Assembly (NCBI GenBank): GCA_018646195.1
Contig: JABGVH010000148.1
Span: forward strand, 1 to 64,000
DNA: 64,000 bases
From: Halobacteriovoraceae bacterium
GTDB lineage: Bacteria; Bdellovibrionota; Bacteriovoracia; Bacteriovoracales; Bacteriovoracaceae
Direction: 5' to 3'
Below the pieces are notes generated by a model. It had not been told where the DNA came from. It made no database searches and worked only from the letters and a program-made list of their open reading frames with translations. Shown here in pieces: positions 1 through 64,000 of this stretch. Positions within the stretch are counted from its first letter, which is position 1. Every line of letters starts with the position of its first letter. Made by a program: the position numbers and the translations under genes.

Positions 1-968
1 GCTTTATTGATAGAGAGGTGGTCGAAGTGATGCTTGGATTTAAGGGTCTTCGCCATTAAGTTAGAGTATTCCGACTCATCGAAAGATTTCTCTTCAAAAT
101 AAATACTAAAAGTGTGAATGGGAGCGCCAACTATGTCAGTGGCGTACTTGGCGATACATGAGGAGTCGATTCCACCACTTAGAAAAACCCCATAGGGCAC
201 ATCAGTTTGTAGACAGCGAGAAACTGAACTCTTTAAAAGACCGCGGAGTTTCTCTTCGATTTCACCCTCAGAAAGAGTCAGCGGTCTAGTGTCCAAATTA
301 AAGTCCCAATACTCTTCAATTTTGAGTTTCTTCTCATCTATATTAAAAATAAATTGCTGCCCTGCTGGTAGCTTAAAAATATCTTTAAAGACCGTTCGCG
401 GCGCTGGAATATAATCGTGAGCGAAATACTTCATCAGTGAGAGCTTATCTTGTGTGGCCTCTATCTGAGGGTGCTTGACCAGCGAAGAGAGCTCTGAAGA
501 AAAGGCAAATAACTTACTATTTTGAGTGTAGTAAAAAGGCTTCTGGCCGAAGTGGTCGCGGGCGCCAAAGAGCCGCTTCTTAATCTTATCAAAGATCACA
601 AACGCGAACATGCCATTTAACTTTTTGGTCATGCTGGTGCCCCATTGATCGTAGGCCCGCAGTAGGGTTTCGGTATCGCTGTGATCGGATACAAAACGGT
701 GCCCAAGTATTTCTAATTCGGCCCGCAGTTCTAAATGATTGTAAATTTCACCATTAAAAACCAGCCCAAGCTCACGGCCTCTTAACCACATCGGTTGCTC
801 ACCACCACTATGATCTAAGATCGAAAGGCGCTTATGTCCCAAGTAGAGAGGAATTTCAGGAAGGCCAGCGTAGCCGGTGGCATCGGGTCCGCGATGAGTG
901 AGAGCTTCGGTCATCGACTGAAGGTCTGCTTCATTTCCAAGGCCTGTAAATCCACTAATTCCACACAT
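1..968 (-). CDS. asnB: Asparagine synthase (glutamine-hydrolysing), C-terminus cut by window edge
   Basis: The gene reads leftward from an ATG at 966-968 and runs off the window. About 322 codons are visible. The protein begins MCGISGF, so Cys2 is the N-terminal nucleophile of the class II glutamine amidotransferase domain. RGPDATG, NGEIYN and a DTETLL segment follow in the usual order. The synthetase domain starts further on and shows the PP-loop ATP-pyrophosphatase motif SGGIDSS. The family transfers glutamine amide nitrogen to aspartate, or to another carboxylate in sugar-modifying relatives. Full-length members have about 600 residues, so roughly half is missing here. No clear Shine-Dalgarno precedes the ATG. 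Its neighbours are membrane glycosyltransferases and a sugar epimerase, so a role in surface-glycan amidation is possible, but that is inference. Confidence 0.92.
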   Translation of the reverse strand, partial: MCGISGFTGLGNEADLQSMTEALTHRGPDATGYAGLPEIPLYLGHKRLSILDHSGGEQPMWLRGRELGLVFNGEIYNHLELRAELEILGHRFVSDHSDTETLLRAYDQWGTSMTKKLNGMFAFVIFDKIKKRLFGARDHFGQKPFYYTQNSKLFAFSSELSSLVKHPQIEATQDKLSLMKYFAHDYIPAPRTVFKDIFKLPAGQQFIFNIDEKKLKIEEYWDFNLDTRPLTLSEGEIEEKLRGLLKSSVSRCLQTDVPYGVFLSGGIDSSCIAKYATDIVGAPIHTFSIYFEEKSFDESEYSNLMAKTLKSKHHFDHLSINK

Positions 969-1049
969 AGGGGAACGACTCGATGCTGCGAAGGGTTAAC
1001 TAAAATTGCATAAATTCTATTCATTAGAAGGTATCATTGGCCCCAACAT

Positions 1050-2585
1050 ATGAAAACTTTAACTGCCTCTCTCAAGCATCATCAGCGCACCTGGCTACTG
1101 GGAACAACTCTTTTCCTACTGGCCTTCACTGTTCGCGCGCTTTTAATTAGCAGCGCTCGCTTTACCTTCGATGAGGCCAGCTTCTTTGAAATAGTTCATA
1201 AGACTTTCGAGGGTGAAATCTTTCCGCTCTTGGGCTCCCCTGTTACCGCCGGAAAGGCCCGGATGCCCGGTTCACTCTTCTTTTTATTTATGACGATTAG
1301 CCAATTTTTTAGCCCTGGCCCCGAAGCGGTCAATCTCTTCACGGCCTTTTGCAAAGCGCTTGCGGTGCTTTTTGTTTGGCGCGGCCTACGCTACCGCTTT
1401 AGTCGCAGCTCCTCTTTTCTAGTGGCGCTCTTCTTTGCCTGCTCCCCTTGGAGTATTCTTTACGGTGAGCGCATCTGGAATTCCAATTTGATTGGTTTCT
1501 TTGTCGCCATCGCTTTTTGGGGCAGCATAAGCCTGCGCTACCGCTACAAATCCTGGAAGCTTATCGTAGTTATGATTTCTTGTGGGGTAATGCCACAAAT
1601 ACACCTCTCCGCTCCGATTGTTTGGGGCCCGATAATGGCCTTGATCTGGCCGACTCGAAAAAGCTGGAAAATTTCAACCCTCTGTCTGGGCCTTTTAGGA
1701 ACTGCTTTTTTCTATATTCCCTACTTGCTCTATGAATTCCAAAATAACTTTAGCAATATGAAACTTATTTTTTCTGAGTCTGTTAAAACCAAGCGAAGTT
1801 TTTCGCCACTGTTAAAAGTGCCTGCACTATTGCTCAAGTTTTTAACCCTCGATACCAGCTATCATGAGCTAAGCGGTTATTGGTGGGGATTATCGGAGCG
1901 TAAAACAATCAATGCTCTTCTGTTTGGAACCGCCGTTAGGCCTCAAGGTTTTTTTAGAATACTCTTTCTTACTAGCTCTTTTTCACTGCTGGGCTGGATG
2001 TTATTTGAGAATATCAAAACCCTTTACCGTCGCACCAAAGTGGCCGGATTCTGGCGGTCCCTGGGCTTTTCGGGCCAGGTATTGATAATAGGGGTGCTCT
2101 TTAATGCCGCTTTTTTAATTTGGACTGGAAAAAAAGTCTTCCCCCATTACGTCCAACCACTAATGCCTTTTACGCTCTTTCTATTGGCCCATCCCCTCGA
2201 AGGAATTTTGCTAAATCCACCCAAGCTAAAGCTCTTTTCGATATTATTAGGGCTTTTCTGTTTGGGAGGCATTTCATCTTCTTGGAATATTTCAAAACGC
2301 CTCGACGCCAAAAACGGGCTAGAGGTACATAGGGCGGTTATCGAGAAAATCCTGGCGGATATTCCTAAGAAAACCAGCTCTGTTTACCTGGATTTTAATT
2401 TTTTCTCGACACCTGAAAGTTATCAGATCTTGGCGCGGCGTAGCTACCGCCGTAAGCTCTTGTTTAGAGATAAAAATTCTGCTTTTCACTACTTGCTGAC
2501 GGATGGTTCAGGAGGTAAAACGGAAGGAGAAAAACTATTAACGATCGGCCCAGTTATTCTCTATAAGGCGCCGACACGGAATTAA
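1050..2585 (+). CDS. GT-C fold membrane glycosyltransferase (PMT/ArnT-like, GT39/GT83 type)
   Basis: A 511-residue polytopic membrane protein with about ten hydrophobic segments. After the first membrane segment there is a periplasmic FTFDEASFFE stretch, which fits the acidic D/E motif used by polyprenyl-phosphate-dependent GT-C enzymes of the PMT_2 type. A WSILYGERIWN motif lies in the next loop region. The C-terminal ~110 residues form a smaller, mostly non-membrane region, as in ArnT-like proteins. The enzyme probably moves a sugar from a lipid carrier to an acceptor on the periplasmic face; donor and acceptor cannot be read. It is followed 11 nt later by a UDP-sugar epimerase on the same strand, so the two are probably co-transcribed. 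The Shine-Dalgarno is weak and distant. Confidence 0.7.
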   Translation: MKTLTASLKHHQRTWLLGTTLFLLAFTVRALLISSARFTFDEASFFEIVHKTFEGEIFPLLGSPVTAGKARMPGSLFFLFMTISQFFSPGPEAVNLFTAFCKALAVLFVWRGLRYRFSRSSSFLVALFFACSPWSILYGERIWNSNLIGFFVAIAFWGSISLRYRYKSWKLIVVMISCGVMPQIHLSAPIVWGPIMALIWPTRKSWKISTLCLGLLGTAFFYIPYLLYEFQNNFSNMKLIFSESVKTKRSFSPLLKVPALLLKFLTLDTSYHELSGYWWGLSERKTINALLFGTAVRPQGFFRILFLTSSFSLLGWMLFENIKTLYRRTKVAGFWRSLGFSGQVLIIGVLFNAAFLIWTGKKVFPHYVQPLMPFTLFLLAHPLEGILLNPPKLKLFSILLGLFCLGGISSSWNISKRLDAKNGLEVHRAVIEKILADIPKKTSSVYLDFNFFSTPESYQILARRSYRRKLLFRDKNSAFHYLLTDGSGGKTEGEKLLTIGPVILYKAPTRN

Positions 2586-2596
2586 AGGATAGGGTC

Positions 2597-3559
2597 TTGA
2601 AAGTTTTGGTAACCGGCGCTGCTGGATTTATCGCCTCTCATTTATGCGAAGCACTATTGACCACAGGTCATGAAGTGGTGGGAATTGATAATTTCGACCC
2701 CTTTTATCCCATCGAATCTAAGAAAGAGAATCTTGAACTTCTTCATCAGCATAAGGGCTTTAGTTTCACAGAAGGTGACCTCTCTGACGCTCCATTTGTC
2801 GAAAAATTTTTAACTTATCATCCAGTAGACCTAGTCATTCACCTAGCCGCTAAGGCGGGAGTCCGGCCTTCTCTGGAAGACCCAATTGGCTACGTCAACG
2901 CCAATATTACGGCGACGGTTTCTCTCTTAGAGGGAATGCGCAAAAATGGAATAAAGAAATTCATCTTCGCCTCTTCGTCTTCAATTTATGGCGAGAGTAA
3001 GACGGTGCCATTCAAAGAAGACACCTCTTTTGATCACTCCATTTCTCTCTACGCCACTACCAAGCAGTCGGGAGAGCTATTCACCCGCATGTATCATAAT
3101 CTCTACAAATTAGATGTTATCAACTTGCGATTCTTTACCGTCTACGGTCCTCGTCAGAGACCAGATTTAGCAATTCACAAATTTTTAAAATCGAACCTAT
3201 TGGACGAAACTATCACTATTTTTGGCGATGGAAGTATGGCCAGGGATTACACCTATGTAAGTGACACCGTCCAAGGAATAATTGGGGCCATGAATCGTAT
3301 TGTGGAAAACCCAAATGTTTACGAAACCTATAATTTAGGCAATTCTCATCCAGTCTCTTTAAAAGAATTAATTTTAGCGATTGAAAAAACAACCGGAAAG
3401 CCGTTGATCATCCAACGGACCGATGTTCCCTTAGGTGATGTACCTATAACTTATGCAGATATTAGCTCTTCTAAAGAAAAACTTGGTTATCATCCTCAAG
3501 TCTCCCTTGAGAGTGGATTAGCGGAATTCTATAAGTGGATTCAAAAAAAGTATTCTTAA
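2597..3559 (+). CDS. NAD-dependent sugar epimerase, UDP-glucuronate 4-epimerase-like
   Basis: A 320-residue extended short-chain dehydrogenase/reductase. The N-terminal Rossmann motif is GAAGFIASH, followed by an acidic VVGIDNFDPFY strand end. HLAAKAGVRPSLEDP is characteristic of UDP-glucuronate 4-epimerases. The catalytic triad is visible as Ser in SSSSIYG and Tyr/Lys in YATTKQSG. RFFTVYGPRQRPDLA and FGDGSMARDYTYVSD are further family signatures. The start is TTG at 2597, supported by the purine-rich AAAGGATAGGG just upstream. The product probably interconverts UDP-glucuronate and UDP-galacturonate. A UDP-glucose dehydrogenase that could make its substrate lies at 53221. The stop is 5 nt from the end of the convergent GT22 gene. 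Confidence 0.88.
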   Translation: MKVLVTGAAGFIASHLCEALLTTGHEVVGIDNFDPFYPIESKKENLELLHQHKGFSFTEGDLSDAPFVEKFLTYHPVDLVIHLAAKAGVRPSLEDPIGYVNANITATVSLLEGMRKNGIKKFIFASSSSIYGESKTVPFKEDTSFDHSISLYATTKQSGELFTRMYHNLYKLDVINLRFFTVYGPRQRPDLAIHKFLKSNLLDETITIFGDGSMARDYTYVSDTVQGIIGAMNRIVENPNVYETYNLGNSHPVSLKELILAIEKTTGKPLIIQRTDVPLGDVPITYADISSSKEKLGYHPQVSLESGLAEFYKWIQKKYS

Positions 3560-3564
3560 GTTCT

Positions 3565-5007
3565 CTAAAACTTGATCTGGCATTTAACTAAAGTCCAGGC
3601 CTTGGAGTTAGTCTGCCATTTCATGGGCCGACCCCCAAACATCAAAAGCCATTCAGGATAATTTGAAAAAACTAATTGGCATTGTTCAAATTGCTTAAGC
3701 TTATGAAAAAACTTCCCACGATTTGAGAAAAACCAAGAAGTTTCATTCTTTAAAAGTATCAACGCTGGGTCCGAATCATCACTAAGCATTTTTATTTTCG
3801 GATGTACAACTCCAAAATAATTTACTTTCAACTTTGCCAAGAAATAGGGATTGGTATCGCCATAGATATGTAATTTGGGAATCTCCAAACCGCGGACCGC
3901 TTTAAAATAGTCATGGGAAATATGCGCCGGCTTAAAGGCCATTGTTAATAGATAGAGTAAGTTAAAAATCCAGACGATCTTAAATCCATTCTTCCACCAA
4001 GGTCCCCAGTATCTTTTATACTCTTCAATAAAGAGAACCCAGACAAAGGGAATGATGGCGACTAAAGGGAAGAGGAAGCGTAGCTCTTTATGACCTATCA
4101 AAAGGTGAACAAGGAAAAAAGGTAGGCTTATCCAGGTTAAGAGGTGTTTTGGTTTTTTTATCCAGAGCCAGAAAAATGAAATCAGAGTTAAAATACCGAG
4201 AGGCGGGAAGGATTTTCTAAAAATGTATTTAAAGTAATCGTACCAGGGGTTAACTCCAAAATTTGAAACTTTACCTTCAAATAAATTCTGGACTACGTAA
4301 TTCCAGGGAGAAAAAGTCCACTCGCCATATCCCCAGCGATCAACCAATACCCCAAGAGAGATGGTTAGTACTATCACTAGCGAATGCAGCCAAAAACGTT
4401 TCCATTTGAGACCATCGAAAAAGAGGCTCCAAAGATAGAGAAAGAGGATCATAAAGCCTAGATGAAAGCGCATTAAAAAAGAGAGCCCAAACAGTAGACC
4501 CACCTCTAGCGCTTCCCAACGACTTTCTTTTTTAGAGAGAAAGGACGCCAGCCCGATCATAAAGAGCGAGCCTCCCAGCCCTTCGGCGGAATGGCGGGCG
4601 TGAATATAGGGTAGGTACCAGGTACTAAAGAGTAATAATGGCAGTAAAATTTTAGCGGTGTAGCTTTTTTCAATCAGGGTATTTCTTTTCTTATACAGAA
4701 CAAATAGCGAGTAAAACCCCAGTATTGCCGCCCAAAGGCGAAAGACGAAGGCCCAGAGGTGAGGCGTAAAAATACCTCCTAACAGCAGTGAAGGTTTTAC
4801 TAAAAGGTAGTAGAAGAAGGGCTGAATAAAGGGTCGCATGCCTTCAGTAAACTCCCAGGGGAGGTCTGAGCTTGGAGATAGTTCCAATTTATAATTAAGA
4901 AATTCGAGAATTTGAAAATGCTCATCCCAATGGTGAAACCCTGTACTAAAAAGAGCATAGACGAGGTGCATGGCGAGACTGAATAGAATCAGCTTTTTAG
5001 GGGTCAT
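3565..5007 (-). CDS. GT22-family (Alg9/PIG-B-like) membrane mannosyltransferase
   Basis: A 480-residue multi-spanning protein. The first loop carries HHWDEHFQ, the acidic motif of GT-C enzymes. The central loop has a GHKELRFLFP motif, which matches the hallmark H-K-E-x-R-F of GT22 glycosyltransferases (Alg9, Alg12, PIG-B). The family uses lipid-linked mannose-type donors on the non-cytosolic face of a membrane. Bacterial members sit in polysaccharide or lipoprotein-glycan loci. Around ten membrane segments precede a ~100-residue C-terminal domain rich in Phe, Trp and Lys. It lies 32 nt downstream of the SNF2 helicase gene on the same strand and ends against the epimerase gene. The sugar specificity is unknown. 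Confidence 0.75.
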   Translation of the reverse strand: MTPKKLILFSLAMHLVYALFSTGFHHWDEHFQILEFLNYKLELSPSSDLPWEFTEGMRPFIQPFFYYLLVKPSLLLGGIFTPHLWAFVFRLWAAILGFYSLFVLYKKRNTLIEKSYTAKILLPLLLFSTWYLPYIHARHSAEGLGGSLFMIGLASFLSKKESRWEALEVGLLFGLSFLMRFHLGFMILFLYLWSLFFDGLKWKRFWLHSLVIVLTISLGVLVDRWGYGEWTFSPWNYVVQNLFEGKVSNFGVNPWYDYFKYIFRKSFPPLGILTLISFFWLWIKKPKHLLTWISLPFFLVHLLIGHKELRFLFPLVAIIPFVWVLFIEEYKRYWGPWWKNGFKIVWIFNLLYLLTMAFKPAHISHDYFKAVRGLEIPKLHIYGDTNPYFLAKLKVNYFGVVHPKIKMLSDDSDPALILLKNETSWFFSNRGKFFHKLKQFEQCQLVFSNYPEWLLMFGGRPMKWQTNSKAWTLVKCQIKF

Positions 5008-5039
5008 GGGTAAATTTTACGGGAGCGAAGGTGTGATTT

Positions 5040-8000
5040 CTAGGAAAAAAGCTTTTCGAAATCTTTCATCGTCAGCTTTCCAGAAAAATGCTCATCATCA
5101 TCTTCTGGAAGTAGGTCTGTGAAGAGCTTTCGCTTATATTCCTGTAATTCGAGGACCTTTTCTTCGACACTGTTTTTAATCAGCGGTCGATAGACTGTAA
5201 GGGTATTCTGCTGGCCTATACGGTGGGCCCGGTCAATCGCCTGAGTTTCGACGGCCGGATTCCACCAAGGGTCCATTATAAAAACATAGCTGGCGGCGGT
5301 TAGGTTGAGTCCAACGCCCCCGGCCTTAAGGCTAATTAGAAAGACTTGGGCGTCGCCATTTTGGAAGACATCGACTTGTTCTTGGCGCTTCTTAATAGAC
5401 TGACTGCCGTCTATTCTAGTTAATTTCCAATGCTTCTCATGTAATTCTTTTTGAATGATATCTAAGTAGGTCGTAAATTGAGAGAAGACGATTGCTTGGT
5501 GTCCCTCTTCTAAAATTTGCTCGAGTGTTTCAATTAAAAATGTAATTTTAGTTGAATGCAGAGCATTTGCTTTTCCGGGGTTTTGATACTGCCAGAGGCA
5601 TTTTTGGCGCAGCTGTAAGAGACCTCTTAAAATTTCGCCATACTTTCTCTTTGATGGCGCAAGTTCGATCTTCTTCTTAATACTGGCGAGGGTATTTTGA
5701 TAGTCGTCACGCTCTCCTTCTTCAAACTCCAAGAAGACATTATTTTCAATTTTAGGTGGTAGGTCTTTTAATACCTGGCCTTTAGTTCGTCGCAAGATAA
5801 ATGGACCGGCAGTTCTTCTGGCCAATAAGCGGCTCTTAGAAGTAGAAGTTGTGCGGACAAATTGTAAATCTCCCCAAACTCCAGGTATCGCCAGGTCAAG
5901 AATATTGTAAAATTCCGCCAAATCATTCTCTACTGGTGTACCAGTCAAACAGATTCGAAAGTCTGCCTCGATTTTACGGGCGGCAAAGGCACCTAGTGAA
6001 CGGATATTTTTTAGGTGCTGAACTTCATCTAAAATCATGATGTCGAAATGTTTATCTTTAAAGACTCCATCATGTTCTCTTTTCATTACTCCATAACTGG
6101 TCAGAATAATTTTACAGTCATCAGGGAAAGTTCTCTCTCCACCGTGATAAATATGAGACTTCATTTTTGAGAATTTCAAAATTTCTTTTTCCCAATTGAT
6201 TAAAATAGTCACGGGACAGACAACTAGCACCCTATCAATTTGATCGTGGATACTTTGTATAAAGGTTATTGCTTGCAGTGTTTTACCAAGACCCATATCA
6301 TCGGCCAGGCACGCGCCTAGCTTATTCTCATAGAGAAAACGTAACCATTGATAACCTGTCGCTTGGTAGGGACGAATAATTTCCTTCATCTGGTCTGGAA
6401 TTTCGTATTCAGGCATCTCTTCAAAATTGGCCAGTCTGTGGCAGAGAGCTTCTTCTTCGGGGGTCAAAGCACCTTCAATTCCTAGTTTCTTTAATTCAAA
6501 GAGCTCAAAGACCCTGGCGCGATTAAAAGGCAGTAGAAACTTATGTTCGTCTTCCTCGGCGTTTTCTTCAGTTTTATTGCTCTCTTCCTGTCCTTCAGTT
6601 TCGGCCTTGGCTTCGTACTTTATATACTTCTTCATGAACTTCAGAAGATTTTTCTGGTCGCCATCGAGCAGTACCAGACCCTGGCTTGTCATCGCTAGCC
6701 CATTGTCGAGGTCTGAACGCTTTATGATATCGAGGTCTTCTGACGAAACATTTAAAGAGAGGTCAAACCACTTAGTGGAAGAGCTTCTTCTTTCAAAGCG
6801 AATTTTAGAACTCCAACGGGAAATTTCCTTGCGATCGTAGAATACCGCCACTCCATAGAGGGAGAGTCTTTTATGAAACTCCGCTAGCCCCTGGAAAAGG
6901 TTATTGGGAGAAATATTATAAGTCACTTCGCGAGTTTCTTCCGAGTACTCGGAGAACCGAAAAAGCATCTCACCAAAACAATCCAGTAAAGAGCAAATTA
7001 TTTCTAGAGAAAGTCGATTATCTACCTGGTAGATACACTTTCTTTGATCATCGTAGTAATGGGACTTCTCGCTGGCGCGGGCGTATTCAATTAGATTGAC
7101 CCAAACGCTCTTATGATTCGCCGGCAGTAGGTTTTTTTTATAATTATCGGTATCCAGCTTTAATGAATCCACCAGAGAAGTGATAAAAGCATAGGCATCT
7201 TTCTTTTTGCGAAAGCTTCCCAGCAAACCGTTACCAAAGGTAAATTTAGTCAAGAGCTCGGGGGGCTCAATAAGAGTGTCTTGATCATTTTTAAACTGGA
7301 AATTTATTTGAATCTGGCTCTTATTAGGATTTTTATTGAGAGTCACTAGAGTGTGGATACTTTCTCTCGGGACGTCTTCAATAGCAGTTTCATCGATGAT
7401 GACCGAAAGTTGCTCATGATGCTTAAAGGAGATGACCTCTCTAATCAGATCATTTAAAGAGAAGCGGTCCCTATTGAGCCTAATCTTCTGGATTAGCTCA
7501 CTTAAGTGCTTAGGTAGGTGATAGGCCTCACCAGTTTGCCAATTAAAGAGATAGAGCTTCTCAAAAAGAGAAATTTTATTATTTACAGCACCGTCTTCCG
7601 AAATATAGCTAAAACTGATCGGTGCGAAAGGCTGAATTTCTTCCGGCGTATTCCTCAAGTAATAAGAAGCCGAGTTAAGATGGATCTGTAATTTCCCGAC
7701 AAATTTTTCTGGTATTGGAAAGTTTACGACTTTCTTAGTGTGCAGCAGGTATTGCAATGAGGAGTAGGTCGGATTATTTGGTGATCCCACCAACTGGTGA
7801 GGACCAGGAATAATAGTTCCGTACTGCTCAACTGAGACACCAATATTTTGACCAAAATTAATGGGAGGGTAAATACTTCTCTCACTATCCTGGTGATTTT
7901 CTTGCTGTAAATAGAAAGTCATAAAAAGGCAGGTGGCGTGGCGGCAATGACCTTGGTCGGTCCACTGATGGCAGTCACAATTTGAGGAGATAGGTCCCTC

Positions 8001-8228
8001 TTCACTTTCTAAGAGTCGGCTTTTAAAAACTACTTTGGTTTCATGAGGACGGTCTTCTTGAACGATGCCCGAAACAATAAAGTACTTTGCAGTATCTCCT
8101 TTTGAATAAGAGATTGAGATACGTGAGGTCCTTAAAATTTTCTGAGCTTCGCTAACGTCTAGAGTGCCAAAGTATTTTTGAGCCTCTTCAGTTATCGCTT
8201 CAGGTAGGTGCCAGGATTCGTAATTCAT
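5040..8228 (-). CDS. SWIM zinc-finger SNF2/RapA-family helicase-like ATPase
   Basis: A 1062-residue DNA translocase. Near the N-terminus is a SWIM zinc finger (Cys84, Cys86, Cys95, His97, pattern CxC-x8-CxH). A long ~500-residue middle region follows, including an acidic Glu-rich linker (EGQEESNKTEENAEEDE). The C-terminal third is a full Snf2 motor: Walker A DDMGLGKTLQA, LTSYGV, DEVQHLKN (DExQ-type Walker B), LTGTPVEN, then the second RecA domain with FSQFTTYLD, SLKAGGVGLNLT and the arginine finger in QAIDRAHRIGQ. All motor motifs look intact. These proteins remodel protein-DNA or RNA polymerase complexes. The gene stands alone behind the rpoD terminator, with no methylase, nuclease or phospholipase-D partner, so I do not read it as a defence island. 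Confidence 0.88.
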   Translation of the reverse strand: MNYESWHLPEAITEEAQKYFGTLDVSEAQKILRTSRISISYSKGDTAKYFIVSGIVQEDRPHETKVVFKSRLLESEEGPISSNCDCHQWTDQGHCRHATCLFMTFYLQQENHQDSERSIYPPINFGQNIGVSVEQYGTIIPGPHQLVGSPNNPTYSSLQYLLHTKKVVNFPIPEKFVGKLQIHLNSASYYLRNTPEEIQPFAPISFSYISEDGAVNNKISLFEKLYLFNWQTGEAYHLPKHLSELIQKIRLNRDRFSLNDLIREVISFKHHEQLSVIIDETAIEDVPRESIHTLVTLNKNPNKSQIQINFQFKNDQDTLIEPPELLTKFTFGNGLLGSFRKKKDAYAFITSLVDSLKLDTDNYKKNLLPANHKSVWVNLIEYARASEKSHYYDDQRKCIYQVDNRLSLEIICSLLDCFGEMLFRFSEYSEETREVTYNISPNNLFQGLAEFHKRLSLYGVAVFYDRKEISRWSSKIRFERRSSSTKWFDLSLNVSSEDLDIIKRSDLDNGLAMTSQGLVLLDGDQKNLLKFMKKYIKYEAKAETEGQEESNKTEENAEEDEHKFLLPFNRARVFELFELKKLGIEGALTPEEEALCHRLANFEEMPEYEIPDQMKEIIRPYQATGYQWLRFLYENKLGACLADDMGLGKTLQAITFIQSIHDQIDRVLVVCPVTILINWEKEILKFSKMKSHIYHGGERTFPDDCKIILTSYGVMKREHDGVFKDKHFDIMILDEVQHLKNIRSLGAFAARKIEADFRICLTGTPVENDLAEFYNILDLAIPGVWGDLQFVRTTSTSKSRLLARRTAGPFILRRTKGQVLKDLPPKIENNVFLEFEEGERDDYQNTLASIKKKIELAPSKRKYGEILRGLLQLRQKCLWQYQNPGKANALHSTKITFLIETLEQILEEGHQAIVFSQFTTYLDIIQKELHEKHWKLTRIDGSQSIKKRQEQVDVFQNGDAQVFLISLKAGGVGLNLTAASYVFIMDPWWNPAVETQAIDRAHRIGQQNTLTVYRPLIKNSVEEKVLELQEYKRKLFTDLLPEDDDEHFSGKLTMKDFEKLFS

Positions 8229-8288
8229 TTATTCCTTTAGAAAAGCCTAATCCTTATTGTAGCAGGGAAGACCCTCTCTCAATAGGAC

Positions 8289-8317
8289 GAAAAAAAAGCC
8301 GTCTCGCAGGACGGCTT
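8289..8317 (-). terminator. Rho-independent terminator after rpoD
   Basis: On the minus strand, AAGCCGTC and GACGGCTT form a perfect 8-bp stem around a 6-base loop (8296-8317). A run of T residues follows directly (8289-8297 read in reverse). It lies between the rpoD stop and the SNF2 start and closes the trmB-dnaG-rpoD operon. Confidence 0.9.
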
Positions 8318-8344
8318 CATAAAATTTATTGTTTTAAGAACGGC

Positions 8345-8364
8345 CTGAATCCTTACGGATTCAG
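8345..8364. repeat. Perfect inverted repeat overlapping the rpoD stop codon
   Basis: CTGAATCC and GGATTCAG form an 8-bp perfect stem with a 4-base loop. The rpoD stop (TGA, read from 8361-8363) lies inside one arm. No T-tract follows on either strand. The true terminator is 28-50 nt further downstream, so this may be a 3' mRNA-stabilising hairpin. Confidence 0.6.
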
Positions 8365-10109
8365 TTATTATCAACATAGGCCTTGAGTAACTTGGAACGT
8401 GATGGGTGTCGAAGCTTCCTAAGCGCCTTTGCCTCAATTTGACGAATCCGTTCACGAGTTACAAAGAAATCCTGACCAACTTCCTCAAGCGTATGGTCTG
8501 ATTTTTCACCGATTCCAAAACGCATCCTAAGAACTTTTTCTTCCCTCGGTGTAAGAGTTGAGAGAACTGCTCGGGTTTGCTCTGAAAGGGTAATGCTCAT
8601 AACGGCATCGGCCGGAGAGATGATTTTTTTATCTTCAATAAAATCTCCGAGGCTAGAATCGTCTTCTTCACCAATAGGAGTTTCAAGAGAGATAGGCTCT
8701 TTAGAAATCTTCTGAACCTTCTTAACTTTCTCTACAGGTAGTTCCATTCGCTCAGCGATTTCTTCAGGAGTAGGTTCACGCCCTAGTTCTTGAATTAATT
8801 GGCGAGAAGTTCTTACCATTTTATTGATAGTTTCAATCATGTGAACTGGAATACGAATTGTCCTGGCCTGATCAGCAATCGCTCTTGTGATTGCTTGGCG
8901 AATCCACCATGTAGCATAAGTCGAAAATTTGTAACCTCTACGGTACTCAAATTTATCAACAGCTTTCATCAAACCAATATTCCCTTCCTGGATAAGGTCG
9001 AGAAATTGCAGACCACGGTTAGTGTATTTCTTGGCGATAGAGACAACCAGTCTAAGGTTGGCTTCCACTAATTGAGACTTGGCCTTATCGGCTTTCTCTT
9101 CACCACCGAGAATAATTTTATAAACTTTTTCAACTTCATTGAAGTCCATGCCAGCGTCTAAGGTAAGACGTCGAAGCTTTCTAAGGATGTCTTCTTGGTT
9201 ACGAACAAGTTGTTCGATCTTAGCATCCGTAGTGTAAAGATTCTTGGCCAGCTTTCTTTTAAAATGATCGTCTTCCATAATTTGTTCAAAGATCTTTTTA
9301 TAAGAAACGATATCAGTCACTTCTAAAAATTTAAAAATACGATCCTGTGAACCAAAGAGGTCCTTGAATTGTAGGTAGTATTTCTTAACAGGCTCAACAA
9401 AACTATTAATAATCTTACGATTAAAAGTTAGGTTTGCTAATGTAAGCGCGATCTCATCGAGAACGACTCTCTGCTCTTTAGAGAATTTAGCGGTAGTGCC
9501 ATCTTCATTTTCAACTTCAGTAACTAATTTTCTAAGGTCTTCAACAACTGCAAAGATTTTGTCGCGAGTTCTTTTGATTTCCGCTTGAGAGGAATCATCG
9601 TCGAGTCCACGAACTAAGTCTTTTACATAATCAAGTGGTTGTTCCTGCCCTTCAATTTTTTCTCTTAATCTAAGAATTTCCTTGAGAGCATGGCTTGAAG
9701 AAACAGAGGAGAGAATAATTTCCCGCTCACCTTCTTCAATTTCCTTAGCAATTACAACTTCTCCCTCTCGGGTAAGCAATGCCACTGAGCCCATACGTTT
9801 GAGGTAGAGCTTAACTGGATCAGTAGAGGCAGAGCGAAGTTCTGCTTTTTCTTCTTTCGATAAAGTTTCTTCAATAATTTCGGTACCGTCTAAACGGATA
9901 CCTTCTTCTTCGTCTTCAAAAACCTGATTTTGAATTTCGATGCGGGCTTCCAGAATTTTATTCATGATTTCGTCGACCATTGAAGGTTCGACGATACTAG
10001 CTGGAATGGCATCGTTAATTTCTTCTGGGGTTAGAAAGGCTGAATCTTTCCCCTTAATCAGAAGTTTCGAAAAATCTTTTGAATTGATAAATGCGCCAAC
10101 AATTGACAT
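8361..10109 (-). CDS. rpoD: Primary RNA polymerase sigma factor (sigma-70, RpoD)
   Basis: A 582-residue housekeeping sigma factor. An N-terminal region 1.1-like part is followed by region 1.2 ([12 protein letters not shown]...LLTREGE, from about residue 96) and a long non-conserved insert typical of large primary sigmas. Region 2 is complete ([48 protein letters not shown]: core binding and -10 recognition). Region 3 contains RIPVHMIE and region 4 the -35 helix-turn-helix near [19 protein letters not shown]. The start codon directly abuts the dnaG stop (TAA then ATG), indicating translational coupling. The order dnaG-rpoD is the classical macromolecular-synthesis arrangement. Region 2.4 and 4.2 conservation suggests ordinary TTGACA/TATAAT promoters in this genome. 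Confidence 0.97.
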
Positions 10110-11990
10110 TTAAACTCCCTTAGATGGGTTACTTTTAATGGAATATATTTCGCGATCGATTTTAGCTAATTCTTGGAGCAATAGATTACTTTCTTCGGTG
10201 GTAATACTTTGCTTTTGTTTTGCTAAAATTTCCTCACGTTTAGTTTTTAATTGGTCCTCTTGCAGCTTCTTTTTAATATCTACAAGCAACTTTTCAATAA
10301 TCTTCTCATCTAAAACTGAAGGGCGATAACGGTAAGCCGCCGCTCCTGCTACTTCCTTAAGCTCAAGTGAGTAGGTGTCGTCGTTCATCGTGCTAGCGAT
10401 CAGATTTGAGAATTCACAATCCTCAGCTTCGTACACAAGGTCTTTAAGTCTTGAAACATACTTTTTTACCTCATTAGAGGTAACAAAATCAAGAAGTTCA
10501 GCACCTTTTGGGTGAGTTAAACACTCAGGGTGCAGGATCAACTCCTTTATCAATGTTTTTTCAACTTTGCTAAGAAGCTTTGGCGCTTCGCTTAACTCTG
10601 GTGCCTCACTAATAGGGGGAGCTTCCTGAGTTACCACCGCTACTGCTGGCTGAGGCTTAACTACTGGATTTTCCTTATTTTTCTCTAAGTATTCATGGTA
10701 GCTAGCGCTAATTTGAGCCGGGTCAGACTGTAGCCCCAGGCGTTTAGCCGCCTGCCCAAGACGCTCGGTGGCCGAGAGAGAGGCCCCAAGGGGGGCCAGG
10801 ATTTCAAAAAAGCGTTCTAGCAATTCTAATTTTTTATCGGCGCGCTCTGGCACTTCTTCTGGGTATTCCTGCTCCATTAGCTGGTCAATGAAAGGAATCG
10901 ACTGATCGATGCGGCGCTGGAGCTCCAGTGGGCCTTCGGCATTTAGAAAATCATCGGGGTCCTTGTGGGGAGAGAGGTCGACATAATGCGGCTGAATGCC
11001 CTGCTTGAGGCATTGAATATTGACTCGAACTGCCGCCTTCCAGCCAGCCGTATCTCCGTCTAGGGTCAGGTAAATATTCTTGGTTAAATTTTTAAGTCTC
11101 GCCAGTGAGGAGTCCCCCATAGCGGTGCCCATAATGGCGACACTATGTTGAAAACCTGCTTTTGTAAGGGCGATTTGATCCATATTTCCTTCTACCAATA
11201 AGACTTGGTCCTTGTTTCTGATCTCTGATTTTGCAAGGTGTAGGCCATAGAGAAGGGTGCGCTTGTTAAAGACCAATGAGTCGAGGGAATTCATATACTT
11301 AGCTTTTTGATCGGGCTTGGTGGCACGACTGGTGAAGCCAATGACGTGTCCGCCTTGGTCCCAAATTGGGAACATTATTCGCTCTCGGAAGGTATCATAA
11401 TGCGACCTCTTTCCGTACTTACCCTGACGAATCAGTCCTATTTCTTCAGCGACAGAAATCGCTAGCTCGCGATCGGCCTTGGCCGGAATTGAAAAGAGAT
11501 ATTCGGTGACAGCATTATGTACTGGGGAAAAGCCTAGAAAATATGTGCTGGCGATTTGATCGCTCAAGCCGCGGTCACTAATAAATTGGCTAAAGGCCGG
11601 AGCGCTGCCGGAGGTGGCGACTTTTCTATAGAGCTGAGTCACCTTGCTTAGGATTCTCCTGGCCATAACCATGCGCGGGGATTCTTCTTTTTTATCCAGG
11701 TACTCTTCGTAATTGAGCCCGATAATAGCGGCGATTTCCTCTAGGGATTCCATATAATTAAAGTTCTTAAATTTTTGGACAAAGCTGATGGCATCGCCAC
11801 CGACATTGCAGGCAAAACACATAAACATTTTGCGTTGGTCATTGATATTCATAGAGGGTTTATGGTCGTCGTGAAAGGGACAGACGCATAATTGGGTAGT
11901 GCCTCGCCGAGTAATCGGTAGGTAATTGCCAATGATACTCGAGATCGGAGTATCCTCTTTGATAATATTTTTTAACTCGTCTAATGCCAT
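10110..11990 (-). CDS. dnaG: DNA primase DnaG
   Basis: A 626-residue replicative primase. It has a CHC2-type zinc-binding domain (CPFHDDHKPS and MFMCFACNVGGD, supplying Cys-His-Cys-Cys). The RNA polymerase core contains YFLGFSP and FRERIMFPIWD, and the TOPRIM motif is LLVEGNMDQIAL, with Asp residues in LTLDGDTAGWKA. The usual EGYMD appears here as EGNMD; the metal-binding acids are kept. The C-terminal ~200 residues, with a proline-rich linker (around 430-460) and a helical end, fit the DnaB-interacting domain. It primes Okazaki fragments at the replication fork. The gene follows trmB after 6 nt and runs directly into rpoD. Confidence 0.96.
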   Translation of the reverse strand: MALDELKNIIKEDTPISSIIGNYLPITRRGTTQLCVCPFHDDHKPSMNINDQRKMFMCFACNVGGDAISFVQKFKNFNYMESLEEIAAIIGLNYEEYLDKKEESPRMVMARRILSKVTQLYRKVATSGSAPAFSQFISDRGLSDQIASTYFLGFSPVHNAVTEYLFSIPAKADRELAISVAEEIGLIRQGKYGKRSHYDTFRERIMFPIWDQGGHVIGFTSRATKPDQKAKYMNSLDSLVFNKRTLLYGLHLAKSEIRNKDQVLLVEGNMDQIALTKAGFQHSVAIMGTAMGDSSLARLKNLTKNIYLTLDGDTAGWKAAVRVNIQCLKQGIQPHYVDLSPHKDPDDFLNAEGPLELQRRIDQSIPFIDQLMEQEYPEEVPERADKKLELLERFFEILAPLGASLSATERLGQAAKRLGLQSDPAQISASYHEYLEKNKENPVVKPQPAVAVVTQEAPPISEAPELSEAPKLLSKVEKTLIKELILHPECLTHPKGAELLDFVTSNEVKKYVSRLKDLVYEAEDCEFSNLIASTMNDDTYSLELKEVAGAAAYRYRPSVLDEKIIEKLLVDIKKKLQEDQLKTKREEILAKQKQSITTEESNLLLQELAKIDREIYSIKSNPSKGV

Positions 11991-11996
11991 ATAGTT

Positions 11997-12686
11997 TTAT
12001 TTCTTATTAACTAGTACCAAACCTATGATTGGTTCATTTTTTGCGATAAATATTTTTTCAAACTTAGTAGGGTAGCTATTGAGCCAGAAATCAGGGTGCT
12101 CTCTGTGCAGGTCCAGGCTCACAAGCTCAACATCGAATAGCTTTGACTCCTCGGCCAGTCTAATCATCTGGGCACCGTAATCCCGGTGATCAGTTTTTAT
12201 ATAGAAGCGGGCACCAGGTTTTAAAACTCGGTGGGCCCTCTCAATGAATCCCTCTTGAAAGAGGCGCTTTTTCTTATGAGGATTTTTGGGCCAGGGGTCT
12301 GGAAAGAAATAATAGAGTTGATCCAATTCACTTTCACCGAAAATAAATTCTATCCGCTCACCTCGCGCTCGCAGATAGCGGTAATTTTCTATTTCATCTC
12401 GAGCCAAGCTCTTGGCCAATTGAAAGCTTCTTTTAAAGCGGTAATCGAGTCCAACAAAGTTGACCTCAGGATTTTGGCGGCAGTAATCTCGCAAGAAATG
12501 GCCATATCCAGTGCCGATTTCAAGAATTAAGGGCGCCTCTTTTTTGAAAATATCGCTATTCCATTTCCCTCTATATTGCTCAGCTTCACTGTCTCGGAAA
12601 ACAAATTGAGAAAAGGCCTCTAAACGCTGGTGATAGGGGTTTTTATGGGAATATTGGAATTCCTCAGAGTAGGTCAAATCGGTCAT
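11997..12686 (-). CDS. trmB: tRNA (guanine-N7-)-methyltransferase TrmB
   Basis: A SAM-dependent Rossmann methyltransferase making m7G46 in tRNA. The SAM loop is LEIGTGYGHFL and the family signature FFPDPWPKNPHKKKRL is complete, with KTDHRDY downstream. I place the start at the ATG at 12684-12686 (MTDLTYSEEF; 229 residues). A longer reading from a TTG at 12701 adds only five residues, and neither start has a strong Shine-Dalgarno. It is the first gene of a leftward trmB-dnaG-rpoD operon. The 177 bp upstream are shared with a divergent secreted-protein gene and presumably carry promoters for both. Confidence 0.94.
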   Translation of the reverse strand: MTDLTYSEEFQYSHKNPYHQRLEAFSQFVFRDSEAEQYRGKWNSDIFKKEAPLILEIGTGYGHFLRDYCRQNPEVNFVGLDYRFKRSFQLAKSLARDEIENYRYLRARGERIEFIFGESELDQLYYFFPDPWPKNPHKKKRLFQEGFIERAHRVLKPGARFYIKTDHRDYGAQMIRLAEESKLFDVELVSLDLHREHPDFWLNSYPTKFEKIFIAKNEPIIGLVLVNKK

Positions 12687-12863
12687 GATGCTTGCTATCA
12701 AAGATACTGTGAATCGCCAAGTAAGAACATTTTTAACGCCATGCGTTTTACTTTATTTTACGCTGCTCGTTATTGCTTGATGCGCAGTGAGTCAGCTTGA
12801 TACACCACATTAAATAAACAAATCAACCCCCACGGCCCTTAAAAAGGTTTATTAGGAGAGACT

Positions 12864-13637
12864 ATGAAATCCATCACCCTCGCATTGGGACTTTTGACCC
12901 TTCTTTTAAGTAATGCTTTCGCTGAACAAGCAGCGACTTCTAAAGCAGAATTCTGCGCCAATAATGTTAGTGGCGATACCATAAAATCAATGCTTTTAAG
13001 CTCTGAAAATCGCCTGACTTTCACCAATCGCGGTGGACTGGCCAATGGCGGTGTTTGCTGGTGGCATTCTCGCTTCACTAGAAAAGCACTTTACCTGGCG
13101 ATTTACCGACCTGACCTTCCAAAACCTAGCAATAAAGAAGCCGCTAAAATCGTCAAGGCGATTCGTATGGGTAAGGGTGTTGTTGAGGTCCCAGGATTTA
13201 AAAACCTTTCAGATTTTTCTCGAACTCATAGAAAGCAGATTCAAGATCGCTTAGAAAAATGGCAAATTGGAGATGGCTTTCTTCGTGGTCAATGGGCGGT
13301 TGGTCTTTGGGGTGGAAGTGATACTACCGCTGCTAAGATGCAAAAAAGAATGGATGACCTTTTCCAAGATGTAATGGTTAAAAAAGACATCACTTATCAA
13401 GTCCTTCAACTTCCTGGAATTGTCGCTCACGCCTGGTTAGTCGTTAATATGGAAAAGACTAGCAATGGTTATAAAATTCAAGTTATCGACTCAAATTACA
13501 GCAGCCCAAGAACTCATACTTATAAGCGCGGAGATACTCATTTAACTCTAGGTTATTTTGGAAAAATGGTAGGCCGTACAGGTAAGCGTTCCGAACTTAA
13601 AAAGATGAAAAAGATTATTAAAAAATACTGTAAGTAA
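12864..13637 (+). CDS. Secreted protein with possible papain-like Cys-His-Asp triad
   Basis: 257 residues with a clear Sec signal peptide (MKSITLALGLLTLLLSNAFA). A strong AGGAGAG ribosome site at 12854-12860 fixes the ATG. I do not recognise the family by name. The mature protein has Cys65 in GGVCWWHSRFTRKA at the start of a helix, His189 in IVAHAWLVV, and Asp209/Asn211 in VIDSNY. This order and spacing (Cys at a helix start; His and Asp/Asn in later strands) is what papain-like or transglutaminase-like cysteine hydrolases show. Catalytic activity is inference. A basic Lys-rich tail ends the protein. It is followed by an LpxR-like outer-membrane gene 56 nt later on the same strand, so it probably acts in the periplasm or outside the cell. 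Confidence 0.7.
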   Translation: MKSITLALGLLTLLLSNAFAEQAATSKAEFCANNVSGDTIKSMLLSSENRLTFTNRGGLANGGVCWWHSRFTRKALYLAIYRPDLPKPSNKEAAKIVKAIRMGKGVVEVPGFKNLSDFSRTHRKQIQDRLEKWQIGDGFLRGQWAVGLWGGSDTTAAKMQKRMDDLFQDVMVKKDITYQVLQLPGIVAHAWLVVNMEKTSNGYKIQVIDSNYSSPRTHTYKRGDTHLTLGYFGKMVGRTGKRSELKKMKKIIKKYCK

Positions 13638-13693
13638 TTTGTCCGGTATTTTTAAAAAGTTAATAGTAAGTCATAAATTACCGAATAGCAGGG

Positions 13694-15007
13694 GTGAGAG
13701 TTTATACAGCCCTGCTATTTCTAGTTTTCCTTCCCAATGTAATTTTGGCCGATCACCATCTAGAAGAACCGATCGTTCTAAAATCAGATTTTAAAGAAAT
13801 AATGAAGCCCGCCAGTGGGGAAGAACTTATCGATACCGCACTTAAATTAGAGCGCGAGAGTGGCCGCCAAATGGCCCAGAAAAAAGACCTGCCTTGCCCT
13901 AAAACATCCGACCAGCCGCAAGAAAAACAAAAAAAAGAAATTGAAAAAAAGAAAAGCGTACCTGAGAAAAAATCCTTTATCTGCCTCTGTGAAGTGGGAA
14001 GTGAAGAGGGCAAAAAGAAGGCCCAGAAAGAATACGAAAATAGTTATGCCCACTTTCTAGAGGATAAGGGTTTTCTGGAGCGTTATATTGGTCTCAACCG
14101 CCAAACAGATTTCACACTACGAACTGGCAATGACAATTGGGGGCATGGTCTCGGGCGGGTAATAGGTCTTGAAGAATATGATGGAGACGATCGCCAGCGA
14201 ACTTTTTCGGCCGGAGTTGAATACCAACTCAAGGGTGACGAGGGAGAGTTTAGTATTTCACTGGACACCACCGGCTGGGGTAATTTTGCGCCCCTTGAAA
14301 CCAAGCTGAAGGGCGGCGGTACCAGCTATGAATACCAGGATGAAGACGGCGCTTACTACCAAGACTTTTTAGAAAAAGACGTACTCGACGTCAATTACTT
14401 AGGCTATCTCGATGGCAACGGCAAAGGCAGGACTTTGCGTTTAGGTGTCCGAGTAGAAGATTTCAAAGACCATGGGCCGGGAGCTCAGGGAATTCAAGAT
14501 GCCTTTCATGGAATAAATGAAGATTATATTCAGTACAATTACAATGATTGGTTAAAAGATCATAATGGTGATGAATTCCAAGACCGCATCGTCGGGTACT
14601 TAGGCTTTGGAAAGCGTTGGGAAGCCGACCTTGGCAAGTGGAAGTGTTCTGCTACTGCCGAAGTTTTAGCGGGTGTTGATTTCCTAGATCCCTCTTATAT
14701 CGAAGGGGGAGGACGCTTCAGTGCTGAGCTCAACTCAGGTACCGCAGGGGGAAGGCAAGCTGATAATCCTTGGTTTGCAGTGGCGCTATACGATCAGGCG
14801 ATGGCCAATACCGTCGATGACGGAATTGATAATTCTCTTGGGATAATGATGTCGACCTCTTTTCGCGCAGGCTCAGCAATTATTAAGCCCTTCATGGGAG
14901 TCGAGTACCACGATGCCACTGAAGACCGCTTCTTTAACGCAGGTGGAGAAAATGAAATCTACCATACCGTCGGGGTGATGGTTTCCTTTGGCGGAACTCG
15001 TCACTAA
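13694..15007 (+). CDS. Probable outer-membrane beta-barrel, LpxR-like lipid A 3'-O-deacylase (DUF2219 type)
   Basis: 437 residues from a GTG start with a signal peptide (MRVYTALLFLVFLPNVILA). Residues ~60-125 form an unusual Lys/Glu-rich, Cys-containing linker. After that the sequence follows the LpxR layout: GNDNWGHGLGR (Asn146, Asp147), RTFSAGVEYQL (Thr170), then HGPGAQGIQDAFHGI (His272), a Trp-containing loop, and alternating beta-strand segments to a C-terminal VGVMVSFGG strand. In Salmonella LpxR the Asn-Asp pair and the His in the equivalent helix lie at the active site that removes the 3'-acyloxyacyl chain of lipid A. Family assignment is from recalled motifs, so treat it as probable. 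The long N-terminal linker is not part of LpxR proteins I know. Confidence 0.6.
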   Translation: MRVYTALLFLVFLPNVILADHHLEEPIVLKSDFKEIMKPASGEELIDTALKLERESGRQMAQKKDLPCPKTSDQPQEKQKKEIEKKKSVPEKKSFICLCEVGSEEGKKKAQKEYENSYAHFLEDKGFLERYIGLNRQTDFTLRTGNDNWGHGLGRVIGLEEYDGDDRQRTFSAGVEYQLKGDEGEFSISLDTTGWGNFAPLETKLKGGGTSYEYQDEDGAYYQDFLEKDVLDVNYLGYLDGNGKGRTLRLGVRVEDFKDHGPGAQGIQDAFHGINEDYIQYNYNDWLKDHNGDEFQDRIVGYLGFGKRWEADLGKWKCSATAEVLAGVDFLDPSYIEGGGRFSAELNSGTAGGRQADNPWFAVALYDQAMANTVDDGIDNSLGIMMSTSFRAGSAIIKPFMGVEYHDATEDRFFNAGGENEIYHTVGVMVSFGGTRH

Positions 15008-15063
15008 ATTCCTATTTACCTTATAGACGACTCTGTGATAATTCCTGGTTACCAGGAGTTAAC

Positions 15064-15801
15064 ATGAAAAAACTAGTGACCTTATTTGTATTACTAACAT
15101 CCGCACTAGCGCTCTCTCAAATTGACCGCTACGACCGTAAAGACCTGAATGATCCCGATAAGAAGAAACCTGTTGGAACTTTTAGTCGCAGTTCTCATAA
15201 AGTTAAAATGAGCTCTGATAAAGAACTTCAAAAAAGTCATCGCAACTTCAACAAAATGGATTTTAAAATCGAAGCCGGACACAGAGACTTTGATCGCAAT
15301 CTAACAAATGCAGGCCATTTAAATATGCTGGCCGGTGGATTGGCCTTTGGTGTTTCGGCGCTCGACCTCTCTGCAAAAATGCGCAAAGATTTTTATTTTT
15401 TAGGAACCGCTTCACTCTTAGTGGGAGGTCTGCATTATTACTCCACCTTGAATCCCTATCAGGGAGTTGATGGAAAGTTGGCCCAGAAAGATTATTACCG
15501 TGCCCTGGCGGCAAAGGCCCGTCAAGCACGACTCTATAGCGGCTCGGCCCAACTGGCACTAGGAGCCGGTTACCTGGCCCTCTACAGCAAGTATCATAAC
15601 GACGGCGCCAAAGATGCCCACTCGGCTTCTCTGGTCAGTTTAATTATTGGTGCTGGAAAAGTTGGTTCTGGATTATTTCAATTATTTAGCAAAAGTCCAA
15701 TTGAGCGATCACTTCGCCAGCATAAAAGAGGTCCAAAGTTTGGCTGGGACGTCGGAGTTAAAGGCGATTCTCCAATGTTAGTATTTGGTGGTTCGTTTTA
15801 A
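15064..15801 (+). CDS. Secreted or membrane-associated protein of unknown function
   Basis: 245 residues. A signal peptide (MKKLVTLFVLLTSALALS) is preceded by an AGGAG site (CAGGAGTTAACATG). I do not recognise the family. A charged N-terminal region is followed by several Gly/Ala/Leu-rich hydrophobic stretches (around residues 80-120 and 160-200, such as LNMLAGGLAFGVSALDL), which could be helical hairpins in a membrane. The protein ends in a Gly-rich segment finishing with Phe. It is third in a rightward run after the Cys-His-Asp protein and the LpxR-like barrel, 56 nt behind the latter, and is closed by a bidirectional terminator. Confidence 0.65.
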   Translation: MKKLVTLFVLLTSALALSQIDRYDRKDLNDPDKKKPVGTFSRSSHKVKMSSDKELQKSHRNFNKMDFKIEAGHRDFDRNLTNAGHLNMLAGGLAFGVSALDLSAKMRKDFYFLGTASLLVGGLHYYSTLNPYQGVDGKLAQKDYYRALAAKARQARLYSGSAQLALGAGYLALYSKYHNDGAKDAHSASLVSLIIGAGKVGSGLFQLFSKSPIERSLRQHKRGPKFGWDVGVKGDSPMLVFGGSF

Positions 15802-15821
15802 TTAATTAGCAGAAATAAAAA

Positions 15822-15860
15822 AACTCCCCTGGTACAACAGGCTGTGAAACCAGAGGAGTT
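15822..15860. terminator. Bidirectional Rho-independent terminator between convergent genes
   Basis: AACTCC-C-CTGGT pairs with ACCAG-A-GGAGTT, giving an 11-bp stem with one internal mismatch and a 15-base loop. The minus strand is followed directly by T7, ending the small leftward genes. On the plus strand the T-rich ATTTTAGATTATTTTTTTT follows and can end the 12864-15801 run. Confidence 0.85.
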
Positions 15861-15869
15861 AATTTTAGA

Positions 15870-16079
15870 TTATTTTTTTTTAGAATTCGTTTTTTCTTTT
15901 ACCAATTCAGAAATCAATTGAGCGGCCTTCTTGGCCATTTCAGGATCTTTGATCTTACTCTGAATTGTCTTAATCAAATTTTCAACAATCAGTTTATTTT
16001 CTGTCGCAAGTGAGCAATCACTATCAGAATTTTTTTTCTGTTCGCCCTTAAAAAGTGGCAGAACTTTTTTTACACCCAT
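15870..16079 (-). CDS. Small charged protein, unknown function (69 aa)
   Basis: A 69-residue Lys-rich protein with no signal peptide or membrane segment. Residues ~28-60 form a predicted amphipathic helix (NLIKTIQSKIKDPEMAKKAA), and the tail is basic (KEKTNSKKK). It has an AGGGAA ribosome site and lies 21 nt downstream of another small leftward gene, with a perfect terminator immediately after its stop. These gene-like controls support a real protein. I do not recognise a family. Confidence 0.6.
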   Translation of the reverse strand: MGVKKVLPLFKGEQKKNSDSDCSLATENKLIVENLIKTIQSKIKDPEMAKKAAQLISELVKEKTNSKKK

Positions 16080-16100
16080 GATAATTCCCTACAGAATCTA

Positions 16101-16313
16101 TTATGCAGCTGTTTCTGGACTTTGGTAGTGCTCAGCAATTTTTTGCATATGTTCTTCGATCACTTCATATAGTTCAAGACTAGTAGTTTTTGGACTCATT
16201 CCCTCTGGTAGAGCGGAGTAAACAACTTCGGCGTTAACCTCAGTAAAGCAGTACCAAGTATTACCAAGTTTTTGAAATAGAACATCGTTTTGTTGTGTGT
16301 TTTGAATTGTCAT
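16101..16313 (-). CDS. Small acidic protein, unknown function (70 aa)
   Basis: A 70-residue cytosolic-looking protein. The first half reads as beta-strands (KLGNTWYCFTEVNAEVVYSAL) and the second as an amphipathic helix (SLELYEVIEEHMQKIAEHY). The start is fixed by a near-consensus AGGAGG seven bases upstream of the ATG. It heads a two-gene leftward unit with the 69-residue gene. The 176-bp A/T-rich gap upstream (16314-16489) also receives the 3' end of the next leftward gene. I see no named domain. Confidence 0.65.
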   Translation of the reverse strand: MTIQNTQQNDVLFQKLGNTWYCFTEVNAEVVYSALPEGMSPKTTSLELYEVIEEHMQKIAEHYQSPETAA

Positions 16314-16489
16314 GTGGCCCTCCTGGCGTTCAACAATATTTTGTGCAAACTAACTGTTACCTAACTTTTCGGCGCTCCTTGTCAAAAGTTTAGACATTTT
16401 TTGAACTATTTAATTTTTAAAGTGTTGAAAATATTGACACTAATAAGTTTTTTTAAAGACCAACTAAATCGGTTATCCATTTTTTTAAA

Positions 16490-17542
16490 TTAATAAGAAG
16501 ATTGAAGGCCAAAGAAAAAATTGTACTGACCTCCGGTAGGGTAGGCCAGTTGATCACGATCTTGATCCCAAAATCCCTCTCTCGAGGCCTCAGTTTTCGA
16601 AGTCAGCTTATTGCCGAGATAGACTAGAACGTCGATGCCTACAATCAGATCAGTTTTTGGAAGTAGGTTTCTGTACTGGTAAGAGCTAGTGAATATCGGT
16701 GTTGCATTGAGAGAAGAAAATTTTCTCTCGTCAAAATTTTCAAATTCATCCTGGATAGAGATGAAAGAACGCAGATAGTTGAGGGTAATTCCCCCTCCCA
16801 TATTAAAGCGATGGCGCTCTCTTCTAAAAAAATCATAAGTCATTATCGGACCTATTCTAAATTGAAAGCGATCATCACTTGATCGGCCACCATCCTCAAA
16901 AAAGAAGTCGGCATCTGAACCCAAAATCATAGCAGTTAGTCCAAAATGGGTACGGTCATACTTATCAAATTTAACCTTTTGAGTGTAGGTCATTTTTAGA
17001 CCACCGACTGCCGAGTAGCTCTCTCTTTCAACTCGCTTGAGATAGGGATAGCTGGTCTTTAAATCTGGCCCGACTAAGATCGCCAGCGAGGCGCGATGAA
17101 CTTTGGCAGGAAAAAGTGGGTAGCCCTCTGGTAGGGGCTCTTGTAAACGGTAATCCATATAATCGTGACCTTTCATATTTATGGATTTGCCAAACTCTCT
17201 TGTGTCCTTAGTAATAAGTTTTACAAATATTTTCTGGATATAAGCTGTTTGGCCGCGCTTATCGAGAGTTCGATAATAACCTTCAGCATCGTCAAAGAAC
17301 TCGAGAGGGAATTCTTTATTTGAAAAACTCGAGGTTTCATAATCCATTTGATAGGGGGAACCACGAAAGCTTTCACCATGAACAATTATTCTTTGGCCTT
17401 TGCGGACCATTTGAACTGGTGGTGCTTCTAGCTCAGGGGAACCTTGTAGGGCCGCCTCTAAAACGATGACTATTCCATGACTGGCGCTCGCCAGAGGAAG
17501 AAAAAATAAAGTTAAAAATAAAAGCGCAATTATTTTTCTCAT
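16490..17542 (-). CDS. Exported protein, probable outer-membrane beta-barrel (second of a pair)
   Basis: 350 residues with a signal peptide (MRKIIALLFLTLFFLPLASA). The N-terminal ~130 residues hold short beta-rich segments with GQRIIVHGESF and QTAYIQKIFVKL, which could be an SH3-like or carboxypeptidase-regulatory-like fold. From about residue 145, alternating polar/hydrophobic strands (such as FRIGPIMTYDFF and FNMGGGITLNYL) end in YNFFFGLQSSY, whose terminal aromatic is typical of Bam-assembled barrels. The start overlaps the stop of the upstream gene by 4 nt (ATGA), so the two are translationally coupled. Function is unknown. Confidence 0.65.
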   Translation of the reverse strand: MRKIIALLFLTLFFLPLASASHGIVIVLEAALQGSPELEAPPVQMVRKGQRIIVHGESFRGSPYQMDYETSSFSNKEFPLEFFDDAEGYYRTLDKRGQTAYIQKIFVKLITKDTREFGKSINMKGHDYMDYRLQEPLPEGYPLFPAKVHRASLAILVGPDLKTSYPYLKRVERESYSAVGGLKMTYTQKVKFDKYDRTHFGLTAMILGSDADFFFEDGGRSSDDRFQFRIGPIMTYDFFRRERHRFNMGGGITLNYLRSFISIQDEFENFDERKFSSLNATPIFTSSYQYRNLLPKTDLIVGIDVLVYLGNKLTSKTEASREGFWDQDRDQLAYPTGGQYNFFFGLQSSY

Positions 17543-18594
17543 AATTCCCAGTCTAAACGATAACCAATTGATAGAGCGTAACTCTCTATCAAACCGCGAT
17601 CTGAATCGACAACTACGTCGGTGTCGGTACTTTTAACATGGGGATTTAGGCGGCGGTAACTAGCACCTAAGAACCACTTGCCCCATTTGGCCTGTTTAAT
17701 TCTTTGCATTTCAAGTTGAAAGGAGTTGCTGCTTAAAGCGTAATAAGAAGTACTGTCTCGCAGATCAAAAAAGATCGATTGCTGAAAGCCGGCTTGCAGA
17801 TTCCATTCTACTTTTCTCTTGTGATAGAAGGCCCACTTTACCATCGGTCCAAAGAAAAGATTATTCCAAGTGTAGGTGCCGGTAATATCCTCTAATACCG
17901 CGGTTTGATAGCTAAGAGACAGTCCAAACTGTACTGGCATGATGCTGCGGTAATAAGTTGTTAAATCTAATCTATTGCCGGCCGCCGTCTTGCTTTCAGT
18001 CCCTAGTAGCTCTCTAACAAATTGCGCTTTAATATTTTCGCCGTGAAGAGAAATTTCGCTTTCAAATTTAAGCGCCGGATCGTTGCTATGAAAACTGTCG
18101 GGTTCATCATAAGTGATCAAAGGATCGATGGGCGGAGTTAAGTCTAAGTCCCCTTGGATCGAGATCAAATTGCTAGTATGGGTTTTGTATTTGAATTTAC
18201 CTGAAGAGTCGTAGATATACGCGGTCTGGCTGCCTTGAACTTTTTCCCGCGCCAAGACGAAGAATTGGCGCCCGACTTTAATTTGTTTACCAGTATCAAG
18301 TTCTTCTAGAGTTGAGTATTTCTTGAGCAAGGATTTATAGGGAACTGGAGACCAGGGTTTTTCCCGCGGCTTAAAACGCAAGCGCCGGTATTTCTGCTTT
18401 CTCTTTTCATCTTCTTCACCAATTAGATTGTCGACGGACTTAAAATCGATGGCCCTAAGGTCTGCTTTAAGTTCACTCTCAAGTTGCAAGTCGAGTTCGG
18501 GGCTCTGCTCAATATCTTCAAGGGTTGGAACGTCCTGCGCCATGGCGATTGCACTAAAAAGTAAAAGGGGCGCTAAGAGCCGGCCCAATGCCAT
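17539..18594 (-). CDS. Exported protein, probable outer-membrane beta-barrel (first of a pair)
   Basis: 351 residues with a signal peptide (MALGRLLAPLLLFSAIAMA). A Glu/Asp-rich segment (residues ~20-65) is followed by a basic stretch (EEDEKRKQKYRRLRFKPREK), then a small beta-rich region around 95-135 (GKQIKVGRQFFVLA, TAYIYDSSGKF). From about residue 170 there are amphipathic strands (PVQFGLSLSYQTAVL, WNLQAGFQQSIFF, YALSIGYRLDWEL) consistent with a barrel. It shares its layout (signal, small beta domain, C-terminal barrel) with the coupled downstream gene, although clear sequence identity is not visible by eye. It may form a complex with that product; this is inference. Confidence 0.65.
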   Translation of the reverse strand: MALGRLLAPLLLFSAIAMAQDVPTLEDIEQSPELDLQLESELKADLRAIDFKSVDNLIGEEDEKRKQKYRRLRFKPREKPWSPVPYKSLLKKYSTLEELDTGKQIKVGRQFFVLAREKVQGSQTAYIYDSSGKFKYKTHTSNLISIQGDLDLTPPIDPLITYDEPDSFHSNDPALKFESEISLHGENIKAQFVRELLGTESKTAAGNRLDLTTYYRSIMPVQFGLSLSYQTAVLEDITGTYTWNNLFFGPMVKWAFYHKRKVEWNLQAGFQQSIFFDLRDSTSYYALSSNSFQLEMQRIKQAKWGKWFLGASYRRLNPHVKSTDTDVVVDSDRGLIESYALSIGYRLDWEL

Positions 18595-18767
18595 ATATCC
18601 ATCCTTGGAAGTGAGGCTTTAATTATACCAAAACTTGAATTTTTCGCCCTAATTTTCAGGTATTCAAAAAAGTCTAAAATTGCCGCGATTACAGGTCTTT
18701 TGCGCAGCGCAGCTTTGCTATGACGCTCTTTGCTTGATCCCAACCAAAATGGTATGAATAAAGGCCT

Positions 18768-19418
18768 ATGGAGATTGTATTTAACCTGGCTATCAGCCTT
18801 CCAGGATTTTTAATTGGGATCGTGTTTCATGAATGGGCTCATGCGTGGGCAGCCATGAAGTTTGGGGACGATACCGCCAAAAATGCTGGTCGACTATCTT
18901 TTAACCCAGTAGTCCATTTGGACCCAGTAGGAACTGTCATAATTCCAATCGTATTCATAGTTCTTGGAATGGGAATGTTTGGCTATGCCAAGCCTGTTCC
19001 TGTAAATCAGACCCGTTTTAAAAATTATAAGCAAGGTATGTTTTGGGTGGCTTTTGCCGGTCCAATTGCCAATTTAATCTTAATGGTTTTGTTTTGTTTT
19101 TTGACCGCTGCAGGGGCCCTCTATATCCCTCAGAGTTTTGCTTTTAAAACAGTAGCTCTTCAAATGATGAATTTTGCAATATTAATCAATGTTGTTTTGG
19201 CACTATTTAACCTGATTCCCTGGCCTCCGCTCGATGGTTCTCAAATGGTTAAAGTTTTTATGGATTACAATACTGCACGAAAGTACGAAAATCTTGAAAG
19301 GTTTACTCTAATTTTATTTATTTTCCTTTGGTGGACTCATGCATTTCGCTACATCATGAGACCGGCTGCTGGTTTTGCGAATTATATATTAAATTCTTTT
19401 ATTTACGCTCTAGGATAG
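18768..19418 (+). CDS. Site-2 protease family (M50) intramembrane zinc metalloprotease
   Basis: 216 residues with five or six hydrophobic segments. The first membrane helix carries HEWAH (His21, Glu22, His25), the HExxH zinc site. The second ligand region is NLIPWPPLDGSQM, the NPxPxxDG-type motif of the short S2P (YwhC/Rv-type) group, and FAGPIANLILM lies between them. The family cuts transmembrane substrates within the bilayer. No PDZ domain is present, which places it in the minimal class rather than RseP. It begins the rightward S2P-scpA-scpB-rluB cluster, with scpA starting 4 nt after its stop, an arrangement seen in many bacteria. Confidence 0.9.
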   Translation: MEIVFNLAISLPGFLIGIVFHEWAHAWAAMKFGDDTAKNAGRLSFNPVVHLDPVGTVIIPIVFIVLGMGMFGYAKPVPVNQTRFKNYKQGMFWVAFAGPIANLILMVLFCFLTAAGALYIPQSFAFKTVALQMMNFAILINVVLALFNLIPWPPLDGSQMVKVFMDYNTARKYENLERFTLILFIFLWWTHAFRYIMRPAAGFANYILNSFIYALG

Positions 19419-19422
19419 GAAT

Positions 19423-20310
19423 ATGCTCGATACTTCAATTCAGGTTAAGTTAGAAAATTTCGATGGCCCGCTAGGGTTGCTCTTACTTCTTATGCAAAAA
19501 GAAGACATGAGTATTCGTGAATTGGACTTAACAAAGATAACTAAGCAGTACCTTGATTATCTCTCGCAAATGCGGGAATTGAATTTTGATGTCGCGGGAG
19601 ATTATCTCTACTTGGCGTCGACTTTGTTATTATTAAAATCAAAAAGTTGTGTCACTGAAGAAGAGATGACAAATATTCAGGGTGAGCTGAATGGTGAGTT
19701 GAAGATCACTTCGCAGGCAGAGCTGATTCGGAGACTTGAAGAGCTGCACCACTTTCAGCGCATGGGCCAAGCTCTTTGGGACCTTCCCAAGAAAGGTCAC
19801 GAAGTTTTTGTTAAACCTAGAATTAATCGTAAAGTCATAATCGATTCTATTTTAACTCCAATTGAATTAGAGAAATTGACCGAGGTGATGATCGATTTCA
19901 TGCGCCGTGAGAAACGTAAATTTACTGTTATTAAACGAGATCGGATTTCTATTAAAGAGAAATTAGTTTTTCTTAAAAAATATTTGAAGATAGGTGAGAA
20001 GACTGAATTTGGTAGCTTGATAGACGCCGAAGGCGGAAAAGACTTAGACAATGTTGTGATTACTTTTATTTCGCTGCTTGAACTGGCCCGTCTCAATCGT
20101 CTAGAGATTTTTCAAAATGAGAACTATTCAAAAATTTATATAACCGTTACAAAGCCACTCGAAGATTTTGATGTCGAGCAAGCCGATGGATTTGAAGATG
20201 AAAATGCCGCGGAATTGAGAGCCGAGGCAGAGCTTACTGAACAATTAAACCAACAGGCCAACCGTGAGGTTGGAGCCCAGGAGTCGAATGATTCGACCCT
20301 GCTGCAATAG
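19423..20310 (+). CDS. scpA: Segregation and condensation protein A (kleisin)
   Basis: A 295-residue kleisin subunit of the bacterial Smc condensin complex. The N-terminal Smc-neck-binding region has the family signature VKLENFDGPLGLLLLLMQKE and IRELDLTKITKQYLDY. The C-terminal winged helix (FISLLELARLNRLEIFQNE) binds the Smc head, and the middle supplies the ScpB-binding segment. It starts 4 nt after the S2P gene, with GGAA upstream. A charged tail rich in Glu and Ala extends beyond the winged helix (about residues 250-295). The adjacent scpB completes the Scp pair; smc itself is not in the window. Confidence 0.94.
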   Translation: MLDTSIQVKLENFDGPLGLLLLLMQKEDMSIRELDLTKITKQYLDYLSQMRELNFDVAGDYLYLASTLLLLKSKSCVTEEEMTNIQGELNGELKITSQAELIRRLEELHHFQRMGQALWDLPKKGHEVFVKPRINRKVIIDSILTPIELEKLTEVMIDFMRREKRKFTVIKRDRISIKEKLVFLKKYLKIGEKTEFGSLIDAEGGKDLDNVVITFISLLELARLNRLEIFQNENYSKIYITVTKPLEDFDVEQADGFEDENAAELRAEAELTEQLNQQANREVGAQESNDSTLLQ

Positions 20311-20320
20311 AGAGATGACA

Positions 20321-21745
20321 ATGGAAGAAAACAACACACCTGAAGTTGAAGTTAAATCTGAAATCGAAACTGAAATCAATGCTGAAATTGAAACGGTGAT
20401 CGATACTAATGTAGAAGAGATTGAGCAAGCGATTGCCTCTGAAGATTCTGAGGAAGATGCTTTTTCTCTCGACCTCGATTTTTTCGATCCGCTTCAACAA
20501 GAGGATAAACTCTGGCAGGCCCGAACAGGCTTAGATGAAGATAGCCTCTGTGGAGCGATAGAGACCATAATTTTTATGAGTGATCGCCCGGTTGGTCTGC
20601 AAAAAATTAAAAACCTAATTGATGAAGATATTCCACTAAGAGTGGTTCACGATGCCTTGACTCGTTTGCAAGAAGGTTATGAAGCCAGTCATCACGGACT
20701 GCGTTTGGTAGAGGTAGCCGATGGTTATCAATACAGAACTAAGGCGACTTATTCTAAGTACGTGCAAGATCTTTTTAAGGTCAACTCTCTGGTTCTTTCT
20801 CCAACTGCCCTCGAGGTGTTGGCGATCATCGCTTATAAGCAGCCAATTGCTAGAACTGAGGTTGATAAAATTCGAGGAGTCGATAGCTCGCATATTGTCC
20901 GTGGCTTAATGGACAAGCGCTTAGTTAAGGTTAATGGTCGCTCCGATGAAATGGGCCGTCCTACACTTTATGGAACGACTCCTGAATTCTTAGAGGTTTT
21001 CAACTTGGCCGATCTTAGCCAACTGCCACCTGAACATGAGTTAGAGGAATTATCAGGGCAAGGTAAGAAAGAGATAAGTGATATTAAAAGTATCGTCGCC
21101 CTTGGTGACAAAGATAGTTTTCACTTTGATGAAATGGACGAGTTGGAGCTTTTATCAGAAGAAATTAAATCAATTTCTATTGATACCGCTTTCACTAAGA
21201 GCCTGAAGAGTGAAGAGAAGAAGAGAGGAGTTGAGACTGAGCAAGTGCGTTCGGCCTTTGACCTATTGGAAGAATTTATCACCACTCAAGCAATCAGTGA
21301 TGAAAATAAGGTCTCTCTTGAGTCTGAGCCTATGACAAATATTATCGATCCTAAGATCATTAAGGATTTGAGAGATGGGCCTTTTAATACTCCTGAAGAA
21401 GATGATAACGACGAGTTCGTAATGATCGATCTGGATACTGGCGAGCCAATCGAAGAAGCGGTTGAGGAAGTCGTTGGAGAGGAATTGATTAAAGAGGATG
21501 ATCGCGATGAATTAGAAGCCGCTCTCGACCAGGCCTTCGCGGTACTTACCGGTGAGACTTCCGCCCTCGAAGAAGAGGCGCCAAGCCTGACAGATCTGGC
21601 CCAGGAGCTGGAGTTGAATCAGTCTAAACTAGATAGTGAAGTAGAAAATATCGATAAGCTAACCGATGAGATCGTCTCTAAGGGCTCGGAAATTGACCTG
21701 GATTTGTCCTTTTTACAAGGCGACTCCAAGGAAATTGACAGCTAA
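20321..21745 (+). CDS. scpB: Segregation and condensation protein B with long acidic extensions
   Basis: ScpB binds ScpA as a dimer and supports Smc condensin loading. The ATG at 20321 is chosen because AGAGAG (20309-20314) lies 6 bases upstream. An upstream in-frame start would overlap scpA by 47 nt, and the ATG at 20315 touches the ribosome site. The conserved tandem winged-helix core covers about residues 76-241 (LCGAIETIIFMSDRP, ALEVLAIIAYKQPIAR, RGLMDKRLVKVNGR, GRPTLYGTTPEFLEVF). The protein has 474 residues, roughly twice the usual ~200. It carries a 75-residue acidic N-terminal segment and a ~230-residue acidic C-terminal tail with no recognisable domain. Confidence 0.92.
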   Translation: MEENNTPEVEVKSEIETEINAEIETVIDTNVEEIEQAIASEDSEEDAFSLDLDFFDPLQQEDKLWQARTGLDEDSLCGAIETIIFMSDRPVGLQKIKNLIDEDIPLRVVHDALTRLQEGYEASHHGLRLVEVADGYQYRTKATYSKYVQDLFKVNSLVLSPTALEVLAIIAYKQPIARTEVDKIRGVDSSHIVRGLMDKRLVKVNGRSDEMGRPTLYGTTPEFLEVFNLADLSQLPPEHELEELSGQGKKEISDIKSIVALGDKDSFHFDEMDELELLSEEIKSISIDTAFTKSLKSEEKKRGVETEQVRSAFDLLEEFITTQAISDENKVSLESEPMTNIIDPKIIKDLRDGPFNTPEEDDNDEFVMIDLDTGEPIEEAVEEVVGEELIKEDDRDELEAALDQAFAVLTGETSALEEEAPSLTDLAQELELNQSKLDSEVENIDKLTDEIVSKGSEIDLDLSFLQGDSKEIDS

Positions 21746-21813
21746 TAAAAGAGCCGCTAGTTTGACGCTATTCTATTACCTTAAACAGCCGTGAGGCAGA
21801 TTAGGAGTTCAAA

Positions 21814-22848
21814 ATGTTGAGACTACAGAAATATATTGCCGATTGTGGAGTGACTTCAAGACGTAAGGCCGAAGATTTAATTCTTCAGGGCCGAGTTGAA
21901 GTTAACGGAGAAATTGTAACTCTCTTGGGTACTAAGGTAGACCCGGAAGAAGATGCAGTCTCGGTTGATGGATCGATGCTCGATCACCGCCAAATTCAAA
22001 AAGTCTATGTTGTGATGAATAAGCCCCGTGGTTATGTTTCAACTATGAGTGACCCTGAGGGACGAAAAACAGTAATGGATCTCTGTGTGGATGTCTCTGA
22101 AAGGGTTTATCCGGTAGGCAGACTTGATTATCTTTCTGAAGGACTCTTGATAATGACAAATGATGGGGACCTCGCCAATAAGGTGATGCACCCGAGCCAT
22201 AGTATCGCTAAAATTTATGAAGTGAAGGTATTCGGAGTGGTCAACCAGAACCATATACGCAAGCTTCGCGAAGGGACGCAATTAGAAGAGGGATTTGTAA
22301 AACCTCTTTCGGTCCGAATTGTTAAACAACTTCCTACTAAAACTTGGCTCGAATTCCGTCTTGGAGAGGGAAAAAATCGTGAGATTCGGCGTCTCTGTGA
22401 GGCCTGTGACTTATCGGTTGATAAGCTCAAGCGGGTAGCAATTGGTGGATTAACTCTCGAGGGTCTTCCTCCTGGAAGTTACAAGATGAGCAATAGAAAG
22501 CAGCTGTCTCGATTACTTGATTTAGACCGCGCTGGAAATGCCGTTGCTAAAGTGATGAATTATAAATCTAAGAAGAAGAGTGTTAGCCTTAAGCTTAAAG
22601 GGGTTCCTAGTGGAACGCCTGCTGACCATGAAAACTTCAAGAAGTTCCGCAAAGATACTTACTTCGAACATTTGAAGGCGATTAAAGAGACTAAGGGAAT
22701 TGTCGCTTCTAAAGTGCTTGAAGAAGAAAAGAAAGTTGAGCGAGAAAAAGAAGTCCGTAAATTTATGCGTGACAAGCACCGGACCGCTAAGAAAGAGGCC
22801 AAGCAAGGTGCTCGCCAAGCAGTTCACGCCATTATGCTTAAAGACTAG
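21814..22848 (+). CDS. rluB: 23S rRNA pseudouridine synthase, RluB family
   Basis: 344 residues. An N-terminal S4 RNA-binding domain (LQKYIADCGVTSRRKAEDLI) is followed by the RsuA/RluB catalytic domain: NKPRGYVST, then GRLDYLSEGLLIMTNDG with the catalytic Asp, and EGKNREIRRLCEA. RluB converts U2605 of 23S rRNA to pseudouridine. A Lys-rich tail of about 100 residues (from ~245) extends beyond the catalytic domain, as in many proteobacterial members. It follows scpB after 68 nt in the common scpA-scpB-rluB order. Distinction from RluE or RsuA rests on the context and the length. Confidence 0.9.
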   Translation: MLRLQKYIADCGVTSRRKAEDLILQGRVEVNGEIVTLLGTKVDPEEDAVSVDGSMLDHRQIQKVYVVMNKPRGYVSTMSDPEGRKTVMDLCVDVSERVYPVGRLDYLSEGLLIMTNDGDLANKVMHPSHSIAKIYEVKVFGVVNQNHIRKLREGTQLEEGFVKPLSVRIVKQLPTKTWLEFRLGEGKNREIRRLCEACDLSVDKLKRVAIGGLTLEGLPPGSYKMSNRKQLSRLLDLDRAGNAVAKVMNYKSKKKSVSLKLKGVPSGTPADHENFKKFRKDTYFEHLKAIKETKGIVASKVLEEEKKVEREKEVRKFMRDKHRTAKKEAKQGARQAVHAIMLKD

Positions 22849-22857
22849 TAGACTTCT

Positions 22858-23331
22858 ATGCCAATAGATAAGTCCGAGCTCATAGCAGAAATCACCGAAA
22901 TTCTTTTAAATGAATTGCAGAAGCTGCAGTCGATCGCCGCTTCCGCAGCTTCCGCCGCTACTGAAAAAGGATTAGTGGCAGAGGGAAAATACGATACCCG
23001 GGCGATTGAATCTAGCTACCTGGCCGGTGGTCAGGCGAAGCGGGTAGAGGAGCTTAAAGTTGAAATAGCGGCGCTCTCGCGACTGGCAAATTCAGGGGGC
23101 GGTAAAGTTTCACTAGGCAGTTTGGTAGCGGTGGAAATAGAGGGGGAAGAGAGTCTTTTCTTCCTGCTTCCAGTGTCAGGTATGAGCTTGATGCACGCCA
23201 ATCAGAAAATTACAGTGGTCTCTCCCCAATCACCGATTGGGTCTAGTCTAGCGCATTTAGAGTGTGGAGATAGTTTTGAATTCGAGTCCCCGAGTGGGAC
23301 CCGCTCTCTTGAAATAATTACTATTTTTTAA
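22858..23331 (+). CDS. GreA/GreB-family transcription factor-like protein
   Basis: 157 residues. The C-terminal half (SLVAVEIEGEESLFFLLP, TVVSPQSPIGSSLAHLECGD, then a final EIITIF strand) is the FKBP-like domain of GreA/GreB. The N-terminal half is helical and contains AEGKYDTRAIESSYLAGGQA and KRVEELKVEIAAL. This matches the AENKYDTRG-type variant found in short Gre relatives rather than the GDLSENAEY tip of true GreA. By eye the tip Asp that promotes transcript cleavage is not conserved, while one Glu is. It may modulate RNA polymerase without GreA-type cleavage; that is inference. It starts 9 nt after rluB and overlaps the next convergent gene by 4 nt. Confidence 0.8.
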   Translation: MPIDKSELIAEITEILLNELQKLQSIAASAASAATEKGLVAEGKYDTRAIESSYLAGGQAKRVEELKVEIAALSRLANSGGGKVSLGSLVAVEIEGEESLFFLLPVSGMSLMHANQKITVVSPQSPIGSSLAHLECGDSFEFESPSGTRSLEIITIF

Positions 23332-23663
23332 TTGTCGTAGGTAATAACGGAAGCTTTTTCAATCTGTTCTTGAAGAACTTCCAGCGAATATTCTAAGGCC
23401 TGTTTCGAATAGGGAACTCCATCCATTCCTCTAAAGCCTTTAGTGAACTTGGCCTGCTTGACTAGCGAGGCACAGAGGCGAAGTGCCTCGGCTGAACCTT
23501 CGAAAAATTCCGCCTCGTCGTCGGTGGTGACCACATGACTTAGAATGGAAGTGAGAGTTCGAAGGATCCGAATATGGGATTCGGCCATATCTTCAGTGTC
23601 GATTTTAATGGTTTCGACCTTTTCTTCACTTAGCTTCTTTGTTTTTTTAGCTTTAGGGGCCAT
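23328..23663 (-). CDS. Small cytosolic protein of unknown function (111 aa)
   Basis: The start is set at the ATG at 23661-23663 because a GAGGT ribosome site (23671-23675) lies 7 bases upstream; a longer reading from 23693 would bury it. The product begins with a Lys-rich MAPKAKKTKKLSEEKVE tail and continues as mostly helical sequence (AESHIRILRTLTSILSHVV, AEALRLCASLVKQAKFTKG, YSKQALEYSLEVLQEQIEK). No signal peptide or membrane segment is seen, and I do not recognise a family. Its 3' end overlaps the end of the Gre-like gene by 4 nt on the opposite strand. Confidence 0.65.
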   Translation of the reverse strand: MAPKAKKTKKLSEEKVETIKIDTEDMAESHIRILRTLTSILSHVVTTDDEAEFFEGSAEALRLCASLVKQAKFTKGFRGMDGVPYSKQALEYSLEVLQEQIEKASVITYDN

Positions 23664-23862
23664 GGAATACACCTCGTTTGAATTTTTCATCACCCAACTG
23701 ATATAGACTTATCGTCTAAGTTCCGTGCAATTTTAGGAATTTATGTCCGAGTCACTCGCTTAGAGTGGACTAGAAGGGCTTTGCCCTCAGTAGTAGACAA
23801 AAAGAGAAAGTTAATTTAATATGCGCTTAACTTTCGAAATACTTTTAATTTCGGTAATTTGA

Positions 23863-23939
<77 letters not shown>

Positions 23940-23967
23940 TTTAAATAATTCTTAAAAATATATTAAA

Positions 23968-23996
23968 AACGCCGGCTTTGCCCGGCGTTTTTTTTT
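23968..23996 (+). terminator. Rho-independent terminator after tRNA-fMet
   Basis: AACGCCGG and CCGGCGTT form an 8-bp G/C-rich stem with a 6-base loop, followed by nine T residues in total. It separates the tRNA transcript from trpS, whose ATG is 15 bases further on. Confidence 0.93.
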
Positions 23997-24011
23997 AGTT
24001 TAGGATAAGTA

Positions 24012-25022
24012 ATGAAGAAAAATGACAAGAAAACCATACTGAGCGCCTCCACTTCTAGCGGCGATTTGACCATTGGAAACTATATAGGGGCGATTAATAA
24101 TTGGACCGCTCTTCAGGACCAGTACAATTGCTATTATATGGTGGCCGACCTGCACGCCCTGACGACGCCACAAGAGCCAAAGGCGCTGAGAGAGCGCGGG
24201 CTTTCCTTCTATGCTCAGTACTTGGCCTGTGGTCTCGACCCTGAAAAAAACACTCTTTTTATGCAAAGCCATGTTCCCGAGCACGCCGAACTGGCGTGGA
24301 TTCTCAATTGTTTCTGCCCTATGGGGGCCCTCAATCGCATGACCCAGTTTAAAGAGAAGACCGCTAAGAGTGAGAAGAATCTCAATGCCGGCCTTTTCAC
24401 CTACCCGGTTTTAATGGCGGCGGATATCTTACTCTATCAAGCTGATGTTGTGCCGGTGGGGGAAGATCAGAAACAGCATTTGGAATTGGCGCGGGATTTA
24501 GTGGATATTTTTCACCACCGATTTGGGGAGACTTTTAGCACCCCCGATCCTTATATAGGTAAAATGGGAGCGCGGATTATGTCTCTTCAGGACCCTACCA
24601 GCAAGATGAGCAAGTCCGACGAGAACCCAAAAAGCTTCCTTTCGATCATCGATCCGCCAAAGACATTAGAGAAAAAAATCAAAAGTGCGGTTACCGACCT
24701 TGGGACAGAAGTTTCCTTCGACCAGAGTGAAAAACCAGGAATCTCAAACTTGATGACCATCTATTCGGTGCTGTCAGGTAAGACCTACCAGCAAATCGAA
24801 ACGGACTTCGAGGGCAAGATGTACGGTCATTTGAAAATCGAGCTGGCGGCATTAGTTATTGAGACCCTCAAACCGGTCCAAGACAAGTATCACGATTTGA
24901 TGAAAAATAAGGACTATCTGGATGGCCTTTTAAGGGATCATTCGGAAAAGGCCCGTGCCACCGCCAAGCAAACTCTGATAAAAGTTTATGACAAGGTGGG
25001 TCTCTACCCAAGACCCCTCTAA
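24012..25022 (+). CDS. trpS: Tryptophanyl-tRNA synthetase
   Basis: 336 residues, the usual length for bacterial TrpRS. This class I synthetase charges tRNA-Trp. The HIGH-equivalent is TIGNYIGA near residue 20 and the KMSKS loop is SKMSKSDENP. YMVADLHALTT, MAADILLYQADVVPVGEDQ and the EHAELAWILNC segment are family signatures. AGGA lies about 8 bases before the ATG. It stands directly behind the tRNA-fMet terminator, so it must have its own promoter or rely on read-through. An inverted repeat follows its stop. Confidence 0.97.
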   Translation: MKKNDKKTILSASTSSGDLTIGNYIGAINNWTALQDQYNCYYMVADLHALTTPQEPKALRERGLSFYAQYLACGLDPEKNTLFMQSHVPEHAELAWILNCFCPMGALNRMTQFKEKTAKSEKNLNAGLFTYPVLMAADILLYQADVVPVGEDQKQHLELARDLVDIFHHRFGETFSTPDPYIGKMGARIMSLQDPTSKMSKSDENPKSFLSIIDPPKTLEKKIKSAVTDLGTEVSFDQSEKPGISNLMTIYSVLSGKTYQQIETDFEGKMYGHLKIELAALVIETLKPVQDKYHDLMKNKDYLDGLLRDHSEKARATAKQTLIKVYDKVGLYPRPL

Positions 25023-25081
25023 AGCCTAAAAAAATTTCATTGAATTCTTAAAGAAATTGTAAATTCCCTAATTTTTAGGCT
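25023..25081. repeat. Long inverted repeat in the lrp leader
   Basis: AGCCTAAAAA (25023-25032) and TTTTTAGGCT (25072-25081) are perfect 10-base complements separated by 39 bases. Inside them AATTTC and GAAATT form a second inverted pair. A weak promoter match (TTGTAA, 17 bases, CTAAAT) overlaps the right arm. The repeat could be a trpS terminator-like stem or an operator for the adjacent Lrp-type regulator. Confidence 0.55.
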
Positions 25082-25111
25082 AAATCCTTAGGACCCATTA
25101 AAAGGATGCCC

Positions 25112-25582
25112 ATGGACCCCTATAAGCTTGATAAAGTTGACCGACAGATACTGCAACGCCTGCAGCAGGATTCTCGTGCCTCCTACCAGGAAATTGCCCG
25201 GGATTTAATCGTTTCCGGTGGCACTATTCATGTCCGTTTTAATAAAATGAAAGAGGCCGGAGTCATTACTGGTTCGCAAATCAATGTCGATTATAATCGC
25301 CTTGGTCTGGAAGTTTGCGCCTTTGTTGGTATCAATCTCAAAAATGCCAAAGACTATCCCAGCGCATTGGTAAAGCTTAAGAACTTTGTCGAAGTGGTAG
25401 ATATTCATTACACCACCGGTTCTTATTCACTCTTTATAAAAATACTCGCTAGAAATACAAAAGAGCTGCATCTCTTTATGATCGAAAAGCTACAATCTAT
25501 TCCTGAAATTCAAAGCACTGAAACAATTATCTCTCTTGATAATCCGGTTTCAAGAGAAGGCGAACTTCCCCTCTCTCATTAA
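25112..25582 (+). CDS. Lrp/AsnC-family transcriptional regulator
   Basis: About 156 residues. An N-terminal winged helix-turn-helix (LDKVDRQILQRLQQDSRASY, EIARDLIVSGGTIHVRFNKM) is followed by the RAM/AsnC ligand-binding domain (YTTGSYSLFIKILARNTKEL, IPEIQSTETIISLD). The start is placed at the ATG at 25112 because AAAGGA (25101-25106) lies 5 bases upstream; the ATG at 25106 overlaps that site. These proteins form octamers that sense amino acids or acyl metabolites. A long inverted repeat just upstream could be its own operator. The next gene, 17 nt downstream, encodes an E2-type acyltransferase and is a natural candidate target. Confidence 0.9.
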   Translation: MDPYKLDKVDRQILQRLQQDSRASYQEIARDLIVSGGTIHVRFNKMKEAGVITGSQINVDYNRLGLEVCAFVGINLKNAKDYPSALVKLKNFVEVVDIHYTTGSYSLFIKILARNTKELHLFMIEKLQSIPEIQSTETIISLDNPVSREGELPLSH

Positions 25583-25599
25583 TAGAAAAGGAAATCACC

Positions 25600-26442
25600 A
25601 TGGGTAAAGTAGCACTGACAAAAGTCACCGATGTTTCTCCTTTTAGAAAAGTGGCGATGGGGACTTGGAAGACCGCCAAAGATCCAAGCGTCTATGGTTA
25701 TGTCGAAATCGATATGACTGAAGTCGACAAGGCCCTTCCGGGCTATTGTGAAAAACATGGGGTCAAGATAACTCCTGCTCACCTTGTTGGTCGGGCCATC
25801 TCTCGCTGTATGCAGGCGCGTCCAGAAATTAATGGCATGATCCGTGGTTCGCGAATTTTCCTGCGCAAACATGTCGCTCTTTTTTATCAAGTCAATATTC
25901 CAGGCAGCGGAGAGGATAAAGTAAAGAAGGCAACCTTAAGTGGCGCAGTTATTCATGAGGCTGAAAATTTAAGCACTTCAGAAATTGCCAAAAAATTGAA
26001 AGAGAAGGCTTCCAATATTAGAACTGGAAAAGACGCAGAGATGAAAAAGAATATGGATGTCTTTAAAATTCTCCCTTGGTGGTTTGTCCGTTTCTATTTA
26101 GATATCGCTTCGTTTTTAATGTATGGCCTGAACTTAAACCTCTCATTTTTAGGAATCCCAAAAGATCCTTTCGGCTCAGTCATGATCACCAATATCGGTT
26201 CTCTTGGAATTGATGTTGCTTGGGCGCCGCTCTGTCCCTATACCCGAGTACCCTTACTTTTAACTGTTGGGGCCACTGGAGATAAAGTCGTGGCGATAGA
26301 TGGGAAAGCCGAAGTCAGGAGAATCCTGCCTATTTCAATCACCTTTGATCACCGGCTCATAGATGGTATTCACGCCTCGCATATGGCGGCTGAATTCAAA
26401 AAATGTTTTGCCGAACCAGAGAAATACTTATTAAATGACTAA
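25600..26442 (+). CDS. Stand-alone 2-oxoacid dehydrogenase E2-type acyltransferase catalytic domain
   Basis: 280 residues matching the chloramphenicol-acetyltransferase-like catalytic core of dihydrolipoamide acyltransferases. The active-site motif TFDHRLIDG is intact (His251, Asp255), and ITPAHLVGRAISRCM plus GSVMITNIGSLGID are core strands. There is no N-terminal lipoyl domain or peripheral-subunit-binding domain, and no E1 or E3 gene nearby, so it is not an ordinary PDH or OGDH subunit. A hydrophobic stretch (residues ~157-184, rich in Trp, Phe and Leu) interrupts the usual core and could attach it to the membrane or an acyl substrate. A GGAAA ribosome site precedes the ATG. It may be a CoA-dependent acyltransferase controlled by the upstream Lrp protein (inference). 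Confidence 0.82.
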   Translation: MGKVALTKVTDVSPFRKVAMGTWKTAKDPSVYGYVEIDMTEVDKALPGYCEKHGVKITPAHLVGRAISRCMQARPEINGMIRGSRIFLRKHVALFYQVNIPGSGEDKVKKATLSGAVIHEAENLSTSEIAKKLKEKASNIRTGKDAEMKKNMDVFKILPWWFVRFYLDIASFLMYGLNLNLSFLGIPKDPFGSVMITNIGSLGIDVAWAPLCPYTRVPLLLTVGATGDKVVAIDGKAEVRRILPISITFDHRLIDGIHASHMAAEFKKCFAEPEKYLLND

Positions 26443-26844
26443 ATGAAATATTTATTACTCCTCTGCCTCTTATTTAGCTGTACTAACTTCTCAAAGAAAA
26501 AATACACCGGTCCACGAGTACTGGTGACTTGTTCTGATCATCTTAAAATTGAGAGCCGGGCCTTAAAAAGTAGTGACGAGCTTGTCAGCTATTTTGAAAA
26601 TGTAGAGCTAAAATGCGTCGATAAAACAGGTGAGCTCAAGCGCTTTATTAGCAATCAATATCCTGAGCTCAACCGCGCCAAAGTAACTCGAGTAAATGTC
26701 TATCGCTATAATAGAAAACTCTATCGTAAATTCCTTTCCGAGACCTTATTAGATGGCAAGAATTCGGCCTGTATGCTGTCTCAGATCTTTAAGATTAAAA
26801 GTAATTGGATAGTCATCTACCCTTATAATAATTGTGTGATTTGA
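26443..26844 (+). CDS. Small predicted lipoprotein, unknown function
   Basis: 133 residues. The N-terminus MKYLLLLCLLFSCTNFSKKK has a lipobox (LFSC) with Cys13 as the lipidation site. The mature part is basic and has no recognisable domain; it contains VTRVNVYRYNRKLYRK and two further cysteines. Its ATG directly follows the TAA of the E2-like gene (TAAATG), and the GNAT gene begins 1 nt after its stop, so all three are translationally linked. Ser at +2 and Thr-Asn after the lipid Cys predict an envelope location. Confidence 0.7.
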   Translation: MKYLLLLCLLFSCTNFSKKKYTGPRVLVTCSDHLKIESRALKSSDELVSYFENVELKCVDKTGELKRFISNQYPELNRAKVTRVNVYRYNRKLYRKFLSETLLDGKNSACMLSQIFKIKSNWIVIYPYNNCVI

Positions 26845-26845
26845 A

Positions 26846-27421
26846 ATGCCTAAGAAAGTGAAGATTAATTATCAAAAAACTTTTATTCAATCAAAACGAT
26901 TAGTGGTTCGCCCTTATAAATTAACAGATTTCAAAAACTGCCAGAGCTCCCATCTTGGACGGCTTAAAAATCAAGGGCCCTACGACGAACCGATACGTTC
27001 AGCAAGTGCCGTCAACTACTCCGAATTTAAAAAGACCATTGAGTTTTTTAGGCGAATTGGAAAAATGCAAGTACAGTATATTTTCGGAGTTTTCGATCGC
27101 AAGAATGGAGAGTTGCTTGGAGAGGTTAGCTTGATGGTGATCAATAAACAAATGCGTTGGGCAAACCTTGGTTACCATATTCAAAATCAATACTTCAAAA
27201 AAGGTTACGCTACTGAAGCCTGTCGTTTGGCCTTAAAGTTGGCCTTTAAAGAGCTCGGTTTTCACCGGGTGGAAGCGGGGACTGAATTAAAAAACAAGGC
27301 CTCGAAGGCAGTCGCCAAAAAAATTGGAATGAGCTACGAGGGAAAACGCCTCAAATTTTTTTCCCATAGTGGAGGCGTTGATATGGTTTTTTATGGCGCA
27401 AATGCTATGGATTATAAATAG
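26846..27421 (+). CDS. GNAT acetyltransferase, RimJ/RimL type
   Basis: 191 residues. N-terminal RLVVRPYKLTDFK opens the fold, and the acetyl-CoA loop region is YFKKGYATEACRLALKLAF, followed by LGFHRVEAGTELKNKASK and KKIGMSYEGK, the standard motif order of RimJ/RimL-type N-acetyltransferases. The substrate may be a protein N-terminus, an aminoglycoside-like compound or a polyamine; the sequence does not decide. It closes the rightward lrp unit and ends 4 nt before the convergent rlmH stop. Confidence 0.85.
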   Translation: MPKKVKINYQKTFIQSKRLVVRPYKLTDFKNCQSSHLGRLKNQGPYDEPIRSASAVNYSEFKKTIEFFRRIGKMQVQYIFGVFDRKNGELLGEVSLMVINKQMRWANLGYHIQNQYFKKGYATEACRLALKLAFKELGFHRVEAGTELKNKASKAVAKKIGMSYEGKRLKFFSHSGGVDMVFYGANAMDYK

Positions 27422-27425
27422 CTTT

Positions 27426-27884
27426 TTACTTATGGTAGGGATGCTTTTGAATAATCGATTGCGCCCGGTAAAGTTGTTCGACCATTAAAAGCCGTGCCAA
27501 TTTATGGGGAAAAGTTAAATCACTGAGGCTGAAAGAGCATTGGTGCTCTCTTTTAAAGGCCTTACTAAAGCCGGCAGCCCCGCCAATTATGAAAGCTGGA
27601 GTACTGCTAGCTTCTAGTAATCGTTCGATCCAAGCGGCAAAGTCTTTTGAGTCCAGCTTCTTACCATTTTCAGTCATTAAAATAGCAGTGATAGAAGAAG
27701 TTTTCTCAAGCTCAGTGAGCTTAGAAGTTATCTCATCTTCGTCTTTTTGGAAGTCGTCGCCATTGCTTTTCAATTCATGAATTTTGAAGTCAAAGAGAGT
27801 CAGTCTTTTTTTAAAGTCCTGCTCTAGAGCTTCGATTTGGCTGTCTTTTAGTTTTCCTACGACGATTAGGTGTAGGTTCTTCAT
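27426..27884 (-). CDS. rlmH: 23S rRNA (pseudouridine-1915 N3)-methyltransferase RlmH
   Basis: 152 residues, the usual length for this SPOUT methyltransferase. Signatures are LIVVGKLKD at the N-terminus, the SAM knot FIIGGAAGFS, and the C-terminal LTFPHKLARLLMVEQLYRA with terminal HPYHK, whose Tyr-His-Lys end is essential in RlmH. It modifies helix 69 of 23S rRNA in assembled 70S ribosomes. Its ATG overlaps the rsfS stop by one base, making it the last gene of the obgE-rsfS-rlmH unit. Confidence 0.95.
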   Translation of the reverse strand: MKNLHLIVVGKLKDSQIEALEQDFKKRLTLFDFKIHELKSNGDDFQKDEDEITSKLTELEKTSSITAILMTENGKKLDSKDFAAWIERLLEASSTPAFIIGGAAGFSKAFKREHQCSFSLSDLTFPHKLARLLMVEQLYRAQSIIQKHPYHK

Positions 27885-28357
27885 TAGAAATAAGAACGAG
27901 AGGAGTCTTTGGACTCTTCAGCTGTTTCCGGAACATCAGAAAAATAGTAGTCCTGTGGAATTTCAATTGAATTGGCCTCTCTCCAAAGTCCATCAAGATC
28001 GTAAACCGCTCGAGAGGTCTCTAGAAAGATATGCACGATAACGTCGCCAATATCCATTAAAATCCAGTCGGCATTAGTTTGGATGCCTTCTTGAGAAAGT
28101 GGCTGGTATCCAAGTCTATTCATTTGGCGTGCAATTTCAGAGGCCATGGCCTTAGCTTGAATAGTGTTTGTGGCAGAGGCCAGGATAAAATAATCAGCTA
28201 GAGAGCTAAGTTCCTTAACTTCGAGTATTTTTAAATTAATGCCTTTTAGGTTTCCTAAAATCCAAGCGCTCGTCATTGCCAAGTTTTTTGGAAAAGGAAA
28301 ACCTTCTTCAGTCATAATGTCATCAATACTTTTTTCAATATAGCTAAGGTTACTCAT
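27884..28357 (-). CDS. rsfS: Ribosomal silencing factor RsfS
   Basis: 157 residues, RsfS/Iojap family. The core motifs are LADYFILASATNTIQAKAM and NADWILMDIGDVIVHIFLE, followed by YDLDGLWRE. RsfS binds ribosomal protein L14 and blocks subunit joining when nutrients are short. An additional ~35 residues precede the core and ~20 follow it. It lies 3 nt after obgE and overlaps rlmH by 1 nt, the conserved order. Confidence 0.94.
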   Translation of the reverse strand: MSNLSYIEKSIDDIMTEEGFPFPKNLAMTSAWILGNLKGINLKILEVKELSSLADYFILASATNTIQAKAMASEIARQMNRLGYQPLSQEGIQTNADWILMDIGDVIVHIFLETSRAVYDLDGLWREANSIEIPQDYYFSDVPETAEESKDSSRSYF

Positions 28358-28360
28358 AAA

Positions 28361-29383
<1,023 letters not shown>

Positions 29384-29392
29384 TCAAAAATA

Positions 29393-29423
29393 AAAAAGGA
29401 ATTCATAAATTGAATTCCTTTTT
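29393..29423. terminator. Bidirectional hairpin terminator between rpmA and obgE
   Basis: GGAATTCA and TGAATTCC form an 8-bp stem flanked by five A-T pairs, with a 5-base loop. It is followed by T-rich sequence on both strands. In the minus direction it can end or attenuate the rplU-rpmA transcript before obgE. Confidence 0.8.
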
Positions 29424-29472
29424 CCTATCCTAATCAAATCCTTGATTATTCCTAAATTTTTAAATTCTTCTA

Positions 29473-29727
29473 TTAAGCAGAAACAACAGAGACTGTTTGT
29501 CTCTTCTTGTTGTAGTAGCCAAATTCAACTTTGCCTTCTTCAACTGCAAAGATTGTAAAATCTTTACCCATTTTCACTCCAAGACCTGGGTGAAACTTAG
29601 TTCCTACCTGGCGAACAATGATATTCCCTGGAATAACACTCTCTCCACCATATTTTTTTACCCCTCTCATCTTGGGGTTTGAATCGCGTCCGTTACTGGT
29701 TGAACCACCGGCCTTCTTATGTGCCAT
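29473..29727 (-). CDS. rpmA: 50S ribosomal protein L27
   Basis: 84 residues. The N-terminal [16 protein letters not shown] segment, which reaches the peptidyl transferase centre, is complete, and no cleavable pre-sequence like that of Firmicutes is present. [15 protein letters not shown] and VGMGKDFT-type motifs confirm L27. It sits 23 nt after rplU in the universal L21-L27 pair, and a terminator-like hairpin follows. Confidence 0.97.
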
Positions 29728-29750
29728 GACTTACTCCTAATATATTAAAA

Positions 29751-30116
29751 TTATTTTAAATACTTTTCAGCGTTTTTTGACTTAGCGTCGATTTTGTCTG
29801 TCTTACCGGCACCATTATCTAATTCAGTAATTAGAAGAGAGGTGAAGTGTTGACGATGACCTTTTTTCTTTTGGTAAAGCCCAGGCTTTCTTTTCAAGAT
29901 TAAAAGTTTGCGAGAACGGTCATGTCTAATAACCTTGGCAGTAACTTTAGCACCTTTAACCAGAGGGGTTCCGACTTGTGGCTCATCTCCACCAACAAAT
30001 AGTACTTGATCTAATTTGATAGTTTTACCTTCTTCATCATTCAATTTTTGGACGTCAATAACGTCTCCCGCTTGAACTCGGTACTGGTGTCCAGAAACTT
30101 CAACTACTCCGTACAT
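29751..30116 (-). CDS. rplU: 50S ribosomal protein L21
   Basis: 121 residues from the ATG at 30114-30116. An AGGAG site lies 7 bases upstream; a longer reading from 30161 would add 15 residues without family support. MYGVVEVSGHQYRVQAGD is the normal L21 start, and KVIRHDRSRKLLILKRKPG with YQKKKGHRQHFT is the RNA-binding end. A C-terminal extension of about 20 residues (TDKIDAKSKNAEKYLK) is slightly longer than in E. coli. It heads the leftward ribosomal operon. Confidence 0.96.
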   Translation of the reverse strand: MYGVVEVSGHQYRVQAGDVIDVQKLNDEEGKTIKLDQVLFVGGDEPQVGTPLVKGAKVTAKVIRHDRSRKLLILKRKPGLYQKKKGHRQHFTSLLITELDNGAGKTDKIDAKSKNAEKYLK

Positions 30117-30198
30117 TTTTAACTCCTGTAGTGACAAATAACCGGGAGGAGGGTCGCCCACTTAAATCCCGTATTTAGTCTTTTATATAGATTTTAGG

Positions 30199-30227
30199 TT
30201 TTTAGACATTTTAGGGCCCGATGTCAA
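30199..30227 (-). promoter_or_regulatory. Candidate sigma-70 promoter for rplU-rpmA
   Basis: On the minus strand a perfect -35 TTGACA (30222-30227) is followed after 17 bases by TAAAAA (30199-30204), a weak -10. The distance to the rplU start leaves a leader of about 75 nt. Confidence 0.45.
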
Positions 30228-30246
30228 GATTTGGCCTTGCATTACA

Positions 30247-30261
30247 CGACTTTAGAAGTCG
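30247..30261. repeat. Perfect 6-bp palindrome between rplU and a divergent gene
   Basis: CGACTT-TAG-AAGTCG is a perfect inverted repeat about 20 bp upstream of the candidate rplU -35 box and 80 bp before the divergent gene at 30342. It could be an operator or a chance palindrome. Confidence 0.3.
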
Positions 30262-30341
30262 GATAACGCGTTGCAAAGTAAAGTTTGTTTAGATCCCACC
30301 GAAAAGACCTATAAATAGAACTCTTTTGGAGAGAGTGAACT

Positions 30342-31151
30342 ATGGAAAATGAAAATTGGACCTATTTTCAGTGGAATCAAGAAGCCGGTTACCCGGTTTA
30401 CGTCCGCTGTGACTTGACGCAATTCGGTGCCGAGATGCTGACCCTTTTGGCCCAAATGCGTTTTACTGAAATTGAACCGACAAAGCTTCAAGAGGTGCAG
30501 CAGCACCTGGATAGCAATCCTTACGGCCGGGTTTTAAGCATCAAGCAGGCCGGCCAAAACGTCGCCAAACAAATCGATCAAGTCGCCGAGAGCGACCGCT
30601 ATGGAGCTGAAAGTATCGTTCCAAAAGAAGGATACAACGTCTATCGCTACCGAGGTGTTGGGCTTTTAGTTTATGCTTTTTCTCATATGGAATGGGAGCT
30701 GGGTTGCTTCAATAGTTTCGGCAAAGCTGAAGACCGCATAATTTACCACTCTATAATGAACCGCTTCCTAAGCTGGGCACTAGCGCCTCTCGGAGTTATC
30801 GGATTCTGGGGAGTGCCTGTTGACGAGGGCATGGTTGTTTTAAGACAGAAGGAATCCCGTGGTGAGACCGTTTATTTAGATGTCAAAAAACGTAAGCTCT
30901 TAAGCCTCGATGGCGTCAGTGAAATGAAGCCGCGCTTTAAAATCCTGAGACTTGATCCCAACTTAAATGGCCGCAATATAAAAATGAGCAGTGAGGAGCT
31001 ACTATGTTTTCTCTCAGTTCAGTCGACTTACTTCGACTATCGTGGACTTTCTGTTCCTGTACGCCAATTAATTCGCACTCTAGCAGTTTCCACAGAAGGG
31101 CTAGTTCATCCTCAAGAATCATTTAAGCCACGCACTGACCTTTCTCTTTAA
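30342..31151 (+). CDS. Cytosolic protein of unknown function (269 aa)
   Basis: 269 residues, no signal peptide. GGAGAGAG lies 8 bases before the ATG. I do not recognise the family. The N-terminal third is mixed charged helix and strand. The centre has aromatic-rich segments (YNVYRYRGVGLLVYAFSHME, FLSWALAPLGVIGFWGVPVD), and the C-terminal part has MVVLRQKESRGETVYLDVKK, which reads as a beta-hairpin. It is divergent from rplU and followed after 30 nt by lgt, with which it is probably co-transcribed. No catalytic motif is evident. Confidence 0.7.
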   Translation: MENENWTYFQWNQEAGYPVYVRCDLTQFGAEMLTLLAQMRFTEIEPTKLQEVQQHLDSNPYGRVLSIKQAGQNVAKQIDQVAESDRYGAESIVPKEGYNVYRYRGVGLLVYAFSHMEWELGCFNSFGKAEDRIIYHSIMNRFLSWALAPLGVIGFWGVPVDEGMVVLRQKESRGETVYLDVKKRKLLSLDGVSEMKPRFKILRLDPNLNGRNIKMSSEELLCFLSVQSTYFDYRGLSVPVRQLIRTLAVSTEGLVHPQESFKPRTDLSL

Positions 31152-31181
31152 GCTTTGCCCCATTAGTGTTAGCATTTTCAC

Positions 31182-32009
31182 ATGATAGCACCTCAAATAG
31201 ATCCGATTATTTTTTCCTTAGGCCCCCTACAAGTTCGATGGTACGGATTTATGTACGTTGTGGGATTTATAATAGCCGGTTTCTTGCTACGCTATTTGGC
31301 GCGCAAAGGTTTCTTTAAAATCATTCCTGATAAAGTAGATAGTCTGATTACTCACGCTCTGATCAGCATGTTCCTAGGGGCGCGTTTTTTTTACGTCTTT
31401 ATTTATAATTGGGATTATTACTCTCAAAATCTAGGTGACTTATTAGCAGTATGGAAGGGTGGCCTCAGCTTTCACGGCGCAATTGTCGGAATTTTATTAG
31501 GCTGCTATCTCTTTGCTAAGAAAAACAATGTAACGCTTTTGCAAGTTTTGGATTCCGCCTGCCTGGCCGGCTGTCAGGGTATCTTCTGGGGTCGGATGGG
31601 GAATTTTATTAATGGTGAACTCTATGGTCGTGTAACTGACTCACCATTTGGGATGATTTTCCCTGGAGCGGGACCTTATCCTCGCCATCCCTCACAGCTC
31701 TATGAAGGGGTCTTGGAAGGTCTTATACTTTTTGTTATCCTTTGGATTATGTATAGAAAGGTCAGAACTCATGGTTATTTTGTGGCAACTTTTATTTTAG
31801 GTTATGGTTGCTTTCGCTATATCGTAGAATTTTTCCGCGAAGCTGATTCTCAGCTTGGATACTATTTCGGTGGAACCACTACGATGGGACAAATTCTCTG
31901 TTTAGTGATGATAGGTTTTGGACTTTGGACTTTTTACTATTCAAAAAAACAGGCCCAGCAAATCACTTTCGAACCTATTCCGATTCTAGAGGTTTCCCCA
32001 GCAAGTTAG
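31182..32009 (+). CDS. lgt: Prolipoprotein diacylglyceryl transferase
   Basis: A 275-residue, seven-helix inner-membrane enzyme that moves diacylglycerol from phosphatidylglycerol to the lipobox cysteine. Family motifs are IFSLGPLQVRWYGFMY, LSFHGAIVGILLG (the essential His region), and the Lgt signature GRMGNFINGELYGRVTD with Arg, Asn and Glu in place. HPSQLYEGVLEG and the C-terminal YFREADSQLG-like FFREADSQ follow. It serves the many lipoproteins in this window. Its last 35 nt overlap the 3' end of a convergent gene. Confidence 0.96.
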   Translation: MIAPQIDPIIFSLGPLQVRWYGFMYVVGFIIAGFLLRYLARKGFFKIIPDKVDSLITHALISMFLGARFFYVFIYNWDYYSQNLGDLLAVWKGGLSFHGAIVGILLGCYLFAKKNNVTLLQVLDSACLAGCQGIFWGRMGNFINGELYGRVTDSPFGMIFPGAGPYPRHPSQLYEGVLEGLILFVILWIMYRKVRTHGYFVATFILGYGCFRYIVEFFREADSQLGYYFGGTTTMGQILCLVMIGFGLWTFYYSKKQAQQITFEPIPILEVSPAS

Positions 32010-32526
32010 TTTTCCTATGCATATTTTCGAGCAGTGGGGTAAACGATCCTCGGCCTTTTTCCAGGCTGACACCTTCTGCGCTGTAGTAAATCGGATGACA
32101 AGTTATATTGCATTGGCCGCTATAGATGTGGCGCACTCCCTCTTTGTTTTTCCAGATATAGACCGCAGCATTTTCTTTTTTAGAATAGAAGTCTTGCGCG
32201 CCATAGCGATTGATTAGTGTTTGATGAAAAACGTCGTGTAAAAAATAAGAGGGCAGGCGGGCCAAGAAGTTGACACTTTTACCCGACTTAATTTGAACGT
32301 AAACTGGAAATTTGTAGCGCAGTTGTGCGACGTTGTAGCGATAGAGCCCGGCTCCTACCTTTTCACCAGGTCCAAATGTTTTCTTTATTGCGGCAAAGGG
32401 AGTTCCTGGCAGGAATACTTTCAGCTTATCCAACGAGAAACTATAATTTGCGGGCTCAACTTTGGCCTTAAGGGCCCCGCAAAATAAAAGGCTAAGTAGT
32501 GATAAAAAAAGTCTTTTTCGCTTCAT
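31975..32526 (-). CDS. Small secreted protein, unknown function
   Basis: 183 residues with a signal peptide (MKRKRLFLSLLSLLFCGALKA). The mature domain begins FSLDKLKVFLPGTPFAAIKK TFGPGEK-like, then shows a beta-rich part (RYNVAQLRYKFPVYVQIKSG) and two cysteines (GQCNITCHP) that could form a disulfide. I do not recognise a family. It runs against lgt with a 35-nt 3' overlap and is divergent from the symporter gene at 32615. Confidence 0.65.
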   Translation of the reverse strand: MKRKRLFLSLLSLLFCGALKAKVEPANYSFSLDKLKVFLPGTPFAAIKKTFGPGEKVGAGLYRYNVAQLRYKFPVYVQIKSGKSVNFLARLPSYFLHDVFHQTLINRYGAQDFYSKKENAAVYIWKNKEGVRHIYSGQCNITCHPIYYSAEGVSLEKGRGSFTPLLENMHRKTNLLGKPLESE

Positions 32527-32614
32527 GTAAACAATCTCAATCGTCTATAATAAGGAGCAATACTCACTTAAAGTGTACATTTTTTAAAATACCATCCTAG
32601 GGAAGGGGAAATTT

Positions 32615-33880
32615 ATGCAGGAAGCTTCAAAATCCGATGCTAAGAAAATTGGCATCGCCATGCTTAGTGGACTAGTCATCGGTCTCATACTTCACAAGAC
32701 CGGTTATGCCTGGCTGACTGAGTACCTCGATCCTCTCGGAACCATTTTTGTTCGACTGCTAAAAATGATGATTGTTCCGCTGGTTTTTTCTTCCATTTTC
32801 ATGGCCATGATTAATTTAGGAACTCCTGAAGCAATGGGGACTATGGGTCGAAGAGCGGTCATCTACTACTTCGTAACTACTGCAATAGCAGTTTTCTTCG
32901 GAATGATATTTGTAAATTTAATTAACCCTGGAGTTGGCGCCAGCCTTGGAACTGCCGGCTTAGAAAATCTTTCTGGCAGTATGGCCGAAAAAGTTGTCGG
33001 CAATAAAGGACTCTACCAAACCATTTTGGGAGTTTTGATTAGCGCTATTCCTAAAAACCCTTTCGAGGCATTGGCCAATGCAACAGTTCTTCAGCTGATA
33101 ATTTTTGCTATTTTACTAGGTTGGGTTGCCCTCTATCATAAGCAGGATGCAGACCCGATTGTTAAGTTCATGGGAAGTCTTGAAAAACTTTCTCTAGCAC
33201 TGACTCATTTAATTTTAAAATTTGCGCCGATCGGGATTTTCGTTTTAATGCTCGATGTAATGGCCAAGTCTGGGATGACCGCCATTATTTCGCTGTCAAA
33301 ATACATCCTGACGGTGATCGTAGGACTCAGTTGCCACGCTCTCTTTCTAATGTTTATTGCCAGCACGCGACTTAAAAAATCACCACTCTATATTTTAAAA
33401 GGATTAAGTGCTCCACTCTTGACGGCATTTTCGACTTCCTCTTCTGCCGCTACACTTCCTATCACAATGACCAGTGTCGAAGAGAATTTAGGTGTTCATA
33501 AAGATACCGCTAAATTCGTGCTTCCCCTTGGGGCCACTGTGAATATGGATGGTACGGCACTCTACGAATCGGTTGCCGCTATTTTTATCGCCCAGGCCTA
33601 TGGCCATGATTTAGGTATTGCCCAACAATTAGTTATTTTCCTAACCGCTTCGTTAGCTGCAGTTGGTGCTGCCGCTATCCCGGGTGCTGGGCTGATTACT
33701 ATGAGTATTGTCTTAACGGCAGTGGGTCTACCACTTGAGGGAATTGGTTTGATTCTAGCAGTCGACCGCTTACTCGATATGTTCCGTACAACAGTTAATG
33801 TTTTTGGTGACTGCGTCGGGACTATTTGGGTCGATTCTATGGACGGTCAGATTGGTAAACATGTAGAATCAGGTGGTTGA
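32615..33880 (+). CDS. Dicarboxylate/amino acid:cation symporter (DAACS, GltP/DctA type)
   Basis: 421 residues. The fold is recognised from the serine-rich re-entrant loop FSTSSSAATLPITM, the NMDGTALYE motif of TM7, and the second hairpin with AAIPGAGLITM. DRLLDMFRTTVNVFGD supplies the conserved TM8 substrate and sodium residues (Asp, Arg, Asn). It couples uptake of glutamate, aspartate or C4-dicarboxylates to Na+ or H+. A TATAAT hexamer at 32546-32551 upstream could serve as a -10, but no good -35 accompanies it. AGGGAAGGGG before the ATG is a purine-rich ribosome site. Confidence 0.92.
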   Translation: MQEASKSDAKKIGIAMLSGLVIGLILHKTGYAWLTEYLDPLGTIFVRLLKMMIVPLVFSSIFMAMINLGTPEAMGTMGRRAVIYYFVTTAIAVFFGMIFVNLINPGVGASLGTAGLENLSGSMAEKVVGNKGLYQTILGVLISAIPKNPFEALANATVLQLIIFAILLGWVALYHKQDADPIVKFMGSLEKLSLALTHLILKFAPIGIFVLMLDVMAKSGMTAIISLSKYILTVIVGLSCHALFLMFIASTRLKKSPLYILKGLSAPLLTAFSTSSSAATLPITMTSVEENLGVHKDTAKFVLPLGATVNMDGTALYESVAAIFIAQAYGHDLGIAQQLVIFLTASLAAVGAAAIPGAGLITMSIVLTAVGLPLEGIGLILAVDRLLDMFRTTVNVFGDCVGTIWVDSMDGQIGKHVESGG

Positions 33881-33984
33881 TAGGGGATGGGGAAAACTCC
33901 CATCGGTTGACCCCATTTTTGCCCCTGTGAGACAATAATAAAGAAGATTAGAAGGGGAACCCCTCAAATAATGAAGGAATCATA

Positions 33985-35511
33985 ATGCCTAAATGCTCGA
34001 TGTTCTTAATGCTACTAACGCTGGCTGCCTGTTCGAACTTCCCAAAACATAATAATGCCCAAAAGGCCGATGCCGCTTCTACAAAGAAAGTCAGCGTTTT
34101 GAAAAAAGCGATGAATGCCAAGCCTGTGCAATCAGTGAATGAACAGCACGCCGAAACCGCCATAAAAGATGTCGCTTCTAAAAAAGATAGCTTTCGAATT
34201 GTTGGCTCTTCAAAAATTAATAAGTCACATACTTATAATCAAAAGACTTATTTCCTATACGGCGCTGAACACCTCAACTTAGAGAATTACTATTTTGATA
34301 TACCGGTGGTTTACAATAAAGCGGTTAAGAAATGGATTAATTATTTCCTCAATAGAGGAAGGGGATTTTTTGAGCGCTATAGTGCTCGCGCAGGTCGCTA
34401 TGCTCCTATCCTCGGTAGAATCCTAGAAGATCACGGGTTACCAAGAGACCTTATTTTCTTGGCGATGGCGGAGAGTGGTTTTCAAAATACTGCTAAAAGT
34501 TGGGCCAAGGCCGTCGGCCCTTGGCAATTCATGCCTTACACCGGCCGTCGTTTTGGTCTCAAAATAGACTGGTATAAAGACGAAAGACGGGACCCGATTA
34601 AAGCCACTATCGCAGCCAGCCGCTATTTGGCGCTATTGTTTAATGACTTTGGCTCCTGGGAGCTTGCCGCCGCCGCCTATAATGCTGGTGAAGGTAAAGT
34701 AGGACGAGCTATCCGCCGTTACCGAACGGAGAATTTTTGGAATCTTAGAAAGGGCCGTTATTTAAAAGCTGAAACTAAAAATTACGTGCCAAAAATTATG
34801 GCCTTGGCGATCTTAGGAAAGAACTTAAAATCTTTTGGTTTTGAAGAAATTGATTTTCATGAGCCGCTCGATTTTGAGGAAGTGACCATCAAGGGTGCGA
34901 CTGACCTGATCACTTTTTCTAAAGCCATAGGCATCGACTTTGAAGAAGTACAGCGCTTAAATCCTGAAATACTCCGCTGGTTTACGCCACCAGGTGAGCC
35001 TTATCTATTGCGCTTACCTCCTGGTTACGCCGAACGTTTCGAGGATTGTTGTAAAAATATCGACTTTAAAGCCGTCGCTTTTCAAGAGTATAAAGTTAGA
35101 GGCAGAAAGACTCGTCTAAGGGATGTGGCCCGCAAGTTCAAAATTAAAAATAAAGCAGTTTTGACTTGGCTGAATGGTAAGAATCCTAAAGATAGATTAA
35201 AAAAGAACTCAGTAGTTGTGATTCCCTTTAGACAAGGCCAACGCTTAAAAGCTCCGATGTATGCTGATCTCTATGAAAGGCCAAGAAAGTCGGTTCGCCG
35301 GCGTCGCAAGTACCGCAGTCGTATTCGACTGGCCAAGCGTCGTGGAAAGAATATTAAAAGGCCCAAAGCTTTTTATACCGTTAGAAGAGGAGATACTTTA
35401 TGGAGTGTTTCAAGAAAAACGGGAACCTCTCTCGACACCCTTATTGTCTCTAACCTCAAAATCGTTAAACGGCGCATGATTCGTGCTGGTGATCGATTAG
35501 TTGTGCGTTAA
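33985..35511 (+). CDS. MltD-like membrane-bound lytic murein transglycosylase with LysM domain
   Basis: 508 residues. The N-terminus (MPKCSMFLMLLTLAACSN) has a lipobox with Cys16. The SLT catalytic domain follows: ILEDHGLPRDLIFLAMAESG with the catalytic Glu, AVGPWQFMPYTGRRFGL, and LAAAAYNAGEGKVGRAI. C-terminal to it are a degenerate LysM-like segment (~385-420) and a clear LysM (FYTVRRGDTLWSVSRKTGTS, ending at the stop). An Arg/Lys-rich linker (RKSVRRRRKYRSRIRLAKRR) sits between them. The enzyme cleaves peptidoglycan to 1,6-anhydro products. A weak promoter match (TTGACC, 18 bases, GACAAT at 33931-33936) precedes it. Confidence 0.93.
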   Translation: MPKCSMFLMLLTLAACSNFPKHNNAQKADAASTKKVSVLKKAMNAKPVQSVNEQHAETAIKDVASKKDSFRIVGSSKINKSHTYNQKTYFLYGAEHLNLENYYFDIPVVYNKAVKKWINYFLNRGRGFFERYSARAGRYAPILGRILEDHGLPRDLIFLAMAESGFQNTAKSWAKAVGPWQFMPYTGRRFGLKIDWYKDERRDPIKATIAASRYLALLFNDFGSWELAAAAYNAGEGKVGRAIRRYRTENFWNLRKGRYLKAETKNYVPKIMALAILGKNLKSFGFEEIDFHEPLDFEEVTIKGATDLITFSKAIGIDFEEVQRLNPEILRWFTPPGEPYLLRLPPGYAERFEDCCKNIDFKAVAFQEYKVRGRKTRLRDVARKFKIKNKAVLTWLNGKNPKDRLKKNSVVVIPFRQGQRLKAPMYADLYERPRKSVRRRRKYRSRIRLAKRRGKNIKRPKAFYTVRRGDTLWSVSRKTGTSLDTLIVSNLKIVKRRMIRAGDRLVVR

Positions 35512-35598
35512 AGATATAAAAATTTAAGTAAATTTTCTTAACAGGCCGTGACTTACTGAAGTAGTATCGTAAGGTACCTTTTCTTTTCAGGAGTATTC

Positions 35599-36741
35599 AT
35601 GGCCCTTTCGCGCCTTAAAAGTTTAAAGAAAGAAACTCAAAATGTTGTTGAAACGCATTTTTTCGGCCATTTGGTAGTAGGTGATGACCTGCAGAGCGCT
35701 GAACTTTATCGCCAATTATGTAGTCAGCATGGTGAAGCTGAAGTGGCCTGGCTTTGTACAGTCGAGCCAAGCCTCGACGAATTGCGCCCTTGGGGCCCCA
35801 CCACTCTTAGAGGAGAATCAAGTCTTTTGGAGTTTTCTAAACTCTATCCAAATGCCGAAGTAGAGCATCAAGAAAAATCACCTGTCTTTTATAAAGAACA
35901 AAAATTCCGTCCCTTTACTGCAAAAATGAAGTCAGAGCCATTGCAATGGGGAGAGCAGTTCTACAGTCAAAAAGGTGCCTATCCAAAATGGGAAGAGCTC
36001 TACCATTTTTTAAATGACCGCGAGTTTATGGCCAGCCTCGGATCTAAAGTATTGTCGCCAACAATTGTAGGACTCGCAAAAATAACACCAACCGATTTAA
36101 TCCAAGCCGCCGAATACCGCCTGACAGGGGCTGACGGTAATTTCTTAGAATGCCAAAATCTTTATTGGGGACGATCAGCATTAGAATTTTTAAATCTTTT
36201 TAGCGATAAGAATCAATTAAGTGGAGATTTTATTCAGTTCTGCGAAGAAAGCACCACACCCTCTTCGCTCTTTGTCCGTTTAAAATTCCCCAAAATGGTT
36301 TCAGAGCGACTGGAAACACTCTTCCTTCCTTTAAGCTATACCCATGAGTGGGGACATTGGATGGGAGAATTTAGACTATATAAAGATAATGAAGGCAGTG
36401 GGCAAGAAGTAGAGTTCTTAACCTTTTTTGATAAGAACGCATGCAATGAAGACGACTTATCGAAGAAAATTCGCCTTTTAAAGCGCCATTTAGAAAAAAT
36501 ATTTCCACTTTTTAAAGGCTGCCCCTACAGAGAATACATAAAAGTAGAGGAGCAAACTATGCGTCTAAAATTTGACGAAATGCTCTATTCGAAGGTTTCA
36601 GGAGAACTGGTAAATCTTTCCTTGGCCCGTCCCAATGGCCCATTCAGCGCTTTTGGTGCGAGTGAAAGTAGTTTCGAATATTCCATAAATAAGATCCCGT
36701 TGGCGAGTGAAGCGTCAGAAGAAAGCCTTTCCCCTTCTTAG
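35599..36741 (+). CDS. Protein of unknown function (380 aa) with an HEWGH sequence
   Basis: 380 residues, no signal peptide; CAGGAGTATTCATG gives a strong ribosome site. I do not recognise the family. The N-terminus (HLVVGDDLQSAELYRQL) resembles the first strand-turn-helix of a Rossmann fold but lacks GxGxxG. The sequence HEWGH at residues 249-253 formally matches HExxH, yet it lies in what reads as a beta-strand (THEWGHWMGEFRLY), so a zinc protease is doubtful. The C-terminus is Ser/Glu-rich. It lies between mltD and a porin-like gene on the same strand. Confidence 0.7.
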   Translation: MALSRLKSLKKETQNVVETHFFGHLVVGDDLQSAELYRQLCSQHGEAEVAWLCTVEPSLDELRPWGPTTLRGESSLLEFSKLYPNAEVEHQEKSPVFYKEQKFRPFTAKMKSEPLQWGEQFYSQKGAYPKWEELYHFLNDREFMASLGSKVLSPTIVGLAKITPTDLIQAAEYRLTGADGNFLECQNLYWGRSALEFLNLFSDKNQLSGDFIQFCEESTTPSSLFVRLKFPKMVSERLETLFLPLSYTHEWGHWMGEFRLYKDNEGSGQEVEFLTFFDKNACNEDDLSKKIRLLKRHLEKIFPLFKGCPYREYIKVEEQTMRLKFDEMLYSKVSGELVNLSLARPNGPFSAFGASESSFEYSINKIPLASEASEESLSPS

Positions 36742-36789
36742 AAATTAAATTTTTTTAAATATTTTCTTGGTTTGAGTTGTTGACAAATA

Positions 36790-36818
36790 TTGTTAAGAGA
36801 CTGAAACTTATAGATAAT
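36790..36818 (+). promoter_or_regulatory. Candidate promoter of the porin-like gene
   Basis: TTGTTA (36790-36795), a 17-base spacer and GATAAT (36813-36818) lie about 80 bp before the ATG in a very A/T-rich leader. The leader agrees with a strongly expressed outer-membrane gene. Confidence 0.38.
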
Positions 36819-36899
36819 ATAATTTTAGATTGTTTTTTTAAAAACAGAAACACGATTGCAATTTTAGGGAATGTAATCAGATAACTTCAAGGAGAATGC

Positions 36900-38084
36900 A
36901 TGAAAAAATCAATTATGATTGGACTAGGCCTAGCGCTGCTCTCTACTAGCGCTTATGCCACCAAATCACGTTTGTCAGCTTTAGGTCAAAATGAAGACCG
37001 TGGCTCACATTACATCGACGACACTCGGTCAGTTTTTCGTAACGCTGCTCATGTTAATACCATGAACAATTACGTTGTAACTGAATGGGGTAACAACACT
37101 GGTGCCGCAGGTACAACAGAAAATGCTGAAGGTGGTTTTTTCCGCTCTTCTGGTGCTTTCGCTTACGGTCTTTATTATGGATCAGATCTTGACGATCAAA
37201 ATGCAATTCGTAGCAATGCAGCTGCTTCAACTAACAACTATGGTGGATCAAGTATCGCCATGGGTTCTTCTTCACTAATGGCCCGTACAAATGAAATCGG
37301 ACTTTTCTTTGGTGGCGATATGGGCGTTCAATGGGGTGCTCACCTTCAATATTCAAAAGCTAAGAACGAAGGTTCTACGCTTAATGATAAGGAAGCCGAT
37401 CAATCAGGACTTGCTCTTGGTGGTGGTATCATCATGGGTGACCTTGAGCTTTACGCTAACTTAAAACTAAGTGATGATTCTGAAAATTTCGCAAATGCGT
37501 CTACTACAGGTGCTAAATGGGAAGGCGGCGGAGTCAATATCGGCGCATCTTATGGATGGGGCGATTGGACCTTCTTCGCAGAGTACGACAAAATCAGTGC
37601 TGAGTTTACAGCTGGTTCTGGTGTAGCTAAAAACGAAACGGAGCGTACTTCTCTAGAAATTGGAGCTGGTAACACTCATGAAGTTTCTTCAACAGCTCGT
37701 GTTTATTACAACGTCTCTTACAAGTCTGTAGAGGGTGAAGATAAAGACGGAACAACAGCAGCTAACAACAGAAAGCAAAAAGACACAAACCTTCCGTTTA
37801 CTGTAGGTTTCGAAGCTGATGCCAATAGCTGGCTAACAGTTCGTGGTGCAATTTCTGCCAACGTTCTTATCTCTGACACAGAAGTAACTACAAGTGGAGC
37901 TACTGGTAGAACTTTTAAAGAAACAGATGTCGATTCTCAGTCAGTAACAGCTGGTGCCACTCTTAACTTTGGTAAGCTTAAGATTGACGGTGTTATCGGT
38001 TCAGGTGAGTCAGGAAATAGTTCAAATGATGACCTTGCGCTTGACAACCTCTTTACTGAAGTTGCGGTACACTACTGGTTCTAA
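36900..38084 (+). CDS. Porin-like outer-membrane beta-barrel protein
   Basis: 394 residues with a signal peptide (MKKSIMIGLGLALLSTSAYA) and an AAGGAG ribosome site. The mature protein starts with SRLSALGQNEDRGSHYIDD and then alternates hydrophobic and polar residues in many strands. It ends EVAVHYWF, with the C-terminal Phe used as the Bam/beta-signal. Gly, Ser, Asn and Thr are frequent and codons are regular, as in abundant porins. The N-terminal DDTRSVFRNAAHVN motif is reminiscent of major outer-membrane proteins of Bdellovibrionota, a recalled similarity and not a proof. A strong terminator follows, so it is monocistronic. Confidence 0.78.
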   Translation: MKKSIMIGLGLALLSTSAYATKSRLSALGQNEDRGSHYIDDTRSVFRNAAHVNTMNNYVVTEWGNNTGAAGTTENAEGGFFRSSGAFAYGLYYGSDLDDQNAIRSNAAASTNNYGGSSIAMGSSSLMARTNEIGLFFGGDMGVQWGAHLQYSKAKNEGSTLNDKEADQSGLALGGGIIMGDLELYANLKLSDDSENFANASTTGAKWEGGGVNIGASYGWGDWTFFAEYDKISAEFTAGSGVAKNETERTSLEIGAGNTHEVSSTARVYYNVSYKSVEGEDKDGTTAANNRKQKDTNLPFTVGFEADANSWLTVRGAISANVLISDTEVTTSGATGRTFKETDVDSQSVTAGATLNFGKLKIDGVIGSGESGNSSNDDLALDNLFTEVAVHYWF

Positions 38085-38128
38085 TCAATCTCTTTGTGAG
38101 TTGAAAATAATCAAGAATACCCTAAAGG

Positions 38129-38155
38129 GCCTCTTCTTCGGAAGGGGCTTTTTTT
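38129..38155 (+). terminator. Rho-independent terminator after the porin-like gene
   Basis: GCCTCTTC and GAAGGGGC pair over 8 bp (one G-U) around a TTCG tetraloop, then seven T residues follow. It ends the monocistronic porin-like transcript. Confidence 0.88.
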
Positions 38156-38219
38156 GGTCTAGGATGGACAGTATGGCAGCGGGAGGCAGGAGCCGAAGCT
38201 GGCGTGGTCTAATTTTCTA

Positions 38220-38693
38220 TTAAAGCGAAAGCTGGCGGTAGGTTTCATAGGCCACAGCGGTGGCGACATTAGAGAGATTGAGGGAACGGACCTTATCACT
38301 CAGCATTGGGACGCTTAAGAAGCGTTCCGGATAAGACCCAAATAGTTCACTTGGCAGGCCCTTAGTTTCAGAACCAAAAATCAAAAAAGAATTTTGCACA
38401 AAGTTAGCTTCGAAATAAGTTTTTTCAGCATTCTTAGAAAAGAAGCAGAGCTGCTCTTTAGCAGGCTTCTCACTCGCCATAAATTGATCAATGCAATCGT
38501 ACTCTGTCAGGTCTAAAAACTTCCAGTAATCGAGACCAGCTCGTCTGACGGCCTTCTCTGACAGGTCGAAGCCATAAGGTTTTATCAGGATCAGAGGGAT
38601 ATTGAGGGCGACGCAAGTGCGCCCGATACTTCCGGTATTTCCGGGAATTTCGGGCGCCACAAGAACTATTTTAAAATTAGTTTTCTTAGGCAT
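38220..38693 (-). CDS. trmL: tRNA (cytidine/uridine-34 2'-O)-methyltransferase TrmL
   Basis: A 157-residue single-domain SPOUT (SpoU) methyltransferase. APEIPGNTGSIGRTC is motif 1, LIFGSETKGLP the SAM knot motif 2, and SLNLSNVATAVAYETYRQL motif 3. The RRAGLDYW segment is typical of TrmL, which methylates the wobble base of tRNA-Leu. There is no extra RNA-binding domain, in line with TrmL working as a dimer. The gene overlaps the pepA end by 8 nt, so the two are coupled. Confidence 0.94.
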   Translation of the reverse strand: MPKKTNFKIVLVAPEIPGNTGSIGRTCVALNIPLILIKPYGFDLSEKAVRRAGLDYWKFLDLTEYDCIDQFMASEKPAKEQLCFFSKNAEKTYFEANFVQNSFLIFGSETKGLPSELFGSYPERFLSVPMLSDKVRSLNLSNVATAVAYETYRQLSL

Positions 38694-40197
38694 TTTGGAT
38701 AAAATGCTCCAGGCTTCTGACTACAAGTCCGCTGGCACCTTTTTTAGGGCAGTAGGGGAGATGTCCCTGATCGCCAGCACAGCCAGCAATGTCTAAGTGG
38801 GCCCAGGAAATATCGTCTTTGACAAAATTTTCGAGAAAGGCTGCTGCTTTGGCAGAGCCACCCCAGCGAGAACCACCAATATTTTTAAGGTCGGCGATAT
38901 TCGATTTCATGTCGTCGCGCCATTCCTCAATAATCGGAAGTTGCCACATGTATTCGTCTGTGGCGGCAGCGGATTTCATTAGGTTATCTCTTAATTTTTT
39001 ATCATTACCCATTAGGCCACAGACTTCAGTTCCGAGGGCAATTAATACTGCGCCGGTTAATGTAGCAGCGTCGATGATGCAATCAGGTTTTTGGTCGCAG
39101 GCATAATCGAGAACGTCTCCTAGTACCAAACGTCCCTCGGCATCGGTATTGAGCACTTCAACTGTTTTACCATTTCTAGCGGTGACGATTGAGTCAGGCA
39201 TTGTGGCAAAAGAGTTGACCGCATTATCCGTCATTCCGAGGAAGCAGGAAATTTTAACGGGCGCATTGTTGAGAACGGCAGCTCTAAAAGCCGCGTAAAC
39301 AGTCGCTGAACCGGCCATATCAAACTTCATTCCGGCCATGGCAGCGGCTGGTTTTAGGGAATAGCCACCAGTATCGAAGACTAAACCTTTTCCGACTAAG
39401 GCAACATGTTTCGTTTTCTTAGTCACTTTTGCCGGAGTGTAGGTCAAATGAACTAGTCGAGGGTCGAAACCGGAGCCAGCATTTACACTAAGGAACATTC
39501 CCATTTTTTCTTTCTTTAACTCGGGCTTACCGAGGATTTTAACTTTAACTCGCTTTAGCTTCTTAGCGTCTTTCTCTACTTCTTTGGCGTAGTAAACAGA
39601 GCTTTGAATATTAGGAGGGTCGTTGACGAAATCTCGTGCTATTGCAATCGAATCAGTTAGGTTTTTCTTGGCATCAAGTACTGCTTGAAGTTTTTTGGCC
39701 TTGCTCTTAGCGGCGCTAGAGTCGAGAAAAAGTTTCTTAAATTTACAGGGAGATTTTTTGCTCTTATGCTTATCATAACTATAGGCAGTCATTCCGACTG
39801 CTTCGGAAATAATCCCGACAGTCTTTTCAAGATTTCCCTTTAAAGTAAAACCGTCTAATTGAAGAGCAGCCTCAGCATGTCCACTCGAGACAAGACTATA
39901 AATTTTGGCGCTTTCTTTTCTAAGACTTTCACTAGAGAGTTTAGATTTCTCTCCAAGTCCCCAGGCAAGAACCATTTCTCCACTTGCTAGTGGGAATAAA
40001 AATTTTGTTCCAGCAGTTCCAGTAAAGGTTGCAGCAGCATTGATAGCAGAAAAGGCTTCTTTAAGATCGCTTGACCAGTGACTATTAACTAGTTGGGCAG
40101 GATCTTTTTTCTGTTTTCCAGCTTTTGAATAGGCCGCAACCACAAGCACTTCGTCGCTTGAATAACTCTTAGCGTTAAGATTTAGGATAATATCCAT
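38686..40197 (-). CDS. pepA: Leucyl aminopeptidase (M17, PepA)
   Basis: 503 residues. The C-terminal catalytic domain has KGLVFDTGGYSLKPAAAM, MKFDMAGSATVY and the family signature NTDAEGRLVLGD, giving the two-zinc site (Lys, Asp, Asp, Asp, Glu) and the catalytic Lys and Arg. The N-terminal macro-like domain is divergent and Lys/Ser-rich (SAAKSKAKKLQAVLDAKKN). It releases N-terminal amino acids from peptides; E. coli PepA also binds DNA. AAGGAG precedes the ATG. trmL follows with an 8-nt overlap. Confidence 0.95.
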   Translation of the reverse strand: MDIILNLNAKSYSSDEVLVVAAYSKAGKQKKDPAQLVNSHWSSDLKEAFSAINAAATFTGTAGTKFLFPLASGEMVLAWGLGEKSKLSSESLRKESAKIYSLVSSGHAEAALQLDGFTLKGNLEKTVGIISEAVGMTAYSYDKHKSKKSPCKFKKLFLDSSAAKSKAKKLQAVLDAKKNLTDSIAIARDFVNDPPNIQSSVYYAKEVEKDAKKLKRVKVKILGKPELKKEKMGMFLSVNAGSGFDPRLVHLTYTPAKVTKKTKHVALVGKGLVFDTGGYSLKPAAAMAGMKFDMAGSATVYAAFRAAVLNNAPVKISCFLGMTDNAVNSFATMPDSIVTARNGKTVEVLNTDAEGRLVLGDVLDYACDQKPDCIIDAATLTGAVLIALGTEVCGLMGNDKKLRDNLMKSAAATDEYMWQLPIIEEWRDDMKSNIADLKNIGGSRWGGSAKAAAFLENFVKDDISWAHLDIAGCAGDQGHLPYCPKKGASGLVVRSLEHFIQNA

Positions 40198-40269
40198 GTT
40201 TACTCCTTATGGATTGGTTGAGGGGCGGTAGGAAGGGGGGTAAACTAACATGGAAAGGATAGTTTTTAA

Positions 40270-41448
40270 ATGCTTAAGACCTCACAGCGCTATTTAGCCG
40301 CCAGTTTTATCCCTCCGTTTTTATTGAGTACGGTTTTTTTCGTACTCTTTTTATTAACCTTTCAACTTTTTCGCATCACTCGCATTGTTATCAACAAAGG
40401 GGTCGAGCTCTCGACTCTTTTCGAGCTGATTGGGCATATCGCCATAACTTTTCTTCCCATGGCGATTCCTCTAAGTGCCCTGTTCGCTACTATTTTTACT
40501 CTTAGTAAAATGAGCGAGGATTCTGAAATCGTCGCTATGCGCTCTTTTGGGACTACCAAGTGGCAATTGTTTACTCCATTTTTAATCATTGGTGTGATGA
40601 TTGGGGCGGTTGTTTTTTCTCTCAACCAAAACTTAATTCCCTATTCCAAGAATCAATTTAAAAATAGCATTATCAGGCTGACTTCGAGAGGAATGTTAAC
40701 GGACATAAAGGCCGAGAATTTTTTTACGGATATACCTGGTGTCACGCTTTTTGCCGAAAAAGTAGAGAACGAGGGGCAGATTTTAAAAGATGTTTTTATT
40801 CAAATCCGCCAAAAAGGGAAAGAAGAGCAAAGAGTAATTTTCGCTAAACAGGGAATACTTATCAAACAAAAAGTGGGCAAGATGGCGACCCCAAGTATTC
40901 GTTTGCATCTCTCCGATGGAAATATCATCACCACTTCCCAGACAGAAGATAGAGAAATAGAAAAAATTCTTTTCGAGGAATATGATTTTCCTATTTTAAG
41001 TGGAGGTGAGACTCCTGGCTTCGTAACTAAAGATAGTATGCGTTCCAATCAGGAGCTGCGAGAAGTGATTCGCGCTAGAGATAAGGAACTTACTACCCTT
41101 TTGTCTAAAGACAATCGCTCTTCGCGGGAAGAGCAGCGAGTTCACGAAATCCGAAAGAGGCTTCCGAAAAGTAAAATCGAATACTGGAGCCGAATCAACA
41201 CACCTCTAATCTGCTTACTTTTTATTTTCCTGGGCTTTAGCTTAGGCATTAAGAAGGGTCGTGGGCGCCAGCGAAATACCGGTGCCATTAGTTTTTTAGT
41301 GTTAGTTCTTTATTATGCATTATTTTTTGCTGGTATCAGTTACTCGCGAAAAGGTCATATCACACCTGCAATGGCGGTCTTTCTCCCTGGATTTATAATA
41401 TCCGTCGTAGGCTATCGATTTTATAAAAAATTAGATTGGATGAGTTAA
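40270..41448 (+). CDS. LptF/LptG-family permease (YjgP/YjgQ)
   Basis: A 392-residue inner-membrane protein with three N-terminal and three C-terminal membrane helices around a periplasmic jellyroll (~100-290). The signature FLPMAIPLSALFATIFTLSK MSEDSE-like pattern, then MRSFG, is diagnostic of the LPS-export ABC permeases. The C-terminal part (SRINTPLICLLFIFLGFSLG) contains the second helix bundle. The pair LptF/LptG with LptB extracts LPS from the inner membrane; only one permease is present here, and LptF versus LptG cannot be settled by eye. It is divergent from pepA and ends 7 nt from rodZ. Confidence 0.88.
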   Translation: MLKTSQRYLAASFIPPFLLSTVFFVLFLLTFQLFRITRIVINKGVELSTLFELIGHIAITFLPMAIPLSALFATIFTLSKMSEDSEIVAMRSFGTTKWQLFTPFLIIGVMIGAVVFSLNQNLIPYSKNQFKNSIIRLTSRGMLTDIKAENFFTDIPGVTLFAEKVENEGQILKDVFIQIRQKGKEEQRVIFAKQGILIKQKVGKMATPSIRLHLSDGNIITTSQTEDREIEKILFEEYDFPILSGGETPGFVTKDSMRSNQELREVIRARDKELTTLLSKDNRSSREEQRVHEIRKRLPKSKIEYWSRINTPLICLLFIFLGFSLGIKKGRGRQRNTGAISFLVLVLYYALFFAGISYSRKGHITPAMAVFLPGFIISVVGYRFYKKLDWMS

Positions 41449-41455
41449 AGCTGGC

Positions 41456-42709
41456 TTAGTAGGCTTCGGATGTATCGACGGTTCCATCTTTCTTAAAGAC
41501 AAATAATGGAATTTTAAATTTCCCGTGGCTTCCTTCCGGAAAAACAAGAGACTTAACACCTGAAGAAGTTTGAATCAAAATAGGCTTTCCGTTATAAAAC
41601 ATTTTAGTCGCGTTGACGTTTCCAAGAAAGATTCGAATTTCATCTCCTCTAATTAACAAAGTACGCCCTTTTTTGAGGACGAATTTCTTGATTGGGTTCT
41701 CATCAGTTTTATAGGTGATCCAACTATCGCCCTTGACGGCATTTATGAAGAGATTTTGACGGTTTTTATCAATTGATCTTTGGGCACTTTCAGGAAAATA
41801 TTTTTGTAAGTCTTCATCAGAAAGTTTCTTATCTATTGTAAATAGTGGCAGTGTTAGAGAGCGAAAAGTAATTTTATTTTGCTCTTCAGTTTCTTTTTTA
41901 TCGGTCTCTTCGTCAGCTGCTTCTGCCACAAAATCGTCATCTTCGTCGGTGGCTTTTTCAGGAGCTGCTTTCTTTTCTACCACTGGAGCTACAGCTGGGG
42001 CTGGGTTTTGAACAGGCCCTTCAACAACTTCTTCTTTTTCTATCGCCTGAACAGCTCCCTCTGAATGGCTTTTCAAAGGGGTATCGGCGTTGAGAGTTGT
42101 TGGTTCAACTACTTTCTCAACTGTCTTCTCGTTATTGGAGTTTCCAAATACAAAGAAAGCGATTAAGCCCAAGGCGAGACAAATACCGACTGCACCAAAG
42201 ATAACTGGCATTACGCCATTATGATTACCCTCATCGTTACTGGTTTCTAGTAGATTCTTAGGCTGAGGAACAACATCAGAAAAAATTTCGTAAGTCTTAT
42301 CGAGAACATCTAGAGTCTCGGCTTGGTTTAAACCAAGTATTCGAGAATACGATTTTATATATCCTTTAACATAGGCCTTGTCGGGAAGTTTTTCAAATAA
42401 GTCTCCCTCTAGGAACTCGAGCATGGTGACGCTAATTTTAGTATGCTGGGAGATAATTTTTATACTGAGCTTTTTCTCTTCTCTCTTATGTTTTAGAAAG
42501 GCTCCAATAGTGACTTGCTCTGCAGGAAGCGAAGGGAGGGGCTCCGGTGCTTCTTCTTCGACTACTAAATCTTCACGAGGACTAGGAGGGGGAGCAACGT
42601 TTAGATCATCTTGAATCTCAGGATGTTCTTCGTTCTCATAATCAGAAAAAAGAAAAGGCTTTGATGCCTTTTCGTTCTGTTTTGCTTTTCCGTTTTTTCG
42701 TTTACCCAT
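41456..42709 (-). CDS. rodZ: RodZ-like cytoskeletal helix-turn-helix membrane protein
   Basis: 417 residues. The cytosolic part has an acidic Pro-rich lead (~25-65), then the RodZ HTH (IGAFLKHKREEKKLSIKIIS, HTKISVTMLEFLEGDLFEKL, YVKGYIKSYSRILGL) that binds MreB in E. coli. One transmembrane helix follows (MPVIFGAVGICLALGLIAFF), then a periplasmic linker rich in Glu, Pro and Ala, and a C-terminal DUF4115 beta domain (WITYKTDENPIKKFVLKKG, EIRIFLGNVNATK). It links cell shape to peptidoglycan synthesis. A TPR lipoprotein gene lies 3 nt upstream, echoing the gammaproteobacterial pilF-rodZ order. Confidence 0.9.
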   Translation of the reverse strand: MGKRKNGKAKQNEKASKPFLFSDYENEEHPEIQDDLNVAPPPSPREDLVVEEEAPEPLPSLPAEQVTIGAFLKHKREEKKLSIKIISQHTKISVTMLEFLEGDLFEKLPDKAYVKGYIKSYSRILGLNQAETLDVLDKTYEIFSDVVPQPKNLLETSNDEGNHNGVMPVIFGAVGICLALGLIAFFVFGNSNNEKTVEKVVEPTTLNADTPLKSHSEGAVQAIEKEEVVEGPVQNPAPAVAPVVEKKAAPEKATDEDDDFVAEAADEETDKKETEEQNKITFRSLTLPLFTIDKKLSDEDLQKYFPESAQRSIDKNRQNLFINAVKGDSWITYKTDENPIKKFVLKKGRTLLIRGDEIRIFLGNVNATKMFYNGKPILIQTSSGVKSLVFPEGSHGKFKIPLFVFKKDGTVDTSEAY

Positions 42710-42712
42710 ATC

Positions 42713-43582
42713 TTAGAAATTTGTTGCTTCGAACTGGTTTAAGTCTTTCTGTGAGATAACGCGGACTTTCTTTTTAGCGCTTTTTTTAAAACTTATCTCT
42801 GGTATTTTAGGACTGTTTCTTCTTAGGTCTAATTGACGCATTTTGCTCATGGCTTTCGCAGAATACGCACTAGTTGCAAAACGGTCTACAATTTCTTTAA
42901 ATTTCAAAAAAGCTTTATCCCATTGTTGCATTTTAGTGAGAGTGATTCCTTGCTGAAAAACTGGAGCAGGATATTTTACACAGGTGCCTTTGCCTGCCTC
43001 ATAGAAATTTTTCAAAGCATTAGGATAATTTTTTTGTTTTAAGCGGATTTTTCCCAAAAGAAAGTGCCCGGCACAGTAATCTAATTTATCTTTAAGCGCC
43101 TCTTCAAGCAGTGTTTCGGCGACGGCATAATTTCTTTGCTGAAAATGAATGAGCGCAAGATTATGCTTTGTTCGATATTGATGTTTATAAATCAAATCTT
43201 TGAGAACGATTTCGTATTGGGCCTTGGATAAGTTGAATTTATTTTGATGGAAGTAAAAAGAGGCAAGATTATTACGAGCGTCTGAATTCTTTGGGTCGAT
43301 TTCAATCGCTTTCAGCAAATGTGCTTGAGCGGAAGAAAAATCTCCTTTAAAAAAGTAGGCCATTCCTAAATTATTATTTATCTCTGTATCATTTGGTTTG
43401 AGCTGATTGGCCTTAATTAGATTTTCTAAGGCTGAAGTGTAATCCTTTTTTACCAGAGATTGAGTACCGGTGGAGTAATGCAGTCTCGCCAATTTGTCTT
43501 TGGGTTTTTTACCTTTCGAGCTACAAGAAAATAGAACCAGCGACAGTGCAAAAAGCAAAGGAATAGCGAATTTGAATTTCAA
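42713..43582 (-). CDS. TPR-repeat lipoprotein (PilF/NlpI-like)
   Basis: 289 residues from a TTG at 43580-43582, chosen because GGAGA lies about 6 bases upstream and because translation then starts at a good signal sequence (MKFKFAIPLLFALSLVLFSC) ending in a lipobox. A longer ATG reading from 43639 would bury the signal. The mature protein has five or six TPR units (YTSALENLIKANQLKPND, FSSAQAHLLKAIEIDPKN, YPNALKNFYEAGKG and so on). PilF-type proteins of this design help assemble type IV pilus secretins; others serve envelope biogenesis. The rodZ neighbour fits the conserved pilF-rodZ pairing. Confidence 0.85.
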   Translation of the reverse strand: MKFKFAIPLLFALSLVLFSCSSKGKKPKDKLARLHYSTGTQSLVKKDYTSALENLIKANQLKPNDTEINNNLGMAYFFKGDFSSAQAHLLKAIEIDPKNSDARNNLASFYFHQNKFNLSKAQYEIVLKDLIYKHQYRTKHNLALIHFQQRNYAVAETLLEEALKDKLDYCAGHFLLGKIRLKQKNYPNALKNFYEAGKGTCVKYPAPVFQQGITLTKMQQWDKAFLKFKEIVDRFATSAYSAKAMSKMRQLDLRRNSPKIPEISFKKSAKKKVRVISQKDLNQFEATNF

Positions 43583-43678
43583 ATCAATTCTCCAGATTAA
43601 GTATGCTTCTATTCTAAGAAAAACTAGGGTTAAAGGCAATAGAAGGGCTTACAGAAGTATTCCGACGAGAGCACACGG

Positions 43679-44773
43679 TTAAAGCTTTTTGAGTATCGCC
43701 AAAGTCTCAAAATGAAAAGTGCCCGGGAAAAAATCTAAAAGATGTAAGTTCGACAATTGATAATCATTTTTTATTTGATCTAAATCTCTTTTTAAAGTTG
43801 CTGGATTACAGCTGACGTAAATTAAAAGCTCGGGGGAAAATTCCTTAAGAAAATCGCCCAATTGTTTAAATCCGCTGCGTGGGGGATCAACGATAAGGCA
43901 GTCGAAATGCCCGATGCCTCGACTAGTAAGCTCATTCAGCGCTTCGGGGCGATAGAGGTCAAGCTTAAGAAATTGGCCACCAGAAGTCTCTTTAGGGGCA
44001 GTACCTGGATAATAATCGACGATAAGCCGTTCTTGTTTTTGAAAATTACTCGAGAGATTTCCAACTCCGCCAAAAAGATCCAGAATTTTAGCGCCTGGAT
44101 TGAGAGTATGTGCCAAATTTTGTAAAAGCCCGGCCAGCAATTGGTTCATTGCTGGATTAACCTGAGAAAAACCGCCTTCGGCATAAGGCTTATTGCAGGA
44201 AATAAGAATTTCCTGATCTTTTTGGTAGAACTCAACATGGCCTACAGGGTCCGGTAGACTATCCAGCCAATGATCCTGGCCAGTGTATTGCTTGATCGCC
44301 GCCTTTAATTGCGGGGCGGGTAGAAGGCAGTCTGGGACGGCCAGGATTTCCTTGCCACCAGTAAGCATAAAACCAAATTGCTTGCGGGCCTTATTAAAAT
44401 GCAATTGGATACGATTGCGATAGCCCATGCGAGTAGGGCCCGGGTGACTGTGGAGCTCACCGTACTGCCAATTTTTAAAAAGGAATTCTAAATTTTTTTG
44501 CTTGAGCTCAAGCTCATAGGGGTAAGAAGTGTGTAGGAAGTGGCAGCCATTGCACTGATCATAATGGGGGCACTCGGCTTCAATCCGTTTTGCAGAGGCG
44601 CTATCAAGCTGAGTCAGCTCTGCGAATTGCACCCCTTTGCGACTGCGTACGATAGTGGCGACACCGGTTTCTCCCGGTAGGGTTTTTGGAATAAAAGTAA
44701 CTTTGTCACCTTTTTTGGAAACCCCTTGCCCCAATGGGTCAATATGCTCAATTTCAAATTGGACTTTTTTCAT
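43679..44773 (-). CDS. RlmD/RlmC/TrmA-family 5-methyluridine RNA methyltransferase
   Basis: 364 residues. An N-terminal TRAM domain (IEHIDPLGQGVSKKGDKVTF) is followed by an iron-sulfur cluster motif with four Cys (CPHYDQCNGCHFLH supplies three). The catalytic domain has GGFSQVNPAMN, the SAM loop LDLFGGVGNLS, VDPPRSGF, and the nucleophile Cys in YVSCNPATLKRDL. The general base Glu is in FHFETLAIL. The family methylates U747/U1939 in 23S rRNA or U54 in tRNA; the exact target cannot be read. It is 96 nt upstream of the TPR lipoprotein and divergent from the trkH gene. Confidence 0.9.
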   Translation of the reverse strand: MKKVQFEIEHIDPLGQGVSKKGDKVTFIPKTLPGETGVATIVRSRKGVQFAELTQLDSASAKRIEAECPHYDQCNGCHFLHTSYPYELELKQKNLEFLFKNWQYGELHSHPGPTRMGYRNRIQLHFNKARKQFGFMLTGGKEILAVPDCLLPAPQLKAAIKQYTGQDHWLDSLPDPVGHVEFYQKDQEILISCNKPYAEGGFSQVNPAMNQLLAGLLQNLAHTLNPGAKILDLFGGVGNLSSNFQKQERLIVDYYPGTAPKETSGGQFLKLDLYRPEALNELTSRGIGHFDCLIVDPPRSGFKQLGDFLKEFSPELLIYVSCNPATLKRDLDQIKNDYQLSNLHLLDFFPGTFHFETLAILKKL

Positions 44774-44835
44774 ATACTAATGCGGCAATATGGTCCCTAA
44801 ATTTAAAAAAATCAAATACATAATATCATAATAGT

Positions 44836-46566
44836 ATGCAGCACTTGCTATCTAAAATACCTTTTCTGATCGAGCTCTTCGTAAATGGGAGTTTTATCCT
44901 TCTCTATAGTCTGCGAAGTACCAGTTATCTACCCAAAAGTTGGAGCCTAGAATGGGTGGCGGGGCTACTTGAAGCCGGGGCCTTCTTTGTTCCGCTGGTG
45001 CTTTTTCTGGTGGTCATCGTCAATTATATGAACTCCCACGGGTTTGAGGAATTTTTAAGGAAGTATGTCTTTTCGATCATTGTCTTCGTTCCACTCTTGA
45101 TTACTTGGGGAGACTTAGAGTTTACCTTCTGGCTCTCCTCCGCTCATTTATTATCCAGCGTCCTATCACTTTATGATGACAATGAAGAGCAGTCTTATGA
45201 CGAAGACTTCAAGGAAAAATCGCAATTCTTTCATGGCATTATAAATCGACCCCACCAAATGGTGCTCTTCTCTTTTACAGGCGTCATCTTGCTCGGGACT
45301 TTTCTCTTATTGCTGCCGGTCTCCTCGATCGATGGCAAGGGCATGACTTTCTCTGATGCTCTCTTTATGGCGACGTCAGCCACCTGTGTGACTGGACTTT
45401 CAACCCTTTCGATTGCCACTAAATTCAGTCTCTTTGGGCAGATGGTTATTTTATTTCTGATTCAGATTGGAGGGCTTTCAATTATGACCCTCTACTCTTT
45501 AAGTGCGATTCTTCTCGGAAAATCGATGGGGCTTAAGGACCGCATTACTATGCAGGGGTTATTGGACGTTTCAAGCCTAGAGGATCTTTTCATAATTATC
45601 GTCGATATCGTCAAATACACTTTCCTAATAGAACTCTGGGGAGGAATAGTACTGACTATTGGCTTTACCTTTGAGGGATTTGAATTTGGCCAGGCCTTGT
45701 ATTATGGATTTTTTCACGCTATCTCGGCATTTTGTAATGCTGGATTTTCTCTCTTTGAAACTAGCCTGGAGTCCTATGCCACAAAACCTTTGATCAATGG
45801 AACTATAGTCATACTTGTTTTCCTGGGTGGGCTTGGCTTTATTGTAATGAAAGAAATTCAAGAAGTAGTTCGCAGCGGGAAAAGTATTGTGAGGCTGGGC
45901 CTGCACACGAAAGTTGTTGTAACTACCACAGTGCTTTTAACAATTACCGGTTTTCTCTTTATCTTTTTTGGAGAATTCCTCAATGCTCTCGATCACTTCA
46001 CTCTTTTTGAAAAATTCCAAGTAGCGCTCTTCCAATCGGTCACCTTGAGAACGGCGGGATTTAATACAATCCCTTTGACCAATCTCAATAATTATACTCT
46101 CTACGCAATGACTCTTTTTATGTTCATTGGTGGTTCACCAGGCTCTACCGCTGGTGGGATAAAATCAACAACTCTGGCGATACTGGTTCAAAGTATTAAA
46201 TCGACTTTGAAAAGCGAGAAGGATGTTATTGTTTTTGGTCGCAAGATCCCAGGACAATTAGTTGTTCGGGCGACTGCCCTGACTTTTATATCTATCCTCT
46301 TCACCAGCTTTTTTATCTTAGTTATGATGAAGCTCGAGCCAGAGCAAGAATTCTTGCCACTCTTTTTCGAAGTGATAAGCGCTGGTGGTACCGTAGGTTT
46401 ATCCTTGGGTATTACTCCGCAATTAACTTTAATGGGAAAATTCGCAATCTCTGCCTTGATGCTGGTTGGAAGGATTGGACCCCTGACCTTGATGCTAGCG
46501 ATTGGTCAAAAAAGTATGGGAAGCGGAAAAATTGACTACCCTGATGGCCGAATTATGATCGGATAG
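44836..46566 (+). CDS. TrkH/KtrB-type potassium uptake channel with extra N-terminal membrane domain
   Basis: 576 residues. Four P-loop filter motifs are visible in order: TSATCVTGLSTL, ISAFCNAGFSL, TLRTAGFNTI and SAGGTVGLSLGI, each with the conserved filter glycine. GGSPGSTAGGIKSTTLA between repeats is a family signature. Typical KtrB has ~450 residues; here an additional ~130-residue N-terminal part with about four membrane segments precedes the first repeat and ends in an acidic loop (DDNEEQSYDEDFKEKS). The protein moves K+ into the cell under control of the RCK partner encoded next. It is divergent from the RlmD/TrmA-type gene across 62 bp. Confidence 0.92.
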   Translation: MQHLLSKIPFLIELFVNGSFILLYSLRSTSYLPKSWSLEWVAGLLEAGAFFVPLVLFLVVIVNYMNSHGFEEFLRKYVFSIIVFVPLLITWGDLEFTFWLSSAHLLSSVLSLYDDNEEQSYDEDFKEKSQFFHGIINRPHQMVLFSFTGVILLGTFLLLLPVSSIDGKGMTFSDALFMATSATCVTGLSTLSIATKFSLFGQMVILFLIQIGGLSIMTLYSLSAILLGKSMGLKDRITMQGLLDVSSLEDLFIIIVDIVKYTFLIELWGGIVLTIGFTFEGFEFGQALYYGFFHAISAFCNAGFSLFETSLESYATKPLINGTIVILVFLGGLGFIVMKEIQEVVRSGKSIVRLGLHTKVVVTTTVLLTITGFLFIFFGEFLNALDHFTLFEKFQVALFQSVTLRTAGFNTIPLTNLNNYTLYAMTLFMFIGGSPGSTAGGIKSTTLAILVQSIKSTLKSEKDVIVFGRKIPGQLVVRATALTFISILFTSFFILVMMKLEPEQEFLPLFFEVISAGGTVGLSLGITPQLTLMGKFAISALMLVGRIGPLTLMLAIGQKSMGSGKIDYPDGRIMIG

Positions 46567-46581
46567 ATTTAAGGTTATAAT
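46553..46581 (+). promoter_or_regulatory. Possible internal promoter for trkA
   Basis: A consensus TATAAT (46576-46581) is preceded after 17 bases by TTATGA (46553-46558), a poor -35 that lies in the end of the channel gene. It could raise production of the regulatory subunit relative to the channel. Confidence 0.32.
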
Positions 46582-46607
46582 GTAAGTTAAGGAAAATAGG
46601 TAAAATT

Positions 46608-47303
46608 ATGCAAGTAGCAGTTATAGGCCTTGGAACATTTGGAGCAAAAACCGCCAGTCGACTTTTTGAAAAGGGCGCTGAAGTGGTGGCCATCGATCGC
46701 GAAGAAGGATTGGTGGATAAAATTAAAGACCGGGTAACTCACGCGGTAGTTCTGGATGTTACCAACGAGAGGGCCCTGCGCTCCGTTAATATCTCAGATG
46801 TCGATGTGGCGATTGTCGCAATCGGTGATCATATCGAAATGAGTGTTTTGGCGGTCACAATGCTTAGGAAGCTAGGCGTAGGGCGAGTCATTGCTAGAGC
46901 GACTTCAAATCTCCATGAGCACGTGCTTCACGAAATTGGAGCCTCCGAAATTATTAGAGTAGAAGAAGAAATGGGCGAGATTATTGCTTCGAAAATTATC
47001 GCACCCCACGTTTTACAACGTTATAACTTTGCTGCTGGTTACTCTATCGTTGAAATTAAACTAGGCAAAAAATTTGAAGGGCGGACTCTGGTGGAAAGTA
47101 AAATTCGCCAAAATTATGCCCTCAATATTGTCGCGCTTCAAAAGCGAGTTCCCTTTATTGATGAATATGGAAAGTCGGCTTATCGGGTAGATATTAATGA
47201 TTGTCCAGTTCCGATGGATATTATTGAGGCCGACGATATCGTCGTCCTTGTGGGAAGTGAAAAAAACTTTAACCGTCTGTTCGCAGACTTAGCTGAGACT
47301 TAA
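46608..47303 (+). CDS. TrkA/KtrA-type RCK regulatory subunit of potassium channel
   Basis: 231 residues. The N-terminal RCK Rossmann fold has GLGTFGAKTASRL and an acidic strand end (VVAIDRE), indicating NAD(H)/ATP-type nucleotide binding. HAVVLDVTNERAL and VAIGDHIEMSVLA follow. The C-terminal TrkA_C domain (SIVEIKLGKKFEGRTLVESK) is present once, so it is the short KtrA type, not the double TrkA of E. coli. It forms an octameric gating ring under the KtrB channel. AAGGAAAATAGG precedes the ATG, and a HAMP-PAS gene starts 11 nt after its stop. Confidence 0.94.
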   Translation: MQVAVIGLGTFGAKTASRLFEKGAEVVAIDREEGLVDKIKDRVTHAVVLDVTNERALRSVNISDVDVAIVAIGDHIEMSVLAVTMLRKLGVGRVIARATSNLHEHVLHEIGASEIIRVEEEMGEIIASKIIAPHVLQRYNFAAGYSIVEIKLGKKFEGRTLVESKIRQNYALNIVALQKRVPFIDEYGKSAYRVDINDCPVPMDIIEADDIVVLVGSEKNFNRLFADLAET

Positions 47304-47314
47304 ATAAATAAAGT

Positions 47315-48592
47315 ATGAATTTATCTTTAAGAAGAAGAGTCACGTTTAGCTTTGTCATCGCAATGATGGTGGTGTTGGTTTTTACCTTCACGGTTTTCAA
47401 TTTCTTAAGCTCTCTAAGTAATGAAATTGAAGATGTTACTATTAAGTCTAGTAAGATTTCTGTAATTACAGACCAAATTAGAATTTCAGCCGTTTCAATC
47501 ATAAAATCTCAAAGAAAAATCTTAATTAAAAAAGCCACTGCGAAAGATATAGAGCTAACTTTAAGTAGAATTGAGAGTTTTATTTCTCAGCTCGATGAGA
47601 TTGATTCGCTCTATCGTGATCCAGAGGTTAATAAATTCGTAGAGCGGATGAAAGATCATTTAGATTATTTAAAATCAATTCTAAGTAAGTCGGCTCAGGG
47701 AAATATCCGAGGCGGGGAAGACCAGCTCGGTCTTGGGGAAATTGAAATTTCTTCAGACAAAATTCTAGAAACCTTTTCAGATTTTCAGGAAATTCAGCTG
47801 ACTCAAAGTCAAAAAAGAAACCAAAAATTTAAAGAAATTATTAAGGAAACTAAGCGCAATATGATGATCACGCTGATCATCGGCTTTTTGGGTACTATTA
47901 TTCTCTCACTTGTTGTTCCAGGGAAAATCGCCCTTCCTTTTAAGAAAATTAAAGATGCCATTCGCGAACTACAGGAATGTAACTTTGATGTTTCGATCTA
48001 CTATAGTCAGGATGATGAGATTGGTGACATCGCTCGTGAAATGAATAAGATGATCCAGAGTTTTAAGCTCTTCGATGAATTGCGGACAGACCGAATCGGA
48101 GTCGAGAATCGAAAATTTGATGCCCTTGCTAATATGGTTAAAAAGCCGATCTTAGTCGCAAATGCAGAAGGGCGCCTGGTCTATATGAATAATCGCCTCT
48201 TTTCCTTATTGCAGGTCCAATCGGAGGACGTATTGGGCAAAGAGATGTCAGATACTCAGATTCCAAAAACAATTATTGAATCCTATGAGCTGGCAATTAA
48301 GCGCCGTTCAAAAATTGAGAATGCCATCATCGAAATTCCTGCCAAGCATTTTGACGGTGAGGAAGGCCCTGAAGAGGCCAAGTTGGCCAAGAATGGCAAC
48401 GGTAACGGCAATGGTAATGGCGAAAGTCACGAAGAAAAGACCGAGGTCCATATCGAAGGTGAAGAAGAGACCACAAAAGAAAAAGAACCTGACCTTATTT
48501 TCTCAGGTTACGCCAACATCATCCCTATTCGGGGAAAAGAAAGTTCCCTAGATTATTACCTTATGGTACTGTCCGAAGAAGTTTTCGCGTAA
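47315..48592 (+). CDS. HAMP-PAS membrane protein without a kinase or other output domain
   Basis: 425 residues. TM1 (FVIAMMVVLVFTFTVFNFL, ~13-31) and TM2 (MITLIIGFLGTIILSLVV, ~184-201) flank a periplasmic helical sensor with long heptad-like helices (~35-180). A HAMP domain follows (~202-250, PFKKIKDAIRELQECNFDVS, DDEIGDIAREMNKMIQ), then a coiled linker and a PAS-like fold from ~272 (KKPILVANAEGRLVYMNNRL). The PAS is split by an acidic insert with five Asn-Gly pairs (360-369) and resumes as SGYANIIPIRGKES to the C-terminus. No H-box, GGDEF, receiver or methyl-accepting domain is present. It lies 11 nt behind the K+ regulator, so it may sense osmotic or ionic stress (inference). Confidence 0.85.
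   Translation: MNLSLRRRVTFSFVIAMMVVLVFTFTVFNFLSSLSNEIEDVTIKSSKISVITDQIRISAVSIIKSQRKILIKKATAKDIELTLSRIESFISQLDEIDSLYRDPEVNKFVERMKDHLDYLKSILSKSAQGNIRGGEDQLGLGEIEISSDKILETFSDFQEIQLTQSQKRNQKFKEIIKETKRNMMITLIIGFLGTIILSLVVPGKIALPFKKIKDAIRELQECNFDVSIYYSQDDEIGDIAREMNKMIQSFKLFDELRTDRIGVENRKFDALANMVKKPILVANAEGRLVYMNNRLFSLLQVQSEDVLGKEMSDTQIPKTIIESYELAIKRRSKIENAIIEIPAKHFDGEEGPEEAKLAKNGNGNGNGNGESHEEKTEVHIEGEEETTKEKEPDLIFSGYANIIPIRGKESSLDYYLMVLSEEVFA
48392..48421 (+). repeat. In-frame hexamer repeat encoding (Asn-Gly)5
   Basis: Five tandem 6-base units of the form AAYGGY encode Asn-Gly five times inside the PAS region of the HAMP-PAS gene. Third-base differences break perfect identity, which lowers slippage. 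Confidence 0.8.
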
Positions 48593-48604
48593 CAAACTAA
48601 CACT

Positions 48605-50404
48605 ATGAATCAAGAGTTCATTCGCAATTTTTCTATTATTGCCCATATTGACCATGGGAAGTCGACTCTCGCCGATCGAATTATGGAACTGACTGGGGCG
48701 ATTACCCAGCGGGAAAGAAAGGACCGGATACTCGATAGCATGGATATTGAGAAAGAGCGTGGTATCACAATAAAGGCGCAAGCAGTCCGCTTGGGCTATA
48801 AGGCCAATGACGGAGAGACTTATAATTTTAATCTTATAGACACTCCCGGGCATGTGGATTTCTCTTACGAAGTTTCTCGTTCCCTGGCCTCTTGCGACGG
48901 CGCGCTTTTAGTTGTCGACGCCTCTCAAGGAGTTGAGGCCCAGACCCTGGCCAATGTTTATATGGCCATTGAAAATGATCTCGAGATTATTCCAGTGCTT
49001 AATAAAATCGACCTGCCTCATGCAGATGCCGAAAAAGTAATAAATGAAATTGAAGAAATCATTGGCATTGAAGCAGAGAGTGCTGACCGTGTCTCGGCGA
49101 AGTCGGGACTTGGAGTAGAAGCTCTGCTTGAAACTATTGTCAAAAAAATCCCGGCACCGACTGGAAAACCTGAAAATGAATTGCAGGCCCTCATTTTTGA
49201 CTCCTGGTTCGATTCCTACCAAGGGGTTGTGGTTTTGGTTAGGCTGGTTGAGGGAACCCTTAAAAAACGCGATAAAATTTACCTCAAGCAATCGGAAGAA
49301 GAGTATGAAGTTTTAAGGCTTGCGGTAAATACGCCCTTTTTCACAGAGATAAATGAACTCACTGCCGGTGAAGTAGGCATGGTTATTTGCGGGATAAAAA
49401 CTATTCGCGATGTAAAAGTCGGCGACACTATGGTTCACGCCAAAAATAAAAATACCCCAACCCTGGAAGGTTACGAAGAAGTGAAGCCAATGGTTTTCTG
49501 TGGCATTTTTCCAGTGGAGTCGAGCGAGTATGTCTTATTAAAGGACTCGCTCGAAAAATTGGCATTGAATGACTCCTCGTTTACTTATGAGCCTGAAACT
49601 TCTCAGGCATTAGGTTTTGGTTTTCGTTGTGGATTCTTGGGCCTTTTACATATGAATATCGTGCAAGAGCGCTTAGAGCGAGAGTTCGAACTCAATCTCA
49701 TTTCAACCGCCCCTTCGGTGAGTTACCAAGTCCGCCTAATGGATGGCACTGTAAAAGAAGTCGATAATCCTAGTGATATGCCAGAGCCTGGAGAGTTCGA
49801 GACTATTGAAGAGCCGATCGTCGCCATCTCAATACACGTGCCTAATGAATTCGTGGGGAAAATTATTACTCTCTGTGAAGAGCGCCGTGGTCGCCAAACT
49901 GAAATTAAGTATATTACAGAAGATCGGGTTCAGGTTATGTACGACCTTCCTCTTAGTGAAATGGTTTACGATTTTTACGATAAATTAAAAGGCATGACCA
50001 AAGGTTACGCCTCGATGGATTATGAGCTAAAGGGTTATGAAACGGCTGACCTGGTAAAAGTGCAAATCCTTTTAAATGGCGATGGGGTTGATGCCCTATC
50101 TATTATCTGCCATCGGGATAATTCCTTTTATAAAGGCCGGGATTTAACTGAGAAATTGAGAAAACTTATAAGCCGCCAGCAGTTTGATATTGCTATTCAA
50201 GCGGCCATAGGCGCAAAAATACTTGCCAGAGAAACTATTAAGGCCTTGCGCAAAAATGTTCTTGCGAAGTGTTATGGTGGTGATATTTCTAGAAAACGAA
50301 AATTATTGGAAAAACAAAAAGCCGGTAAGAAAAGGATGAAAATGGTGGGGAGCGTCGAAGTTCCTCAAGAAGCCTTCCTTGCAGTCTTAAAAAGCGATGA
50401 CTAA
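48605..50404 (+). CDS. lepA: Elongation factor 4 (LepA)
   Basis: 599 residues, the standard length. The GTPase domain has G1 [14 protein letters not shown], the G2 region [11 protein letters not shown]3 [13 protein letters not shown]4 NKIDLPHAD and G5 SAKSGLGV. Domains II, III, V and the unique C-terminal domain follow, with the LepA-specific end [24 protein letters not shown]-type motif. LepA acts on the ribosome during initiation or back-translocation. It starts 12 nt after the HAMP-PAS stop, and the next gene follows after 9 nt, so it lies in a long rightward run. Confidence 0.97.
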
Positions 50405-50413
50405 ACTAGCCCT

Positions 50414-51040
50414 ATGCAAATTGAACTGTTTCAACATTTAGACCGCGCACTCCAGGAATACTCTGAAGGGGATCACTATAAGACTTTGATCGAGGCCAAG
50501 GATGAGTACTTTAAAATCACTGGTGGCGCCAATGAAGAAGATGAGGACTACGAGAGTCGCATGTCCTCTTTTAACGATTGGTATGTACTTCAATTTATTT
50601 CTCGCCGGGGTACCCGAACTGTTATGCGGGATTACTTAGAGAAGCAACAGCCTTCGGATCAAGTTTCTGAAAGTCTACTCAATGTTAACCATTCTCTTTT
50701 TGAATACACTGGCACCAATATGCGAAAGCAGTTGGTACTCAAAGATATTCTCCATGATAAAAAAGTGATCTTAAGTAAAGATCATGCCCAGCCAGCACTT
50801 TTGAAAAATGATCTTTTTTTAGGAAGAGTCCTTCAATTTGAGGGCGGGGCCTATTTAATGGATGGCAAAAGGATTATTCCTAAAGAAGTTCGCTCTATCT
50901 TGCAGAAGCAGGCCAAGAAAGTTCGAAAACTTAAAGATGCAAAAGAAGAGGCCAGTTATCTACTTGAAGTTGAATCGCTAAAAACTAAATGGCTGCGCTA
51001 TGGCCATATCGATGCCTCTAAAATATTTGTATTTAGCTAA
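50414..51040 (+). CDS. Cytosolic protein of unknown function (208 aa)
   Basis: 208 residues, no signal peptide and no recognised domain. The N-terminal half is acidic and helical (FQHLDRALQEYSEGDHYKTL, ANEEDEDYESRMSSFNDW). An ISRRGTRTVMRDYLE segment follows, then a beta-like region (LFLGRVLQFEGGAYLMDGKR) and a basic helix (LQKQAKKVRKLKDAKEEASY). It sits between lepA (9 nt) and a GT2-like gene (2 nt) and so is probably co-expressed with both. Confidence 0.65.
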   Translation: MQIELFQHLDRALQEYSEGDHYKTLIEAKDEYFKITGGANEEDEDYESRMSSFNDWYVLQFISRRGTRTVMRDYLEKQQPSDQVSESLLNVNHSLFEYTGTNMRKQLVLKDILHDKKVILSKDHAQPALLKNDLFLGRVLQFEGGAYLMDGKRIIPKEVRSILQKQAKKVRKLKDAKEEASYLLEVESLKTKWLRYGHIDASKIFVFS

Positions 51041-51042
51041 AA

Positions 51043-52098
51043 ATGCCAACCAACACTCCCGTTAATATTTTTGGTTTCACGCTGCTCCGGAATGGAGTTA
51101 AGTACGATTACTGTTTTCGAGAGTGCTTAAAATCGATGGCGGCAGTCTGCCAAAGTGTTTATCTTGCCCTCGGTAAGAGTGAAGATGGCACAGAAGAAGC
51201 CGTCGCCGACTTAGAGTTTTTAAAAATTCAACCAACAGTCTGGGATGAATCGTTGAGAGAAGGTGGATTAATCCTCTCCAAGGAAACTAATACCGCCCTT
51301 AGTTTTTTAAGGTCCGAGCAGCAAAGCACACCAGCAGCTTGGGGTATCTATCTTCAATGTGATGAGGTTTTCCACGAAGAAGATTACCAATTAATTCGCG
51401 ACGATTTACAAAAAGCTGAAGAGCAGGGCTGTGATGTCGTTCGTTTCCGCTACCTGCACTTTTGGCAATCACACGGAAAAATTGCGATAAATAAGAAATG
51501 GTATCCCCAGGAGATTCGAGCGGTTCGCCTTGATAACTCAATCGAATCTTGGGGAGACGCTCAAAGTTTTCGAAATTTCACCAAGGCCTATGAGTCTGAT
51601 GCCCGTATCTTTCATTATGGTCATGTTAGGGAAGAAGATAAGTATAGCGAAAAGAAGGCCGATATATTAAAGCTCTATCATTCAGATGAAAAAATGGCGA
51701 AATACAAACGCCGTGAGAAGCGCTTTGATGACTTAACAGAGACACTTGAGTTCCGAGGCAATCACCCCCTACTAATGAAAGAGCGGATCGAAAAAATGGG
51801 AGAGTCGTTTGCTTTTCCTAGAGTCGAGCTGGTCAGCATTGTAGGACGTGAGAGTGATTATTCCGCCGCCTTGGTAAAAAAAATTAATGCGGAAAAAATT
51901 ATCTGGGTTGAGGGCCTGAAAGAACTTTCAAAAAGCCAGAGAGAGTGCACTGTAATTATGAATCCGGGCTTTTTCGACAAACTACTGCGCCCTTCGAAAA
52001 TTCCTGCTCAAATGCGCTCAAAATTGTCCAGACCTTGGACCAATGATTTCTTACTGACCTTAAAACTTTCTGAGTCTGGCGTTAGTCTAACGGCTTAA
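51043..52098 (+). CDS. GT2-like glycosyltransferase, paralogue of the gene at 60376
   Basis: 351 residues. The N-terminus NIFGFTLLRNGVKYDYCFRE and the acidic motif YLQCDEVFHEED (residues 103-114) fit a GT-A fold where Asp-Glu binds the metal-nucleotide sugar, as in WaaE-type GT2 proteins with a DxDE motif. Motifs GLILSKETNTAL (75-86), YLHF (137-140), SWGDAQSFR (169-177) and RIFHYGHVR (188-196) recur in the same order in the leftward gene at 60376-61269. The C-terminal ~100 residues are not shared and look like a Rossmann-type add-on. A role in LPS or polysaccharide decoration is likely but the acceptor is unknown. It ends with a 4-nt convergent overlap. Confidence 0.72.
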   Translation: MPTNTPVNIFGFTLLRNGVKYDYCFRECLKSMAAVCQSVYLALGKSEDGTEEAVADLEFLKIQPTVWDESLREGGLILSKETNTALSFLRSEQQSTPAAWGIYLQCDEVFHEEDYQLIRDDLQKAEEQGCDVVRFRYLHFWQSHGKIAINKKWYPQEIRAVRLDNSIESWGDAQSFRNFTKAYESDARIFHYGHVREEDKYSEKKADILKLYHSDEKMAKYKRREKRFDDLTETLEFRGNHPLLMKERIEKMGESFAFPRVELVSIVGRESDYSAALVKKINAEKIIWVEGLKELSKSQRECTVIMNPGFFDKLLRPSKIPAQMRSKLSRPWTNDFLLTLKLSESGVSLTA

Positions 52099-53069
52099 GA
52101 CTGAGCTTCTAGATTTTCAAATTCTTTTGTTTCACTAAGCGAGTGTTTTTTACCCGAAAGCATATAGGGAATAAAGCCTAAGAGATTGATTGAAATCATG
52201 CAGAGAAAATAGAGGTTAAAGAAAGATGAGCCGCCTTGAATTCCAAAGAGTGAGAAGAGTTCTTGAAAAGCAACATGACCGGTCCCAAGCCCCGCTGGCG
52301 TAATGGGAATCGCCACCGCAATGAAGCCAATGGGAATAAAGGTAAAGACGTGGGGTAGTGAGACTTCAACACCGTAGAACGGGCTACTAATAAAATAGAA
52401 GGCCAGAATATTGCTAAATTGAAGTGCCATACTCATCGCCAAGCAAGTGAAGACGGCTTTTTTATGCCTTCCTATTAACCAAACCTGTTGAAGGGTATTG
52501 TGAATAAATTTTCCCAATTTAGGAATTACCAAACAATATTTTAAGATAAGTTCTTGGATTGAGCGCTTTAAAAAAAGAGTCGCGAAAAAAACAATGACGC
52601 CTGCAAATAATAAGAAATTAAAATGCAAGAGGTTCTTAATTTTGGGACTGACTGCGATTACCGCATTGTAATTAAAAATACTGAAAAGGCCTAAGAGAAA
52701 GAGCAACCCAAAGAGCCCCAAAATTCGGTCCATCAAGACAGAAGTGAGGAGATAAGTCTTACTTAAATTCTTATCGAGATCGCGGGCGTAGAGCATTTTA
52801 ATAAAATCGCCGGTGACGGCACCGGGCAATACAGAGTTAAAAAAGAGACCAATCCAAGTCAGACGGATCATCGACCAAGCTGGCAATGGGGCTTGAGTTC
52901 CGATTCGCAGCAATATTTTCCACCTGAATGAGGAAAAAAGCGCCTGACAGAATATGCAGGTCAGGCAGGCCAGCCAGCCATATCCCATATGTAATGACTT
53001 ACCGACTAAACTGAAGTCCAGCTTACCGCTTCTAAAAAGCCAGTACATAATGCCAACCGCTAGACTCAA
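52095..53069 (-). CDS. Lysylphosphatidylglycerol-synthetase TM-like / UPF0104 membrane protein
   Basis: 324 residues with about eight membrane helices. FSSFRWKILLRI, FFNSVLPGAVTGDFIKMLYA, VLMDRILGLFGLL and ITPAGLGTGHVAFQELFSLFG are typical of the LPG_synthase_TM (UPF0104, AglD-like) family. Members without the C-terminal lysyltransferase domain, like this one, are flippase-like or act in polysaccharide and lipid-linked sugar handling. The start is TTG at 53069, with no good Shine-Dalgarno; the internal ATG at 53048 is an alternative. It shares its upstream region with ugd and its end with the GT2-like gene, both glycan genes. Confidence 0.8.
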   Translation of the reverse strand: MSLAVGIMYWLFRSGKLDFSLVGKSLHMGYGWLACLTCIFCQALFSSFRWKILLRIGTQAPLPAWSMIRLTWIGLFFNSVLPGAVTGDFIKMLYARDLDKNLSKTYLLTSVLMDRILGLFGLLFLLGLFSIFNYNAVIAVSPKIKNLLHFNFLLFAGVIVFFATLFLKRSIQELILKYCLVIPKLGKFIHNTLQQVWLIGRHKKAVFTCLAMSMALQFSNILAFYFISSPFYGVEVSLPHVFTFIPIGFIAVAIPITPAGLGTGHVAFQELFSLFGIQGGSSFFNLYFLCMISINLLGFIPYMLSGKKHSLSETKEFENLEAQS

Positions 53070-53154
53070 TTTTAAAATATTTTTTACTGTATTAATTTAC
53101 TCACCGCCATAAATACCTGAGGAAATGGTTCCTCGCTTACCAAATAGTAATCAG

Positions 53155-53184
53155 TGGTATAATGTTCCTTGGTATCTTACCCAA
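53155..53184 (+). promoter_or_regulatory. Extended -10 promoter and inverted repeat before ugd
   Basis: TGGTATAAT (53155-53163) is a consensus extended -10, TGn followed by TATAAT. It is followed by an inverted repeat TTGGTA-TCT-TACC(C)AA (53169-53184) near the expected transcription start, a possible operator. A 6-bp hairpin (GAGGAA/TTCCTC, 53119-53134) lies just upstream. Confidence 0.55.
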
Positions 53185-53220
53185 TAGGTTAAGATCGTGA
53201 AACCGAATTTTGGAGTTTTA

Positions 53221-54549
53221 ATGAAAGTTACAGTTATTGGAACAGGTTACGTCGGTCTCGTATCGGGAACTTGTTTTGCTGAAATTGGTCATCAAGTCAC
53301 CTGTGTTGATATTGACCCAGCTAAAATAAAAATGTTGGAAGAAGGTCTTTGTCCCATATATGAGCCAGGGCTGACCGATATCTTACATCGTGGAACCAAG
53401 TCCGGGCGTTTAAAGTTTTCAACTAGCTATGAATCCGTCGGCCAGGCCAAAGCGATTTTCTTGGCAGTAGGCACCCCTTCGTTACCGGATGGTCAGGCCA
53501 ATCTCGAGTACCTTAATTCTGCCGCAGTATCAGTGGCCAAAGAGCTGAGTCAAGGGGCGGTTGTCGTCATCAAATCTACAGTTCCAGTGGGAACTTCAAC
53601 AAAACTTCGCCAGCTGATAGCTGAAAATACCAAGGAAGAGTTCTACCTGGTCAATAACCCTGAATTTTTAAAAGAGGGAACAGCGGTCGAAGATTTTATG
53701 CGACCGGACCGAGTGATCATTGGATATAAAGAAAAAGCAGCGGCTGACGTAATGGATGAATTGTATTCTTCGCTATTGCGGCAAGGGAATCCTCTTTATA
53801 AAATGAGTAATCTTTCGGCTGAAATGAGTAAGTACGCCGCCAATTGTTTTCTTGCCACTAAAATAAGCTTTATAAATGAAGTCGCAAAGCTTTGTGATTC
53901 TGTTGGCGCCGATATCGAAGAAGTGCGCAACGGTATCTCAAGCGATAAGAGAATTGGAGGTCATTTTCTCTATCCAGGTCCTGGATACGGTGGTTCTTGC
54001 TTTCCTAAAGATGTGCAAGCCCTAGTTTTTACCGCTAAGGAAAATGAGCAAGATTTTAAAATTGTTCGTGCCACAGAAGAAGTTAATAATGAGCAAAAAA
54101 CATATATGTTCCAAAAAATGTTAAAACATTTTGATGGAGACCTCAAAGGTAAGAAATTTGCATTTTGGGGAGTGGCGTTCAAGGCCAATACCGACGATGT
54201 CCGCGAAGCACCGGCGATCTATATGGCACGCGCCTTAGTTGAAGCAGGTGCTACCGTAAATTATTTTGATCCAGTAGCCGCTGAAAATTATAGTAAAACG
54301 ATGAAGTCTTTTCCTGAAACTGATGGGAAACTTAATTCTTTTCCTAATAAATACGATTGCCTCGATAATTGTGACGGATTGGTAACAATGACTGAGTGGC
54401 GTGAATTTCGAAATCCCGACTTAAAACTTGTTAAAGAAAAGCTAGGCAAGGCAGTCATTTTCGATGCTCGAAATTTATACGATACTCAAAAAGTTCTGTG
54501 CTCCGGTTTTGATTACTATGCAATCGGTAAACACGTAGAACAAAACTAA
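53221..54549 (+). CDS. ugd: UDP-glucose 6-dehydrogenase
   Basis: 442 residues from the ATG at 53221, where GGAG lies 6 bases upstream; a GTG at 53197 would add eight residues with no support. The N-terminal Rossmann motif is GTGYVGLVSGTCF. VGTPSLPDGQANL and NNPEFLKEGTAVEDFMRPDR are family signatures. The catalytic Cys260 is in PGPGYGGSCFPKD. The C-terminal UDP-binding domain carries WGVAFKANTDDVREAP. It makes UDP-glucuronate, the substrate of the epimerase encoded at 2597. Its promoter is the extended -10 element just upstream. A nitrilase-family gene begins 1 nt after its stop. Confidence 0.97.
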   Translation: MKVTVIGTGYVGLVSGTCFAEIGHQVTCVDIDPAKIKMLEEGLCPIYEPGLTDILHRGTKSGRLKFSTSYESVGQAKAIFLAVGTPSLPDGQANLEYLNSAAVSVAKELSQGAVVVIKSTVPVGTSTKLRQLIAENTKEEFYLVNNPEFLKEGTAVEDFMRPDRVIIGYKEKAAADVMDELYSSLLRQGNPLYKMSNLSAEMSKYAANCFLATKISFINEVAKLCDSVGADIEEVRNGISSDKRIGGHFLYPGPGYGGSCFPKDVQALVFTAKENEQDFKIVRATEEVNNEQKTYMFQKMLKHFDGDLKGKKFAFWGVAFKANTDDVREAPAIYMARALVEAGATVNYFDPVAAENYSKTMKSFPETDGKLNSFPNKYDCLDNCDGLVTMTEWREFRNPDLKLVKEKLGKAVIFDARNLYDTQKVLCSGFDYYAIGKHVEQN

Positions 54550-54550
54550 T

Positions 54551-55339
54551 ATGAAGATAGGTATTTTTCAGCTGACTTCGGCGTTAGACTATAAGCAAAA
54601 TCTCGAAAAAATTTCGGCCTGTCTTGTAGAGGCCAATGCTCAATCGGTAGAGGCACTTTTTCTACCTGAATGCTTCTATTCGATGTCCGATGGCAGCGAA
54701 CCAACGCCCTTCCTTATTCATGATGATAATGAGCATTACAAGAATATTCAAACTCTGGCGAAAGAAAGCGGGATTTATCTTTTGGGTGGCAGCGCCGCTA
54801 CCTCCAAAAATAAAAGTATCGTCAACCGCGCCTATAACTTTGACCCTAGCGGAAAAGACCTAGGCTTTTATGACAAGCGCCACCTTTTCTCATGTGACAT
54901 TACGAAAGATGGTGTTCAGAAAAAAATAAATGAAGGGGATATTTACAGTCCAGGAGCTCAGTCCAAAATTATTGAAGCAGGACCTTTAAAAATTGGATTG
55001 GGTATTTGCGTCGACCTGCGTTTTTCTGAACTGGCCCACGATTACCGAATGAAGGGTGCCAATCTTTTAACATTCTCATCTGCTTTTACGGTACCTACCG
55101 GCAAGGCACATTGGCATACACTTTTGCGGGCAAGAGCGATAGAGAACCAACTCTTTGTAGTCGCTCCCGCTCAATACGGTCGCCACAATGCTAAAATTTC
55201 TACTTATGGCCATTCTTTGATTATAGATCCATGGGGTGAAGTATTAGCGGATGCCGGTGAAGGGGAAAAGTTGATTACTGCAGAGATTGACCTCACCCAA
55301 TTGGATCGAGTGAGGTCATCTGTCATTATGAATAGGTAG
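54551..55339 (+). CDS. Nitrilase-superfamily carbon-nitrogen hydrolase
   Basis: 262 residues with the Glu-Lys-Cys triad of the family: Glu in ALFLPECFYS, Lys in FYDKRHLFS and Cys in LGLGICVDLRFSEL-type context (GICVDLRF). HWHTLLRARAIENQLFVVAPAQ is typical of the Nit1/Nit2 (omega-amidase or deaminated-glutathione amidase) branch, as is GHSLIIDPWGEVLA. The probable reaction is hydrolysis of a small omega-amide. It begins 1 nt after ugd, but no functional link to nucleotide-sugar synthesis is known. Confidence 0.88.
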   Translation: MKIGIFQLTSALDYKQNLEKISACLVEANAQSVEALFLPECFYSMSDGSEPTPFLIHDDNEHYKNIQTLAKESGIYLLGGSAATSKNKSIVNRAYNFDPSGKDLGFYDKRHLFSCDITKDGVQKKINEGDIYSPGAQSKIIEAGPLKIGLGICVDLRFSELAHDYRMKGANLLTFSSAFTVPTGKAHWHTLLRARAIENQLFVVAPAQYGRHNAKISTYGHSLIIDPWGEVLADAGEGEKLITAEIDLTQLDRVRSSVIMNR

Positions 55340-55359
55340 TAAAACAGAGAGGGGCAAGT

Positions 55360-58299
55360 CTACTCGGCCTTCCCACCACTTTCATTATGTTTCTCAATTG
55401 CATCTTGATATTCTTTGATTCGACCACGGTTACTAGAGAGGGGATCATCGCCCTTATCACCTAGAGATTTCTTAATTTGTCCGTGTTCGTCTTCGTCAAA
55501 ATCTTCATTACTACAACCACCTTCAGCTCCGGCTTTGGTCACCATCGCTTCAAGTCCCTCGAGGGAGGCCATGCGGTCTTGCAGTACTTGCATTAGGACT
55601 TCACCAAATTGAATTTTTCCGTCCTTCATATAGTACTTACTTGGAATGCCGGCCATCTTAAGCATTTGCTGGGCCAGTTGATCACCACCGCCGACTATAT
55701 AGGCCGAGTTGAAGACTGAATCCATTGAGCAAGTTTGTCCGCCACAGACATCTTTCATCCATTGACCGAAGACACCAAAGCCATGTTCACCTTGATACTG
55801 TGGCCCCAACTTCATATCAGAACCTAATTTTCCAATAGGAGTTAAGAAGCGACCTTTAAGACCATCTTCTGCGGCATGCAGATTATGCAATTCTTTGTAG
55901 TCTCCAAAGAAAGCAAGGGCATCTTTTTGTTGCTTATTAAACTTATTAAAGAGGTCTTTTTTTTCAGAGTCTTTATAAAGATCCTGCATCCCCTGGTACA
56001 TATGCTGATACTTCCCAAAACGTGAATGGGCGTTTTTATTATCTTCATCGTCGACGGCCGTGCTATCGAAATCCACCATAGTGCCCTTTACGAAATCGAA
56101 GGATTGCTGAGGATTGAAAGAAAAACCTGTAACTTCTTCAACACGCTCGAGAAGGGGAGCTTTTCCACCTTCTGCTTCAGCTTCTTCCCCTCTAAGGAAG
56201 TTAACAAAATCGTCAGAAGTCGCTTGCTCATTTCGACATGACTGATCTGGTTTAGGATGAACTTTATTCACTTGAGGAAGTCTATTATCCTGGCCACAAA
56301 TCATTTGAGTCATAATCGCCTGCATCTCTCCTTGCTGCTTGTCTTCTATAGCAGAGATCTTGTCTTGTATTTGATGCATTTGTTTTAGAATTTCAGCTCT
56401 CGATTCGTCTTTTGTAGGATCGAATTGTTTTAAATTTGTAATGAAGGCCTTAGTGTTATCTAAGTCTCCGCCATACTTAAGAATATCTTTTTGGCGGTCT
56501 TCTAATTTAAAACCATTCTTTTCTAATCCCTTCATATCGCCATCGATATCAATTTTCTGATACTCTTCGATCGCTAGCATGGCCCTTTTTTGCATAGAAC
56601 CAAATTTATCGTGGTTGTAGTGCAGTATGGTTCCATCGAGAATCTGGCGGCCGTCGTCACCTTTCTTATCGGTACCTACAAGGCCATTCAATTGATCTTT
56701 AATATATTCAAGTTTTTGGTATTTTTCTTTGACCTTCTTCAGTGCTGACTTGGTTCCAGGAGGAAGGATAAGTGCATTATTGTCTTTCCTGGCGGCATCG
56801 ACATAAGCTTTTCTAGCAACTTCTACAGGAATATCCTCTAGCGCCTTCTTATGTTGTTTAATCTCTTCAATCGCCGCAACTCTCATCAACATATACATCA
56901 ATCTCTTATTATTGTTGATGTCATGGCGAATCTGATTGTATTTTTTCTGGTTATTAGCAGCTTGTGTTTTATTTGAAGAATCACAATTGAATTCTTCTTG
57001 ACCATAGTATTTTCCAAGAATATCTTTTGGATTTGGATTGGCACACTTATCATCGATAACACTTTGAGCGTCGTTATCTAATTTCTGAGCGTACTTTTCT
57101 TGCTTATCCATCGCCGTATCATAGTTTGACTTGGCCTCATTTTTTGCAGCTTCAGCCGAGGACATAGCAGCGCCATATCGTCCTACCGAAGAACTAAGGT
57201 CTTCCATAGTAAATGGTTCGGAAACCTTCACTAGATCGGCATTTAAAACACTGCTGAGACCACGGTCAAAGCCTGACTTATTTTTATCAAAAGCTGCGCC
57301 TATCGCTTTCACTTTCGGTTTTACAGCAGCTAGCTTATCTGAAATTTGAGTTTTATGATGGTCTCGTTTTTCTTCATAGCCTTTCTTCATGTCCATTAAT
57401 TGATCGTATTTAATTTTGTTCCTGACTTTAGGTAGGTTGGCCTTGAATTGATCAGCATCTACACCTGCCATAGCATCAGTCATCTGCGCCTCAAAGCTTG
57501 TGATCTGCTCGTCGATGTCGGCGTGTACGTCTTTATTATATTCAGTTTTAGCGGCAGATAGTTCGGCAACTCTTGTTTCAAGTTCAAGATAGCTCGAAAA
57601 TTTACCGGTATTGTTCTCTATAAAAGCACTAGGGGTAACGTCTCCAAGAGCCGCCATCTCACTGGCTTTTTGCTGAACAAGTGAATCTTTAGCCTTGGCC
57701 TTTTTGTCATGACTTTTAACAAAACCTTCAGCCGATTTCATTTCCTCGTAGGCGTCCCGGTTTTCTCCTTCAGAGAAAAACTCGAAGTCTTTATCGGCAG
57801 CTTCCATAGTCGCCATTTTTGAGTCGACTTTGTTGTCAAAGAGATTGGTCACCGTTTTATTGGCAGGAGTTTCTTTTAGCTCCGCCAGTTTGGCTTCTTT
57901 TTGGCTATCCCAATTAGCACCAGCACAGCGAGGGGTGATATTGTCTAATGCCCCGAGTGTTTTAAAATTAAAATTGAAGGGAGATTGTAAGGCGGCCATT
58001 TCTATACAAGCGGCCTTGGCTTCGGCATTGGAAATTTTTTCACAATCCTTACCAGCGTAGTAGTCGTCGATGTTAGTACTGGCCTTTTGCAAGAGTCCAT
58101 TTTCTCCATTCCATCGTTCCCTTAGGGCCGCTTTATCGGCATTGCTTTTGGCCGCAAAGTCGCTCATGGAAAGACCTCCCAATTGGGCCGGGCCCATATT
58201 GGCAATATCCGGTAGCTCCTGACCGCAGCCCATAAGGCCTACAAGTAGAAGAGGAAAAAGACGTGGCAAACGGTAAAGAAAAGACTTTGGCCCTTTCAT
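55360..58299 (-). CDS. Very long predicted coiled-coil lipoprotein, unknown function
   Basis: 979 residues. The signal sequence ends in a lipobox (FPLLLVGLMGC) with Cys25, so the mature protein should be lipid-anchored in the envelope. Most of the remainder is highly charged, Lys/Glu/Asp/Ala-rich and helical with many heptad-like repeats (such as KAKAKDSLVQQKASEMAALG and EEYQKIDIDGDMKGLEKNGF). I see no enzymatic motif. Several Cys occur in pairs (CGGQTCS, QMICGQDN) in the C-terminal half. The gene is monocistronic and is divergent from another exported-protein gene across an unusually structured 218-bp region. It may be a periplasmic spacer or scaffold; that is inference. Confidence 0.75.
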   Translation of the reverse strand: MKGPKSFLYRLPRLFPLLLVGLMGCGQELPDIANMGPAQLGGLSMSDFAAKSNADKAALRERWNGENGLLQKASTNIDDYYAGKDCEKISNAEAKAACIEMAALQSPFNFNFKTLGALDNITPRCAGANWDSQKEAKLAELKETPANKTVTNLFDNKVDSKMATMEAADKDFEFFSEGENRDAYEEMKSAEGFVKSHDKKAKAKDSLVQQKASEMAALGDVTPSAFIENNTGKFSSYLELETRVAELSAAKTEYNKDVHADIDEQITSFEAQMTDAMAGVDADQFKANLPKVRNKIKYDQLMDMKKGYEEKRDHHKTQISDKLAAVKPKVKAIGAAFDKNKSGFDRGLSSVLNADLVKVSEPFTMEDLSSSVGRYGAAMSSAEAAKNEAKSNYDTAMDKQEKYAQKLDNDAQSVIDDKCANPNPKDILGKYYGQEEFNCDSSNKTQAANNQKKYNQIRHDINNNKRLMYMLMRVAAIEEIKQHKKALEDIPVEVARKAYVDAARKDNNALILPPGTKSALKKVKEKYQKLEYIKDQLNGLVGTDKKGDDGRQILDGTILHYNHDKFGSMQKRAMLAIEEYQKIDIDGDMKGLEKNGFKLEDRQKDILKYGGDLDNTKAFITNLKQFDPTKDESRAEILKQMHQIQDKISAIEDKQQGEMQAIMTQMICGQDNRLPQVNKVHPKPDQSCRNEQATSDDFVNFLRGEEAEAEGGKAPLLERVEEVTGFSFNPQQSFDFVKGTMVDFDSTAVDDEDNKNAHSRFGKYQHMYQGMQDLYKDSEKKDLFNKFNKQQKDALAFFGDYKELHNLHAAEDGLKGRFLTPIGKLGSDMKLGPQYQGEHGFGVFGQWMKDVCGGQTCSMDSVFNSAYIVGGGDQLAQQMLKMAGIPSKYYMKDGKIQFGEVLMQVLQDRMASLEGLEAMVTKAGAEGGCSNEDFDEDEHGQIKKSLGDKGDDPLSSNRGRIKEYQDAIEKHNESGGKAE

Positions 58300-58338
58300 A
58301 AGTAACTCCTAACAAAAATTAGTACTTAAATTTCTCTC

Positions 58339-58402
58339 ATTTCCTATTCGGCCATTGACTGAAATAACTTGAGTGATTTCCTATTGAATTTGTAAGTGAC
58401 TG
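58339..58402. repeat. Imperfect direct repeat in a divergent promoter region
   Basis: The 10-mer ATTTCCTATT occurs at 58339-58348 and 58376-58385. Each copy is followed by a GACTG box (58357-58361 and 58398-58402), with spacing differing by 4 bases. The copies start 37 bases apart. They lie between the large lipoprotein gene and the divergent secreted-protein gene and are candidate regulator sites. Confidence 0.5.
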
Positions 58403-58517
58403 TAATTGCTTAGTATGATTTGGGACTCCCAGTATCTTTTATAGGATATCGATAATGCGCTGCACAATTAGGCCATGCTTTGATAGACTCCCCCAGAATC
58501 ACTACTGGAGTCCCATT

Positions 58518-59132
58518 ATGAAAACCCCTTTCCAAGTATTGGTCCTTTTCCTTCTCTGCTTTAATTTAATGGCAAAAGAAAAAGTCGCCGAAACTAAATT
58601 CCTGGCCCATGGCCACAAAACCACCCACGACAACGGAAGAGTTGAAAATCTTCCCTACGCCTCTATTTCAATTAATCTTGAAAAACTAATTGGTGAGAAG
58701 AAGTTTTTCTCACTGGGAAGTATGGAAAGTAAAATTGTACTTGAAGGTAATCAGGTCTATCTGAATTCTCCCAAAGGCGAAGAGATGATTCATTTAGGTG
58801 AAGCAGATTACATAACTTTCGGAGGAAAGATTAGTGAAGGCGACGGGCATAAGTACCGCAATATCAATTTTGATTCTATATCTACTATAAAGATGAAGTT
58901 AGTTCATCAAAAAGTGAGCCGGCATATATTACGGAATATTGGCAGAACCTTTGCTCCCTGGACTTGGGAGATTGAGGCGAGTGCCATTTCTGGTGTTGGT
59001 GTTCGAATTTACAAAAGAAAAACAATTCATCAAATGATCGAATTTGAAACTGAAGATGGTAGTAAATTCTGTAAGACCCGAAATATGAAAGGTTTAAGAA
59101 ACCTTATCTTTGCCGCCTGTCCAGAACTTTAA
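58518..59132 (+). CDS. Secreted protein of unknown function (204 aa)
   Basis: The start is set at the ATG at 58518, where GGAG lies 7 bases upstream and translation begins with a signal peptide (MKTPFQVLVLFLLCFNLMA). The longer reading from 58455 would put 21 residues before it. The mature protein is beta-rich with YASISINLEKLIGEKKFFSL, DYITFGGKISEGDGHKYRNI and a Cys pair near the end (KFCKTRN, AACPEL). I do not recognise a family. Its last 29 nt overlap the 3' end of the convergent SGNH gene. Confidence 0.68.
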   Translation: MKTPFQVLVLFLLCFNLMAKEKVAETKFLAHGHKTTHDNGRVENLPYASISINLEKLIGEKKFFSLGSMESKIVLEGNQVYLNSPKGEEMIHLGEADYITFGGKISEGDGHKYRNINFDSISTIKMKLVHQKVSRHILRNIGRTFAPWTWEIEASAISGVGVRIYKRKTIHQMIEFETEDGSKFCKTRNMKGLRNLIFAACPEL

Positions 59133-60123
59133 GAGAAGAATTTAATTGAAGGCCTGCAATTTGATGGCCTCTCTCATTCCAATGCCCTCCATCGAGGGCC
59201 CGGACAATAGTGCCAGAACGCTCTACTCTTTGAATCGACAAAGGGATTGAGTCGAGATAGTGAAAGTTTACAGACTCGGAAAGGTTCCTAAAAATTTCTA
59301 AATATAACGGGTGGGAATCCACCCCAAAAGAAACCACGGGAACTTTTCCGATTTTGCTTCTAACCAATTTGAGAATCTCAGCGGTTTCTGCAATCGAGCC
59401 CTTTAAGTCCTTATGGCCCTTTCCTTCTTTTTCTAATTCCTTCCAAATATCTTTATCATTGAAGCGAGAGAGCATTTTTGAAAGCGTGAAGTCGAGAAAG
59501 CGCGAGGGCCAAAAAATTCTAGAGAAGGAATAAAAGTTGTCTTTATCAGAACGTCTAAATTTTCGATAAGGCCGATCCAAAATTATTCCGGAAAAGGCCG
59601 AGGCTGAATCGATAGGGAAGTAATTATCGGCCAGGTCGTTGCGACAGAATTGCCAGACTACTAAGTCTGGTTTTATTTGGTCCCAGTACTTTAACAGAAT
59701 TTGCAATTCCTGATAGCTGCCATGGCCACCGGCTCCGTAGACAAAAACTTCATACTTATCGCGATCGATATAGGAATAGTAGGTCTTATCATTGGATACT
59801 TGCCTGGCCTGGGTGAAAGAGTCTCCAATCACTAGCAGCTTTTTTTTAGTAGTTGAAACATCTCCGTATTCTTTAAAGCCCTTAGCAACGGTGTGGTAAT
59901 TAATTTCATAACTGGCGCCACCGGCATCCAATGTCTGGTAGTCCAGCGAAAAATCGGCCCTCGAAGTCCAGCCCAGTTCGGAATCAGGTTCTAAAGATCG
60001 AGAATCGAAGAGAGTGTTAAATTTATAGAAATGGTGAAAAATAAAGAGAGTTTCACCCAGAAGAACCGTCGTAATGGGAACATAGAGGAAGGTAAAAAGA
60101 AAAATTTTTAACTTTTTATTCAT
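59104..60123 (-). CDS. Membrane-anchored SGNH/GDSL-type hydrolase
   Basis: 339 residues from the ATG at 60121-60123 (MNKKLKIFLF), which puts the single N-terminal membrane anchor (residues ~5-30) at the start; a GTG nine codons upstream is the alternative. The SGNH blocks are visible: GDSFT (Ser102, nucleophile), GAGGHGS (oxyanion Gly), FCRNDLADN (Asn162) and a C-terminal DGGHWNERGHQIAG with the catalytic Asp and His. Such proteins de-esterify or acetylate envelope polysaccharides. It overlaps the NifU-like gene by 8 nt and follows the GT2-like gene, which suggests work on a glycan. The Shine-Dalgarno is weak. Confidence 0.82.
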   Translation of the reverse strand: MNKKLKIFLFTFLYVPITTVLLGETLFIFHHFYKFNTLFDSRSLEPDSELGWTSRADFSLDYQTLDAGGASYEINYHTVAKGFKEYGDVSTTKKKLLVIGDSFTQARQVSNDKTYYSYIDRDKYEVFVYGAGGHGSYQELQILLKYWDQIKPDLVVWQFCRNDLADNYFPIDSASAFSGIILDRPYRKFRRSDKDNFYSFSRIFWPSRFLDFTLSKMLSRFNDKDIWKELEKEGKGHKDLKGSIAETAEILKLVRSKIGKVPVVSFGVDSHPLYLEIFRNLSESVNFHYLDSIPLSIQRVERSGTIVRALDGGHWNERGHQIAGLQLNSSLKVLDRRQR

Positions 60124-60379
60124 CGCTATAATATGGATTCTTTCCAGCACTGTGATCTGTTAGATCAACTACTTCTTCGATTTCAGGAAAATGTTGCTTG
60201 AGTACTCTTGCTATACCATCTTTTAGTGTCGCGCCAGAACTACTACAGCCTTGGCAGCCACCAACTAAAATTACAAATACGCGATTATTATCGTAATCAA
60301 CTAGCGTGACATCTCCACCATGCGCCCGCAGACTGGGGCGAATTTTCTCTTCTAGCATGGCCTCAATTTTTCGCATCAT
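60116..60379 (-). CDS. NifU C-terminal-domain iron-sulfur carrier protein
   Basis: An 87-residue single NifU-C domain. The N-terminus IEAMLEEKIRPSLRAHGGDV and the redox motif VGGCQGCSSSGATLKDG (CxxC) are complete, as in Nfu proteins. It can carry a [4Fe-4S] cluster and deliver it to client enzymes. The ATG overlaps the GT2-like stop by 4 nt (ATGA), and its end overlaps the SGNH gene, an odd setting for a cluster carrier. The client may be elsewhere in the genome. Confidence 0.92.
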   Translation of the reverse strand: MMRKIEAMLEEKIRPSLRAHGGDVTLVDYDNNRVFVILVGGCQGCSSSGATLKDGIARVLKQHFPEIEEVVDLTDHSAGKNPYYSDE

Positions 60380-61269
60380 ATTTTTGCTTTGACCAATTTA
60401 TAGTTCTTATATTCGCCAATTCGGTAGTCGGTGTATTTTTCGACAAAGTCAGAAAAGGCCAGTCCAAAATTCCGCCACTCAAAACGCAAGGGAAGATTGA
60501 GCACGTCCAATTGGTTTTGATTTTTTTCGATCCAGGCCTGCATTACCTGAGGATGAGAGTCATGGAATTTCTTAAGTCCCCAAATCTTCTGATAAGAAAA
60601 GTCTTCCGAGTCGTACTGATTACCATGATAGAGTTTATCAAAGCTCTTCACTTTCTGAGTCATGACTTGTTGCTGGCGCGCCCAACCATAGTGAAAAATT
60701 CTAGGCTTGCCTTGAATGCAATTAATTTTTGTATTATTAGAATGGCGAAAGCCTTGAGCATCTAGCCAGGATTTTATTCCCAGGCCATTGCGAATCAATC
60801 TCACTTCCCGTCGATAACTGCTACGGGTGTGTTTTATAATATCGACGTTGCCATAAAAGTGCAGGTAATTAAAAAGCAGACCGTGAATATTTTGATCGTC
60901 GACCATTACCTTTAGAGAGTCTTCAATATGTGCTAAGTCATCTTGATGAATAACTTCGTCACCTTGAATGTATTGGCAGAAATCGCCAGTGCATTTTTGA
61001 AGCGCGATATTTGTTTGATCGGAAAGAATCAATCCTCGACTAGTCAGCTCTGGGTCCCAAAAGGATTTCAAAAAAAGATATTTCGAACCCTGAAAAGTAT
61101 CGTTGAGGTACTCCCATGTTCCATCGTCGCCAGTGAGTTCGGGATTATCGAAACCAACATTAATAACGATTTGATCACAGAGCGGTTCAATGCTCTGAAC
61201 GCTCTCGGCAATAGGGTATCCCAGTGAGAGACCATTTTTAATAAAGGTAAATCCAGAAATTTTAGTCAT
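60376..61269 (-). CDS. GT2-like glycosyltransferase, paralogue of the gene at 51043
   Basis: 297 residues. Motifs align with the 51043 protein in the same order: ISGFTFIKNGLSLGYP at the N-terminus, GLILSDQTNIAL (79-90), YIQGDEVIHQDD (100-111) with the acidic metal-binding pair, NYLHFYGN (134-141), SWLDAQGFR (167-175) and RIFHYGWAR (190-198). It lacks the extra C-terminal domain of its paralogue and instead ends in a basic, aromatic-rich segment. It is the second gene of the leftward rsmE-GT-nfu-SGNH operon and starts 6 nt after rsmE. Confidence 0.75.
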   Translation of the reverse strand: MTKISGFTFIKNGLSLGYPIAESVQSIEPLCDQIVINVGFDNPELTGDDGTWEYLNDTFQGSKYLFLKSFWDPELTSRGLILSDQTNIALQKCTGDFCQYIQGDEVIHQDDLAHIEDSLKVMVDDQNIHGLLFNYLHFYGNVDIIKHTRSSYRREVRLIRNGLGIKSWLDAQGFRHSNNTKINCIQGKPRIFHYGWARQQQVMTQKVKSFDKLYHGNQYDSEDFSYQKIWGLKKFHDSHPQVMQAWIEKNQNQLDVLNLPLRFEWRNFGLAFSDFVEKYTDYRIGEYKNYKLVKAKI

Positions 61270-61275
61270 GATTTA

Positions 61276-62022
61276 TTATAGGGGAGAGGAAAGCTTTCGC
61301 CTATGCTGAGTTTGGCGCATCAGGTGTAATTGTCCCAGCGCGGCAAAGGTGGCAATCTCGGTTCTTAAAATGGAGTCGGCGATTTTTATACCTTGGAATC
61401 CATTATCGATCAGGTACTGGCGCTCTTTTTCAGTCCAGCCTCTTTCGGGCCCAACTGCCAGAGTAATATTTTGATCCATAGTGAAATCGTAATCCAGAGG
61501 GCTGTGTTCACCTTCGAGGTCGAGGAAAAACTTATTGGGAAAATTTTGTTTCTCAACGAATTTAATTCCGGGAGAGAGTGCCACGGTCGGCTCTTTGTAA
61601 TAGCAGCCCGATTGCGACAGACCTAAGTGCAATAGCTGGTGATATTTTGAAGGGGAAAATATTTTGGCGGTGGAATAACTTTTCTCAGAGAGCTCGGCCT
61701 TGAAAAAATGAAACTCAGAGACTCCAAGGGAGGTACCGTGTTCCATAATTTTCTTGCAGGTAGGAGGGCGGCTGAGGCCGACTACTAAATTTATCCAAGG
61801 CGCTTGCCCGCTGCTTTCTTCCAATAGTTCGATTTCGATTTTCTGATCTTCTAAAAGTGTGAATTTTCCGATTCCCAGTCCACGATTAATTAAGCAGAGA
61901 CGGACCGAGTCTCCCTGCTGGCTGCCAAGGACCTCATGGATATGTTGCAGTCGCAGTTCATCGGTAATTTGATAGCGGTTATTTTCGATCTCTTCGTGAT
62001 TAAAAATAAAAAGGTTATTCAA
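61276..62022 (-). CDS. rsmE: 16S rRNA (uracil-1498 N3)-methyltransferase RsmE
   Basis: 248 residues from the TTG at 62020-62022, chosen because AGGCGG lies 5 bases upstream and because family members start close to LNNLFIFNHEE. An ATG at 62076 would add 18 residues. The C-terminal SPOUT domain has the RsmE signature AVGPERGWTEKERQYL and ADSILRTEIATFAALGQL. The N-terminal PUA-like domain carries LRLQHIHEVLGSQQGD. It makes m3U1498 in the 30S decoding centre. It is divergent from the helicase gene, with starts about 64 bp apart. Confidence 0.92.
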   Translation of the reverse strand: MNNLFIFNHEEIENNRYQITDELRLQHIHEVLGSQQGDSVRLCLINRGLGIGKFTLLEDQKIEIELLEESSGQAPWINLVVGLSRPPTCKKIMEHGTSLGVSEFHFFKAELSEKSYSTAKIFSPSKYHQLLHLGLSQSGCYYKEPTVALSPGIKFVEKQNFPNKFFLDLEGEHSPLDYDFTMDQNITLAVGPERGWTEKERQYLIDNGFQGIKIADSILRTEIATFAALGQLHLMRQTQHRRKLSSPL

Positions 62023-62085
62023 AGGTACCGCCTTTTTTTCTTGGTTTATAACTTTTCGAGTCTGGGAAGATTGCATTTAAAAAGT

Positions 62086-63177
62086 ATGCATGAACTAATA
62101 CCAAAATTGAGTCCCGCAACAGCTACGCTCTTATTAGCGCCTCCCGCCTGGGGTAAAACTAGTATGCTATTGGAACTTTTTCAACAAAAAAGCGCCAGGC
62201 TGCTATTTGTCTCGCCATTACGGGCCCTTGCAGCTGAAACTAGGGATCGCTTCCGAGCTCAAAGTGGTGTTTTCTACCTCGAGAGCGGGGTCGATCCACT
62301 GCCACAGTGGCGCCAGTTCTTGCAGTCTCAGCAGGGGGTAATGATAGCCACTCCCGAAAAAATTCCCCAAACGGTAATATGTCAGCTTGCCGCTTTAGAA
62401 GATAAGCCGATTATTATTTGGGACGAATTCCACCTGGTTTTTTCATGGGGCTGGGATTTTAGGCCGCTGCTATGGGAACGTTATATGGGCCTGGCCAATA
62501 GTGGCTGCACTTTTTTAGGAATGAGTGCCACCATGACTAACCAAAATCTAGAAAATTTTCGCCAACATTCGCTCCAGGCTTTTGATTCTATGACAGTCAT
62601 CAACTTGGGAAATCTAAAATTTAAAAATGAGCCCAGTGAGTACCATTTTTTCGGGTCCGGGCAGAAACGAATTTTAGAGCGAGTCTTTATCGCTCACGCC
62701 GAAGTCACTGTGGGAACTATTCTTTATTTTTGTCGCACTCGCCGTGAGGTGGCTGAGTGGTTGGAGTGGTCCCAGTACCGTGGACTTAAGGCGATTGGTG
62801 CGGTTGGTGGGGAGGTCGATTCTTTCCGCGCGCAGCTGGCCTTGAATCCAAAACCACAAGTCATCTTTGCCACTTCGGTTCTCGGTCATGGGGTCAATCT
62901 GCCGACTGTAGCAAAGGTCTTTATTTCCTATAAAGTCGCGAGCCTGGACTTTTGGCTGCAAATGGCCTCCCGTGGAGGTCGTCGAGGAGAAACTTTTATA
63001 CTCTATTCAATGAATTCCCACGGACTTAAGCGCTGGCAGGCCTATTGGCAACGCTTTAAAAAGACCCTCACAGCAGGTATGATGGAGCGGCCTCAAGCCA
63101 TTAGGATCTGCAAGCGATGCAAAGAAAAATTGAAGGCCTACTGCTTTCTAAAACGCCCTACCAAGAACGCCATTTAA
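62086..63177 (+). CDS. Small superfamily 2 DExH helicase overlapping recO
   Basis: 363 residues from the ATG at 62086 (MHELIPKLSP); a reading from 61936 would overlap rsmE extensively. Motif I is APPAWGKTS, Ia VSPLRALAAET, II IIWDEFHLVFSWG (DEFH box), III GMSATM, IV-like ILYFCRTRREVAEW, V ATSVLGHGVNLPTV, and VI QMASRGGRRGE with the arginine finger, so a complete two-RecA-domain motor. It is much shorter than RecG, RecQ or Lhr and has no accessory domain beyond a Cys-rich tail (ICKRCKEKLKAYC). The last 61 nt also encode the start of RecO in another frame. A link to recombination repair is suggested by that overlap alone. Confidence 0.85.
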   Translation: MHELIPKLSPATATLLLAPPAWGKTSMLLELFQQKSARLLFVSPLRALAAETRDRFRAQSGVFYLESGVDPLPQWRQFLQSQQGVMIATPEKIPQTVICQLAALEDKPIIIWDEFHLVFSWGWDFRPLLWERYMGLANSGCTFLGMSATMTNQNLENFRQHSLQAFDSMTVINLGNLKFKNEPSEYHFFGSGQKRILERVFIAHAEVTVGTILYFCRTRREVAEWLEWSQYRGLKAIGAVGGEVDSFRAQLALNPKPQVIFATSVLGHGVNLPTVAKVFISYKVASLDFWLQMASRGGRRGETFILYSMNSHGLKRWQAYWQRFKKTLTAGMMERPQAIRICKRCKEKLKAYCFLKRPTKNAI

Positions 63178-63896
63178 TTGGCACGCTGCTGCTGCGTTCA
63201 GGTAAGAAGGTATCGGTACTTTTCCATGGTGGTCGCGGTGGCGGCAAGAAAAAGAAATCCTCGATCTTAGAACTTGGCTTTATGTTGAAAATAGACCTCC
63301 AACAGAATCGCCGGGGCAACGAATTGTATATCGCCAAGGAGTGGAACGCTCTTTGGATGCACCAGCAAATACGCCTTCAGCATAAGGCCTTTTACCGCCT
63401 TTGCTTCTATCTCGAGTTAATTCGAAAAATTGCCCCAGAAGATAATCTTCACGAACCAGTGGAAGGCCATGAGGGAATCTTTCGGGTTATAAGCAATGCG
63501 CTTTTTCAGCTAGAGAAAAGCTTGCTCGAAAAGGATGACCATGGAGTCTATGGGATTAGTTTTTTTCTAGGAAAGCTTATCTTAGAGCTGGGTATTTTTC
63601 CTTCAGGAAATCAATGCTGCCTCTGTGAAATTTCTCTAGAAAAAGGTCAGCCGGTTCACTTTATCCCCGACCAGGGTGGCTTTTCTTGTGCTGCCTGTGT
63701 CAATTCTGAAGGTTCTCTACCAGAGCTTGGGAGCCAGCTAAAACACCTCTTTGAATTAGTTTGGAGTACCAAAAGTACGGATATTGCAGACATCTCTCTT
63801 GAAAACCCAGGAATACCCAAGGTTCTTTTCCAATATCTCTGTTACCAATTTCAAATGGAAGAGCGGGAATTTAAGAGTGTTTCCATGGTCCTTTAA
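63117..63896 (+). CDS. recO: DNA repair protein RecO
   Basis: 259 residues. The N-terminal OB fold begins MQRKIEGLLLSKTPYQERHL, the normal RecO start, which confirms the 61-nt overlap with the helicase gene. A Lys/Gly-rich loop (GGRGGGKKKKSS) is in the DNA-binding region. The C-terminal helical domain carries the zinc motif CCLCEI...SCAAC. RecO with RecF/RecR loads RecA on single-stranded DNA coated with SSB. It follows the helicase in the same run and precedes an ABC exporter gene by about 24 nt. Confidence 0.9.
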   Translation: MQRKIEGLLLSKTPYQERHLIGTLLLRSGKKVSVLFHGGRGGGKKKKSSILELGFMLKIDLQQNRRGNELYIAKEWNALWMHQQIRLQHKAFYRLCFYLELIRKIAPEDNLHEPVEGHEGIFRVISNALFQLEKSLLEKDDHGVYGISFFLGKLILELGIFPSGNQCCLCEISLEKGQPVHFIPDQGGFSCAACVNSEGSLPELGSQLKHLFELVWSTKSTDIADISLENPGIPKVLFQYLCYQFQMEEREFKSVSMVL

Positions 63897-63920
63897 TTAT
63901 TTCTAGGCTAGACTGGTCCC

Positions 63921-64000
63921 GTGTATCAATTAGTATTTAAAAATCTTCTGCCCTATATTCGGCCCCATAAAGCTCGGGTTGTTGGGACGATATTATTTTC
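63921..64000 (+). CDS. Start of MsbA-like ABC exporter, cut by window edge
   Basis: From a GTG at 63921 an open frame reads YQLVFKNLLPYIRPHKARVV and continues to the window end (26 codons and 2 bases). The pattern of a short helix, PYIRPHK and the start of a hydrophobic segment is typical of the N-terminus of MsbA-type type IV ABC transporters, in which the first membrane helix follows directly. No catalytic motif is visible in this fragment, so the call rests on N-terminal resemblance. Confidence 0.5.
   Translation, partial: MYQLVFKNLLPYIRPHKARVVGTILF

Follow-up and report, generated by a model that had tools for sequence, protein, structure and literature searches.

The open reading frame at positions 13694–15007 (+) of the window, by which is meant the whole 64,000-nucleotide stretch of DNA that was analyzed, on balance encodes an outer-membrane, 12-strand barrel with the character of a Ca2+-dependent, LpxR-like lipid deacylase, whose substrate would most simply be the cell's own Kdo-lipid A. 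The best reading of the protein is as a member of a divergent deacylase family lying outside the LpxR family as currently modeled, with lipid A as its presumptive substrate. The source genome comprises 3.8 Mb in 254 contigs and is 94% complete. In agreement with the first-pass annotation of this DNA, the reading frame is genuine, specifying 437 residues from a GTG start and supported by the list of open reading frames, its homologs, their alignment, and AlphaFold2 modeling. The product opens with a signal-peptide-like segment (residues 1–19; 13694–13750 (+)), recognized by eye from the sequence together with its cleavage site, and continues with an N-terminal region delimited by alignment and AlphaFold2 (residues 20–133; 13751–14092 (+)) and the 12-strand barrel, delimited by AlphaFold2 and by fold matches (residues 135–433; 14096–14992 (+)).

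The residues expected of an LpxR-type active site, Asn146, Asp147, Thr170, and His272, were located where they had been proposed, in the LpxR order, and are invariant among those homologs of the window's family (family A) that cover them. The Asn146–Asp147 pair (14129–14134 (+)) closes strand 1 and is the counterpart of LpxR N9–D10 by alignment, AlphaFold2, and VIA-align. Asp166-x3-Thr170 (14189–14203 (+)) begins strand 2, with Thr170 as the counterpart of LpxR T34 by alignment, AlphaFold2, and the signature described below. A helix spanning residues 264–274 (14483–14515 (+)), set in the loop that connects strand 5 to strand 6, carries Gln268 and His272, counterparts by alignment and AlphaFold2 of LpxR Q118 and H122. 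Alignment A2, composed of 16 rows in which the relatives are 19–32% identical to the window protein, has invariant columns at N146, D147, N148, G152, D166, R167, T170, Q268, H272, and Y281, and because these columns are invariant across all 16 rows, the motif cannot have been picked out of a single sequence by accident. Mutation of the corresponding positions in Yersinia LpxR (N9A, D10A, S34A, and H122A) abolished activity (PMC3486919).

Conservation extends across the wider set of relatives. Within family A, defined as the unique hits above 170 bits (29 rows, one of them, L081, representing a C-terminal half), N, D, and T are present in 28/28 covering rows and Q and H in 29/29, while each of the five residues is found in 7/7 of the loci chosen to represent subfamily B (L086–L092). 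Eight outlying members retain T, Q, and H throughout (8/8) and N and D in 7/8 each, and the canonical LpxR set (set C; 37 rows) has N, D, and H in 37/37 and Q in 35/37. A separate alignment, A3, drew on 16 of 30 canonical loci that had been retrieved. The spacing of Q-x3-H and of D-x3-[T/S] in family A equals that in canonical LpxR, and Q268-x3-H272 of the window protein corresponds to Q118-x3-H122 of LpxR 3fid as counted on the alignment. The combined signature ND..D-x3-[T/S]..Q-x3-H was matched by 28/29 family A rows, 7/7 of subfamily B, 6/8 outlying members, and 35/37 canonical LpxR rows, as compared to a background of 51/1800 shuffles and of 1/215 open reading frames, the latter figure being descriptive since the pattern was picked after both families had been seen. 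The exceptions in the residue pattern among outlying members are L116, which has N-N, and L118, which has no N. These counts leave out L084, where N-D, T, and H can be recognized by eye at a different spacing, together with gene fragments in L021, L008, and L070 and the motif-less tandem copies described below, with their duplicates; L119 carries the signature but is absent from the list retrieved with the AB profile and enters no count. The first-pass annotation had further compared GPGAQG (residue 261 onward) and AFHGI (residue 270 onward) with motifs of LpxR. Both segments are present, but GPGAQG is not conserved in relatives, and the conserved element around the His in family A is Q-x3-H (Q268 and H272) rather than GPGAQG. 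The NGVH motif attributed to LpxR was itself absent from the columns conserved at 90% or more across the 37 canonical rows, in which the His stands in a Q-x3-H context.

Structure prediction by AlphaFold2 from 16 sequences yielded a 12-strand barrel for the window protein (mean pLDDT 78.5, the low-scoring part being mostly the N-terminal region), and a barrel-only model of a divergent relative from Bacteriovorax sp. BSW11_IV showed the same order of elements (mean pLDDT 88.4). In both models, strand 1 finishes with N-D, T stands at the beginning of strand 2, and the His is located at a short helix that lies between strand 5 and strand 6; in the second model it is His159, the residue directly after the helix (150–158). 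The L3 helix of LpxR spans residues 110–126 and carries H122, as given in PMC6260217; the LpxR layout, a 12-strand barrel with the His at an α-helix in extracellular loop L3, is predicted in both family models. In the comparison with Salmonella LpxR that had been suggested as a check, Foldseek ranked 3fid (LpxR) first both for the window model (E = 2.8e-8; next match 3.8e-6, ∼140-fold) and for the BSW11_IV relative (E = 2.4e-8; next match 5.0e-7, ∼20-fold). VIA-align superposed 3fid on the window model with Z 17.1 (243 residues aligned, rmsd 3.8) and on the relative with Z 18.8 (232 aligned, rmsd 3.2). Given the starting points of these alignments (119 to 1 and 17 to 1, respectively), both N-D pairs fall on N9–D10 if strand 1 is ungapped. 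Equivalents of the catalytic N9, D10, T/S34, and H122 are kept, those of T and H being matched by order, spacing, and topology. N146/D147, T170, and H272 all map to the extracellular end of the modeled barrel, a topology from which their clustering at one site may be inferred. Two findings had been named as speaking against an LpxR-like enzyme, of which one, no match to DUF2219/PF09982, was observed and the other, a scatter of the Asn, Asp, and His over the barrel, was not, as judged from this predicted placement at the extracellular end.

Sequence comparison places the family outside LpxR as modeled by Pfam. PF09982 (LpxR; curated cut-off 26 bits) matched neither the window protein, nor any of the 16/16 aligned members, nor any other protein of the genome, and Pfam and NCBIfam searches of the window protein returned no match; the outlying members likewise showed no PF09982 and no Pfam match above any cut-off. 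As controls, divergent canonical LpxR proteins from the same taxonomic family did match PF09982, at 140 bits (L094) and 124.6 bits (L096). Searches of PDB sequences with the window family by phmmer and by profile retrieved no relative, and the canonical LpxR profile found 3fid at 1.7e-20. Comparison of the window family with LpxR by hhalign gave a probability of 0.7% at first, then 4–9% and 11% with enriched profiles, and the first run as well as global and trimmed runs produced no significant match. Profile enrichment increased the score, while the probability stayed too low to be of use. The hhalign scores of 26–29 exceeded a decoy maximum of 22.9, with 0/120 decoys per profile and 0/200 reaching the score, an excess that may in part be generic barrel signal since the decoys were shuffled or reversed columns and included no unrelated barrel families. 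At low threshold, the hhalign alignment extended over 243–259 columns and paired N-D, T, and Q-x3-H with their LpxR equivalents. Given hhalign probabilities of 4–11% and no PF09982 match, the window protein was not filed as a PF09982 member; it and LpxR probably share ancestry. The designation LpxR-like is supported by what it has in common with LpxR (PF09982; 3fid from Salmonella; a lipid A 3′-O-deacylase), namely the predicted barrel and topology, the invariant catalytic residues at the N-D, T, and Q-x3-H positions, and the first rank in Foldseek. In contrast to LpxR, the window's family has no DUF2219/PF09982 match, does not have, among the conserved columns of A2, those that read T-P, D-x-P-Y-A, and G-W in LpxR (34–37/37 canonical rows), and possesses an extra, Cys-containing N-terminal region ahead of the barrel.

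In simulations of LpxR, D10 holds Ca2+ and H122 activates water, as described in PMC6260217. By the corresponding scheme, D147, together with N146 and T170, would bind Ca2+, the ion would polarize the acyl ester, and water would be activated by H272, which the models place at the helix of extracellular loop 3, such that an O-linked acyl chain would be cut from an outer-leaflet lipid, most simply the Kdo-lipid A of the cell itself. The genome encodes LpxC, LpxB, a Kdo-transferase-type protein, and a DUF374/LpxJ-type protein, while a PF03279 (LpxL/LpxM-type) acyltransferase was not found in it. Enzymes of the DUF374/LpxJ type in other bacteria add the 3′ secondary acyl chain (PMC6148475), and by analogy the product of such an enzyme would be part of the group that LpxR removes. 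The absence of PF03279 was considered as an argument against a lipid A substrate and rejected, given the DUF374/LpxJ-type protein.

A protein with an LpxR-type active site might instead act on another ester substrate, such as phospholipids, another envelope lipid, or the lipid A of prey, a possibility that deserves weight though it is clearly less probable than action on the cell's own lipid A. The mechanism of LpxR has been described as similar to that of phospholipase A2 (PMC6260217). Canonical LpxR occurs in 37/290 genomes sampled across the phylum, six of which also carry the window's family, and 4/5 of the same-family genomes with canonical LpxR carry both; since both are present in 6/290 genomes, the two are not simple replacements for one another, and their coexistence suggests divided roles. 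Moreover, as PF03279 was detected in just 6/129 same-family genomes (five of the six in open frames of 550–692 residues), the lipid A of the lineage may be unusual. However, the DUF374/LpxJ-type and Kdo-transferase-type proteins in the genome make a standard lipid A substrate plausible, and nothing in the present analysis points to any particular alternative.

Other 12-strand barrels of the outer membrane provide a further point of comparison. The VIA-align Z of 3fid was tied with or below those of the small porins NanC and KdgM (2wjr and 4fqe; Z 16.8–20.2), and the fold alone therefore does not single out LpxR; 3fid had the most aligned residues in the top group. These porins share strand number and barrel geometry with the window family but were aligned over 159–188 residues, as compared to 232–243 for LpxR, and ranked far lower in Foldseek or outside the top 50 with both models. 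To our knowledge, the LpxR-type catalytic set does not occur in NanC/KdgM porins. A noncatalytic 12-strand channel or structural barrel, in which N-D, T, and Q-x3-H serve another role, would agree with these porin Z values, with the lack of a match to any enzyme family model, and with the motif-less tandem copies in two relatives, but is quite improbable, as the invariant residues are the very ones lethal to LpxR activity when mutated and occupy the same topological places, LpxR is the clear leader in Foldseek, and porins have no reason to keep catalytic residues. Outer-membrane phospholipase A (OMPLA) is a 12-strand barrel lipase that uses Ca2+ and has a His-Ser-Asn active site, in contrast to the N-D/T/H of the window family, and its VIA-align Z values (1qd6; 11.2 and 12.5) were lower than those of LpxR.

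Relatives of the putative deacylase were found in 10/97 genomes by single-sequence search, the source genome included, and profile search gave matches in 38/129 genomes of the same taxonomic family (Bacteriovoracaceae). Among the 290 genomes of the phylum sample, the family was present in 37, nine of them outside Bacteriovoracaceae. The named relatives in the GTDB collection (15 loci) belong almost entirely to Bacteriovoracaceae, including Halobacteriovorax and Bacteriovorax, with one from Bdellovibrionaceae and one from Oligoflexia. In two relatives, the LpxR-like gene is immediately followed by a second copy (L024 6857–8095 and L077 2801–4027); both copies retain the N-terminal region, resemble the LpxR-like gene in their C-terminal part, lack the ND/T/Q-x3-H signature, and, to go by their sequences, are possibly an inactive partner. 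Three further LpxR-like barrels are fused to an N-terminal region of ∼200 residues (L090 636–2300 (−), L091 696–2336 (−), and L115 603–2327 (−)), which resembles the N termini of SurA-type chaperones by eye and has no Pfam match above cut-off.

The N-terminal region of the window protein contains a P-[S/T]-x-E-x-L helix, Cys68, a Lys/Glu-rich stretch, and Cys97-x-Cys99. It had been regarded as a novel linker with four Cys preceding the barrel, a description that proved mostly wrong. The region is variable and common to relatives, which share the P-[S/T]-x-E-x-L helix followed by a Cys, and the Lys/Glu-rich part differs among them in length and composition (46% Lys plus Glu over residues 69–96 of the window protein). 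The four Cys are at positions 68, 97, 99, and 318, so that the barrel is preceded by three of them and contains the other, Cys318 (14645–14647 (+)), at the predicted periplasmic start of strand 7, as a candidate disulfide partner of Cys97. Cys318 accompanies Cys97 in 17/17 of the Cys97-containing rows, out of 44 rows in total, and L117 was aligned as having Cys318 only. On a quickly built tree that covered 42 rows and omitted 2 partial ones, Cys97 and Cys318 underwent 2 and 3 changes, and an independent-pairs test, with 1–2 pairs, was not significant. From the topology, the N-terminal region would lie on the periplasmic side, and a Cys97–Cys318 disulfide tethering it to the barrel is plausible, since the two residues co-occur and both would be periplasmic. 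A more far-reaching proposal, unlikely in its entirety, is that the family constitutes a separate, phylum-wide branch of LpxR-type deacylases with at least two subfamilies, having a disulfide-tethered periplasmic region that possibly controls activity, and specialized either for the unusual lipid A that predatory bacteria possess or for attack on the prey envelope.

The kind of enzyme proposed here, LpxR-type, is already known, and no description of the window's branch was found in the literature searched on LpxR and lipid A deacylases in Bdellovibrio and on lipid A and the outer membrane in Bacteriovorax, a search with most subscription journals outside its coverage. If the deacylase assignment is right, LpxR-type lipid deacylation extends well beyond the family recognized by Pfam, and lipid A remodeling becomes testable in Bacteriovoracaceae, in which the profile matches of 38/129 sampled genomes go unnamed by family annotation. 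The lipid A of Bdellovibrio is neutral and unusual, according to work cited in PMC12228718. The signature and alignments offer a direct route to finding such enzymes.

The LpxR-like gene is flanked on the same strand by genes at 12864–13637 and 15064–15801, each separated from it by a 56-bp gap. Homologs of either flanking gene were absent from the flanks covered (up to ∼6 kb) of 15 relatives, where the only matches other than to the family itself were rpoD/dnaG in L023. A conserved operon was therefore rejected, as neither neighbor recurs within these flanks, and scans for promoters and terminators around the gene gave results near chance. The upstream gene (12864–13637 (+)) encodes a secreted-looking protein of 257 residues with no Pfam match above cut-off, in which the segments GVCWWH, HAWLVV, and DSNY resemble a Cys-His-Asp hydrolase by eye; homologs were present in 18/59 sampled genomes, the source genome included, with at most 61% identity outside it. 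Further downstream, two adjacent open reading frames of ∼350 residues each (16490–17542 (−) and 17539–18594 (−)) overlap at their ends and have no Pfam match; the product of the former has a secreted-type start and appears barrel-like near its C terminus by eye.
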